From positions 1 to 64,000 of IMG/VR virus record IMGVR_UViG_3300042289_000986: a stretch of 64,000 nt of DNA; one strand, given 5' to 3'. The stretch is from a virus. The notes beneath the pieces were generated by a model. The model saw only the letters and a list, made by a program, of their open reading frames with translations. It did no database searches and was not told the origin of the DNA. Position 1 is the stretch's first letter, and every line of letters starts with the position of its first letter. Below, one piece after another: positions 1 through 64,000 of this stretch. A program made the translations under genes and the position numbers.

Positions 1-143
1 CAGCAAGTAGTGATTGGAACACATCTTTCAACAGAAGTACAATCTTGGCAGCAGCAAGTAGTGATTGGAACACATCTTTCAACAGAAGTACAATCTTGGC
101 AGCAGCAAGTAGTGATTGGAACACATCTTTCAACAGAAGTACA
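1..143 (+). repeat. 51-bp tandem repeat inside tail fibre gene
   Basis: Two perfect 51-bp copies (1-51 and 52-102) and a third identical for about 41 bp (103-143) encode a 17-residue repeat. The array touches the window edge, so more copies probably lie upstream. Perfect identity at DNA level suggests recent expansion or ongoing copy-number change. Confidence 0.95.
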
Positions 144-1106
144 TTTTTAACAACAGCAAGTGGCAACTTTTTATTACAAGGGGGTAATACATTTAACGGA
201 GATGTATCTCTTGGTACAACAAATTCAAACAGTTTAATATTTCAAACAAATAATTTACAAAGAGCTATTATAACTAGTTCGGGCAATTTTGGGATCGGTA
301 AATCCAACCCTTCGACAATTCTTGATGTCAATGGCACGGTTACTGCCGTGGGATTTAGCGGCCCTCTGACGGGTAACGTTACAGGAAATTTGACAGGCAC
401 AGCCAGTGACGTAGCTGACAATGCAATAACCAATCTAAAACTTGCAGACAATTCAGTAACCAGTTCAAAAATTCTCAATGGTACAATTGTCAATGCCGAT
501 ATCAACGATTCCGCAGCTATTGCTGGAACGAAGATTACACCGAGTTTTGGTTCACAAGATGTAACTACAAGCGGATCGCTACGCGCATCATCCTCAGTTG
601 ATAATAATGACTTTATCAGAATACGAATGAATAGTGCAGATAATAGCTTCGGTATTATCGAAGCTATGTGGGACAATAATCCGGTTTTACCAGCAAATGT
701 TTGCATAAATCCAAATGGGGGCAACATAGGAATTGCCACTAACAATCCTGTTGCTACTTTAGATATTAATGGATCGATTGGAGAAAGTAAAACAAACATA
801 TTAATTATATCAAACACTCTAACACTTCCTTTAAATACAGCAACCTTTTTTACTGTATCTTTAAATAATAATATTACAACAATGACATTTGTCTCTCCAC
901 CTGCTAATCCCAGAGTATATTCATTTGTGTTACAATTTACAGCCGATGGAACACCAAGAACTGTTGTATGGCCAGTGACAGTGAAATGGACTGGAGGTAT
1001 AGCACCAACATTAACTTCTACAAATGGTAAAGTAGATACTTTTACATTTGTAACTCATGATGGTGGGACTAATTACTTCGGATTTATAAGCGGTCAAAAC
1101 TCATAA
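3..1106 (+). CDS. Tail fibre-like protein, 5' end outside window
   Basis: The reading frame is open to the left edge, so the true start lies upstream and only the C-terminal part (about 367 residues) is seen. It begins with 17-residue tandem repeats (AAASSDWNTSFNRST core), then a fibre-type stretch with a GIG..NPS..LDVNG motif twice (GIGKSNPSTILDVNG and a similar copy near residue 245), a GPLTGNVTGNLTGTA beta-repeat and an Asn/Thr-rich C-terminus. LDVNG-type motifs are typical of phage tail fibres and of proteins with trimeric beta-helical shafts. The next gene starts 3 bases downstream and is a tail assembly chaperone type, which supports a fibre role. Exact receptor or tip domain is not recognisable. 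Confidence 0.8.
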   Translation, partial: ASSDWNTSFNRSTILAAASSDWNTSFNRSTILAAASSDWNTSFNRSTFLTTASGNFLLQGGNTFNGDVSLGTTNSNSLIFQTNNLQRAIITSSGNFGIGKSNPSTILDVNGTVTAVGFSGPLTGNVTGNLTGTASDVADNAITNLKLADNSVTSSKILNGTIVNADINDSAAIAGTKITPSFGSQDVTTSGSLRASSSVDNNDFIRIRMNSADNSFGIIEAMWDNNPVLPANVCINPNGGNIGIATNNPVATLDINGSIGESKTNILIISNTLTLPLNTATFFTVSLNNNITTMTFVSPPANPRVYSFVLQFTADGTPRTVVWPVTVKWTGGIAPTLTSTNGKVDTFTFVTHDGGTNYFGFISGQNS

Positions 1107-1109
1107 AAT

Positions 1110-1574
1110 ATGAAATTATATTGTTACACAGAAGATGGAGAAACAGCAACTGGAGCACAACCGCTTCCGGTAAATTGGCAAAATGTTTCTAATTTTGATT
1201 TACTGGATGACCAAGATTTAAAACAATATGGGTGGTTGCCATATGTACAAGTTTCTGAAAACAAAGAAGTTTTTGTCAGTTCAACGAGAGAAATCTTGGA
1301 AGACAAAGTTGTAGAGACAGTTATTACTAGAGATAAAACACCTGAAGAAATACAAGAACAAGAACAATTCAATTTACAAAATAGATGGAATGAAATCCGC
1401 ACACAAAGAAATAATTTATTAAAAGAATCTGATATATATGTTTTAGTTGACAGGTGGAATAGTATGTCTGTAGAACAACAACAAAGTTGGTCTGAATATA
1501 GACAAGCTTTGAGAAATTTGCCTCAAAGTCATACTAATCCACAAGAAATTATTTTTCCAATTAAGCCAAATTAA
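1110..1574 (+). CDS. Tail fibre assembly chaperone-like protein
   Basis: 154 residues. The N-terminal half carries a short beta-rich region; the C-terminal half has the R..RN.LL..SD motif followed by a W..YRQALR.LP motif (about residues 125-137), the hallmark of phage tail fibre assembly chaperones and related DUF4376-like proteins. Such proteins normally sit directly after the fibre they help to fold, as here (3-base gap to the fibre, 2-base gap to the RCC1-like gene). No Shine-Dalgarno is visible before the ATG. Confidence 0.75.
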   Translation: MKLYCYTEDGETATGAQPLPVNWQNVSNFDLLDDQDLKQYGWLPYVQVSENKEVFVSSTREILEDKVVETVITRDKTPEEIQEQEQFNLQNRWNEIRTQRNNLLKESDIYVLVDRWNSMSVEQQQSWSEYRQALRNLPQSHTNPQEIIFPIKPN

Positions 1575-1576
1575 AT

Positions 1577-4500
1577 ATGGGATTTGTTGCAAGAAAAACT
1601 TTATTAGGCAGGGCATCTACTACACCTAGAATCAATGGTTTTCTTTATGCATGGGGAAATAATAGTTCTGGTCAAATAGGGGCACCTTTACCTGAAGCAT
1701 TAAATGTTCCAGCTGAGGCTTCATGGACTGCTGTTAGTTGTGGTTCCCACACAGTAGCAATTCGTTCTGATGGTCTTTTATTTACTTGGGGAGGTAATAG
1801 TCATGGTCAATTAGGAGATGGTACTAGAGTAAATAAATCATCTCCAGTACAAATAGGAACTAGCACTTGGACTGCTGTTAGTCTTGCGAGTAAACACACA
1901 TTAGCAATACGTTCTGATGGTAGTTTATTTACTTGGGGACGGAACAATTATGGTCAACTAGGTGACGGCACTACTGTAGATAAATCCTCTCCAGTGCAGA
2001 TAGGATCTAGTTCTTGGACTGCTGTTAGTGGTGGTCGTTATAACACAGCAGCCATACGCACTGGTGGTAGTTTATTTATGTGGGGGCTTGGAAATAACGG
2101 TCAATTAGGAGATGGTACTACAGTATCCAAATCTTCTCCGGTACAGATAGGATCTAGTTCTTGGACTGCTGTTAGTTGTGGTAATAACATCATAGCAGCA
2201 ATACGTTTTGGTGGTAGTCTATTTACTTGGGGGGGTTCCGGTGAGGGTGCATTAGGAAACGGTACTACTTTTTCTAGTTCATCTCCGGTACAGATAGGAT
2301 ATAGTACTTGGACTGCTGTTAGTTGTGGATCGTATCATATGGCAGCAATACGTACAGGCGGCAATTTATTTACTTGGGGATGGAACTATTTTGGTCAATT
2401 GGGAGATGGCACTAGAGTAAATAAATCTTCTCCAGTGCAGATAGGGTCTAGTAATTGGACTGCTGTTAGTGGTGGTCATCGACATACAGCAGCAATACGT
2501 TCTGATGGTAGTCTATTTACTTGGGGAGAAAATGGTGGTAAGCTAGGAGATGGTACTTCTGTAAGTAAATCATCTCCAGTGCAAATAGGAACTAGCAGTT
2601 GGACTGCTGTTAGTAGTGGCCTCAATGAAACACTTGCAATACAAACAACAGGGGCCTTACTTGGTTGGGGATGGAACGGTATAGGTGTATTAGGAGATGG
2701 TACTACAGTATCCAAATCTTCTCCAGTAGCAGTAGCTCAAATTCCTTTAAATTGGACTGCTATTAGTGCTGGTTTCAACCATGCAGCAGCAATACGTTCT
2801 GATGGTCGTTTATTTACTTGGGGACGTAATAGTTTGGGTCAACTAGGTGACGGCACTACTGTAGATAAATCCTCTCCAGTACAGATAGGATCTAGTACTT
2901 GGACAGCTGTTGATTGTAAATCTTATCAAGTGGGAGCTATACGTTCTGATGGTCGTTTATTTATGTGGGGGCGTGGAAATTACGGTGCATTGGGTGATGG
3001 TACTTATGCAAATAAATCATCTCCAGTACAAATAGGAACTAGCACTTGGACTGCTGTTAGTTGTGGTGGATCTCACACAGCAGCAATACGTTCTGATGGT
3101 CGTTTATTTACTTGGGGACGAGGTGCTAATGGTCAACTAGGTGACGGCACTACTTTAAATAAACCATCTCCAGTACAGATAGGATCTAGTTCTTGGACTG
3201 CTGTTAGTTGTAGTATTAACCACACAGTAGCCATACGTTCTGGCGGTAGTTTGTTTACCTGGGGGCGTAATAATTACGGTCAACTAGGTGACGGCACTAC
3301 TGTAAACAAATCCTCTCCAGTACAGATAGGAACTAGTTCGTGGACTGCTGTTGGTTGTGGAAGTATTCACACATTAGCAATACGTTCTGATGGTCGTTTA
3401 TTTACTTGGGGACGAGGTGCTAATGGTCAACTAGGTGACGGCACTACTGTAGATAAATCCTCTCCAGTACAGATAGGATCTAGTTCTTGGACTGCTGTTA
3501 GAGGTGGATTCGAACACACAGCAGCCATACGCACTGGTGGTAGTTTATTTACTTGGGGACGAAACGCTCAGGGTCAACTAGGGGATGGTACTACTGTAAA
3601 CAAATCATCTCCAGTACAAATAGGATCTAGTTCATGGACAGCTGTTAGTTGTGGTAGTTACCACACAGCAGCAATACGTTCTGGTGGTAGTTTATTTACT
3701 TGGGGGCGTAATAATTACGGTCAACTAGGTGATGGTACTAAAGTGAATAAGCTATCTCCAACCTCTATTAATATAATTCAGGGTATTCCAGTACAAATAG
3801 GATCTAGTTCTTGGACTGCTGTTAGTTGTGGTGGATCTCACACAGCAGCAATACGTTCTGATGGTCGTTTATTTACTTGGGGAAGTAACATTTATGGTCA
3901 ACTAGGTAATAATTCTACTGTAAATGAATCATCTCCAGTACAGATAGGATCTAGTTCATGGACAGCTGTTAGTTGTGGTTCTAACCACACATTAGCTATC
4001 CGCTCTGGTGGTAGTTTATTTACCTGGGGGAGTAACAATATTGGTCAACTAGGTGATGGCACTACTGTAAACAAATCCTCTCCAGTACAGATAGGAACTA
4101 GTTCGTGGACTGCTGTTAGTGGTGGTGGTAGTCACACAGCAGCTATACGTTCTGATGGTTTTTTATTCACTTGGGGATGGAACAGTCTTGGTCAATTAGG
4201 AAATGGTACTACGGTCTCTAGTTCATCTCCGGTACAGATAGGATCTAGTTCATGGACAGCTGTTGAATGTGGATTCGAACACACAGCAGCAATACGTTCT
4301 GGTGGTAGTTTATTTACTTGGGGACAAAACAGTCTTGGTCAATTAGGAAATGGTACTACTTTTTCTAGTTCATCTCCGGTACAGATAGGATCTAGTACTT
4401 GGACAGCTGTTAGTTGTGGTTCTAACCACACATTAGCAATACGTTCTGGTGGTAGTTTATTTGCTTGGGGGGTTAACAGTTTGGGTCAACTAGGTGATGG

Positions 4501-4744
4501 TAGTACTGTAGGTAAATCATCTCCAGTACAGATAGGATCTAGTACTTGGACTGCTGTTAGAGGTGGAGGACAACACACAGCAGCAATACGTTCTGGTGGT
4601 AGTTTATTCACTTGGGGATGGAACTATTTTGGTCAACTAGGGGATGGTACTAGAGTAAACAAATCCTCTCCAGTACAGATAGGAACTAGTTCGTGGACTG
4701 CTGTTAGTGGTGGTGGTAGTCACACAGCAGCTATACTCAACTAA
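1577..4744 (+). CDS. Giant RCC1-repeat beta-propeller virion protein (21 blades)
   Basis: 1055 residues made almost wholly of about 50-residue RCC1-type repeats: LFTWG..N..GQLGDGT, SSPVQIG, SWTAVSCG, HTAAIRSDG. I count 21 WG blades. Blades 1, 8 and 15 each carry an irregular or longer loop (APLPEALNVPAEA, AVAQIPLN, TSINIIQGI), a spacing of exactly seven. The last strand (HTAAILN) could close against the first blade, which lacks it. This fits three tandem seven-bladed propellers. RCC1 folds are protein or ligand-binding platforms; in a phage, next to a fibre and its chaperone, a receptor-binding or fibre-tip role is the natural inference. Repeats are very similar at DNA level, so recombination between them is likely. 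A cellular RCC1 function is not implied. Confidence 0.85.
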   Translation: MGFVARKTLLGRASTTPRINGFLYAWGNNSSGQIGAPLPEALNVPAEASWTAVSCGSHTVAIRSDGLLFTWGGNSHGQLGDGTRVNKSSPVQIGTSTWTAVSLASKHTLAIRSDGSLFTWGRNNYGQLGDGTTVDKSSPVQIGSSSWTAVSGGRYNTAAIRTGGSLFMWGLGNNGQLGDGTTVSKSSPVQIGSSSWTAVSCGNNIIAAIRFGGSLFTWGGSGEGALGNGTTFSSSSPVQIGYSTWTAVSCGSYHMAAIRTGGNLFTWGWNYFGQLGDGTRVNKSSPVQIGSSNWTAVSGGHRHTAAIRSDGSLFTWGENGGKLGDGTSVSKSSPVQIGTSSWTAVSSGLNETLAIQTTGALLGWGWNGIGVLGDGTTVSKSSPVAVAQIPLNWTAISAGFNHAAAIRSDGRLFTWGRNSLGQLGDGTTVDKSSPVQIGSSTWTAVDCKSYQVGAIRSDGRLFMWGRGNYGALGDGTYANKSSPVQIGTSTWTAVSCGGSHTAAIRSDGRLFTWGRGANGQLGDGTTLNKPSPVQIGSSSWTAVSCSINHTVAIRSGGSLFTWGRNNYGQLGDGTTVNKSSPVQIGTSSWTAVGCGSIHTLAIRSDGRLFTWGRGANGQLGDGTTVDKSSPVQIGSSSWTAVRGGFEHTAAIRTGGSLFTWGRNAQGQLGDGTTVNKSSPVQIGSSSWTAVSCGSYHTAAIRSGGSLFTWGRNNYGQLGDGTKVNKLSPTSINIIQGIPVQIGSSSWTAVSCGGSHTAAIRSDGRLFTWGSNIYGQLGNNSTVNESSPVQIGSSSWTAVSCGSNHTLAIRSGGSLFTWGSNNIGQLGDGTTVNKSSPVQIGTSSWTAVSGGGSHTAAIRSDGFLFTWGWNSLGQLGNGTTVSSSSPVQIGSSSWTAVECGFEHTAAIRSGGSLFTWGQNSLGQLGNGTTFSSSSPVQIGSSTWTAVSCGSNHTLAIRSGGSLFAWGVNSLGQLGDGSTVGKSSPVQIGSSTWTAVRGGGQHTAAIRSGGSLFTWGWNYFGQLGDGTRVNKSSPVQIGTSSWTAVSGGGSHTAAILN

Positions 4745-4799
4745 ATTATTTAATATTATTTTTTCTTGATTTAAAAGTAAAATATACTAATATAAGTAT

Positions 4800-5873
4800 A
4801 TGCATCTTATTGATCAGCAGTTAAATTTAATGGTTCGAGGCCGATTTGACGAAGCATGGAAAATAAGCGAAAAATTGGAACAATTAGATCCTGAAGATTT
4901 AAGACACAAATTCAATAGAGGTTGGTTTTTAATTAATCAAGGAAAGTTTCAAGAAGGCTTTCAAAGCTTAGAAGCAGGTAGATTTTTAAAAGTCTACGGA
5001 GACGGATATCCACCGACCACTCAACCTTTATGGAACCAACAAAATTTAAAAAACAAAACAATTATTATTAATCTGGAAGGAGGATTGGGGGATCAAATAA
5101 TACATGCAAGGTTTGCTAAAGATGTTAAACAAAGAGGAGGTAAATGTATATTGTGTTGTGATGCAAGATTACATTCCATATTATCTAGAATAGAAGGTGT
5201 AGAAGGATGTATACAACTAAAAGATATACCATCAACAAAACATCATTATTGGCTTCCAGGTTTTAGTTGTGCATGGGTTTTTGGGCACACCTTTGAAACA
5301 CTACCAAATGATCCATATATACAACCAAATCCGTTAAGTGTTGAACAATGGAAGAATTTAATAAATTCAAAAAAAATTAAAGTTGGTATCAGATGGTCAG
5401 GTAATACAAAATTTGAACATCAACAGTTTAGAATATTTCCACCAGAAAATTTAATTAATTTTTACAAATATAAAGACATACAATTCTATAGTTTGCAAAG
5501 AGATACAGACACAAGAGAATTACCAGAAGATATTGTTGATCTGCAATATTTGCTTATATCTATGGAAGATACGGCTGCTGCAATAGCTAATCTCGATTTG
5601 GTTATAACATCATGTACTAGTATTGCCCACCTTGCATCAGCTATGGGTAAACCGACATGGATTATTGTACCAATACTACCATATCATATTTGGGCTTATG
5701 GGGATGAAACAAGTCCTTGGTATCAAGATACAACAAGAATTTATCGACAACAAAAATTCAGCAATTGGGATAGAACATTTGTTAAACTAGAAAAAGATTT
5801 AGTTAAAAAATTTAATCTAACAACGACAAACAAAAAAGTTAAAAGATTATTACAAAACGAAAAAAATTCTTAA
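4800..5873 (+). CDS. TPR plus GT-B (heptosyltransferase-like) glycosyltransferase
   Basis: 357 residues. The N-terminal 60 residues resemble a tetratricopeptide repeat (FDEAW..SEKLEQLDPEDLRHKFNRGW). The rest matches the glycosyltransferase family 9-like fold: IIINLEGGLGDQIIHARF near residue 83 (GGLGD donor-domain motif), IKVGIRWSGN near 195, and the C-terminal DLVITSCTSIAHLASAMGKP motif followed by a Pro- and Trp-rich segment. Known relatives transfer sugars to glycans or proteins. It heads a cluster of three modifying enzymes inserted in the tail gene block, so decoration of virion fibres or of the host surface is the likely job. Acceptor and sugar are unknown. Confidence 0.8.
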   Translation: MHLIDQQLNLMVRGRFDEAWKISEKLEQLDPEDLRHKFNRGWFLINQGKFQEGFQSLEAGRFLKVYGDGYPPTTQPLWNQQNLKNKTIIINLEGGLGDQIIHARFAKDVKQRGGKCILCCDARLHSILSRIEGVEGCIQLKDIPSTKHHYWLPGFSCAWVFGHTFETLPNDPYIQPNPLSVEQWKNLINSKKIKVGIRWSGNTKFEHQQFRIFPPENLINFYKYKDIQFYSLQRDTDTRELPEDIVDLQYLLISMEDTAAAIANLDLVITSCTSIAHLASAMGKPTWIIVPILPYHIWAYGDETSPWYQDTTRIYRQQKFSNWDRTFVKLEKDLVKKFNLTTTNKKVKRLLQNEKNS

Positions 5874-5899
5874 TAGACTGAATACAAAAAAATAAAAAC

Positions 5900-6496
5900 A
5901 TGAAAAAGAAATTTAATAGACTAAACATGGGATGTGGGTTTAAAAAACTCAAAGGTTACTGGAATGTAGATGTATGTGAAAAATGTGAACCTGATGAAGT
6001 GTTTGACTTTGAAGAACTTAAATGGCCTTGGGAAGATAATAGTTTTGAGAGAATTCATGCTAACAATTGTTTAGAACACCTTGGTCAAACCCCTAAAAGT
6101 TTTCTCAATGTTATAAAAGAAATGTACAGAATTAGCAAAGATGGCTGTACATGGGATATAAATGTCCCACACCATCGTTGCGATAATTATTGGAACGACT
6201 TTACCCATGTAAGAGTCATAACCCCTGTTACATTTGCACTTTTCGATCAAGAAAAAAATACAAAATCAATTAAGCAAAATCTTAGCGATAGTGTTTTCGG
6301 TTTAACTTACGATATAGATTTAGAAGTTAAAGATGTTCAATTCCACCTGACTCATCTTTTTAATAATAGAGAAACTAACAATAACACTCATCCATCAGGT
6401 TATCGCCAATTAGATGTTGATTTAAACACTATGGCGAATGTAGCTGAATCAGTTACAATAATTGTTGAAGTACATAAACCGGGCCGAAAAAAATAA
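5900..6496 (+). CDS. Class I SAM-dependent methyltransferase
   Basis: 198 residues. Motif I is LNMGCGFKKLKGYWNVDV (residues 8-25), with Gly-rich SAM loop and the acidic residue after strand 2; FERIHANNCLEHLG (about 50-63) is the usual post-motif acidic/EHL segment. This type often acts on small molecules or sugars rather than DNA: no (D/N/S)PP(Y/F) motif is present. It follows the glycosyltransferase by 26 bases and precedes the sulfotransferase, which suggests the three act on one glycan-like product. Confidence 0.8.
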   Translation: MKKKFNRLNMGCGFKKLKGYWNVDVCEKCEPDEVFDFEELKWPWEDNSFERIHANNCLEHLGQTPKSFLNVIKEMYRISKDGCTWDINVPHHRCDNYWNDFTHVRVITPVTFALFDQEKNTKSIKQNLSDSVFGLTYDIDLEVKDVQFHLTHLFNNRETNNNTHPSGYRQLDVDLNTMANVAESVTIIVEVHKPGRKK

Positions 6497-6536
6497 AGTT
6501 GATTTTTTTTTATTTTAGGTTAAATTATATACACAT

Positions 6537-7325
6537 ATGAAAACTTTACATTTTGTAGCAGGATTACCCAGAAGCGGTTCTACTTTTATTATTAATCTTT
6601 TAAAGCAAAATCCGAAATTGGATGGAGCAGCAGTTAGTTCATTGTGTTCTATTTTGTATCAAGCCAATATTAACTGGGATAAACTAGAAGCAAATAGAGA
6701 ATATCCTAATCAAGAAGCAAAAATCAACACCCTGAAAGGAATTTTAGAAGGTTATCATAAAGGATCTAACAAAGATATTATTTTTGATAAAGACAGAATG
6801 TGGGTATCAAAAATATCTCTTCTTGAAGAACTTTTACAAAGAGAAGTTAAAATTTTATGCCCAGTGAGAAATCCTGCTGAAATTCTTTCTTCCTTTGAAA
6901 GAATATACAGGAACAATCCTTTAACCCCTACTGCACCGGAACAAGAAGGAAGACAAACTATAGCATCAAGAGCTTTATATTATTCAGGACCAGAAGGTGT
7001 ATTAGGCATAAGCCACGCTTTAATTAAAGATGCTATTGTTTCTGGCTATTTGGATAGATTGTTGTTTGTTGATTATAACAAATTCTGCAATAATCCAAAA
7101 GCACAAATGAATCGCATTTACGACTTTTTTGAGTTGCCATCATTCAAGCACAATTTTCAAAAAATTGAACAAACAGAGCAGTATAATGATATTGCTACAG
7201 GTCATGTAAATTTACATAAGATTAAACCAGCAGTTGAAAAAACAACCGTAAACTGTGTGGAATATTTAGGACTTGATTTATACGAGCAGTATAATAGAGA
7301 GACATTTTGGGATGCTTGGATTTAA
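6537..7325 (+). CDS. PAPS-dependent sulfotransferase family protein
   Basis: 262 residues. The N-terminus FVAGLPRSGSTFIINLLKQNP has the RSGST phosphosulfate-binding loop; VRNPAEILSSFERIYR (about 110-125) has the Arg and Ser expected at the 3'-phosphate-binding site. The C-terminal YNKFCNNPKAQMNRIYDFFEL is also typical. Family members move sulfate from PAPS to carbohydrates or peptides. A possible weak promoter, TTGATT (6499-6504), 16 bp, TAAATT (6521-6526), lies 10 bases before the ATG. Third enzyme of the surface-modification trio. Confidence 0.8.
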   Translation: MKTLHFVAGLPRSGSTFIINLLKQNPKLDGAAVSSLCSILYQANINWDKLEANREYPNQEAKINTLKGILEGYHKGSNKDIIFDKDRMWVSKISLLEELLQREVKILCPVRNPAEILSSFERIYRNNPLTPTAPEQEGRQTIASRALYYSGPEGVLGISHALIKDAIVSGYLDRLLFVDYNKFCNNPKAQMNRIYDFFELPSFKHNFQKIEQTEQYNDIATGHVNLHKIKPAVEKTTVNCVEYLGLDLYEQYNRETFWDAWI

Positions 7326-7430
7326 TAACGAAAGAATCAAAAATATATATTATCGTTTAAGATAAATTTTGTGTTATTGTGTTAGAATAAATTTTATATT
7401 TAATACTATGTATAAGAAATAAGTAATAAT

Positions 7431-8243
7431 GTGAATTCTCAAACAGTATTAATGTCATTGGCTAGTGCTTCTAGTGGCATACAATTCATTCCTATTGTTA
7501 TTGGTGATGAATTTGATAACATAATAATATTTTCGCCAACTGATAATTCGCCAGTTCCTCTTACTGCCGTAACTCTTGGACAAACATTTTTCAGTCAAAC
7601 AAATATTACAACGTATGCTCCATTTACTTTGACCTTAGATCCATCTGCATTGGATGTTGATAATAAAATTTATAAAATTGAATATAATTTTGGTGATGGT
7701 AATATTATTACTCAAAATTATTATTATTCAAACACAGGTGTTGATACAATGAATTTGGCTTATTCGGCGGAACCAGGCGATCCTCGAAATTACATCAAAC
7801 AAAATACGTTCTTTTTATCTGATACAAATACAAAATACATAACCGTTGAAGTTAAAATATATTCACTAGGATTTAGTGATTTTAAACAATACTTTGTTAA
7901 TCTTGTATTAGATCCCCCAAATTTAGATGGTAATATTTCTGAAAATAGATATTTTGAAAATCTTCATTTAATTTCTACAAGAATGTTTGGACCTGATGAT
8001 AAGATATTTTATGTATTTGAAAGTGATGTTCCAAATTATCTTTTACCTGCATTGGTTAAGTGGGAAAATAAAGAAGAAAACACCAACATTAATATACAAA
8101 GTAATCAATTTCGACCATATAAATTATTACAACCTTTTGAAAAAGAAGATGTTACAAGTGTTGAAACCAAAGTACCAATTTCCTTTGTTTCTCCACAAAC
8201 GCCAAACACAAATATTGCTGACATAGGAATGGATGACATATGA
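7431..8243 (+). CDS. PKD/Ig-like virion structural protein
   Basis: 270 residues, GTG start (an upstream ATG runs straight into TGA). The centre has YKIEYNFGDGNIITQNYYY, the FGDG turn being typical of PKD-type beta-sandwiches found on phage surfaces. The rest is beta-rich without recognised motifs. Its end overlaps the next gene by 4 bases (ATGA), so the two are co-translated. Position within the tail block suggests a virion protein. Confidence 0.6.
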   Translation: MNSQTVLMSLASASSGIQFIPIVIGDEFDNIIIFSPTDNSPVPLTAVTLGQTFFSQTNITTYAPFTLTLDPSALDVDNKIYKIEYNFGDGNIITQNYYYSNTGVDTMNLAYSAEPGDPRNYIKQNTFFLSDTNTKYITVEVKIYSLGFSDFKQYFVNLVLDPPNLDGNISENRYFENLHLISTRMFGPDDKIFYVFESDVPNYLLPALVKWENKEENTNINIQSNQFRPYKLLQPFEKEDVTSVETKVPISFVSPQTPNTNIADIGMDDI

Positions 8244-8968
8244 GTTTATATAATCAAGATCAAACAACCGGAAAACTTTGGTTAAGAAACGTTATTGGAA
8301 ATATTGATAGTGCGAATAACGTTTTGTCGGCCATATATGAAAAATATTCAGAAGAAACTCAATTTTATAATGAATTAATTAATAATGAAATTTATAGATT
8401 TGATGTTTTTTATGATTGTGTTTTTATTGAAACAGAAAGTGGGTGTTTTTTTGAAAAAATAAATGTTGATGAAAATTTTTCGCTTCTTCCATATACTAAA
8501 TTTTTCTTTTATAACCCAAGAAAAACAACACCCGTTGATTATTGGTTTGATGAAGTTCAAAATAAAGTGTTTTTTATTGAAATTCAATATGAATCTATTC
8601 TCAATCAAAATTTTAAATTTATATTATATTTTTATGAATTTGATTTAATAACAGGAATTACCAATTTAAAATTAAAAAATAGAATCAATTTAAAATTTAA
8701 AAATTCTGAAATTTGGTCAGATTTTACACCAGAAATTGAAAAACCAAAATTAGCATATAATATTGACACCAAAAATTATAATGTTTCCTTTGTGTTTCGC
8801 GGAAAAGAAAGAGAATTTGCTCTTTTAAGTATTATGCTTCGAAAAGAAGCAGATTTTATAGTATCAAAAATTGATGGAATTGCGCCATTTATAACATTAG
8901 ATCCAGAAAATTCGACATTTTATTCAATTTTAGAGAATGATCCAGAAGCAACAAGCTTTGCAGCATAA
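8240..8968 (+). CDS. Hypothetical beta-rich tail-region protein
   Basis: 242 residues; no recognised family. Rich in Phe, Tyr, Asn and Lys with alternating beta-type pattern. It overlaps the upstream PKD-like gene by 4 bases and precedes the 1173-residue LamG-type protein, so it probably belongs to the same virion structure. Cys content is low. Function not assignable. Confidence 0.6.
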   Translation: MSLYNQDQTTGKLWLRNVIGNIDSANNVLSAIYEKYSEETQFYNELINNEIYRFDVFYDCVFIETESGCFFEKINVDENFSLLPYTKFFFYNPRKTTPVDYWFDEVQNKVFFIEIQYESILNQNFKFILYFYEFDLITGITNLKLKNRINLKFKNSEIWSDFTPEIEKPKLAYNIDTKNYNVSFVFRGKEREFALLSIMLRKEADFIVSKIDGIAPFITLDPENSTFYSILENDPEATSFAA

Positions 8969-9024
8969 ACTATTTTCACCCAAACTTAATCTTATTTCAA
9001 GATTAAGAAATAAATATTATAAAG

Positions 9025-12000
9025 ATGTCAAATTCTATCAATTTTTATAATGTTCCTCAGATGCATTGGTATCCTGTTGAGCTTAATTTATTAAGCCAAG
9101 AATATAACATCAAGACATATCCATTGATATTTAATAATGGTATAAAATTTCAACTTCAAGAGTGTTTAAATGATTGCAAAGACGTTTCTTTAAACAAAAA
9201 AACAGGTTTATTCTTAACCGATTTAACTAAAATAAATAATTTTTTAGATGACAATGTTGATTTTGCAGAAAAAGAACCATTAAAAACAATCTTAACACCT
9301 TTAGCAAATTTTGATTCAAAAATATTAATTAATACAACTTTATCAAGTTCAACTTTTGGTGTTGAACCTTGGAATAGATTATGTGTTTCCGAAAAAATTA
9401 ATTTTACCGTTGAAGATAATTTTATTTTAAATTTTTACAATGATGGTGGAGATGGATATGTAACAATACAATCTACAACAGATGATAAATACCTTACATG
9501 GCTTGGTGGTAGCGGTCAAGGAAACATTATAATTTATCCCAAAATTTTCCCATCAATTTCTAATCAAAAATTTCGTTATTTGCTTGGAAAAGATAATATC
9601 ATACTCTTTCAATATAAAGAAGAGTTTTCAGAAATTGTTTTGAATGATTCTTTAATTTTGGTGAATCAAGTTTTGAATTCTACTGCTTTTGGTTTAAGTT
9701 CATTACCAGCATTTTTTCAATCAAACATTCCACCTTCGGCAATAATTAAATTAATTTCTTATAAAAAATTAGAACCCAATAAAAAACATCTTAAGAATAG
9801 TTTTCTTGCAAAATATAAAATAGATCCTCTTACTAAAAAAAATCAATTGGACATAGACCCTGAATATGCGAACATGCCATATAGTCAAAATTATTTGGGA
9901 ATTTTTCCTTATGAATATCCGTTAATATCTAATGATAAAGCATTATATCCGTTACATATACATGGACTAAAAAACTATCAAACGCCTGAGTATAACTATG
10001 CATTTTATGCCAAAAATTCAGAAATATTAGAAAATGAGTTGGGAGTAAGAAGAGACTACCATAAAATATTTTCAGGCACAAATCAAACAAACGGATTACC
10101 TCAAATATATTTAGGATATCATTCTGATACCTCTAAAATTGAATTTGAATCAGATAAAGATGTTCCATTTTATTTTGCCCCAACATCAGTTAGAAAAAAA
10201 ATACAAGAATCAAGTTTAATTGAAGATGGTGCTTTGGCGGGTGAAATACCTTTTGTTTCCGATAGAATATTTTTCAAACTAGATGACTATTCACAAACAA
10301 ACGTTGGTCAACCACAGCCACCATCTATAAAAAATATTAATAAAGATATAACCAATGGAACATGGTTGTGTTCTTGGCTTCATTTAAGTTCTAATGGTGA
10401 ATATGTTTGGTTAGATCGTTTTTATAATACTGCATATTATACAGTAAACGAAGCCTTAACATCTAAGGTTTATTCATATAACGAAAAAATAGATCCAACT
10501 GCTCCTTTTGTTATTGATGTTCCTTCAACAATGTATCTAGAACCCGCTGGTTTGTATCGATACTTTCATGTTGGAAAAGAAACCAGAAAATCTTACCTAG
10601 AATATGTTGATGAAATCAACAATGATCCACATTTACCATTAGGTTCCAAATTTTTACACGTAGAAAAATGGAATTCAGATCCATTAACAGATGAATCAAA
10701 ATATAAAAACAATGGTATTTTATATTATAATAAACCAGAAAATTTAAAAAAAGATTATATTCAACTTGACGGAACAAACCATGCCGTATTTCCAGCAAAA
10801 AGTATTTTATTGGAACAAACAAAATTAACAGCATCTTTGTGGATAAATGTTGAAGATTGGAATGCTGTTGAAGGTAATCAAATATTTGGAAATTATTATG
10901 ACAGTGGTTTTGGTTTATTAAACGATTCTTCTTTAACAACTCCAATTATTACTTTAGTAAATGGTAACAACAACAAATATTACAATATAAATTATAGATT
11001 TGGTAAAATTAATGAAGTGGCAATTACTAGACCGGAAATTTTACAAAACGTAGATCCCACAATTTATGTACCCCCAACCAAAGGAAACAACCAAAATCGT
11101 TTTATTTTGAGATTACCAGATTATAGTTTTTGGGTTGTTGATGTGATAAACTATACGGCTACCAAATTTAGTATAGATGACCAAAAATTAGCTGAAATAT
11201 TTTATGGAAATTATATTAATAATGTTTCTCAAATAGAGATTGATAGTCAAGAAAATATATATTTGTTTGATAATATATTAAAAAGATATGTCAAATACAA
11301 CACTTATGGTGTTTATGTTAATGATGTAGAAGTTGAACCAAACATCAACAGAATTGAAATTGATTTAAATGACAACGTTATTCCAATTTATGGAACATTT
11401 TCAATAATAGATAATAAAAATACGGTTTGGCAAATTTTAGGAGGAAATCTTTATAAAGGAACAAACCCACAAGATCTTTCAACAAGTCAAATTTTTGCAA
11501 ACATTGGAAATGTACAATCTTTAACATGTGATGCGGATGGCTATCTTTGGATAGCGCACGAACAAGATACAATAACAAAAATTAATACTAACGAAGAAAA
11601 AATAGAGTTTTCTATTAGAATAGGAAAATACTCATCAACACCAGTTGACCCATGTTTACGAGCAAATGGAATTGTGCGTCATATTCATTTTATAAGAGTT
11701 CCTACTGATGCAAATACAAATATTTGTTATAAAAATAAAAATATAGAAGATAGATTGGTTTTGGTGGATACCTTTGAAAGAACGTTGTATCAATTGGATA
11801 CAAATGGTAATTTGTTAACAAAACTAGATATTACTGCATTGTTTGAAAAAAATGATCCGATAATATATTGTGAAGGAGACATTACGGGATATCAAAACAT
11901 TCGCAAGTTTAAAACAATCAATAAAAAGTTTGCATGGAAAATTAAAATTGCTGATATTAATAGGTATGAGCCACAACTATATAGTTTAGATTATGAACTA

Positions 12001-12546
12001 AGTGGATTAAACGAAGGATGGCATCATTTTGTTTTAACATTTGATGGCACAGAAGGTTATATTAAAACTTATTTAGATTCAAATTTGATAAAAGAAGTTT
12101 ATTTTGAGCCTAAAAAATATCAAATAAGTTATGATTTTAGAACTTCTTTATTATTGGGAATTCAAACTATAAAAAATACTAATTTAAACGATATAATTCA
12201 GATTAATGACGGTTATAAATTCAGAGGACAGATTGCAGATTTAAGACTTTATGGTAAGTCTTTAACAAATGGAATTATTGAACAAATTTATTATTCTTCT
12301 CAATATGGATCGAATGATAAAACTATGATTTGGAATATGTTAATAGGAAAAAGATCTTATGTCGAAGATGTTAAAAATTGGTTTAAAATGCAAATGCCAG
12401 GTAGCAAAAGTAAATACTACAACATCAATATACATAATTTAAACGTTTCAAATGAAGTAAAAACAATAATAGAAGAAGCTATTAAAACTAACTTATCAAA
12501 AATTGCCCCCGCAAATGCTTCACTATATAAGATAAATTGGACATAA
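9025..12546 (+). CDS. Large virion protein with LamG/concanavalin-like domains
   Basis: 1173 residues. About residues 560-640 and 985-1100 look like LamG/jelly-roll domains: KLTASLWINVEDW, then GLNEGWHHFVLTFDGTEGYIKTYLD and RGQIADLRLYGKSLTNGIIEQIY, the classic sequence of such lectin-like sandwiches. Between them is a long repeat-poor region with propeller-like phrases (IDSQENIYLFD, CDADGYLWIAHE, LVDTFERTLYQLDTNG) that could be an NHL/Vgb-type propeller (inference). The C-terminus is Lys/Asn-rich helix. It begins after an AT-rich ATAAATATT box 11 bases upstream, a possible late promoter. Likely glycan-binding fibre or baseplate-peripheral protein. Confidence 0.7.
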   Translation: MSNSINFYNVPQMHWYPVELNLLSQEYNIKTYPLIFNNGIKFQLQECLNDCKDVSLNKKTGLFLTDLTKINNFLDDNVDFAEKEPLKTILTPLANFDSKILINTTLSSSTFGVEPWNRLCVSEKINFTVEDNFILNFYNDGGDGYVTIQSTTDDKYLTWLGGSGQGNIIIYPKIFPSISNQKFRYLLGKDNIILFQYKEEFSEIVLNDSLILVNQVLNSTAFGLSSLPAFFQSNIPPSAIIKLISYKKLEPNKKHLKNSFLAKYKIDPLTKKNQLDIDPEYANMPYSQNYLGIFPYEYPLISNDKALYPLHIHGLKNYQTPEYNYAFYAKNSEILENELGVRRDYHKIFSGTNQTNGLPQIYLGYHSDTSKIEFESDKDVPFYFAPTSVRKKIQESSLIEDGALAGEIPFVSDRIFFKLDDYSQTNVGQPQPPSIKNINKDITNGTWLCSWLHLSSNGEYVWLDRFYNTAYYTVNEALTSKVYSYNEKIDPTAPFVIDVPSTMYLEPAGLYRYFHVGKETRKSYLEYVDEINNDPHLPLGSKFLHVEKWNSDPLTDESKYKNNGILYYNKPENLKKDYIQLDGTNHAVFPAKSILLEQTKLTASLWINVEDWNAVEGNQIFGNYYDSGFGLLNDSSLTTPIITLVNGNNNKYYNINYRFGKINEVAITRPEILQNVDPTIYVPPTKGNNQNRFILRLPDYSFWVVDVINYTATKFSIDDQKLAEIFYGNYINNVSQIEIDSQENIYLFDNILKRYVKYNTYGVYVNDVEVEPNINRIEIDLNDNVIPIYGTFSIIDNKNTVWQILGGNLYKGTNPQDLSTSQIFANIGNVQSLTCDADGYLWIAHEQDTITKINTNEEKIEFSIRIGKYSSTPVDPCLRANGIVRHIHFIRVPTDANTNICYKNKNIEDRLVLVDTFERTLYQLDTNGNLLTKLDITALFEKNDPIIYCEGDITGYQNIRKFKTINKKFAWKIKIADINRYEPQLYSLDYELSGLNEGWHHFVLTFDGTEGYIKTYLDSNLIKEVYFEPKKYQISYDFRTSLLLGIQTIKNTNLNDIIQINDGYKFRGQIADLRLYGKSLTNGIIEQIYYSSQYGSNDKTMIWNMLIGKRSYVEDVKNWFKMQMPGSKSKYYNINIHNLNVSNEVKTIIEEAIKTNLSKIAPANASLYKINWT

Positions 12547-12547
12547 T

Positions 12548-13420
12548 ATGGATAATACTTTTGAAAAAACAGACCAAGGCTGCAACAACATCTTTTTAAT
12601 TGATGAAAGACTTTGTTTGTCAGATTCTATTGGTTTGATTAACAGTAATTTTTTAAAATTATCCGCAGCAGCCAACCAACTCATTCCTTATGCAAATCAA
12701 TTTAATACACTTTATACAAACTTTGCTGCAAATAGTGCCAATTGGAATTTAGGTGCAAGCAACACAGCTAAAGGAAAAAACAAATATAATTCATATTATT
12801 CAACAATTAATAGTTTAAGTGCATCTTGGAATAAACCATTTTCAGTAATCTATCCATATATTCATTCATTAAATGATTGGAACTCAAATACAAATCAGTA
12901 CCAAAATATTGTTAAAAATTGGTTAACATTAAATCATAGACCTTTAGAATTTGTTAATGATCAAATGGTTTATGTAAACGTTAATTTATACAAAATTGAT
13001 ACGTTTAATTATTCTTTTTCAAACAGCTTTTACGAATCTTGCCAAGTTCAAGCACCATCCTCAAGAGTGTGTTGTTCTGGCGCAGGAGGACAAATAGCTG
13101 GTGGAAATGCGGGGTGGCTTAGTAGGTTAATAAGAATAGTTGCAGGAACTACTAACAATTCATGTTCTTTAGTAATACCACATGCGGGTTGTAACATAAA
13201 TTTTAATTGGAAGGGCAGAGGAAAAAGGTGCGTGAATCCTTGGGCAGAATGTGAAAGAAGAATCGTGAATAATTGTGCCACTGGAAACTGTACAAGTTAT
13301 AACAAAAAAACATTATCAGTTTCTGGAACTACTCCAAATTATACTGATAGATATACTGCTAAATGTATTTTGTTAAAATTTAAAAAATTAAACAATAATG
13401 AATGGAGTCTAATACCATGA
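12548..13420 (+). CDS. Cys-rich virion-region protein, paralogue A
   Basis: 290 residues. The first half shares with the next gene the pattern SASWNKPFSVIYPYIHSL....Q..VKNWL. The second half is a Cys-rich insert (CCSG, NSCSLVIPHAGCN, RCVNPWAECERRIVNNCATGNC) with more than a dozen Cys. Such Cys density is unusual for a phage protein made in a reducing cytoplasm; metal binding (Zn or Fe-S) is more likely than disulfides. Ends in an ATGA overlap with the next gene. Confidence 0.6.
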   Translation: MDNTFEKTDQGCNNIFLIDERLCLSDSIGLINSNFLKLSAAANQLIPYANQFNTLYTNFAANSANWNLGASNTAKGKNKYNSYYSTINSLSASWNKPFSVIYPYIHSLNDWNSNTNQYQNIVKNWLTLNHRPLEFVNDQMVYVNVNLYKIDTFNYSFSNSFYESCQVQAPSSRVCCSGAGGQIAGGNAGWLSRLIRIVAGTTNNSCSLVIPHAGCNINFNWKGRGKRCVNPWAECERRIVNNCATGNCTSYNKKTLSVSGTTPNYTDRYTAKCILLKFKKLNNNEWSLIP

Positions 13421-14196
13421 ACAGTCTTTATATGTTAACAACATCAAGTTCGATAGGAAACACTCTATCTGCTTTAAATCAAAATTCTTATGAATTAGAC
13501 AAATTAGTATCATCAATTCAATTAAGCGCACAAAAATTTTGGATACCGATGGCTCAATATTATGAGGAGAGAAAAACTTTCTTAAAAGAAGCAACAAAAG
13601 AAACTGCTTTAAATTTTCCAAGATGGGAAACTGCATCATCAACATTTGAAGCAAACAGTGCTAAATGGATAAAACCAATAACAGTTTTTTATCCATATAC
13701 TGAGGGAGAAAATATTGCTTTATATCAACCAAATGTTATTCAAACTAGATTTAAAAATTGGTTGGATGTGTATTATCCAATTTTTAGAAAATCATCACCA
13801 TTACCACATTACGTCGAAGGTCAAAGAATTATTGTGTATAGTTTTAATTTAGAAAAAAGTCAAGCAATTAACTCCACATTCACTTTAAACGATTCTACCA
13901 CATGTACTTCAGCAGCAGTTAACGTGTGTGCTTATTGTTCCCAATGTTTTACAAGCTACGTGCCTTGTCAACAAGGAACTTTCTGGTGTGATGGAAGAGG
14001 GTGTTCCTATTGTCATAGGTGCGGTTCGCTAAGTTGTAATTTTTCAAAAACAAACACAACAAGTAAAACATCATATGTAAGAGCAAATATGGTTGTAAGA
14101 TTAGCAAATTCTCACGAAAAATCAGAAATGAATGCATTTGTTTTTATAGTCAGAGATTGTCAATGGGTTTTTGAAAAAACATTAACACGATCATAA
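13417..14196 (+). CDS. Cys-rich virion-region protein, paralogue B
   Basis: Start chosen at 13417, where ATG overlaps the upstream stop (ATGA); an in-frame ATG at 13402 is also possible. About 259 residues. Shares AKWIKPITVFYPYTEG...Q..FKNWLDVYYP with the upstream paralogue. Its Cys-rich block (CAYCSQCFTSYVPCQQG, WCDGRGCSYCHRCGSLSC) has five CxxC or CxC-type pairs, so it looks like a metal-binding insert in a common scaffold. Function unknown. Confidence 0.6.
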   Translation: MNSLYMLTTSSSIGNTLSALNQNSYELDKLVSSIQLSAQKFWIPMAQYYEERKTFLKEATKETALNFPRWETASSTFEANSAKWIKPITVFYPYTEGENIALYQPNVIQTRFKNWLDVYYPIFRKSSPLPHYVEGQRIIVYSFNLEKSQAINSTFTLNDSTTCTSAAVNVCAYCSQCFTSYVPCQQGTFWCDGRGCSYCHRCGSLSCNFSKTNTTSKTSYVRANMVVRLANSHEKSEMNAFVFIVRDCQWVFEKTLTRS

Positions 14197-14197
14197 T

Positions 14198-15430
14198 ATG
14201 AATGAAAGAAATATAACATTTAACATAGAACCTCATGAATGTGTTGGAGACTCATTGGGAAAACACAATTTTAATTTTCTTGCATTAGATAGTTTAGTCT
14301 GTAACCTTTCTTCTTTGTTTTTTTCAACAAGCAGAGGAAACACTCCTCTTTTGTTAACATTAAGAGATTTATCTGCAAATCAAAAATCATTTAATGATAA
14401 TTTGAATCAAATGACAAACACATTTCGTTTTGACCGAGCATACACAGGATTAAATTTATTGAGTTCTTATTGGGAAAGAAACGAGACAACAATTTCATAT
14501 CCAAATGATAGAACGGCAGGAAACTATTTTGTTTATAATACTAACGAAACTTTTATGCCATATATGACTGCAACTTGTTTGCGTCACATAAATTTAAATT
14601 ATCCTGCCTCTTCATATAAATTAAACGATTTTTTTAATGTTGTTGTTCCAGTTTATAGTAACTTAGGTAGCGATATAATATCCTACATATATACCGATTT
14701 AAATGGAAGCTCTGTAAGTACACCATCAATGCCTACCTTTTCTTTAGTAAAAGACGTTGGGGTTGGTTATGATTATCGACAAATTGATGCTTATTATTCG
14801 AAAGAAGATAATAATTTTTGGACTAATGTAATAGTTACATTTCAAAATAAAAATCGAAGAGAATGGTCATATTTTGGATTTAATAATGAGGTTGTAAAAA
14901 ATACTTTAAAAGTTAATGGATCAATAGTTCCACCTATTTCTGGAGTTGATCTTAATCCATCAGGAGCAGCAACAATCGAAGTGCCTTATTATAATCCAGA
15001 AACTGGAATAGCTACTAACCTAAAGTTTGTGGAACCAAACCCACCAATAGGACAAAGAACAACCTTAACAAAAGGAGATGCAAGAAGTATAGTGTTTAAT
15101 CAATATTATAACAGAGATTTATATTTTAGTACAGAAGCCATTAGTCAGGGTGGTTCTTTAACATTAACTTTCTTATCACAAGATGGAAAACTTTTCACTT
15201 ACGAATATACAGAAAAAAATAGCGGTATGGCTAGAGGTACTTATCAATCAAAACAAATAGTTCTTGGTTGGAATTTAAATCAAGTTTATGCGAAAGAAGA
15301 TGGTGTAACAGTAAAAACTTGGGTAATGCCAATACCTAAACATGTGGCTGTTAACTTTATCTACAGAGAATATAGAGGAATTGGACCAAAAATCGATGCA
15401 TTTTTGAGAAAAACTGTTCCTATAAAATAA
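14198..15430 (+). CDS. Hypothetical virion-region protein, related to the Cys-rich pair
   Basis: 410 residues. The first 150 residues have the same layout as the two preceding genes (LSANQKSFNDNLNQM, SSYWERNETTISYPND), suggesting a three-gene family, but the Cys-rich block is missing and a beta-rich C-terminal domain (about 180-400) replaces it. Starts one base after the upstream stop without SD. Probably part of the same virion substructure; function unknown. Confidence 0.55.
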   Translation: MNERNITFNIEPHECVGDSLGKHNFNFLALDSLVCNLSSLFFSTSRGNTPLLLTLRDLSANQKSFNDNLNQMTNTFRFDRAYTGLNLLSSYWERNETTISYPNDRTAGNYFVYNTNETFMPYMTATCLRHINLNYPASSYKLNDFFNVVVPVYSNLGSDIISYIYTDLNGSSVSTPSMPTFSLVKDVGVGYDYRQIDAYYSKEDNNFWTNVIVTFQNKNRREWSYFGFNNEVVKNTLKVNGSIVPPISGVDLNPSGAATIEVPYYNPETGIATNLKFVEPNPPIGQRTTLTKGDARSIVFNQYYNRDLYFSTEAISQGGSLTLTFLSQDGKLFTYEYTEKNSGMARGTYQSKQIVLGWNLNQVYAKEDGVTVKTWVMPIPKHVAVNFIYREYRGIGPKIDAFLRKTVPIK

Positions 15431-15465
15431 GTTGATTATATAAAATTCAAAAATAAATAGAGAAA

Positions 15466-15945
15466 ATGAAAAATCCTTTTTTAAAATGTAGATATGCTCG
15501 CGGTCTAGGAGATATAATAGGGTGTACACTACACAGTAAGTTTTTAAGTTGGTTGCCTTTATTATTAACAGGACAAAAAGAACAGTGTCAAGCTTGTTCA
15601 CAAAGATCACAAGCACTAAATGTTCTTTTCCCTATTCCAATTTGGCGTTTATTTTTTAAAAACCAAAAAGAATTAAATTTATCTTTAAAAAAAGATTTTG
15701 AAGATTTGGGATATGAAGTGACATATAATCCTGAAAACAATGCTTTATCAGCAAATATTCAAAAGGAAAATAGAATAGAAAATAATCAGTATTTAAATCA
15801 TAATGAAGTTCCAGATGAACATAAAAAAGTTGATTTTTCAAAAACTATAAAAAATAACAATGGACAAGAATATAAATTAGTAAATTCAAATAATACAGAA
15901 TTTGAAAATTATTTTATAAAAACAGAAATATATAAATTATCATGA
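15466..15945 (+). CDS. Hypothetical protein with N-terminal Cys cluster
   Basis: 159 residues. The N-terminal 55 residues contain Cys 8, 21, 40 and 43 (QCQACSQRSQAL), a possible metal site; the remainder is Lys/Asn-rich and mostly helical. Preceded by AAATAAATAG, a late-promoter-like box. Overlaps the next gene by 4 bases. No family recognised. Confidence 0.5.
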   Translation: MKNPFLKCRYARGLGDIIGCTLHSKFLSWLPLLLTGQKEQCQACSQRSQALNVLFPIPIWRLFFKNQKELNLSLKKDFEDLGYEVTYNPENNALSANIQKENRIENNQYLNHNEVPDEHKKVDFSKTIKNNNGQEYKLVNSNNTEFENYFIKTEIYKLS

Positions 15946-16415
15946 ACATTACCATCGATACCAACCAATCAACACAAATTCAAATTGTTAATAGTTTAGA
16001 TACTACTAGAGAATTTGGATTATTTTTAAATAAAATTGTAAGCAGCATAAAGATGGCACATTGGTATACTCAAGATTATAATATTCATAAAATTTTAGGA
16101 AATTTATATGATAATTTAAATAATCTTTTTGACAAAATGCAAGAAGAAATTATTGGAACTTCAAAAACTTCGAATGTTTTTTTTCCTAAATTAAATTTAA
16201 TTGTTGATAACATTGAAAGTTTGGAAAATTATCAAGATGATCAAAAAATTATAAACGTGTTCGATCAAACAAAAACTGTTTTAAAAAATTTGTTATGCTC
16301 TTTAGAATTTATACAGTATGTTGATACTGTTCAGTCAGGTATAAATAACACAAAAGAAGAAATTATTTCAGAGCTTAATAAGACTGAATATCTTTTATCT
16401 ATGATAAAATTATAA
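15942..16415 (+). CDS. Dps/ferritin-like four-helix protein
   Basis: 157 residues. The segment IKMAHWYTQDYNIHKILGN, followed by LYDNLNNLFDKMQEEIIG (about residues 28-65), has the HW....(Y/F)..H....LYD.L....D...EE pattern of Dps/ferritin-like helices, where the His, Asp and Glu bind iron. The rest is predicted helical. Several phages carry ferritin-like proteins of this size. Iron binding or DNA protection in the virion would be the family-based guess. It ends tail-to-tail with the large minus-strand adhesin gene (6-base overlap). Confidence 0.5.
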   Translation: MNITIDTNQSTQIQIVNSLDTTREFGLFLNKIVSSIKMAHWYTQDYNIHKILGNLYDNLNNLFDKMQEEIIGTSKTSNVFFPKLNLIVDNIESLENYQDDQKIINVFDQTKTVLKNLLCSLEFIQYVDTVQSGINNTKEEIISELNKTEYLLSMIKL

Positions 16416-19400
16416 ATTATATTCTTTAAAAATATAATTTCTCATATCAATTTTTTCTTTGTTAGTTAAAAATCTTTTAAAGATAAAGATTTCCATGATT
16501 GCACATTCTGTTGGATATTGACCTCCACCATAAGAACCTATCCACAAACCACCACTATTATTAATACCAACCGAAGAATAAAGAGGAAGGTTTAAACTTT
16601 TTCCATAATCGGTAGTATTCAAATAATATTGTTTATTTATAAATGTTTCAGAGAAACCATTTCTAAATGAAAATTCAAACAAATTAACTTTATTATTGGT
16701 AAATTGTAATTCAGCAATACCATCCTTACTGTAATTTAATTTAATCGGGGTTCCGCTTATTGTTGGAGAAACAGAATCTAAATAAGAATTACCATAACCA
16801 AAAGCATTATTTCCGTATTCTGAGTACAATGAGAAGGTTTCGTTATCAAAATATTGAGCTTGATAATTCAAACCAGAAGATAAAGAAATAGATACCATTG
16901 GCTGATAGTTTTGTTGGGCAAATGTGGTACCAACATTTAAAAATTGACCTACAACGAATATAGTTAATTCGTTTTGATTTGTTAAAAGATACGGAAATAA
17001 CATACTAGCATTCCCATTAAAATATAAAGCAGGTTTTCCGTTTATATAATTTGATGTCAAAATAGGTGCTTCTGTGCTAAACAGACTTTTATAAGATTCA
17101 AAGTGAGAGATTCCACCTTTTTTGTTTAACCATCTTGTAATCGGTTCTCCATTAACTGCATTAATATTTGGATTAACATTGTTTAATGTTCCAAAATCTG
17201 ATTTAAACCATATATCTAAATTTGGAAGAGAACTTGGGATAGTTTGTTTATATAGACCATAATCATATCCAAACAAATCTGTTCTCCATTCTACTAATTC
17301 ACCCTCGTTTACTAATAATCTTTCTTTTCTTTTCTCGTAGTTTTCTGGTGTCAATTCTTTTCTAAATGTTAATGGATATAAATCTGGTTGATTCCATGTT
17401 GGGGGTATTGGCGGCGTCCAAAATTGAAATAAATCGGTAGTTCTACTAACTCCAAACTTATGCTCTTTTTCAATTTCATATGTCGTTTGATAAGGTGTAA
17501 ATTTTTGATTCTCTACTGTTTCATCTATTATACCAGATCTTTTACCTCTACCGTAAGGCTCGTACATCCATCTACTATCAATGCTTGATATTTTAGTTGG
17601 TGTTATTTGATCTTTTTTAGTTAAACCTCTGTTTCTTGGACCATATTTTCCTAAATCTAAAAACAATCTCTCTGACTTTTCATCAATCATAGAAAGATTA
17701 TCATTATCAATAGTTATTGTATAACCCTTTCCTCTATAAGTACTTACACCTAATTTGTCTGGTAATAAATATTCACCAACTTGTTTTTTACTAACTGCAT
17801 TTATGGGAATTGGTACTGTGGCTACCGTTGGGAAGTGGACGTTTGATAAGTTTGCATAAGGCTCATCAGGAACAATTGTAGCTGCGGTGTTATATACAAC
17901 AAAAGTTTCTTCACAACGTTTATTTAAAAATAAATCTTGATTATACGTAAAAGATTTTCTTGCATAGTAATTGTAATAAGAAGGATTAAAAGAAGAATAA
18001 CTTTCTAAAATAATATCACTTGGTTCCTCTGTTATTTCTGCAACGTATTCATAAGGATTATTTTTTATTAAATCTTTTAAACTTGAAAGTTCTTTTGTAA
18101 ATTTAATTTTTTTCCAAGTTAAAGGAGATAACGTAACATTAAAAGTAAATGGTTGATTCCATGTTAAATTTTGATTTAAATATCTTTTGTATACAAGTTC
18201 ATCACCATTTTTTAACAACATTGTTGATATTTCTGGCTGAGTAACACGAACATAATCTTTTATATAACGTGGATTTCCAGAAAATTTGTAAGTTTCTTTA
18301 TTAAAATTATTTTTAGTATCTATATTAGTATAAACTTTTGCCCAAAACGGTTTTCCACCATAAAAAGGACCAACTGCCGATAAGGTAAAATAATTGTTTA
18401 CATAATCCCAACCGTCCAATTTCATGTTAATTGTAAAATCTAATGCTGGTGTGGTAAAATCTTTTCCAACACCAGTACTTCGATATATAACATTACCTTG
18501 GTGTACATAGATTAGATAGTCACCAGGATTTAAAAACATATCCGATGCATCGTTAATTCCAACCCAACCGCCTTCTACGCTTCTAATTGCTTTATTCCAA
18601 GATGGTGCTAATGGAACCTGATTGTTTAATCTATATGCCACATATTCTACAAAATCTTCTGGTTTACCATCACCAGAAACCAAATATCTTTTGAGATTAA
18701 AATACAAACTTCTTCTTGATGCAAGTTTAATGCTAAATTCCTGAGATTGTGTATTATATTCACCAATGTCTGAAACATATATATCAACATTTTGTTTTTT
18801 AATTGTATCTGCTAAATCTAAAGTTCTTTTTTCCGCTTCAAATTTATCAGATTCAGATTCAAACATTTCATCAGTCGTTCCTTGTAAAATGTTTATATCA
18901 CCATTTGTCAAAATTAAAATTTTCTTTTGCGCTCTGGGATTTGGAATATTAAATGCCTGTGGCTGTAATATTGGGTTAGCAATAGTGTAATTTAATTTTG
19001 AACAAAGGTTTCTAATATTTAAAAACTCTGTTTCTGTTGATGGATAATTTAAAATAAATTGAGCTAATTGTAAAGCATCGTAAACGTTTGTAAATTGTTC
19101 TTGCGGATCTTCTGGTACATTAATAGATGTTAAATAAAGATCCATCATTGCTTGATCTTTTGAAAGATATGTTAAAACCGAAGCAGTTGTTCCAAAAGTT
19201 ATGAAAGATATTTGTATGTCTAATTTATTTTTTCCTAAAAAGTTTTGAATTAGTCCAACTAATATTTCTTTTACTGTTGGTAAGTCCAATAATTGTGATT
19301 TACTTTGATCTACGAGAACTACTAAATCTATCGGTTGATCGGAATATATGTATCCTAAAACTTTTTTATATGGATATTTTACAATCAAATAAGGAGATTG

Positions 19401-21851
19401 AGAAACATCTGTTTTATTTTTTCTAAATGAACTTCTATTATAAGTGTATCTTCTTCCTGTTTTTAAAATAAATGGTGTGTTCGTAGCATTTTTCCATTTA
19501 CCTCTCCCCCACCCAATAGGTTTATCATTTAAACTTAATCCGTCTGGATTGTTTTCGTTTAATTGATAAAAAGCAAATTGAGGACTTTGTGAATAATCTA
19601 AATTTCTAGAATCTTTCCATGTGTTTATTGCAAAATCAACACCAACACCATCAGGATCTGCAAAAATAAAATCCGTCATTGCATTATAATCCGTGAAATG
19701 ATCTCCAATGTGTCCTATTGGTGAAAATATAATTGATTTACAATTACATTCTTTCCAATAATCTTTTGTGAAAATTGGAGTTGTATTTAAATAATCTTGA
19801 TCTCCATAATAGTTATGTGATTTTTTCCCATATGGACAGTAATCAGCATGTTCTATAAATTTTATTACTTCATCTAATCGCGTGTCTCTATCTCCCCAAA
19901 CAAACGATATTTTTTCTGATGGATTAATTTTTGTGAATAAACCGAATTGGACCGGACCATCAACATATTCTGCACATTTATCTGCTGATGTAAAATAAAC
20001 TTGGGTACTATCAGTGTAGTAATCCATGACATTCAACCCTTGAGTACCAAGCCAAGCAGCTTCAATGGGTTCTGATGATTTATTGCTTAATTTATAAATT
20101 ACATCGGATTCTTCAAAAGTTCTTCCCGCAACTGCTCCTTGCATTGTTTTAGGTACGTTTACCTCAGATAACAGAATTGGTAAAGCAGTATCTTTTTGAA
20201 TTGTAATTGGAAGATTTGGTAAATTGTTTATCTTTAAAACTGGCCAAAGAAAATTATTTATACCAGTTTCAACTGGCAAGTCTGTATTTTGAAATTTATA
20301 TAAAAACGATTCTTCAATCGGTGTTCGATTTACTTCATCATAAACAGCGAGAGTTTCAGTTTGTTTTTGATATTTTGTAATAGTGTCCGCTTCATTAGAA
20401 AATAATCCAGCATAAGCTCCACTGTTTGATAAATTTGTTTGATTTAAATAGATGGGAGCAATAGAACAAAGAGGTAATCCTGTTGTGTAATAAGTTTGTA
20501 ATAATTCTTTTTTAACATTTGAATCAAGCAAGTTAAATTTATCAAATATATCATCACGAACATTGTATCCTAAAAAGTTATTACCTTTTGACGATAGATT
20601 AAAACCAGGAAACGGAAAAATAAAAGTTTTTTGTGTTTGTCTTTCGATTCTAATATTCATAGAATCATCTACTTGAATTATCTTTTCACCATTAAACCAA
20701 GCACCTTCAACTACACCATTTTTTTCTGTAAAAATTAAATCTGAAACATCAAAAGCAGAACCTGCGGTTGCTCCTGATTCTAAAAAGTTAGCTTCATTTA
20801 AAGGTATTGTTTCAAACGTATTGACAAACTGCAAATTATCTAAACTCTTAGTTCCACTAGGCCATAAAAACCAACTGTTTCCTTCTGGTAATTCCAGAGT
20901 TAATCTTTCATCAGGTTGATAAACATCTTTTAATCTTACAGCCGTCAAACCATAAACATTTTCACCCAAATATTTTTGTGAAGCTTCAATTTGATTATAA
21001 ATTAATGCTGATAAAGAAGATAGTGATGAAGTATCGGTTAGTGTATTGTTTTGAACAAAGCTGTAATTTGCTAATCGAAATGGAAGTTCTGAATTTAATT
21101 CCCCATCATCTTCTCTAATTTCATTTGTCACATATTCTGCAAACAATCTAGACAGAGGATTTTCTGATATTCTTGGTAGAAATCTTGTAGAAAGAATGCC
21201 TTTTATCTCATCGGAAGAAAACCCCTCAAATGGTGTTGTATTAACAAGACTTGCAACATCAACATATTCGTTAATATCAACATCTGGATCGGAATCAAAA
21301 TATGTATTAGCATCATGCAATTCCTCGACTTCAATAAAAAAATTATCTTTTACTGCTGATAAGTCAGGAAATAAATTTAAAATTGGAGATGCAGGAACTT
21401 GTGTAATTGACCCTTCAGTGTTTGTGAATCCTCTTAGTATATATTCATATAAAAGTCTTTCTAAAGCATTGTTAGAACCGACTAAATTATATCTAAGTTT
21501 TGCTTCTTTAACGGCTTCTCTTTTTCTGGATAAGACTATTGATATTTCTTTTAATTTTTTGGCAAAAAACGGGATAGCAAAAATTAATTCTTCTTCGTTT
21601 TTGTAATCAATATCTGCTAAAAATTGATCTTTTTCTTTTTGACCAAAAAGAAAACTTAAGTCCTTTACAAGTTGAATATAATTTTGTTTTAAAGAATCTT
21701 TAAATTCGTTTTTTTCTAATCCTTTGGTAGCATACCAACTAATTAGATATTCATTATATTTTTGTCTAGCTATAGCAGAATTTAAAGTATCCTGATTAGC
21801 TACCCATTCCTTATAAGGTAAAGGTATATTAGTATCAAAAGAAACTGCCAT
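16410..21851 (-). CDS. Giant adhesin with von Willebrand A domain and C-terminal lectin-like domain
   Basis: 1813 residues, the longest gene here. About residues 835-1030 form a vWA domain: DLVVLVDQSKS holds the complete MIDAS motif DxSxS, followed by FTNVYDALQLAQ (MIDAS Thr) and KKILILTNGD (MIDAS Asp). The last 220 residues are concanavalin-like (LDIWFKSDFGTLN, INGKPALYFNG, LTIFVVGQF, LWIGSYGGG, AIMEIFIFKRFLTNKEK). The N-terminal 700 residues are unrecognised. MIDAS proteins bind ligands through a divalent metal. In a phage tail block this suggests host attachment or a tail-tip structural role. A TAAATATT box lies just upstream of the ATG. Confidence 0.8.
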   Translation of the reverse strand: MAVSFDTNIPLPYKEWVANQDTLNSAIARQKYNEYLISWYATKGLEKNEFKDSLKQNYIQLVKDLSFLFGQKEKDQFLADIDYKNEEELIFAIPFFAKKLKEISIVLSRKREAVKEAKLRYNLVGSNNALERLLYEYILRGFTNTEGSITQVPASPILNLFPDLSAVKDNFFIEVEELHDANTYFDSDPDVDINEYVDVASLVNTTPFEGFSSDEIKGILSTRFLPRISENPLSRLFAEYVTNEIREDDGELNSELPFRLANYSFVQNNTLTDTSSLSSLSALIYNQIEASQKYLGENVYGLTAVRLKDVYQPDERLTLELPEGNSWFLWPSGTKSLDNLQFVNTFETIPLNEANFLESGATAGSAFDVSDLIFTEKNGVVEGAWFNGEKIIQVDDSMNIRIERQTQKTFIFPFPGFNLSSKGNNFLGYNVRDDIFDKFNLLDSNVKKELLQTYYTTGLPLCSIAPIYLNQTNLSNSGAYAGLFSNEADTITKYQKQTETLAVYDEVNRTPIEESFLYKFQNTDLPVETGINNFLWPVLKINNLPNLPITIQKDTALPILLSEVNVPKTMQGAVAGRTFEESDVIYKLSNKSSEPIEAAWLGTQGLNVMDYYTDSTQVYFTSADKCAEYVDGPVQFGLFTKINPSEKISFVWGDRDTRLDEVIKFIEHADYCPYGKKSHNYYGDQDYLNTTPIFTKDYWKECNCKSIIFSPIGHIGDHFTDYNAMTDFIFADPDGVGVDFAINTWKDSRNLDYSQSPQFAFYQLNENNPDGLSLNDKPIGWGRGKWKNATNTPFILKTGRRYTYNRSSFRKNKTDVSQSPYLIVKYPYKKVLGYIYSDQPIDLVVLVDQSKSQLLDLPTVKEILVGLIQNFLGKNKLDIQISFITFGTTASVLTYLSKDQAMMDLYLTSINVPEDPQEQFTNVYDALQLAQFILNYPSTETEFLNIRNLCSKLNYTIANPILQPQAFNIPNPRAQKKILILTNGDINILQGTTDEMFESESDKFEAEKRTLDLADTIKKQNVDIYVSDIGEYNTQSQEFSIKLASRRSLYFNLKRYLVSGDGKPEDFVEYVAYRLNNQVPLAPSWNKAIRSVEGGWVGINDASDMFLNPGDYLIYVHQGNVIYRSTGVGKDFTTPALDFTINMKLDGWDYVNNYFTLSAVGPFYGGKPFWAKVYTNIDTKNNFNKETYKFSGNPRYIKDYVRVTQPEISTMLLKNGDELVYKRYLNQNLTWNQPFTFNVTLSPLTWKKIKFTKELSSLKDLIKNNPYEYVAEITEEPSDIILESYSSFNPSYYNYYARKSFTYNQDLFLNKRCEETFVVYNTAATIVPDEPYANLSNVHFPTVATVPIPINAVSKKQVGEYLLPDKLGVSTYRGKGYTITIDNDNLSMIDEKSERLFLDLGKYGPRNRGLTKKDQITPTKISSIDSRWMYEPYGRGKRSGIIDETVENQKFTPYQTTYEIEKEHKFGVSRTTDLFQFWTPPIPPTWNQPDLYPLTFRKELTPENYEKRKERLLVNEGELVEWRTDLFGYDYGLYKQTIPSSLPNLDIWFKSDFGTLNNVNPNINAVNGEPITRWLNKKGGISHFESYKSLFSTEAPILTSNYINGKPALYFNGNASMLFPYLLTNQNELTIFVVGQFLNVGTTFAQQNYQPMVSISLSSGLNYQAQYFDNETFSLYSEYGNNAFGYGNSYLDSVSPTISGTPIKLNYSKDGIAELQFTNNKVNLFEFSFRNGFSETFINKQYYLNTTDYGKSLNLPLYSSVGINNSGGLWIGSYGGGQYPTECAIMEIFIFKRFLTNKEKIDMRNYIFKEYNL

Positions 21852-21891
21852 AGTTTAAATATTTACTGAAAAAATACTTATATACTATGTT

Positions 21892-22200
21892 TTATGTTGT
21901 CTTTGGATTATTATCTTTGACTTGTTTTATAGATTTATAAAAATCAGAGTTTTGATCCAAAGTTCCTCCCGAATTAATCGTATGCCAAATCATATCTAAT
22001 TGATCAGATATAGCTGGATAATCTTTCATACGACGAAATTTATACATATTTCTTTCTTGTATTTCTTTTGCTTTTAATTCTAGTTGTTCTTTTGTTACTG
22101 GAGCAACCGTTGGTTCAATCCATTCAATTTTATCATTATTAACATTGACAATTGCATTTGGAACCAATTCTTGTATGGCTTGTGCTAGTGCTATATTCAT
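21892..22200 (-). CDS. Small tail protein of the YP(x)I.DQLD type
   Basis: 102 residues. The C-terminal half has RRMKDYPAISDQLDMIWH, a motif common near the C-terminus of phage tail fibre-associated or assembly proteins. It directly follows the fibre gene on the minus strand (3-base gap) and precedes the vWA adhesin, so a fibre assembly or attachment role is likely. Confidence 0.65.
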   Translation of the reverse strand: MNIALAQAIQELVPNAIVNVNNDKIEWIEPTVAPVTKEQLELKAKEIQERNMYKFRRMKDYPAISDQLDMIWHTINSGGTLDQNSDFYKSIKQVKDNNPKTT

Positions 22201-22203
22201 AAA

Positions 22204-23094
22204 TTATACCATTACTTCTGTAGCAGACATTATAGTTGGCGTCATAACATATTGGTTTGATGGTGTGTAAACATAAGCTGCCCAGTAATAAGACAATCCG
22301 ATATATGTGTATGCACCACCACCACTACCATTTGAAAAATAAAGAAAATATTCAATGTTATCACCAGCATTTGCTGATATGTCTTGATCCCACACATCAA
22401 TGTTGATCATGTTACCAGTATATCCCCAAGAATAATCTGCTTGATGGGTTGCTAAAAAATTTACATATGGTGGAGATGTGTTGAATTGTGAATGTAAAAA
22501 GGTATCACCAACACCATTAATTCTACGCATTATTGTTACGTAAGGCCAACTAGAATAAGAACCCAACATAAAATTTGCTTTTACGTTAAAAACGCTTCCC
22601 GTTTTTTGTGCTTGAATTGGGACTGAAAAACCAGTATATACGAAATTTGTGTTATTAGTATATGCTAAAAAGTTAGCTTGACTTACATTCTGATTTAAAA
22701 TAGCTCCAGCATATCCCATGTTAGAAGGAGCAATACCATCATCAGCGATTTTAATAGCATTAACTGAACCATCAGCCAACATAAGATTGTTGATGCCTTC
22801 ATTTTTTACAATAATATTTAAATTACTTGCTTCTTCAAATGTTTCTAAACCACCACCAGCACTTAATGTATTGAATTGTAAAGTTGTTCCTTGTGTACCA
22901 TTTACTGCATTAACAGTTCCTTTAAAAATTTTTTCACCTGCTCCCAAGTTAAATGCACTTTTTACACCAGACATTGCTTGATAAAAAGCATTACCAGCAA
23001 CTTTTCGAGTTCTATTATTTCTTACAACCACAAATTGATCGTTAGATTCAACTGTGGATAATTCTATTAATTCGGGTATTCTAACACCTGCCAT
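22204..23094 (-). CDS. Tail fibre-like protein
   Basis: 296 residues. N-terminus MAGVRIPELIEL...QFVVVRNNRTRKV is of the type that attaches short fibres to baseplates; NVSQANFLAYTNNTN and the C-terminal beta-sandwich (GDTFLHSQFNTSPPYVNFLATHQADY and on) resemble a C1q-like tip domain (inference). A perfect T4-type late box, TATAAATA, lies 6 bases upstream of the ATG on the minus strand. Confidence 0.65.
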   Translation of the reverse strand: MAGVRIPELIELSTVESNDQFVVVRNNRTRKVAGNAFYQAMSGVKSAFNLGAGEKIFKGTVNAVNGTQGTTLQFNTLSAGGGLETFEEASNLNIIVKNEGINNLMLADGSVNAIKIADDGIAPSNMGYAGAILNQNVSQANFLAYTNNTNFVYTGFSVPIQAQKTGSVFNVKANFMLGSYSSWPYVTIMRRINGVGDTFLHSQFNTSPPYVNFLATHQADYSWGYTGNMINIDVWDQDISANAGDNIEYFLYFSNGSGGGAYTYIGLSYYWAAYVYTPSNQYVMTPTIMSATEVMV

Positions 23095-23100
23095 ATTTTA

Positions 23101-23108
23101 TATTTATA
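23101..23108 (-). promoter_or_regulatory. T4-type late promoter box TATAAATA
   Basis: On the minus strand TATAAATA sits 6 bases before the ATG of the 22204-23094 fibre gene. T4 late promoters consist of this -10 box alone. The distance predicts a leaderless or nearly leaderless transcript. Confidence 0.6.
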
Positions 23109-23110
23109 CT

Positions 23111-23356
23111 TTAAAGTAAAATTTCAGCATCACCAGTATCAAGATTTGCTAAAATTGTTTCTAAATTAAAGGAATCACTTTCTGGCGTATATAACTTAAG
23201 TCTTGGAGTTTCTTTTGTTAAATTTATCAATGTTTCGTCAACCACTTGTAAATCTCTTTGGCATGGTTGTATTTCACCATTATATATTGGAAAAAAACCA
23301 TTTTTAGTGTTTAATCCAGCCATATATGTGTAAAGAAACCTAATATTTGAATTCAT
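23111..23356 (-). CDS. Hypothetical protein
   Basis: Start at 23356 (MNSNIRF) preferred because an ATAAATATT late-like box lies just upstream; a start at 23320 (MAGLNTK) is possible. 81 residues, with LQVVDETLINLTKETPRLKLY. It lies between the divergent DUF-like gene and the fibre gene. No family recognised. Confidence 0.5.
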   Translation of the reverse strand: MNSNIRFLYTYMAGLNTKNGFFPIYNGEIQPCQRDLQVVDETLINLTKETPRLKLYTPESDSFNLETILANLDTGDAEILL

Positions 23357-23370
23357 CTTATAATATTTAT

Positions 23371-23398
23371 TTGATTTGCGCTTTTTTTCATGTATTAT
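23371..23398 (+). promoter_or_regulatory. Sigma70-type promoter
   Basis: TTGATT (23371-23376), 16-bp spacer, TATTAT (23393-23398). The -10 box ends 6 bases before the ATG at 23405, so transcription should start at or next to the start codon. Confidence 0.5.
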
Positions 23399-23404
23399 GC
23401 TTAC

Positions 23405-24160
23405 ATGATTAATATTAAATTTTTGACACAAAAAAAAGAATTATTAGAATTTATTGAAAAGCCTTTTCCAGCCAAAAAAATTACACCCGAATGGTTAAAG
23501 AAAATGGGATCATTTCACCCATCAGATATTAAAATCGATGAAATGGGAGATCCTTTGACTACCATTAAAAAATGTATGCCCTTTAATGATGCTAGAACAG
23601 CAGGTTATTTTATTCCATTACCTTGTGATGTATATGTGGAAAGAAACCCACAATTACACATAAAGTGGTCCAGCGACCAATTTGAATTGATTGGTATGCA
23701 CCATAATTGGCAATTTGATGAATACCCCATCCCAAAAGGTTATGAAACAGAAGTTGCATTTAAATGGCTTAATCCTTGGATTATAAAAACACCCAAAAAT
23801 TGGTCTTGTTTATATACACACCCAATTCATTTTGATGAATTACCGTTTCAATCTTTAACTGGATTGGTTGATACTGATAAATTTCCATATCCTGTTAATT
23901 TTCCATTCTTATTAAAAGATGATTTTGAAGGACTTATACCAAAAGGAACTCCATTTATTCAAGTTATCCCATTTAAAAGAGAGAAGTTTGTTTCAACTTA
24001 TTCTTATGATGATGGAAGATATCAAAAACTTTGGTTAAAAGCCAGAACAGTATTTTTTGATAGATACAAAAAATTCTTTAGAACACCCAAAGAATTTTTA
24101 GAAGGTGATGTTGAAAAACCAAAGTGTCCATTTGCTTTTTTACATAACAAAAAAGACTAA
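23405..24160 (+). CDS. Conserved phage protein of unknown function (DUF6065-like)
   Basis: 251 residues from the ATG at 23405, chosen because a sigma70-type -10 box overlaps the alternative ATG at 23390. Recognisable phrases are PAKKITPEWLKK near the N-terminus, HHNWQFDEYPIPKG near the middle, and GLIPKGTPFIQVIPFKREKF, resembling the DUF6065 family found in marine phages (family name from memory, unverified). Function unknown; it is rich in aromatic residues and Pro, like a cupin-type beta fold. Confidence 0.6.
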   Translation: MINIKFLTQKKELLEFIEKPFPAKKITPEWLKKMGSFHPSDIKIDEMGDPLTTIKKCMPFNDARTAGYFIPLPCDVYVERNPQLHIKWSSDQFELIGMHHNWQFDEYPIPKGYETEVAFKWLNPWIIKTPKNWSCLYTHPIHFDELPFQSLTGLVDTDKFPYPVNFPFLLKDDFEGLIPKGTPFIQVIPFKREKFVSTYSYDDGRYQKLWLKARTVFFDRYKKFFRTPKEFLEGDVEKPKCPFAFLHNKKD

Positions 24161-24169
24161 ATATTAATA

Positions 24170-24724
24170 ATGCATAAATTTGATACTGTTATTAATGAAT
24201 TTTTGGGTAGTTTGGCATCTGCTGCTGGTTCGGCTTTAAAAGCCGCTGAAGACCCATCATTCTTGGGACAAACTATTAAAAACTATCAAACAGAAAAAGG
24301 AAAAAAAGAAGGTCAACCATACGGTGTAAACAATCAACCAAAACCTGGTGACATTGCCATTTATCAACAAAACCCAGAAGTTACCGCACACATTGATACA
24401 AAGGTTGCTACTGCCCCATATAAAAAAGAAAATGTAGAATTTTTAGAAGGACAGTTTCAAGTTACATTGATGACACCTGATCGTAAAACTTCACCATATT
24501 CTTTTGTTAAAACAGAAAACAATCCTGATTGGCGAATAGAAAAAGATGAAATCATTCGACGTAACGAAAGTGCTCCTCCGAAAAAACAAGATTTTGTTTT
24601 AACTGAAACTGACCCCAGAACACAAAGACCAGTTCGTCAACAGTTTAAGACAATGGTCGTTGGTAAAAGTACCAAGTTTCCAAATTGGTCAAGTTATAAA
24701 GCTTACGTTAAATCACAAAAATAG
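24170..24724 (+). CDS. Hypothetical protein with leader-like N-terminus
   Basis: 184 residues. N-terminus MHKFDTVINEFLGSLASAAG resembles short capsid-targeting leaders. Middle is Lys/Gln/Pro-rich; C-terminus FPNWSSYKAYVKSQK. A TAAATATTAATA late-like box precedes the ATG. No family recognised. Confidence 0.5.
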   Translation: MHKFDTVINEFLGSLASAAGSALKAAEDPSFLGQTIKNYQTEKGKKEGQPYGVNNQPKPGDIAIYQQNPEVTAHIDTKVATAPYKKENVEFLEGQFQVTLMTPDRKTSPYSFVKTENNPDWRIEKDEIIRRNESAPPKKQDFVLTETDPRTQRPVRQQFKTMVVGKSTKFPNWSSYKAYVKSQK

Positions 24725-24757
24725 TTGATTTTTAACTTCACTATAATAAATTAAAAT

Positions 24758-24958
24758 ATGCATTCACAAATCGTTAAAATTTCTTTCGATAAACCAATCT
24801 TTGATTTTTCTAGAAGAGAAAAATTTGTTAATACTCAAATTCAAAAAAACATAGATTTGTTTAATCATAACGGATTTATTGTTTTAGAGCATAATATCTT
24901 AACTAAAAATGATTCTTATGCTTCCGTTGAATTTAAACTTAAAAGAATGGTAGGTTAA
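24758..24958 (+). CDS. Hypothetical small protein
   Basis: 66 residues, basic, beta-alpha-beta type pattern (IVKISFDKPIFDFSRREKF ... DSYASVEFKLKRM). Ends 4 bases inside the convergent DNA methyltransferase gene. No family recognised. Confidence 0.45.
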   Translation: MHSQIVKISFDKPIFDFSRREKFVNTQIQKNIDLFNHNGFIVLEHNILTKNDSYASVEFKLKRMVG

Positions 24959-26043
24959 TTTTTGCGCCATATCCACAAAGGCTCAACAAATATTCCTTCT
25001 TTGTGAGATTTGCTATTAATTCTTTTAGCCATCCTATAGTTTAAATTTTCTTCTTTGCTTGAATTTGGGAGACTAGATATAAAATCATTCATAGGATCGC
25101 ATATACGATTGATGGTATGATTACAATACACATCACTAATATTGATTGCCAGTATACCGTTAGGTTTTAATTTATTCCAACAATCATTTAAAGTTTTAAA
25201 TAAAAACTTTTCGAGCCACACATCAATTTTTTTATATCTTTTCCAACTTTGATTTTCTTCTTGTGTGTATCTTTCAACAATAAAGTATGGTGGACTTGTA
25301 AAAATAGTATCATAGTTACTTTCTAATTTTTCTACAGTTTCTTCCGCAGCACCAACAATCATTTTAATTTCTTTGTTTTGATTGAATGTTTTTATTTGTT
25401 GGTTATATCCTTCAACCAAATTTTGATTTGGATCTATACCAGTATAACTTTTGATATTTTCAGTTACCATCGCACCTGAAAGTCTATCACCCCAACCAGA
25501 ACTAAAATCTAATACATTTTCTGAATTGAATATTTCATATATTGCTTTTGCAGCAGATGGACGAAATTGTGAAGCTATATACTTTCTCATAGCTATACAA
25601 CTTCTTAGAATGTCTGTATTAACTTCTTTTACTTTTAATCCCCACAAAGCATTGCAAAGAGTATAAAAGAATTTTTTTTGTGTCCAATTTCGATATGGTG
25701 ATGGTGAATTAATACAATCACAATGATATCTTAATTCTTGATGAAAATAATTTGATGATTTATTCCCAACATTACATGAGTCTATATACTTGGTTCCCAA
25801 ATCCCACTTGTATTCATATCGAGAAAAAAGACTTGATTCTTTAATTAAGATTTTTGTGTTTAATTCCTTTAGTTTTTCAAAATCTTTCTTGCAATCTTCT
25901 TCAGAAATGTTTACCATAGGCATAGAACAATTTCTTGTTTTATTCCAAATGATTTCTTTTATTTCATCAGACGGTTTTGGATACTTTAAAAGTATATCAG
26001 ACCATTCTGATTCGGTAAAAATTTGCATATACCAATTATCCAC
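24955..26043 (-). CDS. Orphan DNA amino-methyltransferase (SPPY type)
   Basis: 362 residues. About residues 177-187 give DFSSGWGDRLSGA (SAM-binding motif I), and TSPPYFIVERYTQ (about 250) is motif IV with SPPY, the catalytic loop of N4-cytosine or N6-adenine methyltransferases. The order I then IV fits the beta/gamma-like arrangement of phage enzymes. No restriction gene is adjacent, so it likely protects phage DNA from host nucleases or marks it. Target sequence cannot be read from the protein. Confidence 0.8.
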   Translation of the reverse strand: MDNWYMQIFTESEWSDILLKYPKPSDEIKEIIWNKTRNCSMPMVNISEEDCKKDFEKLKELNTKILIKESSLFSRYEYKWDLGTKYIDSCNVGNKSSNYFHQELRYHCDCINSPSPYRNWTQKKFFYTLCNALWGLKVKEVNTDILRSCIAMRKYIASQFRPSAAKAIYEIFNSENVLDFSSGWGDRLSGAMVTENIKSYTGIDPNQNLVEGYNQQIKTFNQNKEIKMIVGAAEETVEKLESNYDTIFTSPPYFIVERYTQEENQSWKRYKKIDVWLEKFLFKTLNDCWNKLKPNGILAINISDVYCNHTINRICDPMNDFISSLPNSSKEENLNYRMAKRINSKSHKEGIFVEPLWIWRKN

Positions 26044-26094
26044 ATAAACAAATGAATGTCAAAGAAATTAAAAAACTATTGACAATTTCTTTGG

Positions 26095-26102
26095 TATAAA
26101 TA
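26095..26102 (+). promoter_or_regulatory. T4-type late promoter box TATAAATA
   Basis: TATAAATA, 11 bases before the ATG at 26114, without a sigma70 -35 at proper distance (a TTGACA at 26079-26084 is only 10 bp away). Confidence 0.6.
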
Positions 26103-26113
26103 AACTAACAAAC

Positions 26114-26689
26114 ATGCCTAAAAGGAAAAAACGCAAAACACCCGTCAAACGCACCAAGGTTAAATCATACAAATATGAACAACCAGTTCATGTTGAAAAG
26201 AAATATCCTGTAGATCAGTTTGAGGATTTAAAGGGTTGGATGGAATATTATAAACAACATAATAAATTTCCATACAAACAAATTCTTTGTTGTAAATGTC
26301 ACACGGGATTTGCATCGATGAAAGGACTAGGTTGGAAGAAAGCCTTTGAAAGATGTGATGGTGATGCCATGAGAGTTTTAAATGAAACCTATTGCAAAGA
26401 TTGTAGGGAAGTTCAACCAAAAGAAAAGAAAGTAAAAGTTCTTACTAGGGAAGAAATGGAAGCCAGAGCAGAAGAAATTCGTCGCAATCTACCAAAGATA
26501 GATTTACACAAAGAAAGACAAGTTATTGACCTTAGAAAAGACAAAGCAGCTTGTGAGGAACACACACGATTTGCATGTATGCGCCCTGACATTTATCTTG
26601 ACAATGATAAGACTTGCGACTATTGTAGTATAAACAAATGGTGTGCTTGTCCCATCAAAAAGTTTTCAAAACAATATAAAAATAAATGA
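26114..26689 (+). CDS. Basic Cys-rich (zinc-finger-like) protein
   Basis: 191 residues. Very basic N-terminus (MPKRKKRKTPVKRTK). Two Cys clusters: LCCKCHTG with CKDCREV about 40 residues later, and CEEHTRFACM with CDYCSINKWCACP near the C-terminus. Both look like zinc sites. A nucleic-acid binding role is plausible. ATGA overlap with the next gene. Family not recognised. Confidence 0.6.
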   Translation: MPKRKKRKTPVKRTKVKSYKYEQPVHVEKKYPVDQFEDLKGWMEYYKQHNKFPYKQILCCKCHTGFASMKGLGWKKAFERCDGDAMRVLNETYCKDCREVQPKEKKVKVLTREEMEARAEEIRRNLPKIDLHKERQVIDLRKDKAACEEHTRFACMRPDIYLDNDKTCDYCSINKWCACPIKKFSKQYKNK

Positions 26690-26862
26690 ACATTACTGAA
26701 AAACTGTTGATTATATTGATACTTGTAAGTGCTTTAAATTCTGTTACAATTATTTCATTAGAAAACAAATTAAAAAGTGTGGAGAAAATGGCTTCAGAAT
26801 ATTTTGCGCCCATTCCAGACTACGACATTCAAGGAGAACCCCAAGATGGAAGAACTAAATAA
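26686..26862 (+). CDS. Small single-pass membrane protein
   Basis: 58 residues beginning MNITEKLLIILILVSALNS, a hydrophobic segment (residues 6-24), followed by a short coiled stretch and a polar tail. Start overlaps the upstream stop (ATGA). Could be an inner-membrane lysis or exclusion factor by size, but there is no specific evidence. Confidence 0.55.
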   Translation: MNITEKLLIILILVSALNSVTIISLENKLKSVEKMASEYFAPIPDYDIQGEPQDGRTK

Positions 26863-27076
26863 ACCAGTAACAAACCCCCAAGGTCCATACAGAATTAAAT
26901 TAACATATAAAGGAATCGATTGTCACATTCAGATGAAAAGCATTAGTGAGTGTGAATTTGATATTCGAGTAAAAACAAAACAAAAAATGACGGAATCTGA
27001 TTTGTTTGGGCTTAAAGAATATTTGGATGCCGAAGGCTTTACTAATGAGGCTAGAAAACATAATCTTATGTGGTAA
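26846..27076 (+). CDS. Hypothetical protein
   Basis: Start at 26846 (MEELNKPV) preferred over upstream ATG at 26777, which lies inside the previous gene. 76 residues; beta-rich then helix (KMTESDLFGLKEYLDAEGF). Overlaps the upstream gene by 17 bases. No family recognised. Confidence 0.5.
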   Translation: MEELNKPVTNPQGPYRIKLTYKGIDCHIQMKSISECEFDIRVKTKQKMTESDLFGLKEYLDAEGFTNEARKHNLMW

Positions 27077-27084
27077 GTGATTAT

Positions 27085-27384
27085 ATGAGTGAAAAATGCT
27101 GCCAAAACAAAAAAGACTGTTGTAAGAACCAACCACAACAACAAAACTTAAACGACTATATGAAATTGGGTTTTTCTTTTTGGCTTACGCTAGTTTTTGT
27201 AGGACTAAAACTATTCGGTGCAATTGATTGGTCTTGGTTGTGGGTTCTTTCTCCACTATGGATTGGATACGGCTTTATTTTTGTTTTAATTATGAGCTAT
27301 GTTTTCTTATCAGCTTTGACAAGACAAACCGCAAGACTCAAATTCAAGATTACAAAAAAACAAAAAGAAAAAGCAGAAGATTAA
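27085..27384 (+). CDS. Two-pass membrane protein, phage Tmemb_185A/Fragile-X-F-like
   Basis: About 99 residues from ATG 27085 (27070 also possible). Cys-rich N-terminus (EKCCQNKKDCCKNQ), two membrane segments (about 34-52 and 58-80) with IDWSWLWVLSPLWIGYGF, a phrase seen in phage proteins annotated as transmembrane Fragile-X-F proteins. Basic C-tail. Role unknown. Ends 4 bases into the convergent gene. Confidence 0.55.
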   Translation: MSEKCCQNKKDCCKNQPQQQNLNDYMKLGFSFWLTLVFVGLKLFGAIDWSWLWVLSPLWIGYGFIFVLIMSYVFLSALTRQTARLKFKITKKQKEKAED

Positions 27385-28760
27385 AGAGCAGCTTCAATAC
27401 CTTGTAAATGATTTTCCCAAGCTCTTTCATGAAGAGCCAAGTATCTTTTCATTTCTCTTTCTTCTAATACAGCTTCTAAATCTTCAGGCATTTCTCTATC
27501 TAAATCTTCGGCCATAATGTTCAGATAATCATTTTTTCTTTCCTTTGACAGCTTAACAAAAGTCTTGGCTGGAATATTATAACCTGCCGAAATGTATTCG
27601 TACTGATCCATTTGACTTAAATTTAAAAACTGCTCTTCCTCAAAATATCTAGCTAATCTTTCTAGCTTTACCATCTTATTTTCTTCTTCATTTGACAATG
27701 GTTTATATTTGAAATATCCTTGTTTTCCTTTTAATTCAGGCATCCAGCTTTCAATCGTTGACCAAGGTTCAGCCGTTCTAGTACCATTTGGCGCGGGAGT
27801 TAAAGCATATTGTCCATCGCGTGTCACACCGATTGCTGTAATAACATATGGGTCATTAGCTACCGCTTCTGATCCTTTGGTTTCTTTAAATCCTGTATTT
27901 CTTTTTTTAGACCATGTGTAATAAAAAGTCCATTTTTGATACGTTCTATAACTCATGAACATATTAGTACCACCCCCAACTATTGACCATGTTGTACACC
28001 AGTTAGCGGGTCTTTTCCCATCTGGTGTTCTTACATCATTCATGTCAATCAATGCATTTCCAATGCTAATAGCTTCATTTGTGTTAGCAACATACCAAAT
28101 TGCAACTTCATCGTCATTGTAAACTGGTTTTTTTGTTATGTTTACTTTGGCTCCAACATCAACCTTATCTTCACTTTCAATGTGTTGATGAAGAAATTCG
28201 GTTAATTCAACATAACTTTTATATTTTGAAACATCTTCCGATCCCTCGATGCCTTGTTCTTTTAATTCGACAAATTGTTCATAAGCATCTACAACATCTT
28301 TTGGTAAAAGAGTTCTTTTTCCATCATTTATCCATTTTGCAACAATAGAAGCTTCTATTTTGGGTGCTGCGGGATCTAATGTCAAAAGTCTATTTGCTTC
28401 TTGTCTGTCGGGTACAAATTTTAAAACTTCGACAGAATTTAAATCACGGATTGTGACTTCAAGTTTTTCCAGACTATCAAACTGGCGGGGAAAATCTTTT
28501 GTCTGAGAATTGTTTTTATTTTTAAATTTTAAAAATTGTTTATATAAAGAAATTAAATAGTTTACATCAGGATTTTGATTAGCAAAAATAACACCCAAAG
28601 CTTGAGCATCGTTCTTTTGTCCTGTTGGATCAATTGCTATGAATTGATTTATTATTTCTTCTGGAACATTTAATGTCTTGAGTTTTTCAACAACATCTTT
28701 GGCCTTTTCAACAACAAGACCATATAAACTTTCCAGTATTATTGTGTCTTTATCTCTCAT
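27381..28760 (-). CDS. Leader-bearing protein with WCT motif, unknown function
   Basis: 459 residues. N-terminus MRDKDTIILESLYGLVVEK is the shared leader of several proteins here. A central part contains RPANWCTTWSIVGGGTNMFMSYR and YVITAIGVTRDGQYALTP; the C-terminal 120 residues are acidic helices. The Cys-containing core is faintly like the HCGN region of the 34655 protein (inference). 4-base overlap with the next minus-strand gene upstream (28757), so one operon. Candidate internal head protein. Confidence 0.55.
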   Translation of the reverse strand: MRDKDTIILESLYGLVVEKAKDVVEKLKTLNVPEEIINQFIAIDPTGQKNDAQALGVIFANQNPDVNYLISLYKQFLKFKNKNNSQTKDFPRQFDSLEKLEVTIRDLNSVEVLKFVPDRQEANRLLTLDPAAPKIEASIVAKWINDGKRTLLPKDVVDAYEQFVELKEQGIEGSEDVSKYKSYVELTEFLHQHIESEDKVDVGAKVNITKKPVYNDDEVAIWYVANTNEAISIGNALIDMNDVRTPDGKRPANWCTTWSIVGGGTNMFMSYRTYQKWTFYYTWSKKRNTGFKETKGSEAVANDPYVITAIGVTRDGQYALTPAPNGTRTAEPWSTIESWMPELKGKQGYFKYKPLSNEEENKMVKLERLARYFEEEQFLNLSQMDQYEYISAGYNIPAKTFVKLSKERKNDYLNIMAEDLDREMPEDLEAVLEEREMKRYLALHERAWENHLQGIEAAL

Positions 28761-29947
28761 TCTTGATCTTTATATTGTTCTTCTTTTTCTTCTCCAGTTT
28801 CAGGATCTAAATTAAATTCTTGACTCATTTCATCAATAATTTCTTTTACAATTTCTCTGGCTCTTGGTCCATTTGTTTCAATTTCTCTTAAATCATCGAT
28901 AGGAAGACGCATCAATTGTTGATAGATATAATATTTGTGTTTAACAAAAGGTGCAGGAATTAAATCTAGAATTCTTTTAAGTTGAGCTTGAGCAAATCTT
29001 ACAGTTCTTGTTTCGTCTTCAAGGCTTGCTGTTTGTTCTGCTCCTCTCAATTCGTCCATCATAGAAATATATTGCATGATACCTTTTATGATTTCATGAA
29101 TAAGAAAACTGAATGTTATGCCTCTGGCTTTGATTACATATTTTCCTTCACCTTCTTCACCGCGACCACTTTCAGGCATTGCTTGTGCGCTACCCAATGC
29201 AGCTTCAGGGTTTTGTGCTGCTTGTCCTGCAAATTCAGTTGGTGTAGCATAATATAAAACCTGAACAATTGATGAGATTACACCATACATATCAGCAATT
29301 TCTGTACTCATTTGATTGAGTTCATCACGAACCAAATTGTATGAATATAAATGGTTGAAAGCTTCTCCAAATTTTAAAACATCGGCAAATTTTTTTCTTT
29401 GTTTGATTTCTTCTTCACCCATAATTTCCATTGCAAGAGCAATGTTTGTTTTTTCTTGATCAGTCAAGTCTTCACTTTCAAGAGTAGAATCTTCTTCTTC
29501 TTGTCTCATTTCTTCTTCTCTTGTTTGAGCTTCTAAATCTGTAATAGCATCTTCCAATTCTGCTCCATCAATTTTGGCATCAATTTTTAAAACACCATCA
29601 TTGATTGCTTCTTTAATTGGTTTCATTTCATCCAGATCCAAAACCAATTTCACTGCTAATTCTTCAAGTCTTGGTTTGTTTTGACTTTCAATTTGTTTTA
29701 TTCTTTGTAAAAGTCTAACAACTGTTTCTGTAATAGGATAATTTCCAAGTTGTTCCACATCGACGTTTGCATAGTTAGCCAAACGATCCAAGATCTTTTC
29801 ATAATTTTGAGAATAAAGCATGTGCTTGTAATCCTCAACAGTTTGATCTTGAGCTAAATTACTGGGATGATAATATTTTTTTGGATATCTTTCTCCAATT
29901 TCAATATCTTCCAATAACCCATTTATTTTATTATTGTAAAATTTCAT
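28757..29947 (-). CDS. Acidic helical protein, unknown function
   Basis: 396 residues, strongly acidic (LEDAITDLEAQTREEEMRQE, then a long Glu-rich stretch) with mostly helix. N-terminus MKFYNNKINGLLEDIEIGE could be a leader variant. Acidic helical proteins of this kind are often scaffold or internal head proteins. Overlaps both neighbours by 4 bases. Confidence 0.5.
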   Translation of the reverse strand: MKFYNNKINGLLEDIEIGERYPKKYYHPSNLAQDQTVEDYKHMLYSQNYEKILDRLANYANVDVEQLGNYPITETVVRLLQRIKQIESQNKPRLEELAVKLVLDLDEMKPIKEAINDGVLKIDAKIDGAELEDAITDLEAQTREEEMRQEEEDSTLESEDLTDQEKTNIALAMEIMGEEEIKQRKKFADVLKFGEAFNHLYSYNLVRDELNQMSTEIADMYGVISSIVQVLYYATPTEFAGQAAQNPEAALGSAQAMPESGRGEEGEGKYVIKARGITFSFLIHEIIKGIMQYISMMDELRGAEQTASLEDETRTVRFAQAQLKRILDLIPAPFVKHKYYIYQQLMRLPIDDLREIETNGPRAREIVKEIIDEMSQEFNLDPETGEEKEEQYKDQE

Positions 29948-30159
29948 GATAATCCGTGACGTTTGTTAAATGCTTCAATCTCTCTTTGTTTTCTATTTTT
30001 ACGAGCATCTGGATTTGGTTGGTGACCTGGTTTTGGTCTGCGGAATGGAGCCTTGCTTGGTTTTGTATCAGGCTTGGTTGTTGGTTTTGTATCAGGCTTG
30101 GTTGGCGTTTCGACAGGTTGTTCTTCCAAAATACGTAAAATGATTTTTTTCAGATTCAT
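29944..30159 (-). CDS. Small leader protein with TKPDTKP repeats and basic tail
   Basis: 71 residues. Leader-like N-terminus MNLKKIILRILEEQPVE, then a TKPD/TTKP repeat, then a Pro/Arg/Lys-rich tail (RRPKPGHQPN, ARKNRKQREIE). First gene of a three-gene minus-strand operon; a TAAATATCTTAT late-like box precedes it. Size, charge and leader suit an internal virion peptide (inference). Confidence 0.5.
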   Translation of the reverse strand: MNLKKIILRILEEQPVETPTKPDTKPTTKPDTKPSKAPFRRPKPGHQPNPDARKNRKQREIEAFNKRHGLS

Positions 30160-30220
30160 ATAAGATATTTAGTGTTTTAAATGTCAAAATAAGTATAAGT
30201 ATCTTGTAAATATAAAAGAT

Positions 30221-31561
30221 ATGAAATTCGATACTTTGGCTAAAAAGATTTATTTGGAAGCAAGAGGACCAGATGAACCCGAAAGAGAATTGCCAGAACG
30301 AGCAACCGCTACAGGAGAATTTAACATTGGTGCGGCTGGAGCCAGAAATATTACATTCCTTCCAAAAAAATCATCACCAGAAGAAGTTGCGGTTTCTAGA
30401 GGACGCAGTAGAGAAGTAGGTACTGATTTTAAATTGGATCAAGGTAAAAAAATTACACTTACAGGAGATTTAGATAAAAGAAAATCTATTTTATACGGGG
30501 TTGCTGCTGGTGAAGCCTTTAAAAGATTAAAAGCCCAAGATTTTACACCCAAAACCACACACGAAGCAGAATCCGTCAGAGAATTTATGGAGCGCGGTAT
30601 GGACGAAAAACTCGCAGATGCTCAATATTTAATGGGAAGAGTTTTTAGAAATCTTATCAGTCTTTATGATTTAGATCAAAAAGGAGGTGAAGGTGCTGTA
30701 AAAGCAGAGAAAAAAATAAAAATTTTATCAGATGAAGGAGACGTATTAACCGTCACTACAATTCCTTTATTGGCAAAAGAAACATTAAAATTATTTAAAG
30801 ATGGAATTGCCAAAGATTTAATAGAAAATCATGGCTTATCCAAAGCATTTTTAATCGATCAAAATAATATCTTATCGCCAGTTCCTCCCAGAGGAAATCA
30901 AGAAACGCCTAGTCTTTTAAGTATTCGTTTAGGTTGGAAACGTTTAATAGCAGGATTAATTCAACTCACAGGAACAAAAGGAAAAGAATTTGTTAAATGG
31001 AGTAGAACAACAAGACAAGAACAACCAAAAATCAATCTTCTTGCTTTGGATTATCGTTCAACTCCTACCAATTGGATTATTCATACTATTAAAAGAGTTA
31101 AAGATCCAGAAAAAGGAGCATATCTGCGACAACTTCATAAAACAGAAGGTGATAAACCAAGTCCTCGTTTAAAAACAGATTGGCCAAGTGAAAACGAAGG
31201 AATAAATCTTCTTCCATTAAAATTTGTTGATGGTGTTCCACAATATGGTATTCAATTAACTGAAAAAGAAATGAAACTTTCATCAGTGGCAGAAACTTTA
31301 GAATTAGTTGGTTATGATACTATTTGGGATGTTATATATGCTTGGAATAAAGGCGATGCCACATTCCAAATTCCAAATACAAACAAAACAATTAATTTAA
31401 AAAATTTAAATATTTCTAGATATAGATTATCAGAACCACCAAAGGAAAAACGTAAAACTGTAGAAAAAATTGCAAAGAATGTTGTAAGACCAGAATACAG
31501 ACCGCTTCCAAAAGATTCCGATAATCAATTAGATTTAGACTTTAACCCAGAAAAAAAATGA
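30221..31561 (+). CDS. Leader-type protein, unknown function
   Basis: 446 residues. N-terminus MKFDTLAKKIYLEARG contains YLE|A, which fits an (L/I)xE|(A/G) prohead protease site. The body has DEPERELPERATATGEFN (disordered) and later helical plus mixed regions (LGWKRLIAGLIQLTGTKGKEF). Possible late box TGTAAATATAAA. Overlaps the next gene by 4 bases. Family not recognised. Confidence 0.5.
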   Translation: MKFDTLAKKIYLEARGPDEPERELPERATATGEFNIGAAGARNITFLPKKSSPEEVAVSRGRSREVGTDFKLDQGKKITLTGDLDKRKSILYGVAAGEAFKRLKAQDFTPKTTHEAESVREFMERGMDEKLADAQYLMGRVFRNLISLYDLDQKGGEGAVKAEKKIKILSDEGDVLTVTTIPLLAKETLKLFKDGIAKDLIENHGLSKAFLIDQNNILSPVPPRGNQETPSLLSIRLGWKRLIAGLIQLTGTKGKEFVKWSRTTRQEQPKINLLALDYRSTPTNWIIHTIKRVKDPEKGAYLRQLHKTEGDKPSPRLKTDWPSENEGINLLPLKFVDGVPQYGIQLTEKEMKLSSVAETLELVGYDTIWDVIYAWNKGDATFQIPNTNKTINLKNLNISRYRLSEPPKEKRKTVEKIAKNVVRPEYRPLPKDSDNQLDLDFNPEKK

Positions 31562-31923
31562 AATCAAAAGACCAAATCAAACTAGAATCTCTTTATGAAC
31601 AAGTTGTAAATGAATTGTTTACAGGTATGGGCATATCTGAATTGAAACCAAAATTAGAAGATGCTGGTTATGTTTATGATCAAGAATCCGACACGTTTAA
31701 ATCTCCTGTCAGTAATCAATCTTTGAGTTTTTCTGATGCAGTTAAAGAATATGAAGAAAAAGGACAATCTGATGAAGAATCTTCAGAACAATCCTCAGAA
31801 GAAGAATTAGATACACCAATTGAAAAGAAAGCAGATGCAATGCTTTCTCAAGGCGCACCACAAGATGGTATGTCAGATCAACAAGTCAAAGTGATTGAAG
31901 ATCTTTTAGACGAAAAAAATTAA
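31558..31923 (+). CDS. Acidic leader protein
   Basis: 121 residues starting MKSKDQIKLESLYEQVVNE (shared leader). Residues 25-60 form a small fold (LKPKLEDAGYVYDQESDTF), then a Glu/Ser-rich acidic linker and a helical end. Co-translated with the upstream gene and overlapping the convergent gene by 4 bases. Confidence 0.5.
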   Translation: MKSKDQIKLESLYEQVVNELFTGMGISELKPKLEDAGYVYDQESDTFKSPVSNQSLSFSDAVKEYEEKGQSDEESSEQSSEEELDTPIEKKADAMLSQGAPQDGMSDQQVKVIEDLLDEKN

Positions 31924-32783
31924 CTTCTTTTTTTAAACCAAGAAGAAAAACTTTCTTGAACTTCATTAGTTGACTTTTTATACTTTATAAAAGCATCAAC
32001 TAATCTTTTAGAACGTTCTCCATATGGATCAGAATGAACTGCTGGCGTAGGTTCATTTATTATATCATCCATTTCGTTTGGTAAATGTTTTATTTTGTTA
32101 TTTTTCAATGAATTTACAAATAATTCTATTGAATTTTTTGTTTTAATGGCTTTTAAAGTTTCTGGATCTATTTGATCAAAACTAGTTATTGCTCTTATAG
32201 TCATTAAATGATCTAAAATATCTGCACAAAAATACGACACATCTTCATCAGGTTCAGAATTCGTAAAACGAATATGTTCTTCAGAACCTATCCAAGTAAG
32301 AAGGTCCAACATATCCTTTAAAATTTTAACTGGAAAAACACTATAGTTTAATACTCCTTCTTCTTCCATTTTAAGTAATAAAAATTTAATTCTATTACCA
32401 TTTGTCAAAGCTTGATAAATTTTTGATTCTATTTTATCTAACAAATTATTTTTGATAAGATCAATAATGTAAATTTGAGAAAAATTAGGATCTTCCGCAA
32501 TCATTTCAATAAATGAATCAGGAACTTTTAATCCTTTTTCTTTCATTTTTAAAACAAATTGAAATATTTTTGGTTGTTTAGATTGATGAAAAGTTGAATA
32601 TCCAAATCTTTCTTTTGTATCTTTTACAATATAATCAATGATAGTTTGTGGAAGTTCCAATCCCTTATCAATCAAATAGTTTGCATAATCATAGGAATAT
32701 CCTCTATCTACAATTCCTTTTAAATTCTCTGGTTTGTTGGATTTTTGAATCAAATCCATTGCAATTCTATTCAGCTTTGCCAT
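31920..32783 (-). CDS. HEAT-like helical protein, paralogue 1
   Basis: Start at 32783 (MAKLNRIAMDL) chosen by alignment to the neighbour and placement right after its stop; an upstream start at 32822 is inside that gene. 287 residues. Shares SNKPENLKGIV.RGY.YDYA.YLI with the upstream gene. Helical, with repeated xxIIDYIVKD-type helix pairs. Function unknown. Confidence 0.55.
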   Translation of the reverse strand: MAKLNRIAMDLIQKSNKPENLKGIVDRGYSYDYANYLIDKGLELPQTIIDYIVKDTKERFGYSTFHQSKQPKIFQFVLKMKEKGLKVPDSFIEMIAEDPNFSQIYIIDLIKNNLLDKIESKIYQALTNGNRIKFLLLKMEEEGVLNYSVFPVKILKDMLDLLTWIGSEEHIRFTNSEPDEDVSYFCADILDHLMTIRAITSFDQIDPETLKAIKTKNSIELFVNSLKNNKIKHLPNEMDDIINEPTPAVHSDPYGERSKRLVDAFIKYKKSTNEVQESFSSWFKKRS

Positions 32784-32784
32784 A

Positions 32785-33720
32785 TTATTTCTTTTTAAAG
32801 AAACTGGAGAAGCTCTCGTCAAACTTATTAACCTTTCTCCAATCAGGTTTTAATACTTTTTGATCTGTTACTTTGCTTTTGATTTCTTCAGGTAATTCTT
32901 TGACATATGGAAGAATGAAGTGAGCAAACTTGTTTACTGTTTTTGAATCTCTTAAAATAATTTGAATTAATTTTCTGCTTATTTGTTTATAGCTTTTAAT
33001 CAAGCCATTTTCAATTAATCTTCTAACCAAAACATAAACAGTATCACTAACTCCAATGTGGGGAGATATTTTTTCAGCCATTGCGTTCCATTGTTCCAAA
33101 GAAAGCAAACTGACATCCAAATCTTTTGCCAAAAATTCACGTATGAATTTGGTAATTGCGTTTTCATTTTTGATGATTGAATTAAACAATTCTTGATCTA
33201 ATGTTGTTTCAGGATCATAGTCATACTTTTGAAGAGCATATTCAGCCGTAGTTACAGGACTATTGTAAACAATTTGCATAAATGTTTCAGGAACTTCAAG
33301 TCCTCTCATTTCCATTTTTAAAACTATTTCTAATATTTTTTCAGCAAATCCAAAATCTTGTAATTGATTATTAGCCCTTTCAGTTATTGAATCCATAACT
33401 ATTTCGGGTATCGGTGTATCAGAATCTATTGCATCCGATACATATTTGATTGCCAAAGTAGTATCTTTACAAATATTTTTTATAAATCCTTCAGGAACTT
33501 CCATTCCTTTCTCATCCATTTTTTTTACCAATTCGAGCGTAGTTCTTGGTTGTCCCTTTTCGATTATCCAATCGGTAACAACAGATGGTAATTCATCCCC
33601 AAATCCTATCAAATATTTTGCATAATCATAAGCATATCCTCTTGCTACAATACCCTTTAAGTTTTCTGGTTTATTGGATTTACGAAGAGCAGCCAATATG
33701 ATTCTATTCAGTTTTGCCAT
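32785..33720 (-). CDS. HEAT-like helical protein, paralogue 2
   Basis: 311 residues. N-terminus MAKLNRIILAALRKSNKPEN is nearly the same as paralogue 1; the two are a tandem duplication separated by one base. Repeated helices with VPEGFI, VPETFM and IPEIVM turns. TGAATAAATATT box upstream as possible late promoter. Function unknown. Confidence 0.55.
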   Translation of the reverse strand: MAKLNRIILAALRKSNKPENLKGIVARGYAYDYAKYLIGFGDELPSVVTDWIIEKGQPRTTLELVKKMDEKGMEVPEGFIKNICKDTTLAIKYVSDAIDSDTPIPEIVMDSITERANNQLQDFGFAEKILEIVLKMEMRGLEVPETFMQIVYNSPVTTAEYALQKYDYDPETTLDQELFNSIIKNENAITKFIREFLAKDLDVSLLSLEQWNAMAEKISPHIGVSDTVYVLVRRLIENGLIKSYKQISRKLIQIILRDSKTVNKFAHFILPYVKELPEEIKSKVTDQKVLKPDWRKVNKFDESFSSFFKKK

Positions 33721-33721
33721 A

Positions 33722-33826
33722 TTAAGAATATTTATTCAATACTCTTTGGTTTTTGTATAAAATGATTGCTGTGAACAATATTAACCCAATAAATATCACA
33801 AACTTCCAACCTTTTAAATCTTGCAC
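33722..33826 (-). CDS. Very small single-pass membrane peptide
   Basis: 34 codons with a GTG start at 33826. Sequence KGWKFVIFIGLILFTAIILY is a clear membrane segment followed by a basic tail. It fills the gap between the duplicated pair and the divergent gene. Real expression is uncertain. Confidence 0.3.
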   Translation of the reverse strand: MQDLKGWKFVIFIGLILFTAIILYKNQRVLNKYS

Positions 33827-33882
33827 AAGCAGACATTATCAGATAAGATGGGGGTTTACAAGATAAATAATATTAGCTTTTA

Positions 33883-34278
33883 ATGAGAACCCATGACGAA
33901 AAATTGATGGAAGGTGCATATCGTAAAATATATGTAAAAGAAAATGTTTCCAGTATACAAGAACCCATTCTTATTTGGCTTACTAAAAGAATCGGAAGCA
34001 ATGCACAACAAGACAATGAATATCGTCCTTTGCTTTTGAAACTTTTAAAAAAATTAATTAGTAAAGAACAAAAAAGAAAAGTCAGCAAAAATTCTTCTCC
34101 TATTGCTGCTGGTATTCCTGTAAAAATTTCTACAGCCCAAGTTCCAATCACACCTGATTCATTTCCAAAAGCATCACTTAAAAAAGAATCGTTTGAAAAT
34201 CTTCTCAAAGAATCTTTGACACCTGATGAACTTGAAGAACTTTTTACGGATAGTGAAGAGTCAGAGTCGGTTCAATAA
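33883..34278 (+). CDS. Leader protein, basic
   Basis: 131 residues. N-terminus MRTHDEKLMEGAYRKIYVKE is a variant of the shared leader. Middle is Lys-rich (LLKKLISKEQKRKVSKNS), end is acidic (DELEELFTDSEESE). GATAAATAATATT before the start resembles the late box. It overlaps the convergent gene by 35 bases. Confidence 0.5.
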   Translation: MRTHDEKLMEGAYRKIYVKENVSSIQEPILIWLTKRIGSNAQQDNEYRPLLLKLLKKLISKEQKRKVSKNSSPIAAGIPVKISTAQVPITPDSFPKASLKKESFENLLKESLTPDELEELFTDSEESESVQ

Positions 34279-34642
34279 AAGCAGCTTCTGTTACATGAAG
34301 TTTGGGATAAGCAATTTCTGCAATCGATTTGGGATCATATAAAGGATAGCGAGCCACAACAAAACTTCCTTGAGCAGGATCATAAACAAAGGTCATGTTC
34401 TTGTAAACAAATACCAGAATGGCATGACCCAACAATCTTCCATTAAACTGTATACCAATCGTACGTGTCCAAATATAAGGTTCCAATCTTTCTTGAGCAT
34501 CCAATAACATCTTCATATGTAAAGTATAAACCAAGCAACCATTCTCCAACTCATGAAATATCTTTTTTTCTCCTGCTTTGTAGTTGGGTAAGAATAGAAA
34601 GAAACAAGCCACCAATATTATTACTGGAAGCAATCTTAACAT
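34244..34642 (-). CDS. Exported or membrane-anchored putative Cys-protease/transglutaminase-like protein
   Basis: 132 residues. Residues 1-18 are a hydrophobic signal or anchor (LLPVIILVACFFLFLP). Then NGCLVYTLHMKML (Cys about 34), GHAILVFVYKNMTFVYDPAQGSF (His about 72, Asp about 87). The C, H, D order and spacing match papain-like/transglutaminase-like folds. A periplasm-facing peptidase or cell-wall enzyme would follow from this. No specific family assigned. Confidence 0.45.
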   Translation of the reverse strand: MLRLLPVIILVACFFLFLPNYKAGEKKIFHELENGCLVYTLHMKMLLDAQERLEPYIWTRTIGIQFNGRLLGHAILVFVYKNMTFVYDPAQGSFVVARYPLYDPKSIAEIAYPKLHVTEAAFIEPTLTLHYP

Positions 34643-34655
34643 AAATATATTTATA
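34641..34655. promoter_or_regulatory. Overlapping divergent late-type boxes
   Basis: On the plus strand ATAAATA (34641-34647) faces the gene at 34655; on the minus strand TATAAATA (34648-34655) faces the gene starting at 34642. Only 12 bases separate the two start codons. Confidence 0.5.
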
Positions 34656-35875
34656 TGCGATCAAAGGATCAAATCATTTTGGAAGAAATTTATACAAGAG
34701 AAATCTTGAATGAAAAAAGAAAAGAAAGACTTCTTCCCATGTTTAACAAGATTATTCAAAAGTTTGCCGATCTTCCTGAAGGGTTTCCTCTTCAATACCA
34801 AGAGTCCTCGATAAAATCTGAATTTGGTGCAAAAGATAAAACCGAAGAAGAATACAAGAAAGAAATTAAAGAATACAACATTGAAGAACTAACTTTTGAT
34901 TTTCAACAGTTAATAAAAAATGTTTCTGTTTTGGCAAAAAAAGAAAACTTGGTCATGATAATTTTGAAAAAAGTGGTTTTAGATATGGAAACAATGTGGA
35001 AAGACATGGAAAGATATGGGGTGGTTTTTGATAGACAATTGGATGAAGATGGACAAGAAATGACAAGTTCCAAAGAAGAGTATGAAGACTATTTAAAAAG
35101 AATTCCTCGTTCAATTTCAACGTCCATACAACACTGGCTTTCTTTACCCATACCAAAACTGCAAACTTATTTAAAAAATGTCAGTCCCAATGAACAATGG
35201 TATGTGGTGGCTCGAACTGTGGATGAAATGGAAAACGAATGGAAACAAAGTGCAGGTCAATGGATTGATGTCACCGATGATATGAAGAAAGGAAACATCA
35301 AAGAGTTTATAAATTTTGGAAACATGGGTTGGTTTACTTTAATGCGTCCCTATTGTGAACAAGAAGGAAAAGCAATGGGTCACTGTGGTAACAAAGGAGC
35401 ATTTGCACACACCGATACTGTTTTGTCATTACGAGAAATGAAAAAACAAAAAGATGGAATTCTTTTGGCCAAACCTTATTTGACTTTTATTTTACAGTCA
35501 GGAGAATTTTTAGGAGAAATGAAAGGTAGAGGAAACCAAAAACCACAAGAAAAATACCACCCTTATATTCTGAGTCTTTTGACTCACAAAGAAAATGGCA
35601 AGTATCTAATCAAAGACATCGAAGGAGGTGGTTATCTTCCAGAAAAAAACTTTGATATTGAAGATTTTTCCTATGAAAACCTTGTCAAGCTGACCAACGA
35701 AAGACCATATATGGTGGCAAAAAGAATAAGAAATTATGAATCATTTTATTTAACAGATAAAAAAGAAGTTCCAGAAAAAATGATCAAGGCAGTGATGGCA
35801 AGTAAAAATAAAGATAAGGTTTTATTGGACGTTCCCCAAGCCCAAAGAGAAAAAATATTTCCTCCGACTACCTAA
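34655..35875 (+). CDS. Leader protein with HCGN motif, unknown function
   Basis: 406 residues. Leader MRSKDQIILEEIYTREILNE. About residues 240-340: KAMGHCGNKGAFAHTDTVLS, LREM, then PYLTFILQSGEFLGEMKGRG and NQKP. This resembles the conserved Cys-Gly-Asn region of PcfJ-like phage/plasmid proteins (inference). N-terminal 150 residues are helical. Candidate virion-internal enzyme or DNA-associated protein. Confidence 0.5.
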   Translation: MRSKDQIILEEIYTREILNEKRKERLLPMFNKIIQKFADLPEGFPLQYQESSIKSEFGAKDKTEEEYKKEIKEYNIEELTFDFQQLIKNVSVLAKKENLVMIILKKVVLDMETMWKDMERYGVVFDRQLDEDGQEMTSSKEEYEDYLKRIPRSISTSIQHWLSLPIPKLQTYLKNVSPNEQWYVVARTVDEMENEWKQSAGQWIDVTDDMKKGNIKEFINFGNMGWFTLMRPYCEQEGKAMGHCGNKGAFAHTDTVLSLREMKKQKDGILLAKPYLTFILQSGEFLGEMKGRGNQKPQEKYHPYILSLLTHKENGKYLIKDIEGGGYLPEKNFDIEDFSYENLVKLTNERPYMVAKRIRNYESFYLTDKKEVPEKMIKAVMASKNKDKVLLDVPQAQREKIFPPTT

Positions 35876-35876
35876 A

Positions 35877-36098
35877 TCACAATACATGGGCAAACTTTTG
35901 ATCCATCATGGCAACAAAAGACTTGTCCGTTTTCAATGACTTTACTTCATTTTGCAATTCTCTTAATTGCTTAACAAACTCTCGCGCCCGACAAGCACTG
36001 ATACTGATACTATCCAGACCCAAACGATCTGCATATTTCAATTGAATAGCGAGCAACGGTTCGATATTATCGATTAGTTCCTTGACTTTAGTTTTCAT
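35877..36098 (-). CDS. Small helical protein downstream of tRNA-Leu
   Basis: Start 36098 (MKTKVKELIDN) chosen; the longer frame runs through the tRNA. 73 residues, helical with LRELQNEVKSLKTDKSF. Starts 6 bases after the tRNA-Leu 3' end, so likely co-transcribed with it. Confidence 0.5.
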   Translation of the reverse strand: MKTKVKELIDNIEPLLAIQLKYADRLGLDSISISACRAREFVKQLRELQNEVKSLKTDKSFVAMMDQKFAHVL

Positions 36099-36104
36099 AA
36101 AAGA

Positions 36105-36188
36105 TGGTAGCGAAGGAGGGACTCGAACCCTCACGGCTTGCGCCGACAGATTTTAAGTCTGTTGTGTCTGCCATTTCACCACTTCGCC
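36105..36188 (-). tRNA. tRNA-Leu (UAA)
   Basis: Class II tRNA with long variable arm; anticodon loop CTTAAAA within stem CAGA.../TCTG gives anticodon TAA. T-loop GGTTCGAGTCC is normal. CCA is encoded, unlike the other tRNAs here. Confidence 0.9.
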
Positions 36189-36248
36189 ATATTTAAAGAG
36201 CTTACGTTAGTTTTGTTCATTCGTCAAGGGTAAATATTTTATAATAAC

Positions 36249-36683
36249 ATGTTTTTATTCCCTTTTATTAGATCTTTTTACAGAACGCCTAACGTAAAAA
36301 CGACTACCACCAGACAAACTACTACAGTTACAAATGGTGTTACTACTTCTACCAAAACCGATAGTTTTGTAACTACCCTTCGTAGTCGTTATGGTTATAA
36401 TTCTGTTTCTACTTCAACCAGAGTTTCTACAACCACATCAAAGGGAAATGTTTGGCAAGCACCCCCAACGACAAACAATCCTGAACCACCTAGAACTGCA
36501 TCGGTGGCAACAAATTTAACACAAAGAACACGCAATTCCGCAATGGCATATGTAGAATCTGCTCCACCTAGAACAACTACTACAACCACAACCACAACCA
36601 CTACTATAAAAAAGCGTCCTGTTCAACCTCGTTGGCGTTTAGTTCCTGTTGGATGGGGTAGATGGGTGTGGAGAAGATATTAA
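36249..36683 (+). CDS. Thr-rich protein with PRWRL..WVWR tail, copy 1
   Basis: 144 residues. Low-complexity Thr tracts, including a run of ten or so Thr, flank LRSRYGYNSVSTST; C-terminus QPRWRLVPVGWGRWVWRRY. Preceded by a GTAAATATTTTATAA late-like box. Paralogous to the next gene. Thr-rich linkers in virion proteins often carry glycans (inference); no family recognised. Confidence 0.5.
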   Translation: MFLFPFIRSFYRTPNVKTTTTRQTTTVTNGVTTSTKTDSFVTTLRSRYGYNSVSTSTRVSTTTSKGNVWQAPPTTNNPEPPRTASVATNLTQRTRNSAMAYVESAPPRTTTTTTTTTTTIKKRPVQPRWRLVPVGWGRWVWRRY

Positions 36684-36699
36684 AGGATAAATAAATTAT

Positions 36700-37125
36700 A
36701 TGGCAACAATTTTTAATTTTCGTTTTTCTCCCAGAGACAGTTATAAAATGACCGTCAATAAACCGTCGAAAACCACGACCACTTCTGGAAATAAATTCAC
36801 AACGGGCATTACCACAACAACAAAAGAAACGACCTCGTTTACAACAACTTTACGCCATCGTTTCGGTTACAATGCGGTGACAACAGCAACGACAACAACA
36901 ACGGTTACACAGGCTCCTCCGCTCGTTAACAATGCAGCACCAGTGGCGCCCGGTGCCCCTGCAAACCTCTATCAATTGGAGAATGCATTTGCTCAACCTC
37001 CAGTTCCTCGTACCTCCACAACAGTCAGTACAACAACAACGGTTACCAAGGCAGTCAAACCTCGTTGGCGTTTATTACCCGTCAAACGTGGAAGAAGCAT
37101 TAGTTGGGTTTGGAGACAAGGATAA
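36700..37125 (+). CDS. Thr-rich protein with PRWRL..WVWR tail, copy 2
   Basis: 141 residues. Shares with copy 1 the TTLRHRFGYNAVTT segment and the end KPRWRLLPVKRGR..WVWRQ, with different Thr/Pro linkers between. Start 16 bases after the upstream stop, GGATAAATAAATTAT before it. Followed by a hairpin with weak U-tract. Confidence 0.5.
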   Translation: MATIFNFRFSPRDSYKMTVNKPSKTTTTSGNKFTTGITTTTKETTSFTTTLRHRFGYNAVTTATTTTTVTQAPPLVNNAAPVAPGAPANLYQLENAFAQPPVPRTSTTVSTTTTVTKAVKPRWRLLPVKRGRSISWVWRQG

Positions 37126-37149
37126 AATAGCCCTCTTTCAAGGCTATTT
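37125..37149 (+). terminator. Hairpin after Thr-rich gene
   Basis: AAATAGCC (37125-37132) pairs with GGCTATTT (37142-37149). Only a short T tract follows, so it is a moderate candidate. Confidence 0.5.
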
Positions 37150-37328
37150 ATACTCAAAAAAGTGCCTAAAAATACCCAAAAAGTGGGTAAAAGTGGGGAA
37201 AAATGGGTCAAAAAACCATAAAAAATATCCATCTTTTTAAAGGTTACTCTGTAGAATAGAAAAAAAAGTCAAAATAACCCAATGCGTTTGACTTTTAATA
37301 AAAAAATGGTATAGTATGAAAAAATACT
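37150..37328 (+). promoter_or_regulatory. Intergenic region with sigma70-type promoter
   Basis: Contains a run of AAAAGTGGG-like short repeats and a TACCC/GGGTA mini-hairpin, then TTGACT (37288-37293), 16-bp spacer, TATAGT (37310-37315). The -10 box is 13 bases before the ATG at 37329. Confidence 0.55.
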
Positions 37329-37967
37329 ATGGATAACGAAACCAATCTTATTGAGGTTCCTCCTGACGAACAAGTACAACAGATTATCGATTCTGTAATT
37401 AATAGAATCAAACAAGACTTTCCTGATGCATTTGAAAAGGATCTCAAGTTCCAAAGCTTTCTGACCTTGGATAGCTTCAAGAACCTCTTTGAAACCCTTG
37501 CAGCAGAACTCATCGAACTTAATAAGAAAGAAGAAACCCCCTATAACCTCCGAGACATGATTACGTCTCTGTATGCAGAAGCCCATAAGAAAATCTATGG
37601 ATTCAAAGGAACACCAGAAAACGAAGATCTGGCAGCAATGGCCGTAGAATATGTTCTACTCCACCTATCAGCCGAAACTCTCTTTGAAGACGAAACCTTA
37701 CAAGTAGAAGAAGAACAAAAGTTCAATGAAGCCTTTCAACTCATAGAAAAAGAAATCCAATCAGAAAAAGACCAATCTATACTTGCTTCCAAGTTAGTCG
37801 ATACAATACAAAAAACAGAATTCAAAAGCGAATATACCAGAGACAGACTCATATCTGAAACCGCTACCTATATAGAAGAATATTTTACAACAAATAAGAT
37901 AGATGGAACAACATTCTTTGAAGAATTTCAAAAGAATTTCTTTATCAATCCAGAAGAAATAGCTTAA
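37329..37967 (+). CDS. Acidic helical protein, unknown function
   Basis: 212 residues, acidic, helical (PPDEQVQQIIDSVINRIKQD ... EEQKFNEAFQLIEKEIQSEK). Served by a sigma70-type promoter, so probably early. No family recognised. Marks the start of the region transcribed by sigma70-type promoters. Confidence 0.55.
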   Translation: MDNETNLIEVPPDEQVQQIIDSVINRIKQDFPDAFEKDLKFQSFLTLDSFKNLFETLAAELIELNKKEETPYNLRDMITSLYAEAHKKIYGFKGTPENEDLAAMAVEYVLLHLSAETLFEDETLQVEEEQKFNEAFQLIEKEIQSEKDQSILASKLVDTIQKTEFKSEYTRDRLISETATYIEEYFTTNKIDGTTFFEEFQKNFFINPEEIA

Positions 37968-37980
37968 TTTGTTTTAATAG

Positions 37981-38008
37981 AACATCGTGTAAAAATACAA
38001 CATGGTGT
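37981..38008 (+). promoter_or_regulatory. Tandem 18-bp operator, copy 1
   Basis: AACATCGTGT (37981-37990) and AACATGGTGT (37999-38008), spaced 18 bp. A CCTCAAAACG(A)TAAATAT stretch follows, similar to that before the 39477 gene, then the start of the next gene. Confidence 0.55.
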
Positions 38009-38050
38009 AGCATTACTGCATTATATACCCTCAAAACGATAAATATATAT

Positions 38051-38221
38051 GTGAAAAATCACATAGAAGATGATATCAAACATCTTCAAAATAAACTTAA
38101 AGAACTTTCAACCAAGTCGAAAAGATTCTTCTGTAATAAGAAAGAAGTTGAAAGAGAGTTTCTTGATATATACTTTAAACTAAAAGCTAAACAACAAGAA
38201 CTCCAAGAATTGTCCAAATAA
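38051..38221 (+). CDS. Small coiled-coil protein (GTG start)
   Basis: 56 residues from a GTG; an overlapping ATG is followed by TGA. Sequence has heptad-like helix (IEDDIKHLQNKLKELSTKS ... KAKQQELQELSK). Lies after an operator copy. Function unknown. Confidence 0.45.
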   Translation: MKNHIEDDIKHLQNKLKELSTKSKRFFCNKKEVEREFLDIYFKLKAKQQELQELSK

Positions 38222-38265
38222 GAAAGGAGTATATTTTACCGTCCAACAATTCTTTTTATTCCCCT

Positions 38266-38343
38266 ATGGACATACTTGGATACCTTTCATTACTCTTCTG
38301 TGTTTATCTCTGTATAAGAATATTCTTAGAGGATGAATTATAA
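38266..38343 (+). CDS. Tiny membrane peptide
   Basis: 25 residues, MDILGYLSLLFCVYLCIRIF then acidic end. One membrane segment. A strong SD-like AAAGGAGT lies at 38223-38230 but too far to serve this ATG, so expression is uncertain. Confidence 0.3.
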   Translation: MDILGYLSLLFCVYLCIRIFLEDEL

Positions 38344-38680
38344 TAAGATTTCTCTATATCATATTATATATTCCCTTATATAATTCTTATTATATTATTA
38401 TTAATCTTAATCTTAAAACAAAAAATATCTTATTACACTTAGTTGCAACAAGAAATTTTTGGAAAAATTTTGGGAAAAAATTTTGAAAAATCAGAGCCAA
38501 TGCTCAATACAAGAAAATATGTTATTGATAATTGGTTTTCATATAGGTTGTAATTAACTTGGAAATCTCTTGACCAAAGATTGTTTCAAACGATTGTTTG
38601 AATCCCCCGAAATACTTCTTCCCCATGTTTATGAATGTATCAGGTCTTAGGGGACTTGGCAATGTTTTTTTTAAATATTC
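38344..38680. other. AT-rich noncoding stretch
   Basis: No convincing gene. 38344-38420 is almost purely A/T (TATATT/TTATAAT runs); 38455-38500 has runs of GGAAAAATTTT-type short repeats. Could act as a duplex-unwinding or spacer region; nothing specific is visible. An ATG frame from 38598 crosses the palindromic elements and is not considered a gene. Confidence 0.4.
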
Positions 38681-38709
38681 ACAAGAAAGTATGAATCTTA
38701 TTTTCTTGT
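38681..38709 (+). promoter_or_regulatory. Palindromic element, full copy 1
   Basis: ACAAGAAAG left arm, ATGAATCTTA centre and TTTTCTTGT right arm. First copy of the family that marks the accessory module. Confidence 0.8.
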
Positions 38710-38742
38710 CGGCGCAAGACGCCGAAATTCTATTTGAAAATC

Positions 38743-38761
38743 ATGAAACATATTTTCTTGT
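38743..38761 (+). promoter_or_regulatory. Palindromic element, half copy 2
   Basis: GAAACATATTTTCTTGT with ATG in front; no left arm. Lies 33 bp after copy 1 and 36 bp before the -35 of the next promoter. Confidence 0.75.
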
Positions 38762-38797
38762 TGGAAAAAACCGTTACGAAAAGTACGAAAAAATCCT

Positions 38798-38826
38798 TTG
38801 ACAGGTAAGATCTTTTCTTGTAGCTT
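38798..38826 (+). promoter_or_regulatory. Sigma70-type cassette promoter
   Basis: TTGACA (38798-38803), 17 bp, TAGCTT (38821-38826), 7 bases before the ATG at 38834. An A-rich tract lies just upstream of the -35 box. Confidence 0.65.
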
Positions 38827-38833
38827 TGTTTTC

Positions 38834-39211
38834 ATGGACCAAGAACCTGTCTTTGTACTAGCTCAGAACATCAATACCATTAATAGCCTTAAGGGATGGA
38901 TATATAATCCGCCTGTATTCTTTGTACTATTTGCATGGGTGATGGCAACTATTGTCAGTGTTAAGATTATGGATACAAAACCTTTTAAATGGGTTTTAGT
39001 CTTGACAGTTCTTCTTATTATCTTTAGAGTATTACCCATGCATAACACAACACCTGTAATGACTGAGGAACAAATTACTCAAGTTGCTACTCAAGTGGCG
39101 AATATGAATGTTACGAACAGTGTGCCCTTGCCTTCTGTTGTGCCTGTGGCAACACCTGTCAGGGTGGCTACTCCTAACCAAACACCATCAGCACAATTGA
39201 TTAATAACTAA
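38834..39211 (+). CDS. Two-pass membrane protein
   Basis: 125 residues. Start chosen at 38834 from the promoter position. Membrane segments at about 30-52 (NPPVFFVLFAWVMATIVSV) and 57-75 (WVLVLTVLLIIFRVL); the C-terminal 50 residues are Val/Thr/Pro-rich and probably outside the membrane. Function unknown; membrane location suggests an exclusion or lysis-timing role, without proof. Confidence 0.55.
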   Translation: MDQEPVFVLAQNINTINSLKGWIYNPPVFFVLFAWVMATIVSVKIMDTKPFKWVLVLTVLLIIFRVLPMHNTTPVMTEEQITQVATQVANMNVTNSVPLPSVVPVATPVRVATPNQTPSAQLINN

Positions 39212-39212
39212 T

Positions 39213-39416
39213 ATGAAAAAAGGATTTCAATTTATGAGTGAATATGCAGACGAAGAATATGGATGGGAACCCAAGCCTCATGTGAACATTCATGGAGAAT
39301 GGGTTCCTATGGATGATGTCCAATTCGAGAACATTGAAGAGGATATGCTCGGAAGGGATACTGTAACTGTAACCTATAATGGAGAAAGGTTCAAATCTTT
39401 GATCACTCTGCGTTAA
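39213..39416 (+). CDS. Small acidic protein
   Basis: 67 residues. MKKGFQFMSEYADEEYGWEP then a compact beta-type segment (DTVTVTYNGERFKSLITLR). One base after the upstream stop, so same transcript. Function unknown. Confidence 0.5.
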   Translation: MKKGFQFMSEYADEEYGWEPKPHVNIHGEWVPMDDVQFENIEEDMLGRDTVTVTYNGERFKSLITLR

Positions 39417-39419
39417 TGC

Positions 39420-39468
39420 AACATGGTGTAAAAATAACACTTGATGTTACCTCAAAACGTGATATAAT
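39420..39468 (+). promoter_or_regulatory. Operator copy 2 and sigma70-type promoter
   Basis: AACATGGTGT (39420-39429), a degenerate second box AACACTTGATGT (39436-39447), the latter overlapping the -35 TTGATG (39441-39446); 16 bp; TATAAT (39463-39468), 8 bases before the ATG at 39477. Overlap with the -35 suggests repression. Confidence 0.6.
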
Positions 39469-39476
39469 GTATTAAT

Positions 39477-39653
39477 ATGAATAGTGGATTCTGGTGGAAC
39501 AAAAACTGTATGAAGGCAGATGATAGTTTCTGGCCTCATCTTTCTAAAGATTCAAGAAAGCAAATGCTTGGAACTTATGATGAATTTCTTCGTACTCAAA
39601 AGAAAATGAAGAGAGTAAAGATTTCTGATGAAGAGGAAGGAGGTGAAGAATAA
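39477..39653 (+). CDS. Small protein of unknown function
   Basis: 58 residues. Trp-rich N-terminus (GFWWNKNCMK) then basic helix and acidic end. Leaderless arrangement. Abuts the next ATG directly (TAA then ATG). Confidence 0.5.
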   Translation: MNSGFWWNKNCMKADDSFWPHLSKDSRKQMLGTYDEFLRTQKKMKRVKISDEEEGGEE

Positions 39654-39875
39654 ATGACAAAGGAAGTTCGCTATAACTTGGTTGATTTTACTGATGGTGA
39701 GATCAATCGTAATACGCCTAGAGATATCAAGATGGAAGTTCTGTCCGAATATATCAACCCTGAGAAATATGCTTTCTTGGGCTTCGATAACAACGGCTCC
39801 ATCCTCCGTCTCCGTCCTCGCTTTCACAACGTTCGTGATCGCAAGGGCCGCTTTGCAGTTCGCCGCAAGAAGTAA
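39654..39875 (+). CDS. Small basic-tailed protein
   Basis: 73 residues. VRYNLVDFTDGEINRNTP then a beta segment (YAFLGFDNNGSILRLRPRF) and a basic C-terminus (VRDRKGRFAVRRKK). Same transcript as 39477. The sequence changes to GC-rich codons within this gene. Confidence 0.5.
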   Translation: MTKEVRYNLVDFTDGEINRNTPRDIKMEVLSEYINPEKYAFLGFDNNGSILRLRPRFHNVRDRKGRFAVRRKK

Positions 39876-39920
39876 TTTGGGCTGAATCAGGGCGACCATA
39901 GGGGTCGTAAAAAACACAAA

Positions 39921-39958
39921 AGGTCCTGTGAGTTAATTCTCGCAGGACCTTTCTTTTT
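39921..39958 (+). terminator. Rho-independent terminator
   Basis: AGGTCCTG (39921-39928) pairs with CAGGACCT (39943-39950), then TTCTTTTTT. Confidence 0.85.
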
Positions 39959-39991
39959 TGTCAAGGATATTTTTTGATAGAGGGTTATCGT

Positions 39992-40008
39992 GAAACTTAT
40001 TTTCTTGT
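39992..40008 (+). promoter_or_regulatory. Palindromic element, half copy 3
   Basis: GAAACTTATTTTCTTGT without left arm, 50 bp upstream of full copy 4. Confidence 0.75.
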
Positions 40009-40058
40009 TGGAGGGCATTCAAACGAACGTTTTTTTACAGAGATGGACAGAGATGACG

Positions 40059-40087
40059 ACAAGAAAACATGAATCTTATTTTCTTGT
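40059..40087 (+). promoter_or_regulatory. Palindromic element, full copy 4
   Basis: ACAAGAAAA arm, CATGAATCTTA centre, TTTTCTTGT arm; the two 9-bp arms are perfectly complementary. Confidence 0.85.
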
Positions 40088-40114
40088 CGATTTCGCCCAC
40101 CCTGAAAAAACCTG

Positions 40115-40143
40115 TTGACCCCTGAATGTACACCTGATATTAA
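40115..40143 (+). promoter_or_regulatory. Sigma70-type cassette promoter
   Basis: TTGACC, 17 bp, TATTAA (40138-40143), 8 bases before the ATG at 40152; GAAAAAACC A-tract upstream. The palindromic element ends 27 bp upstream of the -35. Confidence 0.7.
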
Positions 40144-40151
40144 TGGTGACG

Positions 40152-40319
40152 ATGAAAACACCAACCACACAAGAAGCCAAAGAGATGATTCTCTGGCTCT
40201 GGAACAAGGACACTCTCATCGATGAGTTTCCTGAAACCGAAATCCGCCGCAAAGAAGTCCGAGCGGCTCTTATTCAATGGGCCAAAAATTCCATTGACAC
40301 CGAAACCACCAGCCACTAA
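40152..40319 (+). CDS. Small helical protein
   Basis: 55 residues (MKTPTTQEAKEMILWLWNKD ...). ATG at 40152 preferred; ATG at 40143 overlaps the -10 box. Helical; LIDEFPETEIRRKEVRAALI. First gene of a five-gene run of small proteins. Function unknown. Confidence 0.5.
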   Translation: MKTPTTQEAKEMILWLWNKDTLIDEFPETEIRRKEVRAALIQWAKNSIDTETTSH

Positions 40320-40328
40320 AACACCACC

Positions 40329-40496
40329 ATGACAACTAACGAACTCGTCCGTCATATCTTCTTCAAACTCGATGAGGAAGAGAATGGTTACAATGTTCCC
40401 AAGATGCAACGATTCGAAGACGGGATCGTTTGTGTCTTCGGAAAAAAAGTCTTGACCATTTCCGTGTCAGACATTACTGATGCATACAAACAATAA
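40329..40496 (+). CDS. Small protein
   Basis: 55 residues, MTTNELVRHIFFKLDEEENG, then a beta pair (GIVCVFGKKVLTISVSD). Follows the upstream gene by 9 bases of CA-rich sequence (AACACCACC). Function unknown. Confidence 0.5.
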   Translation: MTTNELVRHIFFKLDEEENGYNVPKMQRFEDGIVCVFGKKVLTISVSDITDAYKQ

Positions 40497-40503
40497 ACCC
40501 AAT

Positions 40504-40671
40504 ATGAAAAAACTAAACAAAGAACAAAGGAAGGCTCAACGCCTTCGTCGCAAGTTGGACAACTACATCACCGAGTTGCATAAACTCTACAAGGCACACC
40601 TTGAGGAACTTAATGCTCTCTCCGTCGATCTTTCTCGTTTCGAGAATGGTCATGAACCTCTACCCCGCTAA
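40504..40671 (+). CDS. Small coiled-coil basic protein
   Basis: 55 residues from ATG 40504 (MKKLNKEQRKAQRLRRKLDN). Nearly all helix with heptad character. Possibly a nucleic-acid or partner-binding coil; unknown. Confidence 0.5.
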   Translation: MKKLNKEQRKAQRLRRKLDNYITELHKLYKAHLEELNALSVDLSRFENGHEPLPR

Positions 40672-40675
40672 TCTT

Positions 40676-40852
40676 ATGCATCAATACAAAGTCCACCTGC
40701 CCCAACGAAACAACTGGGATGAAGACTGTGACATGATGGAGTCTTTCTATCTATCAGGCATCAACAGCAAACCTTACTACGACGAAGAAGACAATCTTCC
40801 TTCGTCGCTCGATGACATTCCGATTAACATAGAAGGAAGCGAAACGGAATGA
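40676..40852 (+). CDS. Small acidic protein
   Basis: 58 residues from ATG 40676 (MHQYKVHLPQRNNWDEDCDM), acidic tail (SSLDDIPINIEGSETE). 4-base ATGA overlap with the next gene. Function unknown. Confidence 0.5.
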   Translation: MHQYKVHLPQRNNWDEDCDMMESFYLSGINSKPYYDEEDNLPSSLDDIPINIEGSETE

Positions 40853-41025
40853 AGAAGCTCACCCTCGTTCTTTCTTTGTTCTGGGCAACCTTGTTCTGGG
40901 TCTTGCTCGTCTATCTGATCTTCAACTTGATTGGTTGTGCGCCGAAAGAACCTTGGTGGAAGAAACACGGCTACGATCCTAAACAACAAATTGATCTGAC
41001 CTTGGTTCCCGACATCATCCCATAG
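40849..41025 (+). CDS. Small lipoprotein- or anchor-type membrane protein
   Basis: 58 residues. MKKLTLVLSLFWATLFWVLL VYLIFNLIG-CAPKEP: a hydrophobic segment ending in IGCA, which resembles a lipobox (L/I-x-G/A-C), then a short polar domain. Likely periplasm-facing; superinfection exclusion or spanin-type roles are possible but unproven. Confidence 0.5.
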   Translation: MKKLTLVLSLFWATLFWVLLVYLIFNLIGCAPKEPWWKKHGYDPKQQIDLTLVPDIIP

Positions 41026-41044
41026 AATTCCTCTCGCGCAAACA

Positions 41045-41072
41045 AAGGCCACTGTCGAAAGATGGTGGCCTT
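41045..41072 (+). terminator. Rho-independent terminator
   Basis: AAGGCCAC...GTGGCCTT stem with TGTCGAAAGATG loop side, followed by TTTTTT. Ends the 40152-41025 run. Confidence 0.9.
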
Positions 41073-41124
41073 TTTTGTTTTTACCATGTGGGCCTTGTGG
41101 TCCCTGTGGTCCGGTTAACCCCTT

Positions 41125-41153
41125 ACAAGAAAACATGAATCTTATTTTCTTGT
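41125..41153 (+). promoter_or_regulatory. Palindromic element, full copy 5
   Basis: Same 29-bp sequence as copy 4. A possible promoter TTGCCA (41182-41187), 17 bp, CATGCT (41205-41210) follows 28 bp later, 6 bases before the ATG at 41217; the -10 is weak. Confidence 0.8.
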
Positions 41154-41216
41154 TGAATGCACCCACGGGCAAAAAAAGTTCTTGCCACGGGCGCGGGAAT
41201 TTGTCATGCTCTCCCC

Positions 41217-41387
41217 ATGTTCAAAAGAACCTACACCTACCATTACATCGAGGCTGACAAAAACCATCCTCATCAATTTGAAAAAAAATTTAAAAAAATC
41301 CTTGACACTTTGCTGAATCCTGATTATGTTCGCGCTGTTGAAAAGATTGCAAAGATTTATTCCAAGCAAAATTATCTTTACAACTAA
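41217..41387 (+). CDS. Small basic helical protein
   Basis: 56 residues from ATG 41217 (MFKRTYTYHYIEADKNHPHQ). Basic, helical. Followed by a G-poor leader (CAACTAACCACCAACCAACTAACC) before rIIA. Function unknown. Confidence 0.5.
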   Translation: MFKRTYTYHYIEADKNHPHQFEKKFKKILDTLLNPDYVRAVEKIAKIYSKQNYLYN

Positions 41388-41414
41388 CCACCAACCAACT
41401 AACCTAAAACCACA

Positions 41415-43430
41415 ATGAAACTAAGCACCACCACCAACACCATCGAACGTATCGGAAACGTGTCCAACGAGGCGCAATTCCGTATGAAAACAAGTCAGAA
41501 GGCATTTCAAATCCTCTCTGACCTCTACTCCGACAAACCTCTCGCCATCGTGCGTGAGTTGGGTTGCAACGCCGCTGACAGTATGACTGCTGCTGGCAAA
41601 GCCGACCAACCCTTCCACATTCATCTTCCGAACACCTTGGAACCTTGGCTTGCCATTGAAGATTTCGGGACGGGTATCTCGCATGATGACATCTACGAGA
41701 TTTACACTGTCTATTTTGCTTCGACCAAGACCAACAGCAACAGTCAGATCGGTTGCTTGGGATTGGGTAGCAAGTCTCCTTTCTGCTATACCGATAACTT
41801 CTCCGTGACTTCTACTCACAATGGAGTTCGTCGTATCTACAATGCTTACTTCAACGAGGAAGGCACTCCTGCAATCGCACTCATGTCAACCGAGAATCAT
41901 TCTGGTTCCAATGGTGTGAAGATTCAAATTCCTGTGAAGTCCACAGACTTCCAAGACTTCCTTGTTGCTACGCAAAAAGCCTTCCGCTTCTTCGACGTTA
42001 AGCCAACGATCAGTGGCGGCAAGTTGGATTGGGGCGTGGAAACTCCGTTGTTCAAATCGGACGATTGGGCTTTCTTTGAGAAGATGGCAGACCGCTATCA
42101 TGGTCAATCCTTCGCCATCATGGGTGGCGTGACCTATCCTATCGACACCTATCAAGTGCGCGATGAAGAAGGCGAGTATCAGCAAATGCTTCGCAACGGA
42201 TTGGTCTTGAAGTTCGCTATGGGTGAGTTGGACTTCACTCCTGCAAGGGATGCTCTGTCCTATACGCCTATGACAATCAAGGCAGTTCATGACAAACTTG
42301 CCAAGGTCAAGAAAGAGTTGCCTGTCAAGGTGACTGAAATGATCGACAGCAAAGAGACGTTGCTTGAAGCTATCCGCGCCACGTTGTTCTTCATCGACAA
42401 GTTCTACTTCCTCAACGTCAATCGTATCGGCGTGAAGAAAGATGAAATGAAGATCACTTGGAAAGGTATCGACATTACCGAACCTACTGGCTTTTTCAAA
42501 AAGCTCGCGCCTGACATGGAGTTGTTCAGCAAACGTAGTTGGCATCGTCGCAAGATCAGTGTCAGCACTCAACCACAATTCGGTAGCGACATCGAATGGT
42601 TCCGTAATGACGTTGTTCGTGGTGGCGAGCGTCGAGTTCGTGGATACGTTTCTTCCAGTGGCAAGACTGTCATGGTTTTCAATCAGACCGATTATGACAA
42701 TCTTCTCAAAAACAAGTTCACATCCGATATGTTCAAAGCGGTATCTTCGTTGCCTTCTCCTACTGCTCAACGCAAAGTGCGTAGCAATGGAACAGTTGTG
42801 CAAAAAGCCAAGGAAGATATTACTACCTATACCTTCGGGGAAATGCACAAAGAGAAGTGGGAGAGTGAAGTGATCGAACCTTCCGACACTCTGCCTAAAT
42901 ACTACTTTGTCAAAGAGACTGATGGTTGGGGATTGAAGCTCAAGCTCAACGGCATCCGAGTTCTTTCTACCAAGGGAGAGTTGGCAAACATCCTCGCCGC
43001 TTTCGGTATCTCGCGTGATGAAGTCTGCATGGTTTCGTCGCGTGAGGAAAAGAAAGTTCTCCAACGTGGAGGATGCGAGAATCTTGCAACGTGGTGGAAC
43101 GCTAACATCAAAGTCGAGTTCGATGCCGATGAGTTGAAAACTCTTGAAGAATACGAGTTCTATCACATGGACAAGATCACAAGTCATAAGAAGTTCAAAG
43201 ACCTTGACGATTCCAATTCCATCAAAGTCGCGCTCAACACGCTCAAGACTTTGAAAGCAAAGTATGTCAAACTCAAAGACATCACTCATTCCTTGGAAAA
43301 CTTCAAGAGTGGAAAGAAAGTCAAGTTCCCTCTTAATGAAGCGGAAGCGATTGTGTTTGACTTCATCCGTAATTGCGGTCACTACGATTGCGACAAGTAT
43401 CTGGTGCTTGCCAAGGCACTTGAAAAATAA
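41415..43430 (+). CDS. rIIA: rIIA-like GHKL ATPase-domain protein
   Basis: 671 residues (T4 rIIA is 725). N-terminal GHKL fold: RELGCNAADSM (about 47-57, N box with Glu/Asn/Asp), AIEDFGTGISHDD (about 80-92, G1 DxGxG), GCLGLGSKSPFCY (about 112-124, G2) and GSNGVKIQI. The middle carries DFTPARDALSYTP, typical of rIIA. In T4 rIIA and rIIB are membrane-associated and protect against Rex exclusion and affect lysis inhibition. Here it is followed 52 bases later by rIIB. A CA-rich, G-poor 5' leader replaces an SD. Confidence 0.8.
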   Translation: MKLSTTTNTIERIGNVSNEAQFRMKTSQKAFQILSDLYSDKPLAIVRELGCNAADSMTAAGKADQPFHIHLPNTLEPWLAIEDFGTGISHDDIYEIYTVYFASTKTNSNSQIGCLGLGSKSPFCYTDNFSVTSTHNGVRRIYNAYFNEEGTPAIALMSTENHSGSNGVKIQIPVKSTDFQDFLVATQKAFRFFDVKPTISGGKLDWGVETPLFKSDDWAFFEKMADRYHGQSFAIMGGVTYPIDTYQVRDEEGEYQQMLRNGLVLKFAMGELDFTPARDALSYTPMTIKAVHDKLAKVKKELPVKVTEMIDSKETLLEAIRATLFFIDKFYFLNVNRIGVKKDEMKITWKGIDITEPTGFFKKLAPDMELFSKRSWHRRKISVSTQPQFGSDIEWFRNDVVRGGERRVRGYVSSSGKTVMVFNQTDYDNLLKNKFTSDMFKAVSSLPSPTAQRKVRSNGTVVQKAKEDITTYTFGEMHKEKWESEVIEPSDTLPKYYFVKETDGWGLKLKLNGIRVLSTKGELANILAAFGISRDEVCMVSSREEKKVLQRGGCENLATWWNANIKVEFDADELKTLEEYEFYHMDKITSHKKFKDLDDSNSIKVALNTLKTLKAKYVKLKDITHSLENFKSGKKVKFPLNEAEAIVFDFIRNCGHYDCDKYLVLAKALEK

Positions 43431-43443
43431 TTGAAAAATTCCA

Positions 43444-43470
43444 TTGACAAATAACAACAAACCATATAAC
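43444..43470 (+). promoter_or_regulatory. Possible promoter before rIIB
   Basis: TTGACA (43444-43449), 15 bp, TATAAC (43465-43470) lies between the rIIA stop and the rIIB start at 43483, 12 bases before the ATG. The spacer is short, so strength is uncertain. Confidence 0.4.
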
Positions 43471-43482
43471 CTAATAAACGAT

Positions 43483-44469
43483 ATGAATAAGCATACCACA
43501 GCAGTTACTATCACAGGCAACGGCAAGATCGCCGCTGTCATCGACGGCACGGCATACTCCGTGGAAACCGATCACCCGAACCATGCCAAGGCACTTGACG
43601 CTATTCGCAATAGCGATTGGGAAACCTTCTTGGATTGTGTTGACCTCTCTCGCAAGGTTCGTGACTACGTTCACAACACCAACGTCGAGATTAAGGATGG
43701 CATGATCGTGTTCGATGGTGAATCTGTTCACAACACCTTGACCAAACGAGTCATTAGCTTCATGCAACAAGACTTGCCTTTCAAGCCTATGCTCAACTTC
43801 CTCTGCAATCTCATGGACAATCCTTCCAAGAGAGCGGTTGACGAGTTGTATGACTTCCTTGAAGCAGGTGAGTTGCCCATCACTGAAGATGGTCACTTCC
43901 TCGCCTTCAAGAATGTCAAAGCAGACTACAAGGACATTTACTCTGGCAAGTTTGACAATGCGGTTGGTGCTATCTGTGAAATGAAGCGCAACCAAGTTGA
44001 CGAGGACAAAGATCGCACTTGCAGTTACGGATTGCACTTCTGCTCTATTGCGTATCTCCCTCACTTCCGAGATTGTAATGGTGGTAAGACCATGATCGTG
44101 AAGATCAATCCCAAGGACGTTGTTGCTATTCCCGCCGATTACAACAACACCAAAGGACGCACTTGCCGCTACGAAGTTGTTGGTGAATACACCGAAAACT
44201 GGCGCGAGAAGTTGGGTCGCAACGAAAGCGGTTGGGACGCTCCACTCTACTCATCCGATGGTGGGGAGTATGAGGACGAGGATTCCGATTGGAATGATTG
44301 CTGCGATGATGGCAATTGCTACTGCAACGAAGATGATCAATCCTATGATGATCACTTGGATGAAGTCAGCAACGGATACTCTCCCGATGTTTATGGAGTC
44401 AAACCCACTGGTCAAAAGTTCTACAACCTCCGTGGGGATGATGGGAAGTTCCAAAAGAAGAATGTGTAG
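43483..44469 (+). CDS. rIIB: rIIB-like protein
   Basis: 328 residues (T4 rIIB is 312). Strong phrases: ELYDFLEAGELPITEDGHFL, AFKNVKADYKDIYSGKFDN, DKDRTCSYGLHFCSIAYLPH and IVKINPKDVVAIPADYNNTK, RTCRYEVVGEY. These are the conserved core of the T4 rIIB family. Start at 43483 (MNKHTTAVTIT) chosen over 43444, which overlaps the promoter. The C-terminus has a Asp/Glu/Cys-rich insert (DWNDCCDDGNCYCNEDDQ). Partner of rIIA. Confidence 0.85.
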   Translation: MNKHTTAVTITGNGKIAAVIDGTAYSVETDHPNHAKALDAIRNSDWETFLDCVDLSRKVRDYVHNTNVEIKDGMIVFDGESVHNTLTKRVISFMQQDLPFKPMLNFLCNLMDNPSKRAVDELYDFLEAGELPITEDGHFLAFKNVKADYKDIYSGKFDNAVGAICEMKRNQVDEDKDRTCSYGLHFCSIAYLPHFRDCNGGKTMIVKINPKDVVAIPADYNNTKGRTCRYEVVGEYTENWREKLGRNESGWDAPLYSSDGGEYEDEDSDWNDCCDDGNCYCNEDDQSYDDHLDEVSNGYSPDVYGVKPTGQKFYNLRGDDGKFQKKNV

Positions 44470-44547
44470 GGTTAGTGTTATTGCATTGTGGTGTGGTTGC
44501 TGAAAGGCAAAGGGGGAGGGAAGTCTGGGCTTCTCTCCCCCAACACC

Positions 44548-44566
44548 ATGAATCATATTTTCTTGT
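44548..44566 (+). promoter_or_regulatory. Palindromic element copy 6 (no left arm)
   Basis: GAATCATATTTTCTTGT core; the left arm is absent. Lies 14 bp before the tRNA-Arg gene. Confidence 0.7.
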
Positions 44567-44579
44567 TAAGTATTTTCAT

Positions 44580-44652
<73 letters not shown>

Positions 44653-44657
44653 CATCA

Positions 44658-44729
44658 GGGATGGTAGCTCAAAGGTAGAGCAGTGCCCTTTTAAGGCATT
44701 GGTTGTGAGTTCGATCCTCACCCATCCCA
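44658..44729 (+). tRNA. tRNA-Lys (UUU)
   Basis: 72 nt, acceptor GGGATGG/CCATCCC, anticodon loop CTTTTAA giving TTT. Five bases after tRNA-Arg. CCA not encoded. Confidence 0.93.
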
Positions 44730-44732
44730 TTC

Positions 44733-44757
44733 AACCCGTCAATCGACGGGTTTTTTT
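44733..44757 (+). terminator. Rho-independent terminator
   Basis: AACCCGTC AATC GACGGGTT stem followed by TTTTTT; ends the tRNA pair. Confidence 0.9.
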
Positions 44758-44818
44758 GTATCTTCCCGAAGTCAATTTCGGGAACATCACGAAACAAATT
44801 TCAGGATCATCGAGCCGA

Positions 44819-44847
44819 ACAAGAAAAGATGAATCATATTTTCTTGT
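44819..44847 (+). promoter_or_regulatory. Palindromic element, full copy 7
   Basis: ACAAGAAAA, G, ATGAATCAT, A, TTTTCTTGT: perfect 9-bp outer arms and a 4+1+4 inner palindrome. Confidence 0.85.
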
Positions 44848-44885
44848 AGAGTGTTGTGGTATGGTCAAATATTTATCGAAAACGT

Positions 44886-44914
44886 TTGACACTTTGCCAG
44901 CTTTATGCTTTAAT
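44886..44914 (+). promoter_or_regulatory. Sigma70-type cassette promoter
   Basis: TTGACA (44886-44891), 17 bp, TTTAAT (44909-44914), 10 bases before the ATG at 44925. Confidence 0.7.
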
Positions 44915-44924
44915 CTTTCTTGTA

Positions 44925-45122
44925 ATGAAGAAATTCATGCTACCAATAAGTGTTGTGTTGGAATATTTCGTCAGTTTGACGGAACGATTCCTCCACAGGA
45001 AACAAAAGCCATCTTTCATGGCTCTTAGCGTGGTGGAGTTCACCCAAGAAAATTGGCTTGACGGAGTTGTTCGTCAAGGTAGAATTCTTGATCACCTCTA
45101 CTACTACAACCAAAACAACTAA
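44925..45122 (+). CDS. Small protein
   Basis: 65 residues from ATG 44925 (MKKFMLPISVVLEYFVSLTE); start set by the promoter. Middle LSVVEFTQENWLDGVVRQGR. N-terminus mildly hydrophobic. Function unknown. First gene of a long run of small genes to 48.3 kb. Confidence 0.5.
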   Translation: MKKFMLPISVVLEYFVSLTERFLHRKQKPSFMALSVVEFTQENWLDGVVRQGRILDHLYYYNQNN

Positions 45123-45135
45123 ACAGAAAGAGAAG

Positions 45136-45321
45136 ATGAAACATATACCAACATTGTCGATTGTATTCTTTAAAGATACAGGTCTTTACGGATACGAGTA
45201 TGACGATATCAACGGCCTTACTCAAACTGAGTATGGTTACCTCTCAGTGGATGCTGCCCTTGGCGATGCATTCAAACGCCTCAAGACTTTCACAGTCTTG
45301 GAGGATGTCGAAACCAAGTAA
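45136..45321 (+). CDS. Small protein
   Basis: 61 residues from ATG 45136 (MKHIPTLSIVFFKDTGLYGY). Acidic, alternating beta and helix (EYGYLSVDAALGDAFKRLKT). Follows the upstream stop by 13 bases. Function unknown. Confidence 0.5.
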   Translation: MKHIPTLSIVFFKDTGLYGYEYDDINGLTQTEYGYLSVDAALGDAFKRLKTFTVLEDVETK

Positions 45322-45333
45322 GAATAAATCCAA

Positions 45334-45633
45334 ATGAAAAAGAATGGTCTTCTTACTCAAGAAGAACGTCAGGATTATGGGAAAGGGTTTGGAAGCAAAC
45401 CCAATTTCCTCGAAGCTCTTTTCGCTCTTCAGCAAACGTATCCAGAGTGTTACATCGAGGCATGGACACCTGAAGACTACGAAGCCAAGGCTGGTCGTGA
45501 AATCACAATCCGTGAGGCTATGATTGTTTCCAATTACCTCTACAACTATGTGGATGCTAACAAAGGAACGACTTGGAATAAGATCGAAAAATATGTGAAG
45601 AAAACTCTTGACGATCATAGCGACCTTGAATAG
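45334..45633 (+). CDS. Hypothetical protein
   Basis: 99 residues, helical, with QQTYPECYIEAWTPEDYEAK and REITIREAMIVSNYLYNYVD. Twelve bases after the upstream gene. No family recognised. Confidence 0.5.
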   Translation: MKKNGLLTQEERQDYGKGFGSKPNFLEALFALQQTYPECYIEAWTPEDYEAKAGREITIREAMIVSNYLYNYVDANKGTTWNKIEKYVKKTLDDHSDLE

Positions 45634-45645
45634 GCTGCAATCGTT

Positions 45646-45858
45646 ATGAACCGCTACAACATCAAAGTCACGATCAGTCTGAACGTCCTCGCGGAAAATT
45701 CGAACGATGTTCTTGACTGTGTGAATGAACTCGACTACAACTTCCTCGAAACAACTGGTAAATGTTTTCTCGAACGCTTCGAGATGGCAGATACTGAAAT
45801 CATGGAAGTTCAACCACTAACCAAAAAAGAAATGAAGGAGATTAAAAGTTATGCCTAA
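45646..45858 (+). CDS. Small beta-alpha-beta protein
   Basis: 70 residues. NIKVTISLNVLAENSNDVLD and FLERFEMADTEIMEVQPL suggest an ACT/ferredoxin-like small fold (inference). Ends 8 bases inside the Api92-like gene. Confidence 0.5.
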   Translation: MNRYNIKVTISLNVLAENSNDVLDCVNELDYNFLETTGKCFLERFEMADTEIMEVQPLTKKEMKEIKSYA

Positions 45859-46369
45859 CTATTGCACAAACGTTCTCATGCTGAATGAGGATAGTAACGA
45901 TTCAATCTGGGATGTCCTCAGAGATTACATTTCCAATGGAAGATTGGACTTCGAGTTGATTCGTCCGATGCCTGATGAATTGCGCGGAACCACATCTCCA
46001 ACACCAAAAGACACTGATCCTGCTACCAAGGAAGCACTCATACAAAAGTATGGCGCGGATAACTGGTGGGATTGGTGTGTGCAAAACTGGGGAACCAAAT
46101 GGAACTGCGACATGGATGCGGAGAAAAATCAAAGCAAACATTGCATGACAATGGATACTGCATGGAGTCCTCCGATTCCGATTGTGGCGCAACTCTCAAA
46201 GCTAACTGGTCGGGAGTTTCGCTTGACCTATATTGAAGAAGGGGTGGACTTCTGCGGAGAATACTTCAGCTATCCAAACTGGTTGAAGAATCACGACCAT
46301 GAACACTCTCCGATCAGTAGCGCACCCAAGAAACTTCAAAAGGAACTCGTTAGTGAATGGACATGGTAA
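45851..46369 (+). CDS. Api92/YubB-like (ferredoxin-like) protein
   Basis: 172 residues. MPNYCTNVLML start, NWWDWCVQNWGTKWNCDM (about 76-93) and MDTAWSPPIPIVAQLSKLTG with ..FRLTYIEEGVDFCGEY: the conserved set of the Api92/YubB family found on plasmids and phages. Molecular role of the family is not well known. Confidence 0.7.
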   Translation: MPNYCTNVLMLNEDSNDSIWDVLRDYISNGRLDFELIRPMPDELRGTTSPTPKDTDPATKEALIQKYGADNWWDWCVQNWGTKWNCDMDAEKNQSKHCMTMDTAWSPPIPIVAQLSKLTGREFRLTYIEEGVDFCGEYFSYPNWLKNHDHEHSPISSAPKKLQKELVSEWTW

Positions 46370-46373
46370 CCTT

Positions 46374-46607
46374 ATGAAAAAAACAATTCAAGAAAAAATA
46401 AACGAAGCCTACGAAGAACTTAGAGAAATTGCGCTCGAACTTGCTGATGACTTAGAAATCTCCCAAGAAATTGATGGCAACTATGCTTGCTTCATCGACA
46501 AGGAAATCTATACAACATTCCAGAAGATGAATGAGAAGATCAACAAGCTCCACGACAAACAGAAAGAGCAAGATGCCAAACAATTGAAATTCGCACTCAA
46601 GCGATGA
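46374..46607 (+). CDS. Helical coiled-coil protein
   Basis: 77 residues from ATG 46374 (MKKTIQEKINEAYEELREIA). Long helix with Glu/Lys pairs. 4-base overlap with the next gene. Function unknown. Confidence 0.5.
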   Translation: MKKTIQEKINEAYEELREIALELADDLEISQEIDGNYACFIDKEIYTTFQKMNEKINKLHDKQKEQDAKQLKFALKR

Positions 46608-46813
46608 AAAAGAAAAAAGATCAAAAGACTCCTACCGATATTTTAAATTGGTGCGAGAGTCAAGAAGAAAAAACTAAAAAAACAATTGATCATCTATTGG
46701 ATCATGAAGATTGGCAGGATGAAAAAACAAAAAAAGCCTTGACGATTGCTTCACAAATCCTTAAAAGTATAGATGAACTGAAACAAGCAACCTTAGATAT
46801 CATCATTAAATGA
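46604..46813 (+). CDS. Helical coiled-coil protein
   Basis: 69 residues; KDQKTPTDILNWCESQEEKT, then helix pairs (TIASQILKSIDELKQATLDI). Ends at a half palindrome (ATGAAACTTATTTTC). Function unknown. Confidence 0.5.
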   Translation: MKKKKDQKTPTDILNWCESQEEKTKKTIDHLLDHEDWQDEKTKKALTIASQILKSIDELKQATLDIIIK

Positions 46814-46828
46814 AACTTATTTTCTTGT
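46812..46828 (+). promoter_or_regulatory. Palindromic element, half copy 8
   Basis: GAAACTTATTTTCTTGT directly between two genes, overlapping the upstream stop; the next ATG is 1-10 bases downstream. Confidence 0.7.
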
Positions 46829-46829
46829 A

Positions 46830-47048
46830 ATGAAAACCATGACTAAAAACCTCACACGAAAACTTTTTAATCTGCCGACAAAAAATGTTCGTAGGCAGAT
46901 GAAGAAGGCAACCAAAAAATATCTTGTGGTCAACGATCACAATCCACATGATGTTTTTGAAATCGAAGCAACCAATCCTAACACCGCTGCTCATGCTGCC
47001 CTCACGCATCTTGGCTGGTGGTTGGCCGAGGATCAATACATCCGCTAA
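46830..47048 (+). CDS. Small basic protein
   Basis: 72 residues (69 from the alternative ATG at 46839). Basic N-half (LTRKLFNLPTKNVRRQMKKA), then a beta-alpha segment (YLVVNDHNPHDVFEIEATNP). The C-half resembles small phage dsRBD-like or ferredoxin-like units by pattern only. Function unknown. Confidence 0.5.
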   Translation: MKTMTKNLTRKLFNLPTKNVRRQMKKATKKYLVVNDHNPHDVFEIEATNPNTAAHAALTHLGWWLAEDQYIR

Positions 47049-47049
47049 C

Positions 47050-47253
47050 ATGATTACAAAAGACAAACGTGGTAACAATGTTGCTGTTGGTAATGTTGTG
47101 AAACTTGGCAGGAAAAAAGATCGTTATCGCATTATCAAAATCATTCAAGTGGATAGTGGGGTTGAGGGAGAAACTTATCCTATTTTTGAATTGCTTTCAC
47201 TCGAACCTCAAACTATCTTCCGTGGCGAACACCAAATCGAACTATCATACTAA
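47050..47253 (+). CDS. Small SH3-like beta protein
   Basis: 67 residues from ATG 47050. GNNVAVGNVVKLGRKKDRYR then IIKIIQV...YPIFELLSL: pattern of a small beta-barrel. One base after the upstream stop. Function unknown. Confidence 0.5.
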   Translation: MITKDKRGNNVAVGNVVKLGRKKDRYRIIKIIQVDSGVEGETYPIFELLSLEPQTIFRGEHQIELSY

Positions 47254-47254
47254 C

Positions 47255-47422
47255 ATGAAAAAGAACCAACTGATGAACCGAGTGATTGACTATGCTCTCT
47301 GCTACCTCAATTCCAATTGGGATGATTGGGTCGAAGAAGACTTGGGATTGTCAAATGAACAATTTCAAAAAATTATCCAACAGTTTCAAAAAAGTCTTGA
47401 CGAGAAACCAACCAGCGTCTAA
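47255..47422 (+). CDS. Small helical protein
   Basis: 55 residues from ATG 47255 (MKKNQLMNRVIDYALCYLNS). WDDWVEEDLGLSNEQFQKII is amphipathic helix. Function unknown. Confidence 0.5.
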   Translation: MKKNQLMNRVIDYALCYLNSNWDDWVEEDLGLSNEQFQKIIQQFQKSLDEKPTSV

Positions 47423-47434
47423 CCTTATTACGTC

Positions 47435-47740
47435 ATGAAAAAACCAAACACCACAAAACTCAAAGCTATGGCTCGCAATATCAAGCAAAGGATCATTGCT
47501 CGCCAAATCAAACACCTCAATCGTAGTGCCATGTCTGGTGATTACGAACTCCTCAAGATGCATAGCAACGACCTCACGGATGTTCTGTTCATCTGTGGAC
47601 AAATCCTCAATGGCAATTACATAATTGCTCTTGATACTTGGGGTGACTTGGACACTCAAATCCGAGACATCTTTTCCATTCGCTTTATCAATATCCTTGA
47701 AAAAGCGGCTGACTACGAATACCATTTCAACGCACTCTAA
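47435..47740 (+). CDS. Helical protein
   Basis: 101 residues, MKKPNTTKLKAMARNIKQRI, helix-rich throughout with ALDTWGDLDTQIRDIFSIRF. No family recognised. Possible nucleic-acid contact by its basic start. Confidence 0.45.
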   Translation: MKKPNTTKLKAMARNIKQRIIARQIKHLNRSAMSGDYELLKMHSNDLTDVLFICGQILNGNYIIALDTWGDLDTQIRDIFSIRFINILEKAADYEYHFNAL

Positions 47741-47744
47741 CAAT

Positions 47745-47807
47745 ATGCTTGTAATCTTTCTTGCAATCATTATACTCTGTTACTACGAAAAGCACGGATC
47801 ACTTTAA
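47745..47807 (+). CDS. Tiny membrane peptide
   Basis: 20 residues, MLVIFLAIIILCYYEKHGSL. Single membrane segment. Four bases after the upstream stop and four before the next ATG, so it fits the gene run; expression unproven. Confidence 0.35.
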   Translation: MLVIFLAIIILCYYEKHGSL

Positions 47808-47811
47808 TATT

Positions 47812-48288
47812 ATGGGATATACACACTACTGGAACTTCGATCCTAACAAGATCGAGAACACCGAAACGCTTCGCAAGAAGTTTAAACGAGCCAGCAAGCA
47901 AATTAAATCATTTGCAAACTGGTTGCCTAACAAAGGGATCAAGATCTGCGGTGGACTTGGAGATGGTAAACCTATCTTCAACGAAACCGAAATCTGGTTC
48001 AATGGAGATGGATCAGAGAAACTCGATCATGAAACGTTTAACCTTCATTGGTCGCGTCCTACTACTCATGGTAGACACAGCGACTTCTGCAAGACCGCCC
48101 GTAAACCTTACGATCTCTTGGTCTGCTTTGCTCTTCTCACATTTGCTGAGATCTTCCCAGAAGCATTCGAGTTCTCCTCCGATGGAGACATGGAAGATAC
48201 TGAGTGGCAAGAAGGCGTAGAGTATTATGAATTGTATACAGGTAAGACCGCCAAGATTCCTCAAAGCATGATGAAACAAGCAGCTTAA
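47812..48288 (+). CDS. MGYTHYW-type conserved hypothetical protein
   Basis: 158 residues from ATG 47812. Starts MGYTHYWNFDP, a start recognised in many phage/bacterial hypothetical proteins. Also ICGGLGDGKPIFNETEIWFN and KTARKPYDLLVCFALLTFAE. Function unknown. Followed by tRNA-Met. Confidence 0.65.
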   Translation: MGYTHYWNFDPNKIENTETLRKKFKRASKQIKSFANWLPNKGIKICGGLGDGKPIFNETEIWFNGDGSEKLDHETFNLHWSRPTTHGRHSDFCKTARKPYDLLVCFALLTFAEIFPEAFEFSSDGDMEDTEWQEGVEYYELYTGKTAKIPQSMMKQAA

Positions 48289-48295
48289 CAACTCT

Positions 48296-48368
48296 GGGGT
48301 GGTAGCTCAATGGTTAGAGCAGTCGGCTCATAATCGATTGGTTGGGGGTTCGAATCCCTCCCGCCCCA
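48296..48368 (+). tRNA. tRNA-Met (CAU)
   Basis: 73 nt. Acceptor GGGGTGG/CCGCCCC with one G-U pair, anticodon loop CTCATAA giving CAT, T-loop TTCGAAT. CCA not encoded. A CAU anticodon could also be a lysidine-modified Ile tRNA; the body cannot settle it. Confidence 0.9.
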
Positions 48369-48376
48369 CAAATATT

Positions 48377-48598
48377 ATGACAAAAAAAGAAAAACAAATG
48401 GAGAAGTACATCAAGGATCTTTGCCGCGATGCAGATGTTGAATACGATCCTGAATTCGGATCTCACATGGACGATGAAAAACTTAACGAACTACTACGAC
48501 AAGATATCCAAAAACAATTGGACTACATGGTTCAAGAGGGTTTTTGTGAACAAGTGGGAGATAAATACATCTGTAGGGAAAACCCTACTGATCTTTAG
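48377..48598 (+). CDS. Small protein
   Basis: 73 residues from ATG 48377 (MTKKEKQMEKYIKDLCRDAD). Helical, acidic, with MVQEGFCEQVGDKYICRE. Overlaps a membrane peptide frame. Function unknown. Confidence 0.5.
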   Translation: MTKKEKQMEKYIKDLCRDADVEYDPEFGSHMDDEKLNELLRQDIQKQLDYMVQEGFCEQVGDKYICRENPTDL

Positions 48599-48686
48599 TA
48601 TTATTATCTTTTCGGCTGTATGTGCAATCATCGTCATTACATATCTGGGGGTCAGTGCAGTGGTGCGCTGGTTGGGTGATGACTGA
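48546..48686 (+). CDS. Small single-pass membrane protein (GTG start)
   Basis: 46 residues from a GTG, with TLLIFSIIIFSAVCAIIVIT as a membrane segment and short polar ends. It overlaps the end of the 48377 gene by 53 bases. AGAGG lies 6-10 bases before the GTG. Moderate evidence. Confidence 0.35.
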   Translation: MNKWEINTSVGKTLLIFSIIIFSAVCAIIVITYLGVSAVVRWLGDD

Positions 48687-49046
48687 TAGCATTTTCGCCC
48701 GAACACAAATTACGGAATTAAAAAGCAATGAAGTTCAACGCATCTTTATCCTCTCGCCTTAAGGCGTAATCAAAATGCGCCGTGGCGAAAGGTTTTATGA
48801 AAGCAAAACTGAAACAAAACATAACGAGAAGATTGGATCAAGTAGTTCTTCTTCTCAGTAACCCTAACTATGATCCTATCAGGGATGGCTTCTTCCTCCC
48901 ATTCTTCAGGGCATTCTTTCTCAATAAGATTGTTTATAAATAAACTCTTGTTACAATGCAACACTGTGTTAGAATGCAACATGGTGTCGCATACCCGCAC
49001 GTAGCGCATACGTGCGCGTAGGCATACGCTATAGAAAAATACAACA
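48687..49046. promoter_or_regulatory. Intergenic region with operator copy 3
   Basis: Apart from the small frame at 48797-48943, it holds AACACTGTGT (48960-48969) and AACATGGTGT (48978-48987), 18 bp apart, then GCATAC/CGTGCG-type inverted short repeats and TATAGA (49030-49035) 11 bases before the ATG at 49047. Confidence 0.6.
48797..48943 (+). CDS. Small basic protein with SD
   Basis: 48 residues, MKAKLKQNITRRLDQVVLLL, then SNPNYDPIRDGFFLPFFRAF. Preceded by GAAAGG 4 bases before the ATG, one of the few SD-like sites here. Unknown function. Confidence 0.4.
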   Translation: MKAKLKQNITRRLDQVVLLLSNPNYDPIRDGFFLPFFRAFFLNKIVYK

Positions 49047-49448
49047 ATGATATCAACCGCTCTATCAGATCAAATGGTGTTTCAAACCTTTACGATGGTA
49101 AAGGCAAAGAACAACAAGACTTCACCATTCAAAGTTGATGGTTTGATTTGTTTTGGAAAACTCATTCATGAATCCAAGACAGCCAAATACTACAAGTATG
49201 CAAATGGTGTCGTGCAAAAGAAATACAAAGTCAAAGATCAAACAGCACTCAATACCAAGAAAGTAACAGTCAGCAATGATAGGGAAGGAGAGCTTTTGAT
49301 TGAAACCATGCTTAAACCTATGGGAATCAAACGCAGACTCTATCGTGTCCCCAATGATGGACTTCCATACAGCGCAAAAGGCAACTTTACCCGCAATGGA
49401 AACATTCCAAAGCACAGAGCCAAGATCATTGACGTATATTTGCAATGA
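49047..49448 (+). CDS. Basic protein of unknown function
   Basis: 133 residues, very basic with conserved-looking core VDGLICFGKLIHESKTAKYY and GELLIETMLKPMGIKRRLYR. Under the tandem operator of copy 3. A DNA-binding role is possible by charge only. Confidence 0.5.
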   Translation: MISTALSDQMVFQTFTMVKAKNNKTSPFKVDGLICFGKLIHESKTAKYYKYANGVVQKKYKVKDQTALNTKKVTVSNDREGELLIETMLKPMGIKRRLYRVPNDGLPYSAKGNFTRNGNIPKHRAKIIDVYLQ

Positions 49449-49517
49449 AATCCATGAATGAATATCGAAAACATGGAATGAAATCCAATTCTCATTTAAA
49501 GCGGAATTGAGTTTCAA

Positions 49518-49534
49518 GAAACTTATTTTCTTGT
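49518..49534 (+). promoter_or_regulatory. Palindromic element, half copy 9
   Basis: GAAACTTATTTTCTTGT, no left arm, 34 bp before half copy 10. Confidence 0.75.
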
Positions 49535-49568
49535 TTGAGGTGCTATTGATGTGAAAGTCGCCTCTCAT

Positions 49569-49585
49569 GAAACTTATTTTCTTGT
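49569..49585 (+). promoter_or_regulatory. Palindromic element, half copy 10
   Basis: GAAACTTATTTTCTTGT, about 25 bp before the -35 box of the first ncRNA promoter. Confidence 0.75.
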
Positions 49586-49610
49586 AAATCCCACTCTCCC
49601 GTAAAAAGTC

Positions 49611-49639
49611 CTTGTCTGGGTTCATGATTCGGTTATTCT
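49611..49639 (+). promoter_or_regulatory. Cassette promoter for an ncRNA
   Basis: CTTGTC (49611-49616), 17 bp, TATTCT (49634-49639), same A-tract and layout as the protein cassettes; predicted start about 49646. Confidence 0.6.
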
Positions 49640-49645
49640 AAGGAC

Positions 49646-49734
49646 GCTTCGGAGGCCCCGTTAAGCCATCGAAAGATGGTTGAGCTACGGAGAAGGGTGA
49701 GTGGGAATAAAACACCACTCACCCTTCAATTTTT
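49646..49734 (+). ncRNA. Structured small RNA a (hairpin plus terminator)
   Basis: No ORF. After the start a stem CCATC-GAAA-GATGG (GAAA tetraloop) is flanked by CCGT/ACGG. Then AAGGGTGAGTGG (49693-49704) pairs perfectly with CCACTCACCCTT (49715-49726), followed by CAATTTTT as a terminator. Promoter and terminator bracket about 90 nt. Function unknown. Confidence 0.55.
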
Positions 49735-49735
49735 A

Positions 49736-49808
49736 GTCCGTGTAGTGAAAAAGGACATCACACAGATCCCCGAAATCTGAATTCCAGCTTCGATTGCTGG
49801 CACGGACA
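49736..49808 (+). tRNA. tRNA-like cloverleaf, apparent Arg (CCG) with C33
   Basis: 73 nt that fold into a full cloverleaf: acceptor GTCCGTG/CACGGAC, D-stem GTGA/TCAC with AAAAGGACA loop (G18 G19 present), anticodon stem CAGAT/ATCTG with loop CCCCGAA, T-stem CCAGC/GCTGG with TTCGATT loop, A73. Anticodon reads CCG (Arg). U33 is replaced by C33, which is odd. A20, C35 and A73 match Arg identity. It starts 2 bases after the U-tract of the preceding RNA. CCA not encoded. Could be a working tRNA or a tRNA mimic. Confidence 0.6.
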
Positions 49809-49813
49809 TTTTT

Positions 49814-49849
49814 AGCCCATCTCTTAAAAGGGATGGGCTTCTTCTTTTT
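49814..49849 (+). terminator. Rho-independent terminator
   Basis: AGCCCATC...GATGGGCT hairpin (49814-49839), then TTCTTCTTTTT. Confidence 0.8.
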
Positions 49850-49890
49850 CCGCAGAAATGTTCGAGGCGGAACGGCTGTGTTCGAGCATC

Positions 49891-49919
49891 AAAAGAAAAG
49901 GTGAATCATATTTTCTTGT
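49891..49919 (+). promoter_or_regulatory. Palindromic element, full copy 11
   Basis: AAAAGAAAAG left arm, GTGAATCATA centre (GTG instead of ATG), TTTTCTTGT. Confidence 0.75.
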
Positions 49920-49946
49920 TGTGTTCGAGATTCAGGAAAAAAGTTC

Positions 49947-49974
49947 TTGTGAACTCGAACCTATCAGGTAATCT
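49947..49974 (+). promoter_or_regulatory. Cassette promoter for RNA b
   Basis: TTGTGA (49947-49952), 16 bp, TAATCT (49969-49974); expected start at about 49981-49982, which is exactly where the RNA b stem begins. Confidence 0.6.
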
Positions 49975-49981
49975 CATCAAC

Positions 49982-50048
49982 GGGCTGACTCATCCCCGAA
50001 GGGTGAGAGTTGCAACAGACAAAAATAGAGGAATTAACCTCCAGCCCA
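49982..50048 (+). ncRNA. Structured small RNA b
   Basis: Bounded by GGGCTG (start) and CAGCCC (end). Internal hairpins CTCATCC/GGGTGAG and GAGG/CCTC. No ORF. It starts at the predicted +1, so the terminal stem forms from the transcript's 5' end. No known family recognised; likely continues into RNA c and tRNA-Cys. Confidence 0.5.
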
Positions 50049-50065
50049 AAACTTTCTTTGACAAT

Positions 50066-50187
50066 TTGAGTGCGTGGTGAAAACCTCGTTATGAATAGTG
50101 CTAAAAAATAACTCGCCCATAATTATACACCGACAGGATTAGGCGAAAGTCGGGGAAGCAATAATCCACGTTAGCACACGCACTCAA
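50066..50187 (+). ncRNA. Structured RNA c with long closing stem and H-type pseudoknot
   Basis: TTGAGTGCGTG (50066-50076) is complementary to CACGCACTCAA (50177-50187): an 11-bp closing stem over about 100 nt. Inside, GTGCTAA (50098-50104) pairs with TTAGCAC (50171-50177). CCGAC (50130-50134)/GTCGG (50149-50153) and GGATTA (50136-50141)/TAATCC (50162-50167) interlock as a pseudoknot. A minus-strand frame here is a shadow. tRNA-Cys starts 4 bases later. Function unknown. Confidence 0.5.
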
Positions 50188-50191
50188 CATC

Positions 50192-50262
50192 GCACCTTTA
50201 GCCAAGTGGTAAGGCAGGAGTCTGCAAAACTCCCATCGTTGGTTCAAATCCAACAAGGTGCT
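50192..50262 (+). tRNA. tRNA-Cys (GCA)
   Basis: 71 nt, acceptor GCACCTT/AAGGTGC, anticodon loop CTGCAAA giving GCA, T-loop TTCAAAT. CCA not encoded. Immediately downstream of RNA c, so probably one transcript. Confidence 0.92.
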
Positions 50263-50299
50263 TGACATTAAACCAAACAACTGATAGAAATAAAAACTC

Positions 50300-50533
50300 A
50301 TGAAAAAAGAATCACGAATATCTTATGGCATAGATACCACAGCAATGTTCTGCAAAGATGAAAAAGGAAGAACATTGCGCGTTGGAGATAGTATCTTCAC
50401 TCGCGGTGGTGCTACTGGTTTCAAAATAAACAAAATCATTTTTAGCGAAGGAAAACCTATGCTGGAATTGATTAGACCATCTTATCGTTTGGCATCTGAA
50501 TGTCGATTGGACACTGGAAAAGAAAACTCTTGA
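50300..50533 (+). CDS. Small basic beta protein
   Basis: 77 residues, MKKESRISYGIDTTAMFCKD, KGRTLRVGDSIFTRGGATGF and a following beta pair. G-poor, CA-rich leader upstream (AAACCAAACAACTGATAG). Function unknown. Confidence 0.5.
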   Translation: MKKESRISYGIDTTAMFCKDEKGRTLRVGDSIFTRGGATGFKINKIIFSEGKPMLELIRPSYRLASECRLDTGKENS

Positions 50534-50567
50534 CACTTCCAAGCAAACCAACTAAACATACACACTC

Positions 50568-50795
50568 ATGAAAACACCATTACTATTCAAAGAAACAGAT
50601 GCCTACATCTTGATGGCACTCACCTTCATCCTTGGAATCATCCTCACGTTCCTTGCTTGCATGATCTTTATGGCCGCGCCATTGAAGAAACAAGCAGTCG
50701 AGCGCGGATTTGCGGAATGGCAAGTCACGGACACTTCCATCGGTGCAACCAAATTCGTGTGGAAAGATAACAATCTTGCTCGCTTCTCATTCTAA
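50568..50795 (+). CDS. Single-pass membrane protein
   Basis: 75 residues. Membrane segment about 14-36 (AYILMALTFILGIILTFLAC), then a polar tail (VERGFAEWQVTDTSIGATKF). CA-rich leader. Stop overlaps the next start (TAATG). Confidence 0.5.
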   Translation: MKTPLLFKETDAYILMALTFILGIILTFLACMIFMAAPLKKQAVERGFAEWQVTDTSIGATKFVWKDNNLARFSF

Positions 50796-50971
50796 TGAAA
50801 AAAGAAACTGACAGCAAAATGGTCATGGTTCACAATGACCAACTCAAGAGTCTTATCACAATTGCATCGGAAGCATTGAATTGTTTGAATGAATATGCGG
50901 GTGATGATTCCGAAACTTACCAACATCTTAAAAAACAATTTGAAAAGTGGAATCGCTATGATTACAAATAA
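50795..50971 (+). CDS. Small helical protein
   Basis: 58 residues (MKKETDSKMVMVHNDQLKSL), helical. Start overlaps upstream stop. Function unknown. Followed by a strong terminator. Confidence 0.5.
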   Translation: MKKETDSKMVMVHNDQLKSLITIASEALNCLNEYAGDDSETYQHLKKQFEKWNRYDYK

Positions 50972-51001
50972 TTTTTAGGATTGGTGTAGTCATAACAAAA
51001 G

Positions 51002-51034
51002 AAAGGCACAGGCGAAAGTCTGTGCCTTTTTTCT
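51002..51034 (+). terminator. Rho-independent terminator
   Basis: AAAGGCACAG/CTGTGCCTTT stem, GCGAAAGT loop, T tract. Confidence 0.9.
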
Positions 51035-51076
51035 TTTCCCCGTATGAGAAGTCGTTCGCATAGGGCAACCCAGAAC

Positions 51077-51105
51077 ACAAGAAAAGATGAATCATATTTT
51101 CTTGT
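51077..51105 (+). promoter_or_regulatory. Palindromic element, full copy 12
   Basis: Identical to copy 7 (ACAAGAAAAG, ATGAATCAT, ATTTTCTTGT). Confidence 0.85.
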
Positions 51106-51133
51106 AGTGTTCGAGATTCAGGAAAAAAAGTCC

Positions 51134-51162
51134 TTGTCAGGTTCGAGGTAATTGCTTACTCT
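51134..51162 (+). promoter_or_regulatory. Sigma70-type cassette promoter
   Basis: TTGTCA, 17 bp, TACTCT, 9 bases before ATG 51172. An A-tract (AAAAAAAG) is just upstream; the palindrome ends 28 bp before the -35. Confidence 0.7.
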
Positions 51163-51171
51163 TTGCGCGTT

Positions 51172-51813
51172 ATGAAATTCACCACCATCACACAAGCAAC
51201 CGCAATCGTTCACACACTATCCGCACCGAGCAAGATGCCTGGTCATGCTTATTCAATCCCTGCCTTTCGTTGCAAGGTCGGTTCTTTGCTTCGCAAGATC
51301 AAGGGAAGCATTTGCTCCAAGTGCTATGCTCTCAAGGGTCGTTACATTTTCCAAAACGTCATTGATGCTATGGAAAAACGTTTTCAGTCTTTGACTAATC
51401 CTCTGTGGGTTGATGCCATGACATTCCTTATCAATAAAAAGGAAAAGAGTGGATTCTTTCGCTGGCATGACAGCGGAGATTTACAAGACATCGACCACCT
51501 GCAAAAGATTGTGCAAGTTGCAAAGAATCTTCCGTCAATCAAATTCTGGCTTCCCACCAGAGAATACGGCATCGTCTCTGACTACATCGCAAAGGTTGAA
51601 AATTCTTTTCCCGACAACCTCTGTGTTCGTCTCTCTGCCTATATGCTTGATGGTAAAACTCCCGATTCCGTCGCGCAACGCTTGGGGGTTCAAGTGAGCG
51701 GTGTATCCAAGGATGGATATACTTGCCCCGCTTCCAAGCAAAACAATATCTGTGGAGATTGTCGAGCTTGTTGGGACAGGTCGGTTTATTGCATTAGCTA
51801 CAAGCAACACTGA
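51172..51813 (+). CDS. GP88-like conserved phage protein
   Basis: 213 residues from ATG 51172. Matches the 'gene product 88' family by its ordered motifs: SAPSKMPGHAYSIPAFRCKV, GSICSKCYALKGRY, FFRWHDSGDLQD, KFWLPTREYGIV and the C-terminal CPASKQNNICGDCRACWD. The conserved Cys cluster (CSKCYA and CGDCRACW) suggests metal or Fe-S binding. Found in many phages; function unknown. Confidence 0.7.
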   Translation: MKFTTITQATAIVHTLSAPSKMPGHAYSIPAFRCKVGSLLRKIKGSICSKCYALKGRYIFQNVIDAMEKRFQSLTNPLWVDAMTFLINKKEKSGFFRWHDSGDLQDIDHLQKIVQVAKNLPSIKFWLPTREYGIVSDYIAKVENSFPDNLCVRLSAYMLDGKTPDSVAQRLGVQVSGVSKDGYTCPASKQNNICGDCRACWDRSVYCISYKQH

Positions 51814-51836
51814 CGAATAGAAAATCCCTTCTCAAA

Positions 51837-51866
51837 GCCCTCTGTCGAAAGACAGGGGGTTTTTTC
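51837..51866 (+). terminator. Rho-independent terminator
   Basis: CCCTCTGTC GAAA GACAGGGGG plus T tract. Confidence 0.9.
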
Positions 51867-51910
51867 TTTTGTATATACTGACATCAACTTTACTTGATAT
51901 TTTCAGGAGA

Positions 51911-51939
51911 TAAAGAAAAGATGAATCATATTTTCTTGT
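51911..51939 (+). promoter_or_regulatory. Palindromic element, full copy 13
   Basis: TAAAGAAAAG, ATGAATCATA, TTTTCTTGT. Confidence 0.8.
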
Positions 51940-51967
51940 CGTGTTCGAGGTTCAGGAAAAAAAGTTC

Positions 51968-51996
51968 TTGCCATAGTTCTTTTAAAATGATTCAAT
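51968..51996 (+). promoter_or_regulatory. Sigma70-type cassette promoter
   Basis: TTGCCA, 17 bp, TTCAAT, 9 bases before ATG 52006; weak -10. Confidence 0.5.
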
Positions 51997-52005
51997 GTCC
52001 GTGTT

Positions 52006-52278
52006 ATGAAAACACCTAAAGAAAACTCTGATTGTCCCAAGTGCAAAGTTGGCAAACTCGTATCTGTCATCGACAAACAACAGATCATCTCAATGGGGGA
52101 AGTCATTGAAGTCCCATCATTCGGGTTCTACGAGTGCAGTCGTTGCCGCCGCACTACCTTGATTGCCAAGGAAATTCAAAAGGCGATGCAGTATCTGGAC
52201 TATTATCATTACAACTACAGCAACGAACCCTTCGAGCTTTACCCAGTAAAGACGAGTAAATTTGCAACAGTGTGTTAG
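52006..52278 (+). CDS. Zinc-ribbon (CxxC...CxxC) small protein
   Basis: 90 residues. CPKCKVGKL near residue 10 and YECSRCRRTTLIAKEI near residue 46: two CxxC pairs of a YgiT/MqsA-like zinc ribbon. Its last codons overlap an operator box (TTTGCAACAGTGTGTTAG). Function unknown; possibly a DNA-binding regulator. Confidence 0.55.
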   Translation: MKTPKENSDCPKCKVGKLVSVIDKQQIISMGEVIEVPSFGFYECSRCRRTTLIAKEIQKAMQYLDYYHYNYSNEPFELYPVKTSKFATVC

Positions 52279-52293
52279 AATGCAACATGGTGT
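52266..52293 (+). promoter_or_regulatory. Tandem 18-bp operator, copy 4
   Basis: AACAGTGTGT (52266-52275) and AACATGGTGT (52284-52293). The stretch TGTGTTAGAATGCAACATGG with following GTCGCATACCCGCA is nearly the same as at 48966-49000. Confidence 0.65.
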
Positions 52294-52349
52294 CGCATAC
52301 CCGCAGGTGACGCATATACGTATACGCGCACACGCGATTAGATAATCCA

Positions 52350-52366
52350 GAAACTTATTTTCTTGT
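52350..52366 (+). promoter_or_regulatory. Palindromic element, half copy 14
   Basis: GAAACTTATTTTCTTGT, in the region 20 bases before the ATG at 52386, so here in or near the 5' leader. Confidence 0.7.
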
Positions 52367-52385
52367 AAGCGAAAAATTAAATAAA

Positions 52386-52697
52386 ATGAAAACGAAACTT
52401 AAACTACCAGAAACTCAAATTGCAAAGTTCGTTCCAATATCAGATATCATTCCCAAAGATTGGCATGGCTGGTTCTATGATGTGATTAGCCGAGATGCAC
52501 CCTTCAATTGGGGAGACAACAATAGAACGCTCATAGATGCAATCTCCTTTGGACACCATGCGGAAGATGTATTGGACATGGAAGAGTCCTTTGGAGACAA
52601 TACTGAAGAGAATGGAAATATCAAAGGCCGCGAAGAGTTCTTCGATATTCTCAATGCATTGGCAAAGAAGAATATCTATGTAGATTTAGAAAATTAG
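52386..52697 (+). CDS. Hypothetical protein
   Basis: 103 residues, acidic, DWHGWFYDVISRDAPFNWGD, and helical C-half (REEFFDILNALAKKNIYVDL). No family recognised. Preceded by operator copy 4. Confidence 0.5.
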   Translation: MKTKLKLPETQIAKFVPISDIIPKDWHGWFYDVISRDAPFNWGDNNRTLIDAISFGHHAEDVLDMEESFGDNTEENGNIKGREEFFDILNALAKKNIYVDLEN

Positions 52698-52718
52698 TAG
52701 ATAGGTGTGTTGTGTGTT

Positions 52719-52757
52719 GGGGTGGTGGTTGAAAAACCATCACCCCTTTTTTTGTAG
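52719..52757 (+). terminator. Rho-independent terminator
   Basis: GGGGTGGTGGTT/AACCATCACCCC hairpin followed by a T7 tract. Confidence 0.85.
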
Positions 52758-52827
52758 TTGAATATCAATAGGTTATATCCAATAACCTATATTTAATAAC
52801 CCAAACTCATTAGGATGTGAGAATTGG

Positions 52828-52844
52828 GAAACTTATTTTCTTGT
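52828..52844 (+). promoter_or_regulatory. Palindromic element, half copy 15
   Basis: GAAACTTATTTTCTTGT, 79 bp before full copy 16. Confidence 0.75.
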
Positions 52845-52923
52845 TTGATCTTCTCCTCGCCAGGAATTCCGCGACATCTGATAAAACAAAATCGTCTTCT
52901 TCGCCTGGACAATTTTCAGGATC

Positions 52924-52952
52924 AAAAGAAAGCATGAATCTTATTTTCTTGT
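52924..52952 (+). promoter_or_regulatory. Palindromic element, full copy 16
   Basis: AAAAGAAAG, CATGAATCTTA, TTTTCTTGT. Confidence 0.8.
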
Positions 52953-52979
52953 AGAGTGTTCCCACGGGAAAAAAATCCG

Positions 52980-53007
52980 TTGCATCGGCTGTGCCTTCTG
53001 CTATTGT
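52980..53007 (+). promoter_or_regulatory. Cassette promoter with longer leader
   Basis: TTGCAT, 16 bp, TATTGT; here the ATG (53065) is 57 bases away, across an ACAAACAAAC-type leader with almost no G. Confidence 0.6.
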
Positions 53008-53064
53008 TGGCCTTGTCGAAAGACACAAACACAAACAAACAACCAAACAAAATAGACAAAAGTT

Positions 53065-53607
53065 ATGGCTAACATCAAAATCAATGCCCTCGATATCTTG
53101 AGGGAATCCACCACGAACGGATGCAAATTCATCTCGTTCCTCTACATGACCAAAGGCACGGGCGAAACCTCGCGTTACACGCTTAACTTTGGTATCGACT
53201 ACAAGGCAGCTTGCGAAGCGGACAAAATCGCTCTGGAAGCCTATCAGCCGAGCAACGACATTGAAGCCGAAGCCAAGGGGCAAATGCTTCAGTCGCTCAC
53301 CGAAACGCTCACCCAAGGCGTGAGCAGCAGCTACACGCAAAAAGATACGTTCGATAACATCGGCAAAGGTATTCGCCAACACAAGGAAACTGGTGAAATC
53401 TACCTCTACGGATTCGTCCAACAAAAGGAGCAAGTTGCTCCTCCGACAAATCCGAAGAAGCCTGTCAACAGCCGTCCTCTGACTCTGGCAAAGCGTGACA
53501 TTGAAAAGGCTCTGGAGTTTAAGCGCAACAAATTCGGTCAATTCATCCTTACCCCCGAAAACATCGCAGGTGTTAAGGTCTGCGGCGATCTGATCGAATT
53601 GCACTAA
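53065..53607 (+). CDS. Hypothetical protein
   Basis: 180 residues. FISFLYMTKGTGETSRYTLN (beta), long helical centre, VNSRPLTLAKRDIEKALEFK and GQFILTPENIAGVKVCGDLI. Not recognised. Its long CA-rich leader suggests strong SD-independent translation. Followed by a terminator. Confidence 0.55.
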   Translation: MANIKINALDILRESTTNGCKFISFLYMTKGTGETSRYTLNFGIDYKAACEADKIALEAYQPSNDIEAEAKGQMLQSLTETLTQGVSSSYTQKDTFDNIGKGIRQHKETGEIYLYGFVQQKEQVAPPTNPKKPVNSRPLTLAKRDIEKALEFKRNKFGQFILTPENIAGVKVCGDLIELH

Positions 53608-53624
53608 ACCCTCCCGCTCAAACC

Positions 53625-53656
53625 AACCCGCTCCCGAAAGGGGGCGGGTTTTTTGT
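53625..53656 (+). terminator. Rho-independent terminator
   Basis: AACCCGCTCCC GAAA GGGGGCGGGTT and a T tract. Confidence 0.9.
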
Positions 53657-53708
53657 TTGAGTTACACTTTCTCTCTGTCCGAAATCATTTGGTTCGATTC
53701 CACCTCTC

Positions 53709-53737
53709 AAAAGAAAGCATGAATCTTATTTTCTTGT
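53709..53737 (+). promoter_or_regulatory. Palindromic element, full copy 17
   Basis: Same sequence as copy 16. Confidence 0.8.
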
Positions 53738-53763
53738 AGACTCGAACCTCCCGTAAAAAATTC

Positions 53764-53792
53764 CTTTTCCCTCGATCAGTCCCATCTACACT
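53764..53792 (+). promoter_or_regulatory. Sigma70-type cassette promoter
   Basis: Weak -35 CTTTTC (53764-53769), 17 bp, TACACT (53787-53792), 10 bases before the ATG at 53803. Confidence 0.5.
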
Positions 53793-53802
53793 CGCAGACG
53801 TT

Positions 53803-54174
53803 ATGACTAATTCAATTCCATCCACACTCAAGCTGGAAGATATTCAAGGTATCGCAGACTTGACGGCAAAGTTTCTCAACCTGTCGATTCGTCCTCGCGC
53901 AATCATCAAGGACACTCGCAACGGCAAAGCTTACACCCACAAGGGTTGGTTCTCTCTGCCAAAATGGGCTTGGAATCGTGGGGATCGTTACGTCACCTAC
54001 TACGTTGTCCATGAGGTTTGTCACTTCTATGCAGGTGGCATTGATCATGGAACCCTGTTCAAGAAGGTAGAGGACAAGGCTCTTGCTTACTGGGGAATCT
54101 ACATCAAACGAAACAAAGTATACCCCAAGAAAATCTTCAATGGGCCTTGTCAAAACGACCCGATTGATTGCTGA
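53803..54174 (+). CDS. SprT-like zinc metalloprotease
   Basis: 123 residues. VVHEVCHFYAGGIDHGTLFK holds HEVCH (HExxH zinc motif) and a third ligand His 10 residues on, as in SprT/WSS1-like peptidases. Small for the family (SprT core is about 150). Cleavage of host proteins or DNA-protein crosslinks is the family role; the phage substrate is unknown. One cassette: palindrome, promoter, gene, terminator. Confidence 0.75.
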   Translation: MTNSIPSTLKLEDIQGIADLTAKFLNLSIRPRAIIKDTRNGKAYTHKGWFSLPKWAWNRGDRYVTYYVVHEVCHFYAGGIDHGTLFKKVEDKALAYWGIYIKRNKVYPKKIFNGPCQNDPIDC

Positions 54175-54196
54175 CAAGTCTGGTGTTGTTGTGATC

Positions 54197-54229
54197 AACC
54201 CATCGTCCGAAAGGGCGGTGGGTTTTTTC
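54197..54229 (+). terminator. Rho-independent terminator
   Basis: AACCCATCGTCC GAAA GGGCGGTGGGTT and T tract. Confidence 0.9.
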
Positions 54230-54273
54230 TTTCATACCAACACACACACATCAAACACAGATTTCACGGGCAC

Positions 54274-54302
54274 ACAAAAAAGGATGAATCTTATTTTCTT
54301 GT
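54274..54302 (+). promoter_or_regulatory. Palindromic element copy 18
   Basis: Degenerate left arm (ACAAAAAAGG), core GAATCTTATTTTCTTGT. Confidence 0.75.
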
Positions 54303-54329
54303 AGAGTGTCCCCAACGGGCAAAAAACTT

Positions 54330-54358
54330 CTTCCCTTCCTGACCATTCCACATACACT
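54330..54358 (+). promoter_or_regulatory. Sigma70-type cassette promoter
   Basis: CTTCCC, 17 bp, TACACT, 10 bases before ATG 54369; A-tract upstream. Confidence 0.6.
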
Positions 54359-54368
54359 CATCCTCGTT

Positions 54369-54776
54369 ATGGGAACACGACTATATCCAATCACCAACGA
54401 CCACAGCATCCTTGAGGCACTCGCAGAAGTGCCAAAGGGAACAATGGAGCGTCTCACGAAGATGCAAGCCAACCACAAGGAACTCCTCGATGCCGCCCGT
54501 TCGCGTGGCGAGGGTATCTACGATCTGGAGCACGAACTCTGGTGCGAGATCAACGACAATCCCGACATGGGGCCAATGGACAACTTCCACACTTTCGGGT
54601 GGGGCAAGCTCCGTAGTGGAGTCTACGAACTCCTTGAGGCCAACCCCGACAAGTGGGAAGGCGAAACCTACAGCGGCTCCTGCACGGACGCAGACCTCTG
54701 TGCCCAAATGCTCTTGGCGCAAGGGGTGGTTACCTCCGTCTCACCAAGCGATATCGGCGGCTTGGCTTGGGGCTAA
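54369..54776 (+). CDS. Hypothetical protein
   Basis: 135 residues from ATG 54369. Acidic, helical (PKGTMERLTKMQANHKELLD), then LEHELWCEINDNPDMGPMDN and WEGETYSGSCTDADLCAQML. No family recognised. Stand-alone cassette. Confidence 0.55.
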   Translation: MGTRLYPITNDHSILEALAEVPKGTMERLTKMQANHKELLDAARSRGEGIYDLEHELWCEINDNPDMGPMDNFHTFGWGKLRSGVYELLEANPDKWEGETYSGSCTDADLCAQMLLAQGVVTSVSPSDIGGLAWG

Positions 54777-54794
54777 ACCAACCCAACTCACACG

Positions 54795-54827
54795 AACCCT
54801 CACGGAGAAATCCGTGGGGGTTTTTTC
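54795..54827 (+). terminator. Rho-independent terminator
   Basis: AACCCTCACGG AGAAAT CCGTGGGGGTT and T tract. Confidence 0.9.
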
Positions 54828-54871
54828 TTTCCCTGATCGAACCTCGAAGCAGATCCTGAACTTCGAGCATC

Positions 54872-54900
54872 AAAAGAATTGAAGAATCTTATTTTCTTGT
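54872..54900 (+). promoter_or_regulatory. Palindromic element copy 19
   Basis: AAAAGAATTG, AAGAATCTTA, TTTTCTTGT; left arm degenerate and the ATG triplet lost, which argues against a peptide-coding role. Confidence 0.75.
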
Positions 54901-54925
54901 TGTTTCGAGATTCAGGAAAAAAGTC

Positions 54926-54954
54926 CTTCCCATCCTGATCGAACCAACTATAGT
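54926..54954 (+). promoter_or_regulatory. Sigma70-type cassette promoter
   Basis: CTTCCC, 17 bp, TATAGT, 10 bases before ATG 54965. Confidence 0.65.
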
Positions 54955-54964
54955 GATTATCGTT

Positions 54965-55255
54965 ATGAGAAAAAACACCACACCCGATATGCTGAACCCC
55001 AACACCATCCTGTTCAACATCGCATCCCGCACCTGTATGAAGCTCTCTCCCAAAAAGGAGGAGAGGGTTCTTGGTTACATCTATAACGTCATGAACGGTG
55101 ACGGACTCTACGACAATGCCAGCAAGGAGGTAATCCTTGAGGCATACATTGACCAAGAGAGCGGTGGTCGCCCAGACGTAACATGGGCGCACCTCATCGC
55201 TGAAGCCTTGGACGATATCCAAGGCACAGGCGTCCTCCAAGAATTCCGCCTGTAG
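54965..55255 (+). CDS. Hypothetical protein
   Basis: 96 residues from ATG 54965. LSPKKEERVLGYIYNVMNGD and RPDVTWAHLIAEALDDIQGT, helical. Stand-alone cassette. No family recognised. Confidence 0.55.
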   Translation: MRKNTTPDMLNPNTILFNIASRTCMKLSPKKEERVLGYIYNVMNGDGLYDNASKEVILEAYIDQESGGRPDVTWAHLIAEALDDIQGTGVLQEFRL

Positions 55256-55273
55256 CCTTCAACCACTCACAAG

Positions 55274-55306
55274 ACCCATCGCTCGAAAGGGCGGTGGGTT
55301 TTTTTG
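55274..55306 (+). terminator. Rho-independent terminator
   Basis: ACCCATCGCTC GAAA GGGCGGTGGGT and T tract. Confidence 0.9.
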
Positions 55307-55340
55307 TGCCTACACCACAGGACCACCTGCAACCCAGAAC

Positions 55341-55369
55341 AAAAGAAAGAGTGAATCATATTTTCTTGT
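55341..55369 (+). promoter_or_regulatory. Palindromic element copy 20
   Basis: AAAAGAAAGA, GTGAATCATA, TTTTCTTGT. Confidence 0.8.
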
Positions 55370-55395
55370 AAAGTATCCCCACCAGAAAAAAACCT

Positions 55396-55423
55396 TTGAC
55401 CCCTGATCGTTTCTATCTATACT
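55396..55423 (+). promoter_or_regulatory. Sigma70-type cassette promoter
   Basis: TTGACC, 16 bp, TATACT, 10 bases before ATG 55434; the best match to the bacterial consensus in this family. Confidence 0.75.
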
Positions 55424-55433
55424 CATCATCGTT

Positions 55434-55658
55434 ATGAGAAACCAAAACATCACACCAAGCACATCAGTTTCTGATCTCATTCATATGATGGCAAACGCAG
55501 CCACCACCGGAGCAACCTGTGGAGGTCACACCAAGTCCCGAATGAACTGGAAGTTCTTCGAGGAATACAAGGAGGAACTTGAAAACTCTGGGGGAGTTGC
55601 TCCTTCGATGGACGAACTCTACGACCTCGGAATCTTCAACGGAAAGGGGGCATGGTAA
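55434..55658 (+). CDS. Small protein
   Basis: 74 residues. SVSDLIHMMANAATTGATCG, then GGVAPSMDELYDLGIFNGKG. First of a two-gene cassette; its stop overlaps the next start (TAATG). Function unknown. Confidence 0.5.
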   Translation: MRNQNITPSTSVSDLIHMMANAATTGATCGGHTKSRMNWKFFEEYKEELENSGGVAPSMDELYDLGIFNGKGAW

Positions 55659-55855
55659 TGAGAGCCACCGAATTCAGATGCAAGGGTCACCATTTCCGTG
55701 TGGAAGAATCCTTCTGTGGTGATACCCCAAACAATAACGTCTGGGTATTGAACAGAGCAAAGACCAACTGGGATTGGAAGCTGCTCACCAACTACGACTA
55801 CGATCATCTTGTTCGTAGACTCAAACGAGTAGGCATCGACTACTTCAAAGACTGA
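55658..55855 (+). CDS. Small protein
   Basis: 65 residues from ATG 55658 (MRATEFRCKGHHFRVEESFC). WNDWKLL-like beta/helix pattern (NWDWKLLTNYDYDHLVRRLK). Translationally coupled to the gene above. Function unknown. Confidence 0.5.
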   Translation: MRATEFRCKGHHFRVEESFCGDTPNNNVWVLNRAKTNWDWKLLTNYDYDHLVRRLKRVGIDYFKD

Positions 55856-55876
55856 TCATCTTCAACCTCCGATCAC

Positions 55877-55909
55877 AACCCACTGCTGGCAACGGCAGTG
55901 GGTTTTTTC
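55877..55909 (+). terminator. Rho-independent terminator
   Basis: AACCCACTGC/GCAGTGGGTT hairpin and T tract. Confidence 0.9.
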
Positions 55910-55943
55910 TTTCCCACATCTGTCCAGCCCGTCACCTGCGCTC

Positions 55944-55972
55944 ACAAGAAAATATGATTCATCTCTTCTTGT
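55944..55972 (+). promoter_or_regulatory. Palindromic element copy 21, inverted
   Basis: ACAAGAAAATATGATTC is the reverse complement of the core; the other arm (TTCTTGT) is degenerate. Further from its promoter (TTGTCC at 56073) than the other copies. Confidence 0.7.
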
Positions 55973-56072
55973 TGTCCCAGTTGAACAGTGGTTCTAACCC
56001 ACCCACCAGTTCTTATGACAACCAAAGGTTCCCATCAGTAGAACAATCTATTCTTTATGACACTCGCGGCGG

Positions 56073-56101
56073 TTGTCCACCAACCACTCATCATCTATCA
56101 T
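56073..56101 (+). promoter_or_regulatory. Sigma70-type cassette promoter
   Basis: TTGTCC, 17 bp, TATCAT, 10 bases before ATG 56112. Confidence 0.65.
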
Positions 56102-56111
56102 TGATACTGTT

Positions 56112-56312
56112 ATGAAATCATCACACAGCAAACGAGTCGGTAACCTCATCAACAAAGCACTCCTCTCTGGACTCTTCTGGAACAAGGAGACAACCATCGG
56201 AGGTATACTCTACCCTCACGATAAGACCATGCCACCCTTGGCTTGGCACCGTTCAGATAGAGGCTTCCATCCTACGAGGAGATACCTAAAGAAGTTTGGG
56301 ATCACCCCATAG
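56112..56312 (+). CDS. Small basic protein
   Basis: 66 residues from ATG 56112 (MKSSHSKRVGNLINKALLSG). KTMPPLAWHRSDRGFHPTRR in the middle; basic. Last cassette gene. Function unknown. Confidence 0.5.
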   Translation: MKSSHSKRVGNLINKALLSGLFWNKETTIGGILYPHDKTMPPLAWHRSDRGFHPTRRYLKKFGITP

Positions 56313-56331
56313 ACTTCCACCTCGAAGTCAG

Positions 56332-56362
56332 ACCCACTGCTCGCAAGGGCAGTGGGTTTTTC
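56332..56362 (+). terminator. Rho-independent terminator
   Basis: ACCCACTGC/GCAGTGGGT hairpin and T tract. Confidence 0.9.
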
Positions 56363-56384
56363 TTTGCACTCGTTCCACTTCGAA

Positions 56385-56580
56385 CCACCTTCTCTTCTCA
56401 AAGACGTTTTAAAAAAATCGTGTTTCCTGAAAACACGTTTCATTCGAAGACCCCCTCTGCAAAAATATCTCTATGACAAACATTGTGTCATAGGTGTCAT
56501 AGGGGGCAATGCCCCCCTGTATATAGGGGTAGGGTATATAAGGTACCTTACCTATAGCTTATTGAGAATGGTTCTCATTT
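56385..56580. other. Noncoding boundary with inverted repeats
   Basis: Contains CGTGTTT/AAACACG hairpin, repeated TGTCATAG words, a perfect GGGGGC/GCCCCC palindrome, TATATAGGGG and GGTACC words. No credible gene on either strand. It lies between the GC-rich module and the AT-rich block. Confidence 0.5.
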
Positions 56581-56581
56581 A

Positions 56582-57052
56582 CTATTTAAAATCAGTTCGT
56601 AAATCTTTTTGGGGAACAAAGAAGGCAGGTTCTCCATTATTGGGATTTCGGACATATTTTTTATCCAGAGCATCATCTCCTTTGATATATCCCTTTACTG
56701 TGTAATTGGGCATATTACCTGTAATAAGGACAAAGTTTTGATTGAGTTTACCTTTGTCTTTTTTTCTAATGATTAGGCATCCATGATCAATATTGGTATA
56801 TCTTACTTGCCAATTGGTTCCTACATCGGGAGCACTGAAGGTATTGACCGATCCTACCCATTCTTCTCCAATGTATTTGGCAAAGGCTAATTCGGCTCCT
56901 GCTGCTTCGATGTCATTAGACCACCAGTTTCCACCTATGGGTGGTCCATGATGGCTCAAGTCTCGGAGTTCTCGGAATAGATTGGTGAGTCTTCTTTTGA
57001 CTCCCATGATAGCTGCTTGTTCTGCTTCTTCTTTGGTAAGGGTTATTTTCAT
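56582..57052 (-). CDS. Putative PD-(D/E)XK-type nuclease-like phage protein
   Basis: 156 residues. SNDIEAAGAELAFAKYIGEE, DVGTNWQVRYTNIDHGCLII, then FVLITGNMPNYTVKGYIKGD. The E-x(n)-D-x(n)-QVR arrangement resembles restriction-endonuclease-like folds seen in conserved phage proteins. The active-site identity is a guess. Sits directly downstream of the HNH endonuclease on the minus strand. Confidence 0.5.
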   Translation of the reverse strand: MKITLTKEEAEQAAIMGVKRRLTNLFRELRDLSHHGPPIGGNWWSNDIEAAGAELAFAKYIGEEWVGSVNTFSAPDVGTNWQVRYTNIDHGCLIIRKKDKGKLNQNFVLITGNMPNYTVKGYIKGDDALDKKYVRNPNNGEPAFFVPQKDLRTDFK

Positions 57053-57706
57053 TTAGAATTTGAGTGCCATCTGGTATTCTTTTTTCTTTTCTTTTTTAAC
57101 CTTTGCTATAGTTTTATCAAACATTGGATCGTTTGTATCATACAGTTTTCCAATTTCTGGTTTATGATTTTTGGGAAATCTTCTCCATATATGATTTGCA
57201 TATATTTTTGATCTTTTATTGACACACCTGTAAACCAATTTTGAATTGTAACCATTTGAGGTTAAATCAAACATTCCTTCGTAAAAGTTTAAGAGGTATC
57301 CTTCTTTGTCGAATTTTCCGATAAGTCCCTTGAACTTCAAACTTTTTCTTCCCATGACTCCTACTTTGTTAGTTCCCTTTTTTCTTTCCAGTTCATTGTG
57401 TTCTTGGGGAGTCAGATATTGCAGGTTATAGTATGCATTGTTGGTTTTATCTGGACTTCTATGATGGACATGGTAGTTGCTATAATCTTCTCTGTAATCA
57501 AAGGTTATTTTTACCAATCTATGAACCAAAAATGATTTGTGTCCTTTGTTGTAGAATTTAACTTCGTGATATCCTAGTCTGTTGATATGTCCATACAATT
57601 TTTTCTTATCTTCTCGACGGCGGATATTTCCTTTGTTTGATACTTCGTATAAATGTTTAAATTCTTCTAAGAAGACAGGTTTCCAAATTTCGTTAATAGT
57701 TTCCAT
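57053..57706 (-). CDS. HNH homing endonuclease (NUMOD4 + HNH + NUMOD1-like)
   Basis: Start at 57706 (METINEIWK) chosen; the longer frame has no support. 217 residues. EIWKPVFLEEFKHLYEVSNK (NUMOD4-like), KSFLVHRLVKITFD and YHVHHRSPDKTNNAYYNLQY (HNH with HH..N), then FYEGMFDLTSNGYNSKLVYR (NUMOD1-like helix). Such free-standing nucleases move themselves into phage genomes. Located at the module boundary. Confidence 0.85.
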   Translation of the reverse strand: METINEIWKPVFLEEFKHLYEVSNKGNIRRREDKKKLYGHINRLGYHEVKFYNKGHKSFLVHRLVKITFDYREDYSNYHVHHRSPDKTNNAYYNLQYLTPQEHNELERKKGTNKVGVMGRKSLKFKGLIGKFDKEGYLLNFYEGMFDLTSNGYNSKLVYRCVNKRSKIYANHIWRRFPKNHKPEIGKLYDTNDPMFDKTIAKVKKEKKKEYQMALKF

Positions 57707-57741
57707 ATTATTTAATATACCAAAAAATTTTCTAAAAGCAA

Positions 57742-57749
57742 TATAAATA
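57742..57749 (+). promoter_or_regulatory. T4-type late promoter box TATAAATA
   Basis: TATAAATA, 9 bases before the Nudix ATG at 57759. Confidence 0.6.
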
Positions 57750-57758
57750 ATAAGGCGA

Positions 57759-58157
57759 ATGAACTTTTCCGATTTTGTCAGTAAAAAGTATGAGGGTGCC
57801 GGGTTTTTATTTTTGACACCAGACAATCAAACCTTGTTACTACAAAAGCATAACAAGAAATGGAGTTTGGTTGGAGGTCATTCGGAAAAAGGAGAAACTC
57901 CTTATCAAACAGCCCAAAGAGAATGTAAGGAAGAGATTGGTTTTCTTCCCAAGGGGGAAGTTGTGAACATGATCAAATATACAAAAAGAGAGACAAAGGG
58001 TTCTTGTTTCTCATTCATCATGAGAATTTCGGAACCCTTTGTCCCTAGTTTATCTTTCGAACACGCTGATTATAAATGGATACCCCTTAAAAGGATGTCC
58101 GAATATAATTTATCAAAGGCTGTTCGTGACCTATACCCTCTTCTTAAGAAGAATTAG
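57759..58157 (+). CDS. Nudix hydrolase
   Basis: 132 residues. The Nudix box is perfect: G-HSEKG-E-TPYQTAQ-RE-CK-EE-I-G-F (GX5EX7REUXEEXGU). N-terminal KKYEGAGFLFLTPDNQTLLL. Family members hydrolyse nucleoside diphosphates linked to X; phage examples act on dNTP analogues, NAD or mRNA caps. Substrate unknown. A late-type promoter precedes it. Overlaps the convergent gene by 4 bases. Confidence 0.9.
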   Translation: MNFSDFVSKKYEGAGFLFLTPDNQTLLLQKHNKKWSLVGGHSEKGETPYQTAQRECKEEIGFLPKGEVVNMIKYTKRETKGSCFSFIMRISEPFVPSLSFEHADYKWIPLKRMSEYNLSKAVRDLYPLLKKN

Positions 58158-58351
58158 GCTTGGTCTTGGGAAACAACTGGAGCAGCAGCTTGTTCAGCAG
58201 GAACCTTAACCACATCGATGTGGGAGAAGGTTCTGTTGCCTTGGTGAACAACTACAGGGAGCAAGGTGACACCGTGTTCCTTGAGGACTGCTTCGATTGC
58301 TTCTTTGGCAGCTTTGATTTCGTTTTCGAGTTGGTTGTTTTCTGTACTCAT
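58154..58351 (-). CDS. Small helical Ala-rich protein
   Basis: 65 residues, MSTENNQLENEIKAAKEAIE then GVTLLPVVVHQGNRTFSHID and an Ala-rich tail. Overlaps the Nudix gene tail-to-tail. Function unknown. Confidence 0.5.
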   Translation of the reverse strand: MSTENNQLENEIKAAKEAIEAVLKEHGVTLLPVVVHQGNRTFSHIDVVKVPAEQAAAPVVSQDQA

Positions 58352-58419
58352 AGAGTAATAAATTTACACTAAATTATATATTTGTCAAACATTTATTTTA
58401 GGGTAAATATAAAATACAC

Positions 58420-58578
58420 ATGAAAAAAATTTCCTTTAAAGAATATCTTTTGGAAAAGAAGAAAAGAAAAAAGAAATATAAGAGTAAAAAAAGGGGAACC
58501 TATATGGTTGGACCAATTGGCTTTTATCATACTTTTCCATCGGAAACCAATGCAGGAGATGGGTCAGGAGTAAATTAA
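58420..58578 (+). CDS. Very basic leader protein, putative internal head peptide
   Basis: 52 residues. MKKISFKEYLLEKKKRKKKY: first 12 residues resemble a capsid-targeting leader (..FKEYLLE), next 14 are almost all Lys/Arg. GTYMVGPIGFYHTFPSETNA follows. A GGTAAATATAAAA late-like box lies upstream. A DNA-binding internal virion peptide is the likely role (inference). Confidence 0.5.
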   Translation: MKKISFKEYLLEKKKRKKKYKSKKRGTYMVGPIGFYHTFPSETNAGDGSGVN

Positions 58579-58581
58579 TAT

Positions 58582-59052
58582 ATGAGAAACAAAGATGCAA
58601 TGTTATTGGAAACCTGTTACAACAAGGTCAAAGGATTGGTCAAAGAAGGAGTTGAAGACATGGAATTTATTTCTCCTGTTGATGTCGATTATATCGATAC
58701 CGATAGCCAAGAAGTAAAAGATCTTTCCCATCTCAATGTTCAAAATGACAGCATTGTGATTGACAAAAAAAATGATGAAGTAACCATCAAATACAAGATT
58801 GAAATAGAATACCGCAAATACGGCATTAAGAATATGTATGCCTATGGTTTTAAACTCTTGCCTTTCAAGTTCACGGTAATGGACGAAGAGTTCGAAGAAA
58901 AGGTAATCAAAGAAATGCCTGAAACAGATTTATCAGATGCCCAATTTGAAACATCACATCTGGAAGGTAAACAATTTTATCCCACAAGTATAAAACTTTT
59001 CGTGGATAAAGATTTGAATATCGTTCCAGAAAAGTGTATTGTAGAATTTTAA
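58582..59052 (+). CDS. Leader protein
   Basis: 156 residues. Leader MRNKDAMLLETCYNKVKGLV. Then an acidic beta-rich domain (SPVDVDYIDTDSQEVKDLSH, VTIKYKIEIEYRKYGIKNMY). No family recognised. Starts 3 bases after the upstream stop. Confidence 0.55.
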   Translation: MRNKDAMLLETCYNKVKGLVKEGVEDMEFISPVDVDYIDTDSQEVKDLSHLNVQNDSIVIDKKNDEVTIKYKIEIEYRKYGIKNMYAYGFKLLPFKFTVMDEEFEEKVIKEMPETDLSDAQFETSHLEGKQFYPTSIKLFVDKDLNIVPEKCIVEF

Positions 59053-59080
59053 TTGACAATTTCTGAATCCATAGTAAAGT
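59053..59080 (+). promoter_or_regulatory. Sigma70-type promoter
   Basis: TTGACA (59053-59058), 16 bp, TAAAGT (59075-59080), 6 bases before the ATG at 59087: a leaderless start. Confidence 0.6.
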
Positions 59081-59086
59081 ATGGAC

Positions 59087-59422
59087 ATGAACATTTTTTC
59101 CAAAATCTATAACAAATTCAAATGTGCTTCCGATAAAACTTTGATCGAAGCCGATTACTATAATGGTTCAGAAAATGATATCGAAAATATTTTGTTGGAA
59201 CTGAGAAAATTAGTCAATCCCAGTATTTGTCCTTGCAAGGTTGGTGCTGTCCGTGACCGTATCAACTTTTTGATTTCCGAAGGTTTACAAATTGCCAACT
59301 TTTATGATGCTCAACCTGTGAGTAACAAGGTCGATGAAGAAGAATTGGAAGAGTTCTTCAATAAAAAAATCAAAACAAAAAAACCAACCAAGAAAAAATC
59401 CAATGGCAGGAAAGGGCGATAA
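59087..59422 (+). CDS. Hypothetical protein with basic C-tail
   Basis: Start at 59087 preferred (59081 abuts the -10 box). 111 residues. ADYYNGSENDIENILLELRK, CPCKVGAVRDRINFLISEGL, then a Lys-rich tail (KKIKTKKPTKKKSNGRKGR). Overlaps the next gene by 20 bases. Confidence 0.5.
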   Translation: MNIFSKIYNKFKCASDKTLIEADYYNGSENDIENILLELRKLVNPSICPCKVGAVRDRINFLISEGLQIANFYDAQPVSNKVDEEELEEFFNKKIKTKKPTKKKSNGRKGR

Positions 59423-59552
59423 ACCTCGTAATTGTTTTTCCAATCAATTCAAAAGTAATTTTGATTTGATTGTTTGGAAAAAGAAAAAAACAAAAAAATC
59501 AGTGAGTAAAGAAAGTTCTAAAACTCTCAAGAGACAAACTATCGTCTATTAG
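59403..59552 (+). CDS. MAGKGDKPR-type small phage protein
   Basis: 49 residues from ATG 59403. MAGKGDKPRNCFSNQFKSNF...IVWKKKK, of the G(K/R)GDKPRP-type small phage proteins. Ends inside the convergent nucleotidyltransferase gene (54-base overlap). Function unknown. Confidence 0.55.
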   Translation: MAGKGDKPRNCFSNQFKSNFDLIVWKKKKTKKSVSKESSKTLKRQTIVY

Positions 59553-60185
59553 TTTTGCTTTGTAGTCAAAAATTTTCCCCAAATAACCGGAGTTTCTCAG
59601 TACCTTAAAAGCTAAATTTCCAACTGAATATTCTCCTTCTTTTTGAAGTCCGTCTACTCTCATTTTTTTAATTTCTTTTTTGAGACTTTCAACATCATCC
59701 AAACTTCTTTTTTGGGTAACAACCAAATCTATTTTTTGTTTGAACTTATCAGCTTTTTTAATGACATCAGGGTCTTTAACTGTGCGAGTTACTTTGGTAG
59801 GTTGAATAACCCAATTGTCTTTGAGCAAATCATAAATTCCTTTACCCTTTAATTTGGTTTCTTTGTCTTTCATGTTAACTTCGACTTTGTAACCTTTGAT
59901 AAAAATGTTATGTTCTTTATTGAAAAGTTTTGATTTCAATTCCAAATATTCTTCCACAGGCTCGTCACAAATTTTTTCTTTTACATCAATGATAATATGC
60001 AAATCAACATCACTGGTTGGTGTCCATTTGTAGGTGGCCAAAGATCCTGTAAAATAAATGTCTTTAATTTCCACCATATCTTCCAAGTCTTTTGTTACCC
60101 AATCAGCAATTTCCAAAAGTTTTCTTTTTATTGATGGAATTATTTTTTCGTTTTTGGTCCAGATTAAATCGTTTAAAGAATTCAT
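59499..60185 (-). CDS. Nucleotidyltransferase-domain protein (pol-beta superfamily)
   Basis: 228 residues. IKDIYFTGSLATYKWTPTSD and VDLHIIIDV (about 42-70): GS and D-x-D (SDVDLH) of the nucleotidyltransferase fold; a third Asp/Glu is not certain (VEVNM after YK). Rest helical. Phage proteins of this type are widespread; possible nucleotidylation of tRNA or protein. Substrate unknown. Confidence 0.7.
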   Translation of the reverse strand: MNSLNDLIWTKNEKIIPSIKRKLLEIADWVTKDLEDMVEIKDIYFTGSLATYKWTPTSDVDLHIIIDVKEKICDEPVEEYLELKSKLFNKEHNIFIKGYKVEVNMKDKETKLKGKGIYDLLKDNWVIQPTKVTRTVKDPDVIKKADKFKQKIDLVVTQKRSLDDVESLKKEIKKMRVDGLQKEGEYSVGNLAFKVLRNSGYLGKIFDYKAKLIDDSLSLESFRTFFTH

Positions 60186-60219
60186 TGATTATTTTAAAAT
60201 TGTGTGTATATTTATTTAC

Positions 60220-60351
60220 ATGACTGATCAAGAAAAAAAAGAACTTAAAAAACAAATGGATCTAGAAATCAAAGAAGGAATTAAAAAAATGTTAGCTGAA
60301 GCAGAGGTTATCAGAAAAAATTTACAAAAAGAAGGATCTGATAGTAAATAA
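60220..60351 (+). CDS. Small helical protein
   Basis: 43 residues from ATG 60220 (MTDQEKKELKKQMDLEIKEG). Continuous charged helix. AT-rich TATATTTATTTAC box upstream, possibly a late-type promoter. Function unknown. Confidence 0.4.
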   Translation: MTDQEKKELKKQMDLEIKEGIKKMLAEAEVIRKNLQKEGSDSK

Positions 60352-60376
60352 TTGTAAGTATAAAAAATAACACCAC

Positions 60377-60589
60377 ATGTTGTTAACAAAATATATAGCA
60401 TTTTCTACTTTTGTTGTCGGGTTTGCCAGTTTGGTTGTTGAAAAAGTAACCGAAGGACAATCATTATGGTGGCCGTTTGTTCTCTTGAGTGGAAGTGTTT
60501 TGTTTATGTTGTTTATCTATCATTTTTTCATTTACTGTGCATGTAATGCTGCGGAACGATTCAATCTTATAGAAAAAAAGAATGATTAA
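60377..60589 (+). CDS. Two-pass membrane protein
   Basis: 70 residues. Membrane segments at about 6-22 (YIAFSTFVVGFASLVVE) and 31-52 (WPFVLLSGSVLFMLFIYHFF). Co-linear with the next gene (8-base overlap). Function unknown. Confidence 0.5.
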   Translation: MLLTKYIAFSTFVVGFASLVVEKVTEGQSLWWPFVLLSGSVLFMLFIYHFFIYCACNAAERFNLIEKKND

Positions 60590-60797
60590 ATTGGATGAGT
60601 ATGTTGTTCTAGAGAACAACATTTTTTATTTTGACTTGGAAGAATACAATCAAGCAAATTCAGATTTGCCGATTGATGAAACTGACAGTATTCGTTTTCA
60701 ATATGAAAACCAAAAATACATGGGTAAAGTTTTCAGTTGTGGTAGTTTGAAAAATAAAATTTTTACCATTCAAGTAATCAAAAAAATTGACAAATAA
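60582..60797 (+). CDS. Small beta protein
   Basis: 71 residues. YVVLENNIFYFDLEEYNQAN, QYENQKYMGKVFSCGSLKNK. Likely a small beta-barrel. Ends before the GMP-reductase-like gene. Function unknown. Confidence 0.5.
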   Translation: MIKLDEYVVLENNIFYFDLEEYNQANSDLPIDETDSIRFQYENQKYMGKVFSCGSLKNKIFTIQVIKKIDK

Positions 60798-60815
60798 GCG
60801 AATATATTATACAAT
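60787..60815 (+). promoter_or_regulatory. Sigma70-type promoter for guaC-like gene
   Basis: TTGACA (60787-60792), 17 bp, TACAAT (60810-60815), 8 bases before ATG 60824. Leaderless start predicted. Confidence 0.65.
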
Positions 60816-60823
60816 GTTTTTGT

Positions 60824-61765
60824 ATGTTGAAATATACCGCTCTTAATTATGATGATGTTTATTTGATTCCAAAATATTCTGAACTGGAATCGAGAAAACT
60901 TGCTGACACTTCAATTCAATTGGGTAATCATAAATTTAAATTACCAGTTGTTCCATCAAACATGAAGACAGTAATTCATGCTGACTGGTGTAAATGGTTG
61001 AGCGACAACGGTTACTTTTATATGATGCACCGTTTTGATTCGGTGACAGTTCCTTTTGTCAAAAAAGCAAACGAAGAAGGTTATAAATTTGTCAGTATCA
61101 GTACAGGCGTAAACCAAGACTCCGAAGATGAACTTGTTGAAATTCACAAGAATGGTTGGAGATTAGATTACATTACGATTGATGTTGCTCATGGACATCA
61201 TATCAAAGTTAAAAAAACGATTGATAAAATTCGTAATATTTTTCCCAATGTTTTTATTATTGCAGGAAACGTAACAACACCAAGTGGTGTCCGTTATTTG
61301 GAGGATGCTGGAGCAGATGCTACTCGCATTGGCATTGGACCTGGCAAGGCTTGCACGACAAAATTCCAAACAGGCTTTCATGTTCCCATGTTTACTGCGC
61401 TCATTGAATGTGCAAAGTTTGCTAATAAACCAATGTTTGGTGATGGTGGAATCAATCATTATGGAGATATTGCCAAGGCATTAGTTGCTGGTGCAGATTG
61501 GGTTATGGCAGGATCTATGTTTGCTGCCTGTGATGATTCCCCTGCATTGGTTGTGAATGGTAGAAAAGTTTATTATGGATCTGCCAGTGCTTACAACAAA
61601 GGACATGATAACCATATCGAAGGAACAATCTTGGATTTGGAGCCTCATAAATCTTTGGAAGAAAGATTGCGTGAAATGACCCAAGCACTCCAAAGCTCTA
61701 TCAGTTATGCGGGTGGAAAAGATTTGAGTTGTTTTAATCAAACTGAATATATTAGTATCAAATAA
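60824..61765 (+). CDS. guaC: GMP reductase/IMP dehydrogenase family enzyme
   Basis: 313 residues, the size of a GMP reductase (no CBS domains). Catalytic loop GIGPGKACTTKFQTGF (Cys about 174) matches the family GxGPGxxCTT; IAGNVTTPSGVRYLEDAGAD and FGDGGINHYGDIAKALVAGA are the phosphate-binding segments; DVAHGHH is intermediate between GMPR and IMPDH. GMP reductase turns GMP to IMP with NADPH. In a phage this would adjust purine pools; GMP reductase is preferred but IMPDH activity cannot be excluded. A sigma70-type promoter with a leaderless start suggests an early gene. Confidence 0.8.
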   Translation: MLKYTALNYDDVYLIPKYSELESRKLADTSIQLGNHKFKLPVVPSNMKTVIHADWCKWLSDNGYFYMMHRFDSVTVPFVKKANEEGYKFVSISTGVNQDSEDELVEIHKNGWRLDYITIDVAHGHHIKVKKTIDKIRNIFPNVFIIAGNVTTPSGVRYLEDAGADATRIGIGPGKACTTKFQTGFHVPMFTALIECAKFANKPMFGDGGINHYGDIAKALVAGADWVMAGSMFAACDDSPALVVNGRKVYYGSASAYNKGHDNHIEGTILDLEPHKSLEERLREMTQALQSSISYAGGKDLSCFNQTEYISIK

Positions 61766-61780
61766 TATAAGTATATGTGA

Positions 61781-63523
61781 ATGGCATATACTCTTTCTAA
61801 TGTTTTATCAACTGAACCGTTTAATTGTAATGTAGGTTATAACAATTCTTGGATTGAGGTAAAAAATGATGCAAATAGAGATTTGTTTGCACAAGCATCT
61901 TATATCACAAACTTTGATGATTTTACAGTAGCACTTTCTGCTGGAAATGTTGATATCGGTGCAGTCGAAATCAAAGATTGGAATTCAAATTTAAGAGCCG
62001 ATGTAACAACATCTGATGGATTAAACGCATTAAGAGTTTTATCCCAAGATTTAGAATCTTCTGTTGATGATATCACCATTGGTGATAAAAATGGAAATCT
62101 TGCATACGTTACCAATAGTGCATTAAATGTATTTGTAACCAATGGTATTAGTGCAGTTTCTCTTACAAATCAATTAACAGGTATTACTGTTTTAAATCCA
62201 ATTACAGCAGTTAATGCTAATATAACAAACACAGTAGCAATTAGTACAACTCAAACTTTACCTATTTCTGGTTCAGTTACTGTTTTAAATCCCGTTACAC
62301 AAGTTACTACATCCCAAGAACCTACTCAACTTGATGCCTTTGGAAGATTAAGAACATCTTCTCCCATGACTTTATTTGATTCAAGTCATAGATATAGAGA
62401 TAATAATTTATGGTCTACATTATCAGCAAATAATGGTTCGGTTTCATTCAACGAATTACAGGGATTAATGGAGTTAAATGTCACCAATACGTCAGGGGCT
62501 AGTGCAATAAGAGAAACAACAAAAGTGTTTTCCTATCAACCGGGTAAGTCATTGTTAGTCATGAACACCTTTGTCATGGCTCCTTCTACAAATAATTTAA
62601 GACAAAGAGTAGGTTATTTTGGACAAGATAATGGTATCTATTTTCAACTAGATGATGGTGTAATGAGCTTTGTTGAAAGAACTTTAGTTAACGGTTCTCC
62701 TTCTTCAGAAACTATAGTACCTAAATCAGCTTGGAATGGTGACAGATTAGATGGAACTGGACCTTCTGGATTTACTTTAGATATTACAAAAGCACAAATT
62801 TTGTGGATGGATATTGAATGGCTTGGTTTAGGAACGGTAAGAACTGGGTTTGTTATCGATGGTAAATTTATTGTTTGTCATTCATTTCACCATGCTAACA
62901 GAATTGCTTCAACTTATATTACTACAGCATCTTTGCCTCTGAGATATGAGATTGTTAATAAAGGAACTACAACAGGTGGTACTAAAACACTAAAACAAGT
63001 ATGTTCCACTGTAATATCAGAAGGTGGTTATGAATTGAGAGGTTTGCAACAGGCAGTATCTATTCCAATTAATGCAGCAAGAACCTTTGCGGCTACAAAT
63101 ACATATTATCCGATAATTTCAATTAAATTAAAAACAACTCCAGATAGACTCGATGCAATTATTATTTTAACGGCTTTATCAATTTTAGGAAAAGGAAATA
63201 ACATCAACTACAACTGGCAAGTAAAAGCAAGCGGAGATACATCAGGAGGAAGTTGGGTTGATGCTGGAGTTGATAGTGCAGTGCAATATAATATTACAGG
63301 AACAAGCTATGCGGGTGGAAGAATTTTAGCAAGTGGTTTCATAAATGCTTCTAATCAAGGTTCTCCGAATTTGGATATTCTTAAAGAAGCTTTGTTTAAA
63401 TTTCAATTAGAACGAAACAATTTAACGAAGACTCCTTTTGAATTAACTTTGGTTGCTGCATCAGATGCCACTAATAATGCTGGTATGTTTGCTTCAATGG
63501 ATTGGGAAGAGATTAGTAGATAA
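61781..63523 (+). CDS. Virion structural protein
   Basis: 580 residues. N-terminal Ala/Thr/Asn-rich beta stretch with repeated TVLNP(V/I)T phrases (ITVLNPITAVNANITNTVAI), then a central domain QEPTQLDAFGRLRTSSPMTL and SYQPGKSLLVMNTFVMAPST (about 180-270), GYFGQDNGIYFQLDDGVMSF, and a C-terminal sandwich. This central domain is known from phage virion proteins. The AT-rich ATATAAGTATA box upstream resembles a late-type promoter. Exact place in the particle unknown. Confidence 0.65.
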   Translation: MAYTLSNVLSTEPFNCNVGYNNSWIEVKNDANRDLFAQASYITNFDDFTVALSAGNVDIGAVEIKDWNSNLRADVTTSDGLNALRVLSQDLESSVDDITIGDKNGNLAYVTNSALNVFVTNGISAVSLTNQLTGITVLNPITAVNANITNTVAISTTQTLPISGSVTVLNPVTQVTTSQEPTQLDAFGRLRTSSPMTLFDSSHRYRDNNLWSTLSANNGSVSFNELQGLMELNVTNTSGASAIRETTKVFSYQPGKSLLVMNTFVMAPSTNNLRQRVGYFGQDNGIYFQLDDGVMSFVERTLVNGSPSSETIVPKSAWNGDRLDGTGPSGFTLDITKAQILWMDIEWLGLGTVRTGFVIDGKFIVCHSFHHANRIASTYITTASLPLRYEIVNKGTTTGGTKTLKQVCSTVISEGGYELRGLQQAVSIPINAARTFAATNTYYPIISIKLKTTPDRLDAIIILTALSILGKGNNINYNWQVKASGDTSGGSWVDAGVDSAVQYNITGTSYAGGRILASGFINASNQGSPNLDILKEALFKFQLERNNLTKTPFELTLVAASDATNNAGMFASMDWEEISR

Positions 63524-63534
63524 TTTACTTTTTT

Positions 63535-64000
63535 ATGATTCTCTGTTTATCAGATATTCATTTAGGAAGTCCAATATGTCAGGCAGAATTGACATTAAAA
63601 ATATTAGAAGATTGCGAGTACGATAAACTTATAATTTGTGGTGATCTTTTAGATTCTTATAACATTCATAGACTTTGTAAAAAACAATGGAAAGTTTTAT
63701 CTGCCTTGAGGAAAATATCCAAAACTAAAGAGTGCATTTTCATTAAAGGAAATCACGATAAAAGTTTGGAAACCGTAAGTGCTTTGCTTGGTTTTGATTT
63801 TAAATTGGAACACATTGAAAAGATTGGTGGTAAAAAGTTTTATTTTGTTCATGGGGATAAATGGGATTATATAATTCAATTAAGACCATTGTTAACTGAA
63901 ATCGCATCGGGAATTTATTATTTTTTACAAAAAATAGATAAGACCCAAAAGTTTACAAGAAAATTAAAAAAGAAAATTAAAACTTGGAGATCATCTGCTG
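63535..64000 (+). CDS. Metallophosphoesterase, 3' end outside window
   Basis: 155 residues visible, open to the window edge. Calcineurin-like metal motifs in order: MILCLSDIHLGSP (DxH), IICGDLLDS (GD), FIKGNHDKSL (GNHD), YFVHGDKWD (GHxx-type His). Similar to LpxH/UDP-diacylglucosamine hydrolase-like or general phosphodiesterases. Substrate unknown. Starts 12 bases after the upstream stop. Confidence 0.85.
   Translation, partial: MILCLSDIHLGSPICQAELTLKILEDCEYDKLIICGDLLDSYNIHRLCKKQWKVLSALRKISKTKECIFIKGNHDKSLETVSALLGFDFKLEHIEKIGGKKFYFVHGDKWDYIIQLRPLLTEIASGIYYFLQKIDKTQKFTRKLKKKIKTWRSSA

Follow-up and report, generated by a model that had tools for sequence, protein, structure and literature searches.

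RCC1-type proteins of solved structure are seven-bladed β-propellers, and the structural blade of this family has its strands in the order A-B-C-D. In a survey of highly repetitive propellers RCC1/BLIP-II repeats form the third largest group, with a few viral members, and the same survey describes a WD40 protein of 15 near-identical blades that is predicted as 7+8 and a 47-blade array that could not be parsed (Pereira and Lupas, 2022; PMC9218822). Propellers need not be continuous in sequence, as in CPSF160 the last one is built from three discontinuous regions (PMC5760199). In phages, RCC1 proteins of the family phrog_4219 have been found by mass spectrometry in virions of W70 (PMC11370258), and one RCC1 protein in virions of GAP32 (PMC5259590). 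We found no description in the open-licence literature of nesting brackets in RCC1 arrays, such as we propose below; a prasinovirus paper matching 'RCC1' was set aside, as its text contains the term only in culture-collection strain names.

The locus analysed here lies in the first 64,000 nucleotides (the window) of the 211,587-base virus record IMGVR_UViG_3300042289_000986. The record carries rIIA, rIIB and a virion structural protein that, along 68% of its length, shares 67% identity with its Synechococcus phage counterparts, and is, as read from its genes, a T4-like cyanophage. Photosystem genes were looked for as a host marker, and PF00124 is absent from the record.

The 21-blade array and its relatives

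The window protein (Table 1) is a member of the RCC1 repeat family (PF00415/PF25390). Its reading frame contains 21 matches to Pfam RCC1 (PF00415), each above the curated cut-off of 21.7 bits, which agrees with the 21 blades of the original prediction, and no other PF00415 match is found by Pfam in the entire record. The RCC1-like domain model (PF25390) matches with 1193.6 bits and phrog_4219 with E=7e-130. The repeat period is 49 residues per blade, and as a measure of blade length we used the spacing between the 'WG' tryptophan and the 'SWTAV' tryptophan (Trp-Trp). This distance is 27 in normal blades and clearly different only in blades 1 (24), 8 (29) and 15 (37), the same three that had been singled out as atypical; a fourth, minor irregularity, blade 7 being one residue short, had been missed. 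The chance that three marked blades among 21 fall exactly seven apart is 7/1330 (0.5%), a pattern that was chosen post hoc, and so it is the homologues that serve as an independent test. The chain starts at strand C and stops at strand B. Ahead of the first strand there is a 20-residue leader, in place of which other relatives have either a short MLLIEQLLAK-type leader or a domain of ~75 residues, identified in some of them as phrog_11610.

Table 1. Features of the RCC1 locus (window positions)
Feature	Position	Strand	Description
Tail-fibre gene, 3' part	3..1106	+	cut by contig start; full gene (1285 aa) is L009:3673-7530
Tail-fibre assembly chaperone	1110..1574	+	154 aa; Phage_tail_APC
RCC1-array gene	1577..4744	+	1055 aa; 21 blades and no further domain recognised
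N-terminal leader	1577..1636	+	20 residues (MGFVARKTLLGRASTTPRIN)
Blade 1	1637..1771	+	residues 21-65; begins at strand C (LYAWG), no strand-D motif (SSPVQIG); read as opening bracket
Propeller X (putative)	1721..2749	+	residues 49-391; seven contiguous A-B-C-D blades
Blade 8	2651..2803	+	residues 359-409; D-to-A linker longer by two residues (SSPVAVAQIPLNWTAI for SSPVQIGSSSWTAV); read as joint of two enclosed propellers
Propeller Y (putative)	2750..3781	+	residues 392 to ~735; seven contiguous blades
Blade 15	3686..3862	+	residues 704-762; ten extra residues, two strand-D-like segments (LSPTSINII..IPVQIG); read as closing bracket, 14 blades past blade 1
Outer propeller O (putative)	3782..4741	+	residues ~736-1055, ending with the last strands A and B; from strand bookkeeping
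357-aa protein	4800..5873	+	weak TPR match; ~350-aa gene downstream of the array in most relatives
Methyltransferase-like protein	5900..6496	+	198 aa
Sulfotransferase	6537..7325	+	262 aa; gene of ~265 aa next in most relatives (in L014 confirmed by Pfam match)

The array lies next to a tail fibre and its chaperone, as originally noted, and this position is conserved: the array sits at the distal tail-fibre locus, in the order tail fibre, chaperone, array, in the window and in relatives, with the chaperone match confirmed beside the array in four of them (L012, L014, L060 and L065). A run of genes of matching size (~160 aa, array, ~350 and ~265 aa) recurs in many relatives. No Rfam family matched in positions 1-9000 of the window. 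RCC1 genes of S-SRM01 and BUCT-ZZ01 also adjoin tail-fibre genes. As 34 phage records have RCC1 matches and RCC1 proteins are present in W70 and GAP32 virions (PMC11370258, PMC5259590), the view that such an array is unusual in a phage was too strong.

Scans of viral contigs yielded relatives at ~145 loci, although in many cases the same contig recurs. Blades were counted by cyclic profile alignment, in which every blade must retain strands C and A, and the results agree with counts made by hand, except that an N-terminal domain was taken as the first blade. Under an automatic rule by which every member has to agree, 22 of 30 clusters of complete ORFs from close relatives consist entirely of multiples of seven (4.3 expected, p ~5e-13), a figure obtained with a trimming step that wrongly discarded real first blades. 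With trimming corrected and one representative per cluster the figure is 26/30, or strictly 24/30, since two clusters with differing members are represented by a multiple of seven; L020 and L060, non-multiples in the 26/30 list, have 14 and 28 blades once a first blade without WG is retained. The counts in these clusters are 14, 21, 28, 35, 42, 49 and 63, with 7 found in other phages as well, and a total of 98 is reached in one ORF of 5577 residues and, by hand count, in L017, as the sum of two frame-shifted ORFs. Among relatives found later, outside the tuning, there are 11 complete ORFs, and in 10 of these the count is a multiple of seven (single propellers in seven cases, 14 or 21 blades in three).

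Exceptions are L016b and L043 (20 blades each), L041 (34), L054 (46), L173 (10), S-SRM01 gp335 (6) and several ORFs that are divergent or very long. Since the ORFs of 34 and 46 blades have near twins of 35 (L071) and 42 (L056), respectively, collapsed or misassembled repeats are a likely cause for some of the non-multiples, and frameshifts a possible one. The comparison of repeat number among related phages, proposed originally as a check, gives mostly multiples of seven (7 to 98), far above chance, and these counts are the main part of the good support for dividing the window protein into three seven-bladed propellers. In bacterial relatives the number of blades is 7 or 14, or else propellers lie ~165 residues apart, and in those examined no brackets were seen.

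Short and long blades as brackets

Many relatives have irregular blades of two classes, which we define as short (Trp-Trp <=22) and long (Trp-Trp >=37). The strand-D motif is absent in 66 of 73 short blades, occurs once in 550 of 632 normal blades and two or more times in 64 of 71 long blades. When every long blade is matched to the nearest preceding short blade still unpaired (last-in-first-out), 63 of 67 pairs are a multiple of seven apart, compared to a mean of 3.5 and a maximum of 11 in 2000 trials in which blade types were shuffled within each protein. Length thresholds from 20/36 to 24/40 give 49–63 multiples of seven among 54–70 pairs, and collapsing the data to 17 distinct configurations leaves 52 of 56. 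In cases where the pairing orders disagree, last-in-first-out gives multiples of seven in 43/45 and first-in-first-out in 1/45. When enclosed blades are subtracted in the proteins with balanced brackets, the number left to an implied propeller is exactly seven in 74 of 79 cases, fourteen in three (two in series) and six in two. The 42-blade protein of L056, with short blades 1, 5, 9, 13 and 17 and long blades 24, 27, 30, 33 and 36, is an illustration, which we read as six rings of seven, nested five deep. The insertion site follows the fourth blade of the host ring in 15/21 cases. A looser second class of odd blades (E/R) worsened the fit (54/77), so only short and long blades were kept.

The bracket rules were discovered and first tested on one and the same set, and the held-out set contains a single clear bracketed protein, L153, in which the pair of blades 5/12 is correct and the pair 1/15 is spoilt by one miscall. 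In relatives below ~90 bits per blade the bracket calls turn to noise. Window blades 1 and 15 follow the rule, but with Trp-Trp of 24 and 37 they are borderline for the length classes. In the relatives whose chain ends were inspected, the chain begins with strand C and finishes with strand B.

Proposed topology and competing explanations

On the basis of these patterns we think it probable, as the simplest reading, that phage RCC1 arrays are recursively nested β-propellers, in which an entire propeller can sit between strand C and strand D of a blade of another propeller, with a depth of up to five, up to 14 propellers (98 blades), short and long blades as last-in-first-out marks and seven blades in each ring. 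With strand motifs assigned as SWTAVSAG (A), HTAAIRSDG (B), xLFTWG (C) and SSPVQIG (D), a short blade would consist of C without D, the chain exiting at this point in order to form one complete propeller or several. A long blade would then carry two D strands, one finishing the last blade of the inner propeller and the other completing the interrupted blade. The outermost ring would be closed by both chain ends (start C, end B), as is suggested by the chains of relatives, which begin at C and finish at B.

In the window protein the lone strand C of blade 1, lacking D, would come first as the opening bracket. Two complete propellers would follow, X (residues 49-391) and then Y (392-735), joined at blade 8, where the joint would be the altered D-to-A linker. 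Blade 15 would close the bracket with its extra strand D, after which the third propeller, O, would be built, its seventh blade receiving strands A and B from the C-terminal end of the chain, strand C from blade 1 at the N-terminus and strand D from blade 15. The product would be three closed seven-bladed propellers, not merely arranged in a row. Blades 1, 8 and 15 would be seven apart because the rings have seven blades. Junctions between propellers and points of strand insertion appear to be a better explanation of the irregular blades than relics of duplication.

Structure prediction confirms the RCC1 fold at the level of models, while ring size and topology, which a prediction of the full protein had been hoped to deliver, are not given by these weak models. 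The full-length AlphaFold model, a poor one made from an alignment in which nested and tandem relatives were mixed, has a pLDDT of 59.8, with confident strands from residue 50, troughs around blades 7-8 and 14-16 and confidence climbing again near residues 391 and 800. Foldseek relates it to the RCC1-like domains (RLDs) of HERC2 (TM 0.81, rmsd 3.3), and a model of residues 1-440, a nine-blade fragment (pLDDT 65.0), to UVR8 (TM 0.78); sequence matches of known structure are UVR8, HERC and RCC1. The fragment model uses all eight A-B-C-D units with similar confidence and so provides no proof of rings of seven. In both models residues 1-46 are left outside the first ring (with very low confidence in the 1-440 model) and the first confident strand is at residue 50, a pattern that would fit strand C of blade 1 having its place elsewhere. 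Pairing of strands across a bracket is not observed.

The simplest competing arrangement would be a linear tandem of three self-closed propellers (blades 1-7, 8-14 and 15-21), with the odd blades as ordinary linkers. It accounts for odd blades at 1, 8 and 15, fits the fact that blades 1 and 8 are odd in L042 and L043 too, and has a precedent in bacterial relatives, which are simple tandem propellers of 7 and 14 blades. However, blade 1 opens at strand C without D and the chain stops at A-B, so that the ends must complete each other; the odd blades of relatives pair last-in-first-out rather than serially, as described above; and both models leave out residues 1-46. We therefore regard the tandem arrangement as unlikely. 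An open superhelix, or rings of another size (6-, 8- or 9-bladed, for example) with no fixed seven, could be suspected from the eight units taken up by the 440-residue model and from the 7+8 prediction for the 15-blade WD40 protein (PMC9218822), but multiples of seven hold across homologues of 7 to 98 blades and nearly all implied propellers own exactly seven, which makes it extremely unlikely.

A different question is how the array arose. The original prediction had three propellers built by repeating one, and the exact spacing of the odd blades would suit duplication of a whole seven-bladed unit. We checked similarity at every blade offset and there is no signal at seven: identity at offset 7 is 0.694 against 0.687 overall in amino acids (p=0.33) and 0.750 against 0.756 in nucleotides (p=0.73), and offset 14 gives p=0.09 and p=0.20, respectively. 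Nor are the repeats near-identical, as had been stated, with a mean pairwise identity among the 21 blades of 69% in amino acids and 76% in nucleotides (90% in nucleotides for the best pair). The blades most alike in DNA are separated by 2, 4, 5 or 10 blades, the closest pairs being 12/17, 17/21 and 11/13. With this distribution of similarity, amplification or exchange of single blades would fit the array better, and duplication of the whole unit is in our opinion very unlikely; homogenisation may have wiped out an older duplication.

As to function, our best guess is that the window array belongs to the virion and is located at the tail-fibre tip or close to it, where it would bind the host surface via the face carrying its variable loops. 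The most variable blade positions are 8, 10, 11, 40 and 41, and the two loops have raised pN/pS values (C-D, 1.12; A-B, 0.85), compared to 0.37 in the rest of the blade. In a four-stranded blade the A-B and C-D loops share one face, and a variable binding face is thus plausible. The original proposal that recombination rapidly alters a host-binding surface is speculative, and the raised pN/pS of these two loops is the one result that fits it. The label 'virion protein' used originally is not visible in the sequence, and we infer the adhesin role from gene order and from mass spectrometry of homologues. The array could instead serve as a scaffold, act on the host from inside the cell, or work in surface modification together with the methyltransferase and sulfotransferase, the genes of which lie downstream, with matching sizes recurring in relatives; RCC1 folds are, moreover, general protein-binding platforms. 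Against this, the array comes directly after the tail-fibre chaperone both in the window and in confirmed relatives, and homologous phage RCC1 proteins are found in purified virions (PMC11370258, PMC5259590), so we find a non-adhesin role doubtful. Overall, the likely best explanation is an all-propeller protein of three closed rings, two enclosed and the third split, acting as a putative host binder at the tail-fibre tip.

Relation to known propeller proteins

Long arrays of nearly alike propeller blades are hard to split into domains, and here the division may be readable directly from the sequence. The bracket reading predicts an unusual topology of propellers within propellers and, if it is true, a phage receptor-binding surface could grow by whole seven-blade steps with every ring kept closed. 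With members of 14 to 98 blades, the phage family also offers a natural set of proteins in which the folding of such chains can be studied.

The window protein shares with RCC1, UVR8, the HERC2 RLDs and BLIP-II the PF00415 repeat and a blade of ~50 residues and, as predicted for the window, seven blades per ring and chain ends that share a blade. Those proteins are single propellers, or propellers split by other sequence, whereas the window protein would join three almost without linker and its relatives up to 14. Of the same family as the window protein are the phage RCC1 proteins of phrog_4219, phrog_7220 and phrog_16766 (E. coli phage W70 gp237-239, GAP32 gp1, Synechococcus phage S-SRM01 gp335/337/344 and BUCT-ZZ01). 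The W70 proteins (40–43 kDa) and the S-SRM01 genes correspond to one propeller each and BUCT-ZZ01 to two, in contrast to three apparently fused in the window and up to fourteen in its relatives.

The nearest known topology is that of CPSF160 and DDB1, in which one of three propellers is made of discontinuous regions, as is proposed for propeller O of the window protein. However, DDB1 and CPSF160 are eukaryotic WD40 proteins, not homologous at the family level, with the number of propellers fixed at three and with neither a recursive series nor a bracket in the sequence. Near-repetitive blades amplified in long arrays are, on the other hand, a feature that the window array has in common with WRAP and other highly repetitive propellers (Pereira and Lupas, 2022; PMC9218822). 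Unlike the 47-blade array of that survey, the phage RCC1 arrays can apparently be parsed, by their brackets and by multiples of seven.

Second type of odd blade

Three of the contigs with related RCC1 arrays (L010, L015 and L020) carry a second type of odd blade, in which the Trp-Trp spacing is 25 residues and either strand D is altered (e.g. EPTAIDG) or the loop is cut down (GRTINQSSPVQIG). Judged by eye, these blades are also paired last-in-first-out, at distances of 7, 14 and 21 (blades 7/14, 4/18 and 1/22 in L010; 2/9 in L020), and in L062 they appear, again by eye, in reversed order. This pairing was not confirmed by an automatic test that pooled them with the short and long blades.

Array length and flanking sequences

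Two contigs reach 98 blades (14 × 7), L171 in one complete ORF and L017 as the sum of two overlapping ORFs in different frames, which look like a single gene split by a frameshift. Two pairs of arrays are near-identical and differ by one long blade and by four blades, respectively, reflecting either real change or assembly error.

Within the tail-fibre gene, a unit of 51 bases that encodes 17 aa (SSDWNTSFNRSTILAAA) is repeated in tandem; this repeat lies at the contig start in the window and is probably the reason why the assembly breaks there. The protein upstream of the tail fibre in L009 matches the K1 capsule lyase C-terminal domain (PF24146). In L103, L041, L063 and L045 the array is preceded by an N-terminal domain of ~75 aa (xTxFxxxGxDLDxLFEPIGxxxKRADVxYxVxGTDISNxYY; phrog_11610), possibly a virion attachment domain.

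Positions of arrays and neighbouring genes
Feature	Contig	Position	Size
Repeat region of tail-fibre gene	window	1-161	
Tail-fibre gene	L009	3673-7530	
Upstream protein	L009	3249-3659	136 aa
Array	L171	6114	98 blades, 5577 aa
Array, ORF pair	L017	2239-7980, 7878-17465	98 blades
Near-identical arrays	L041	1285	34 blades
	L071	5215	35 blades
Near-identical arrays	L054	1227	46 blades
	L056	2000	42 blades

Single-propeller genes

In contrast to phages with one fused array, other phages (L023, L024, L129 and L021) have in its place several separate RCC1 genes, close together and encoding one propeller each.
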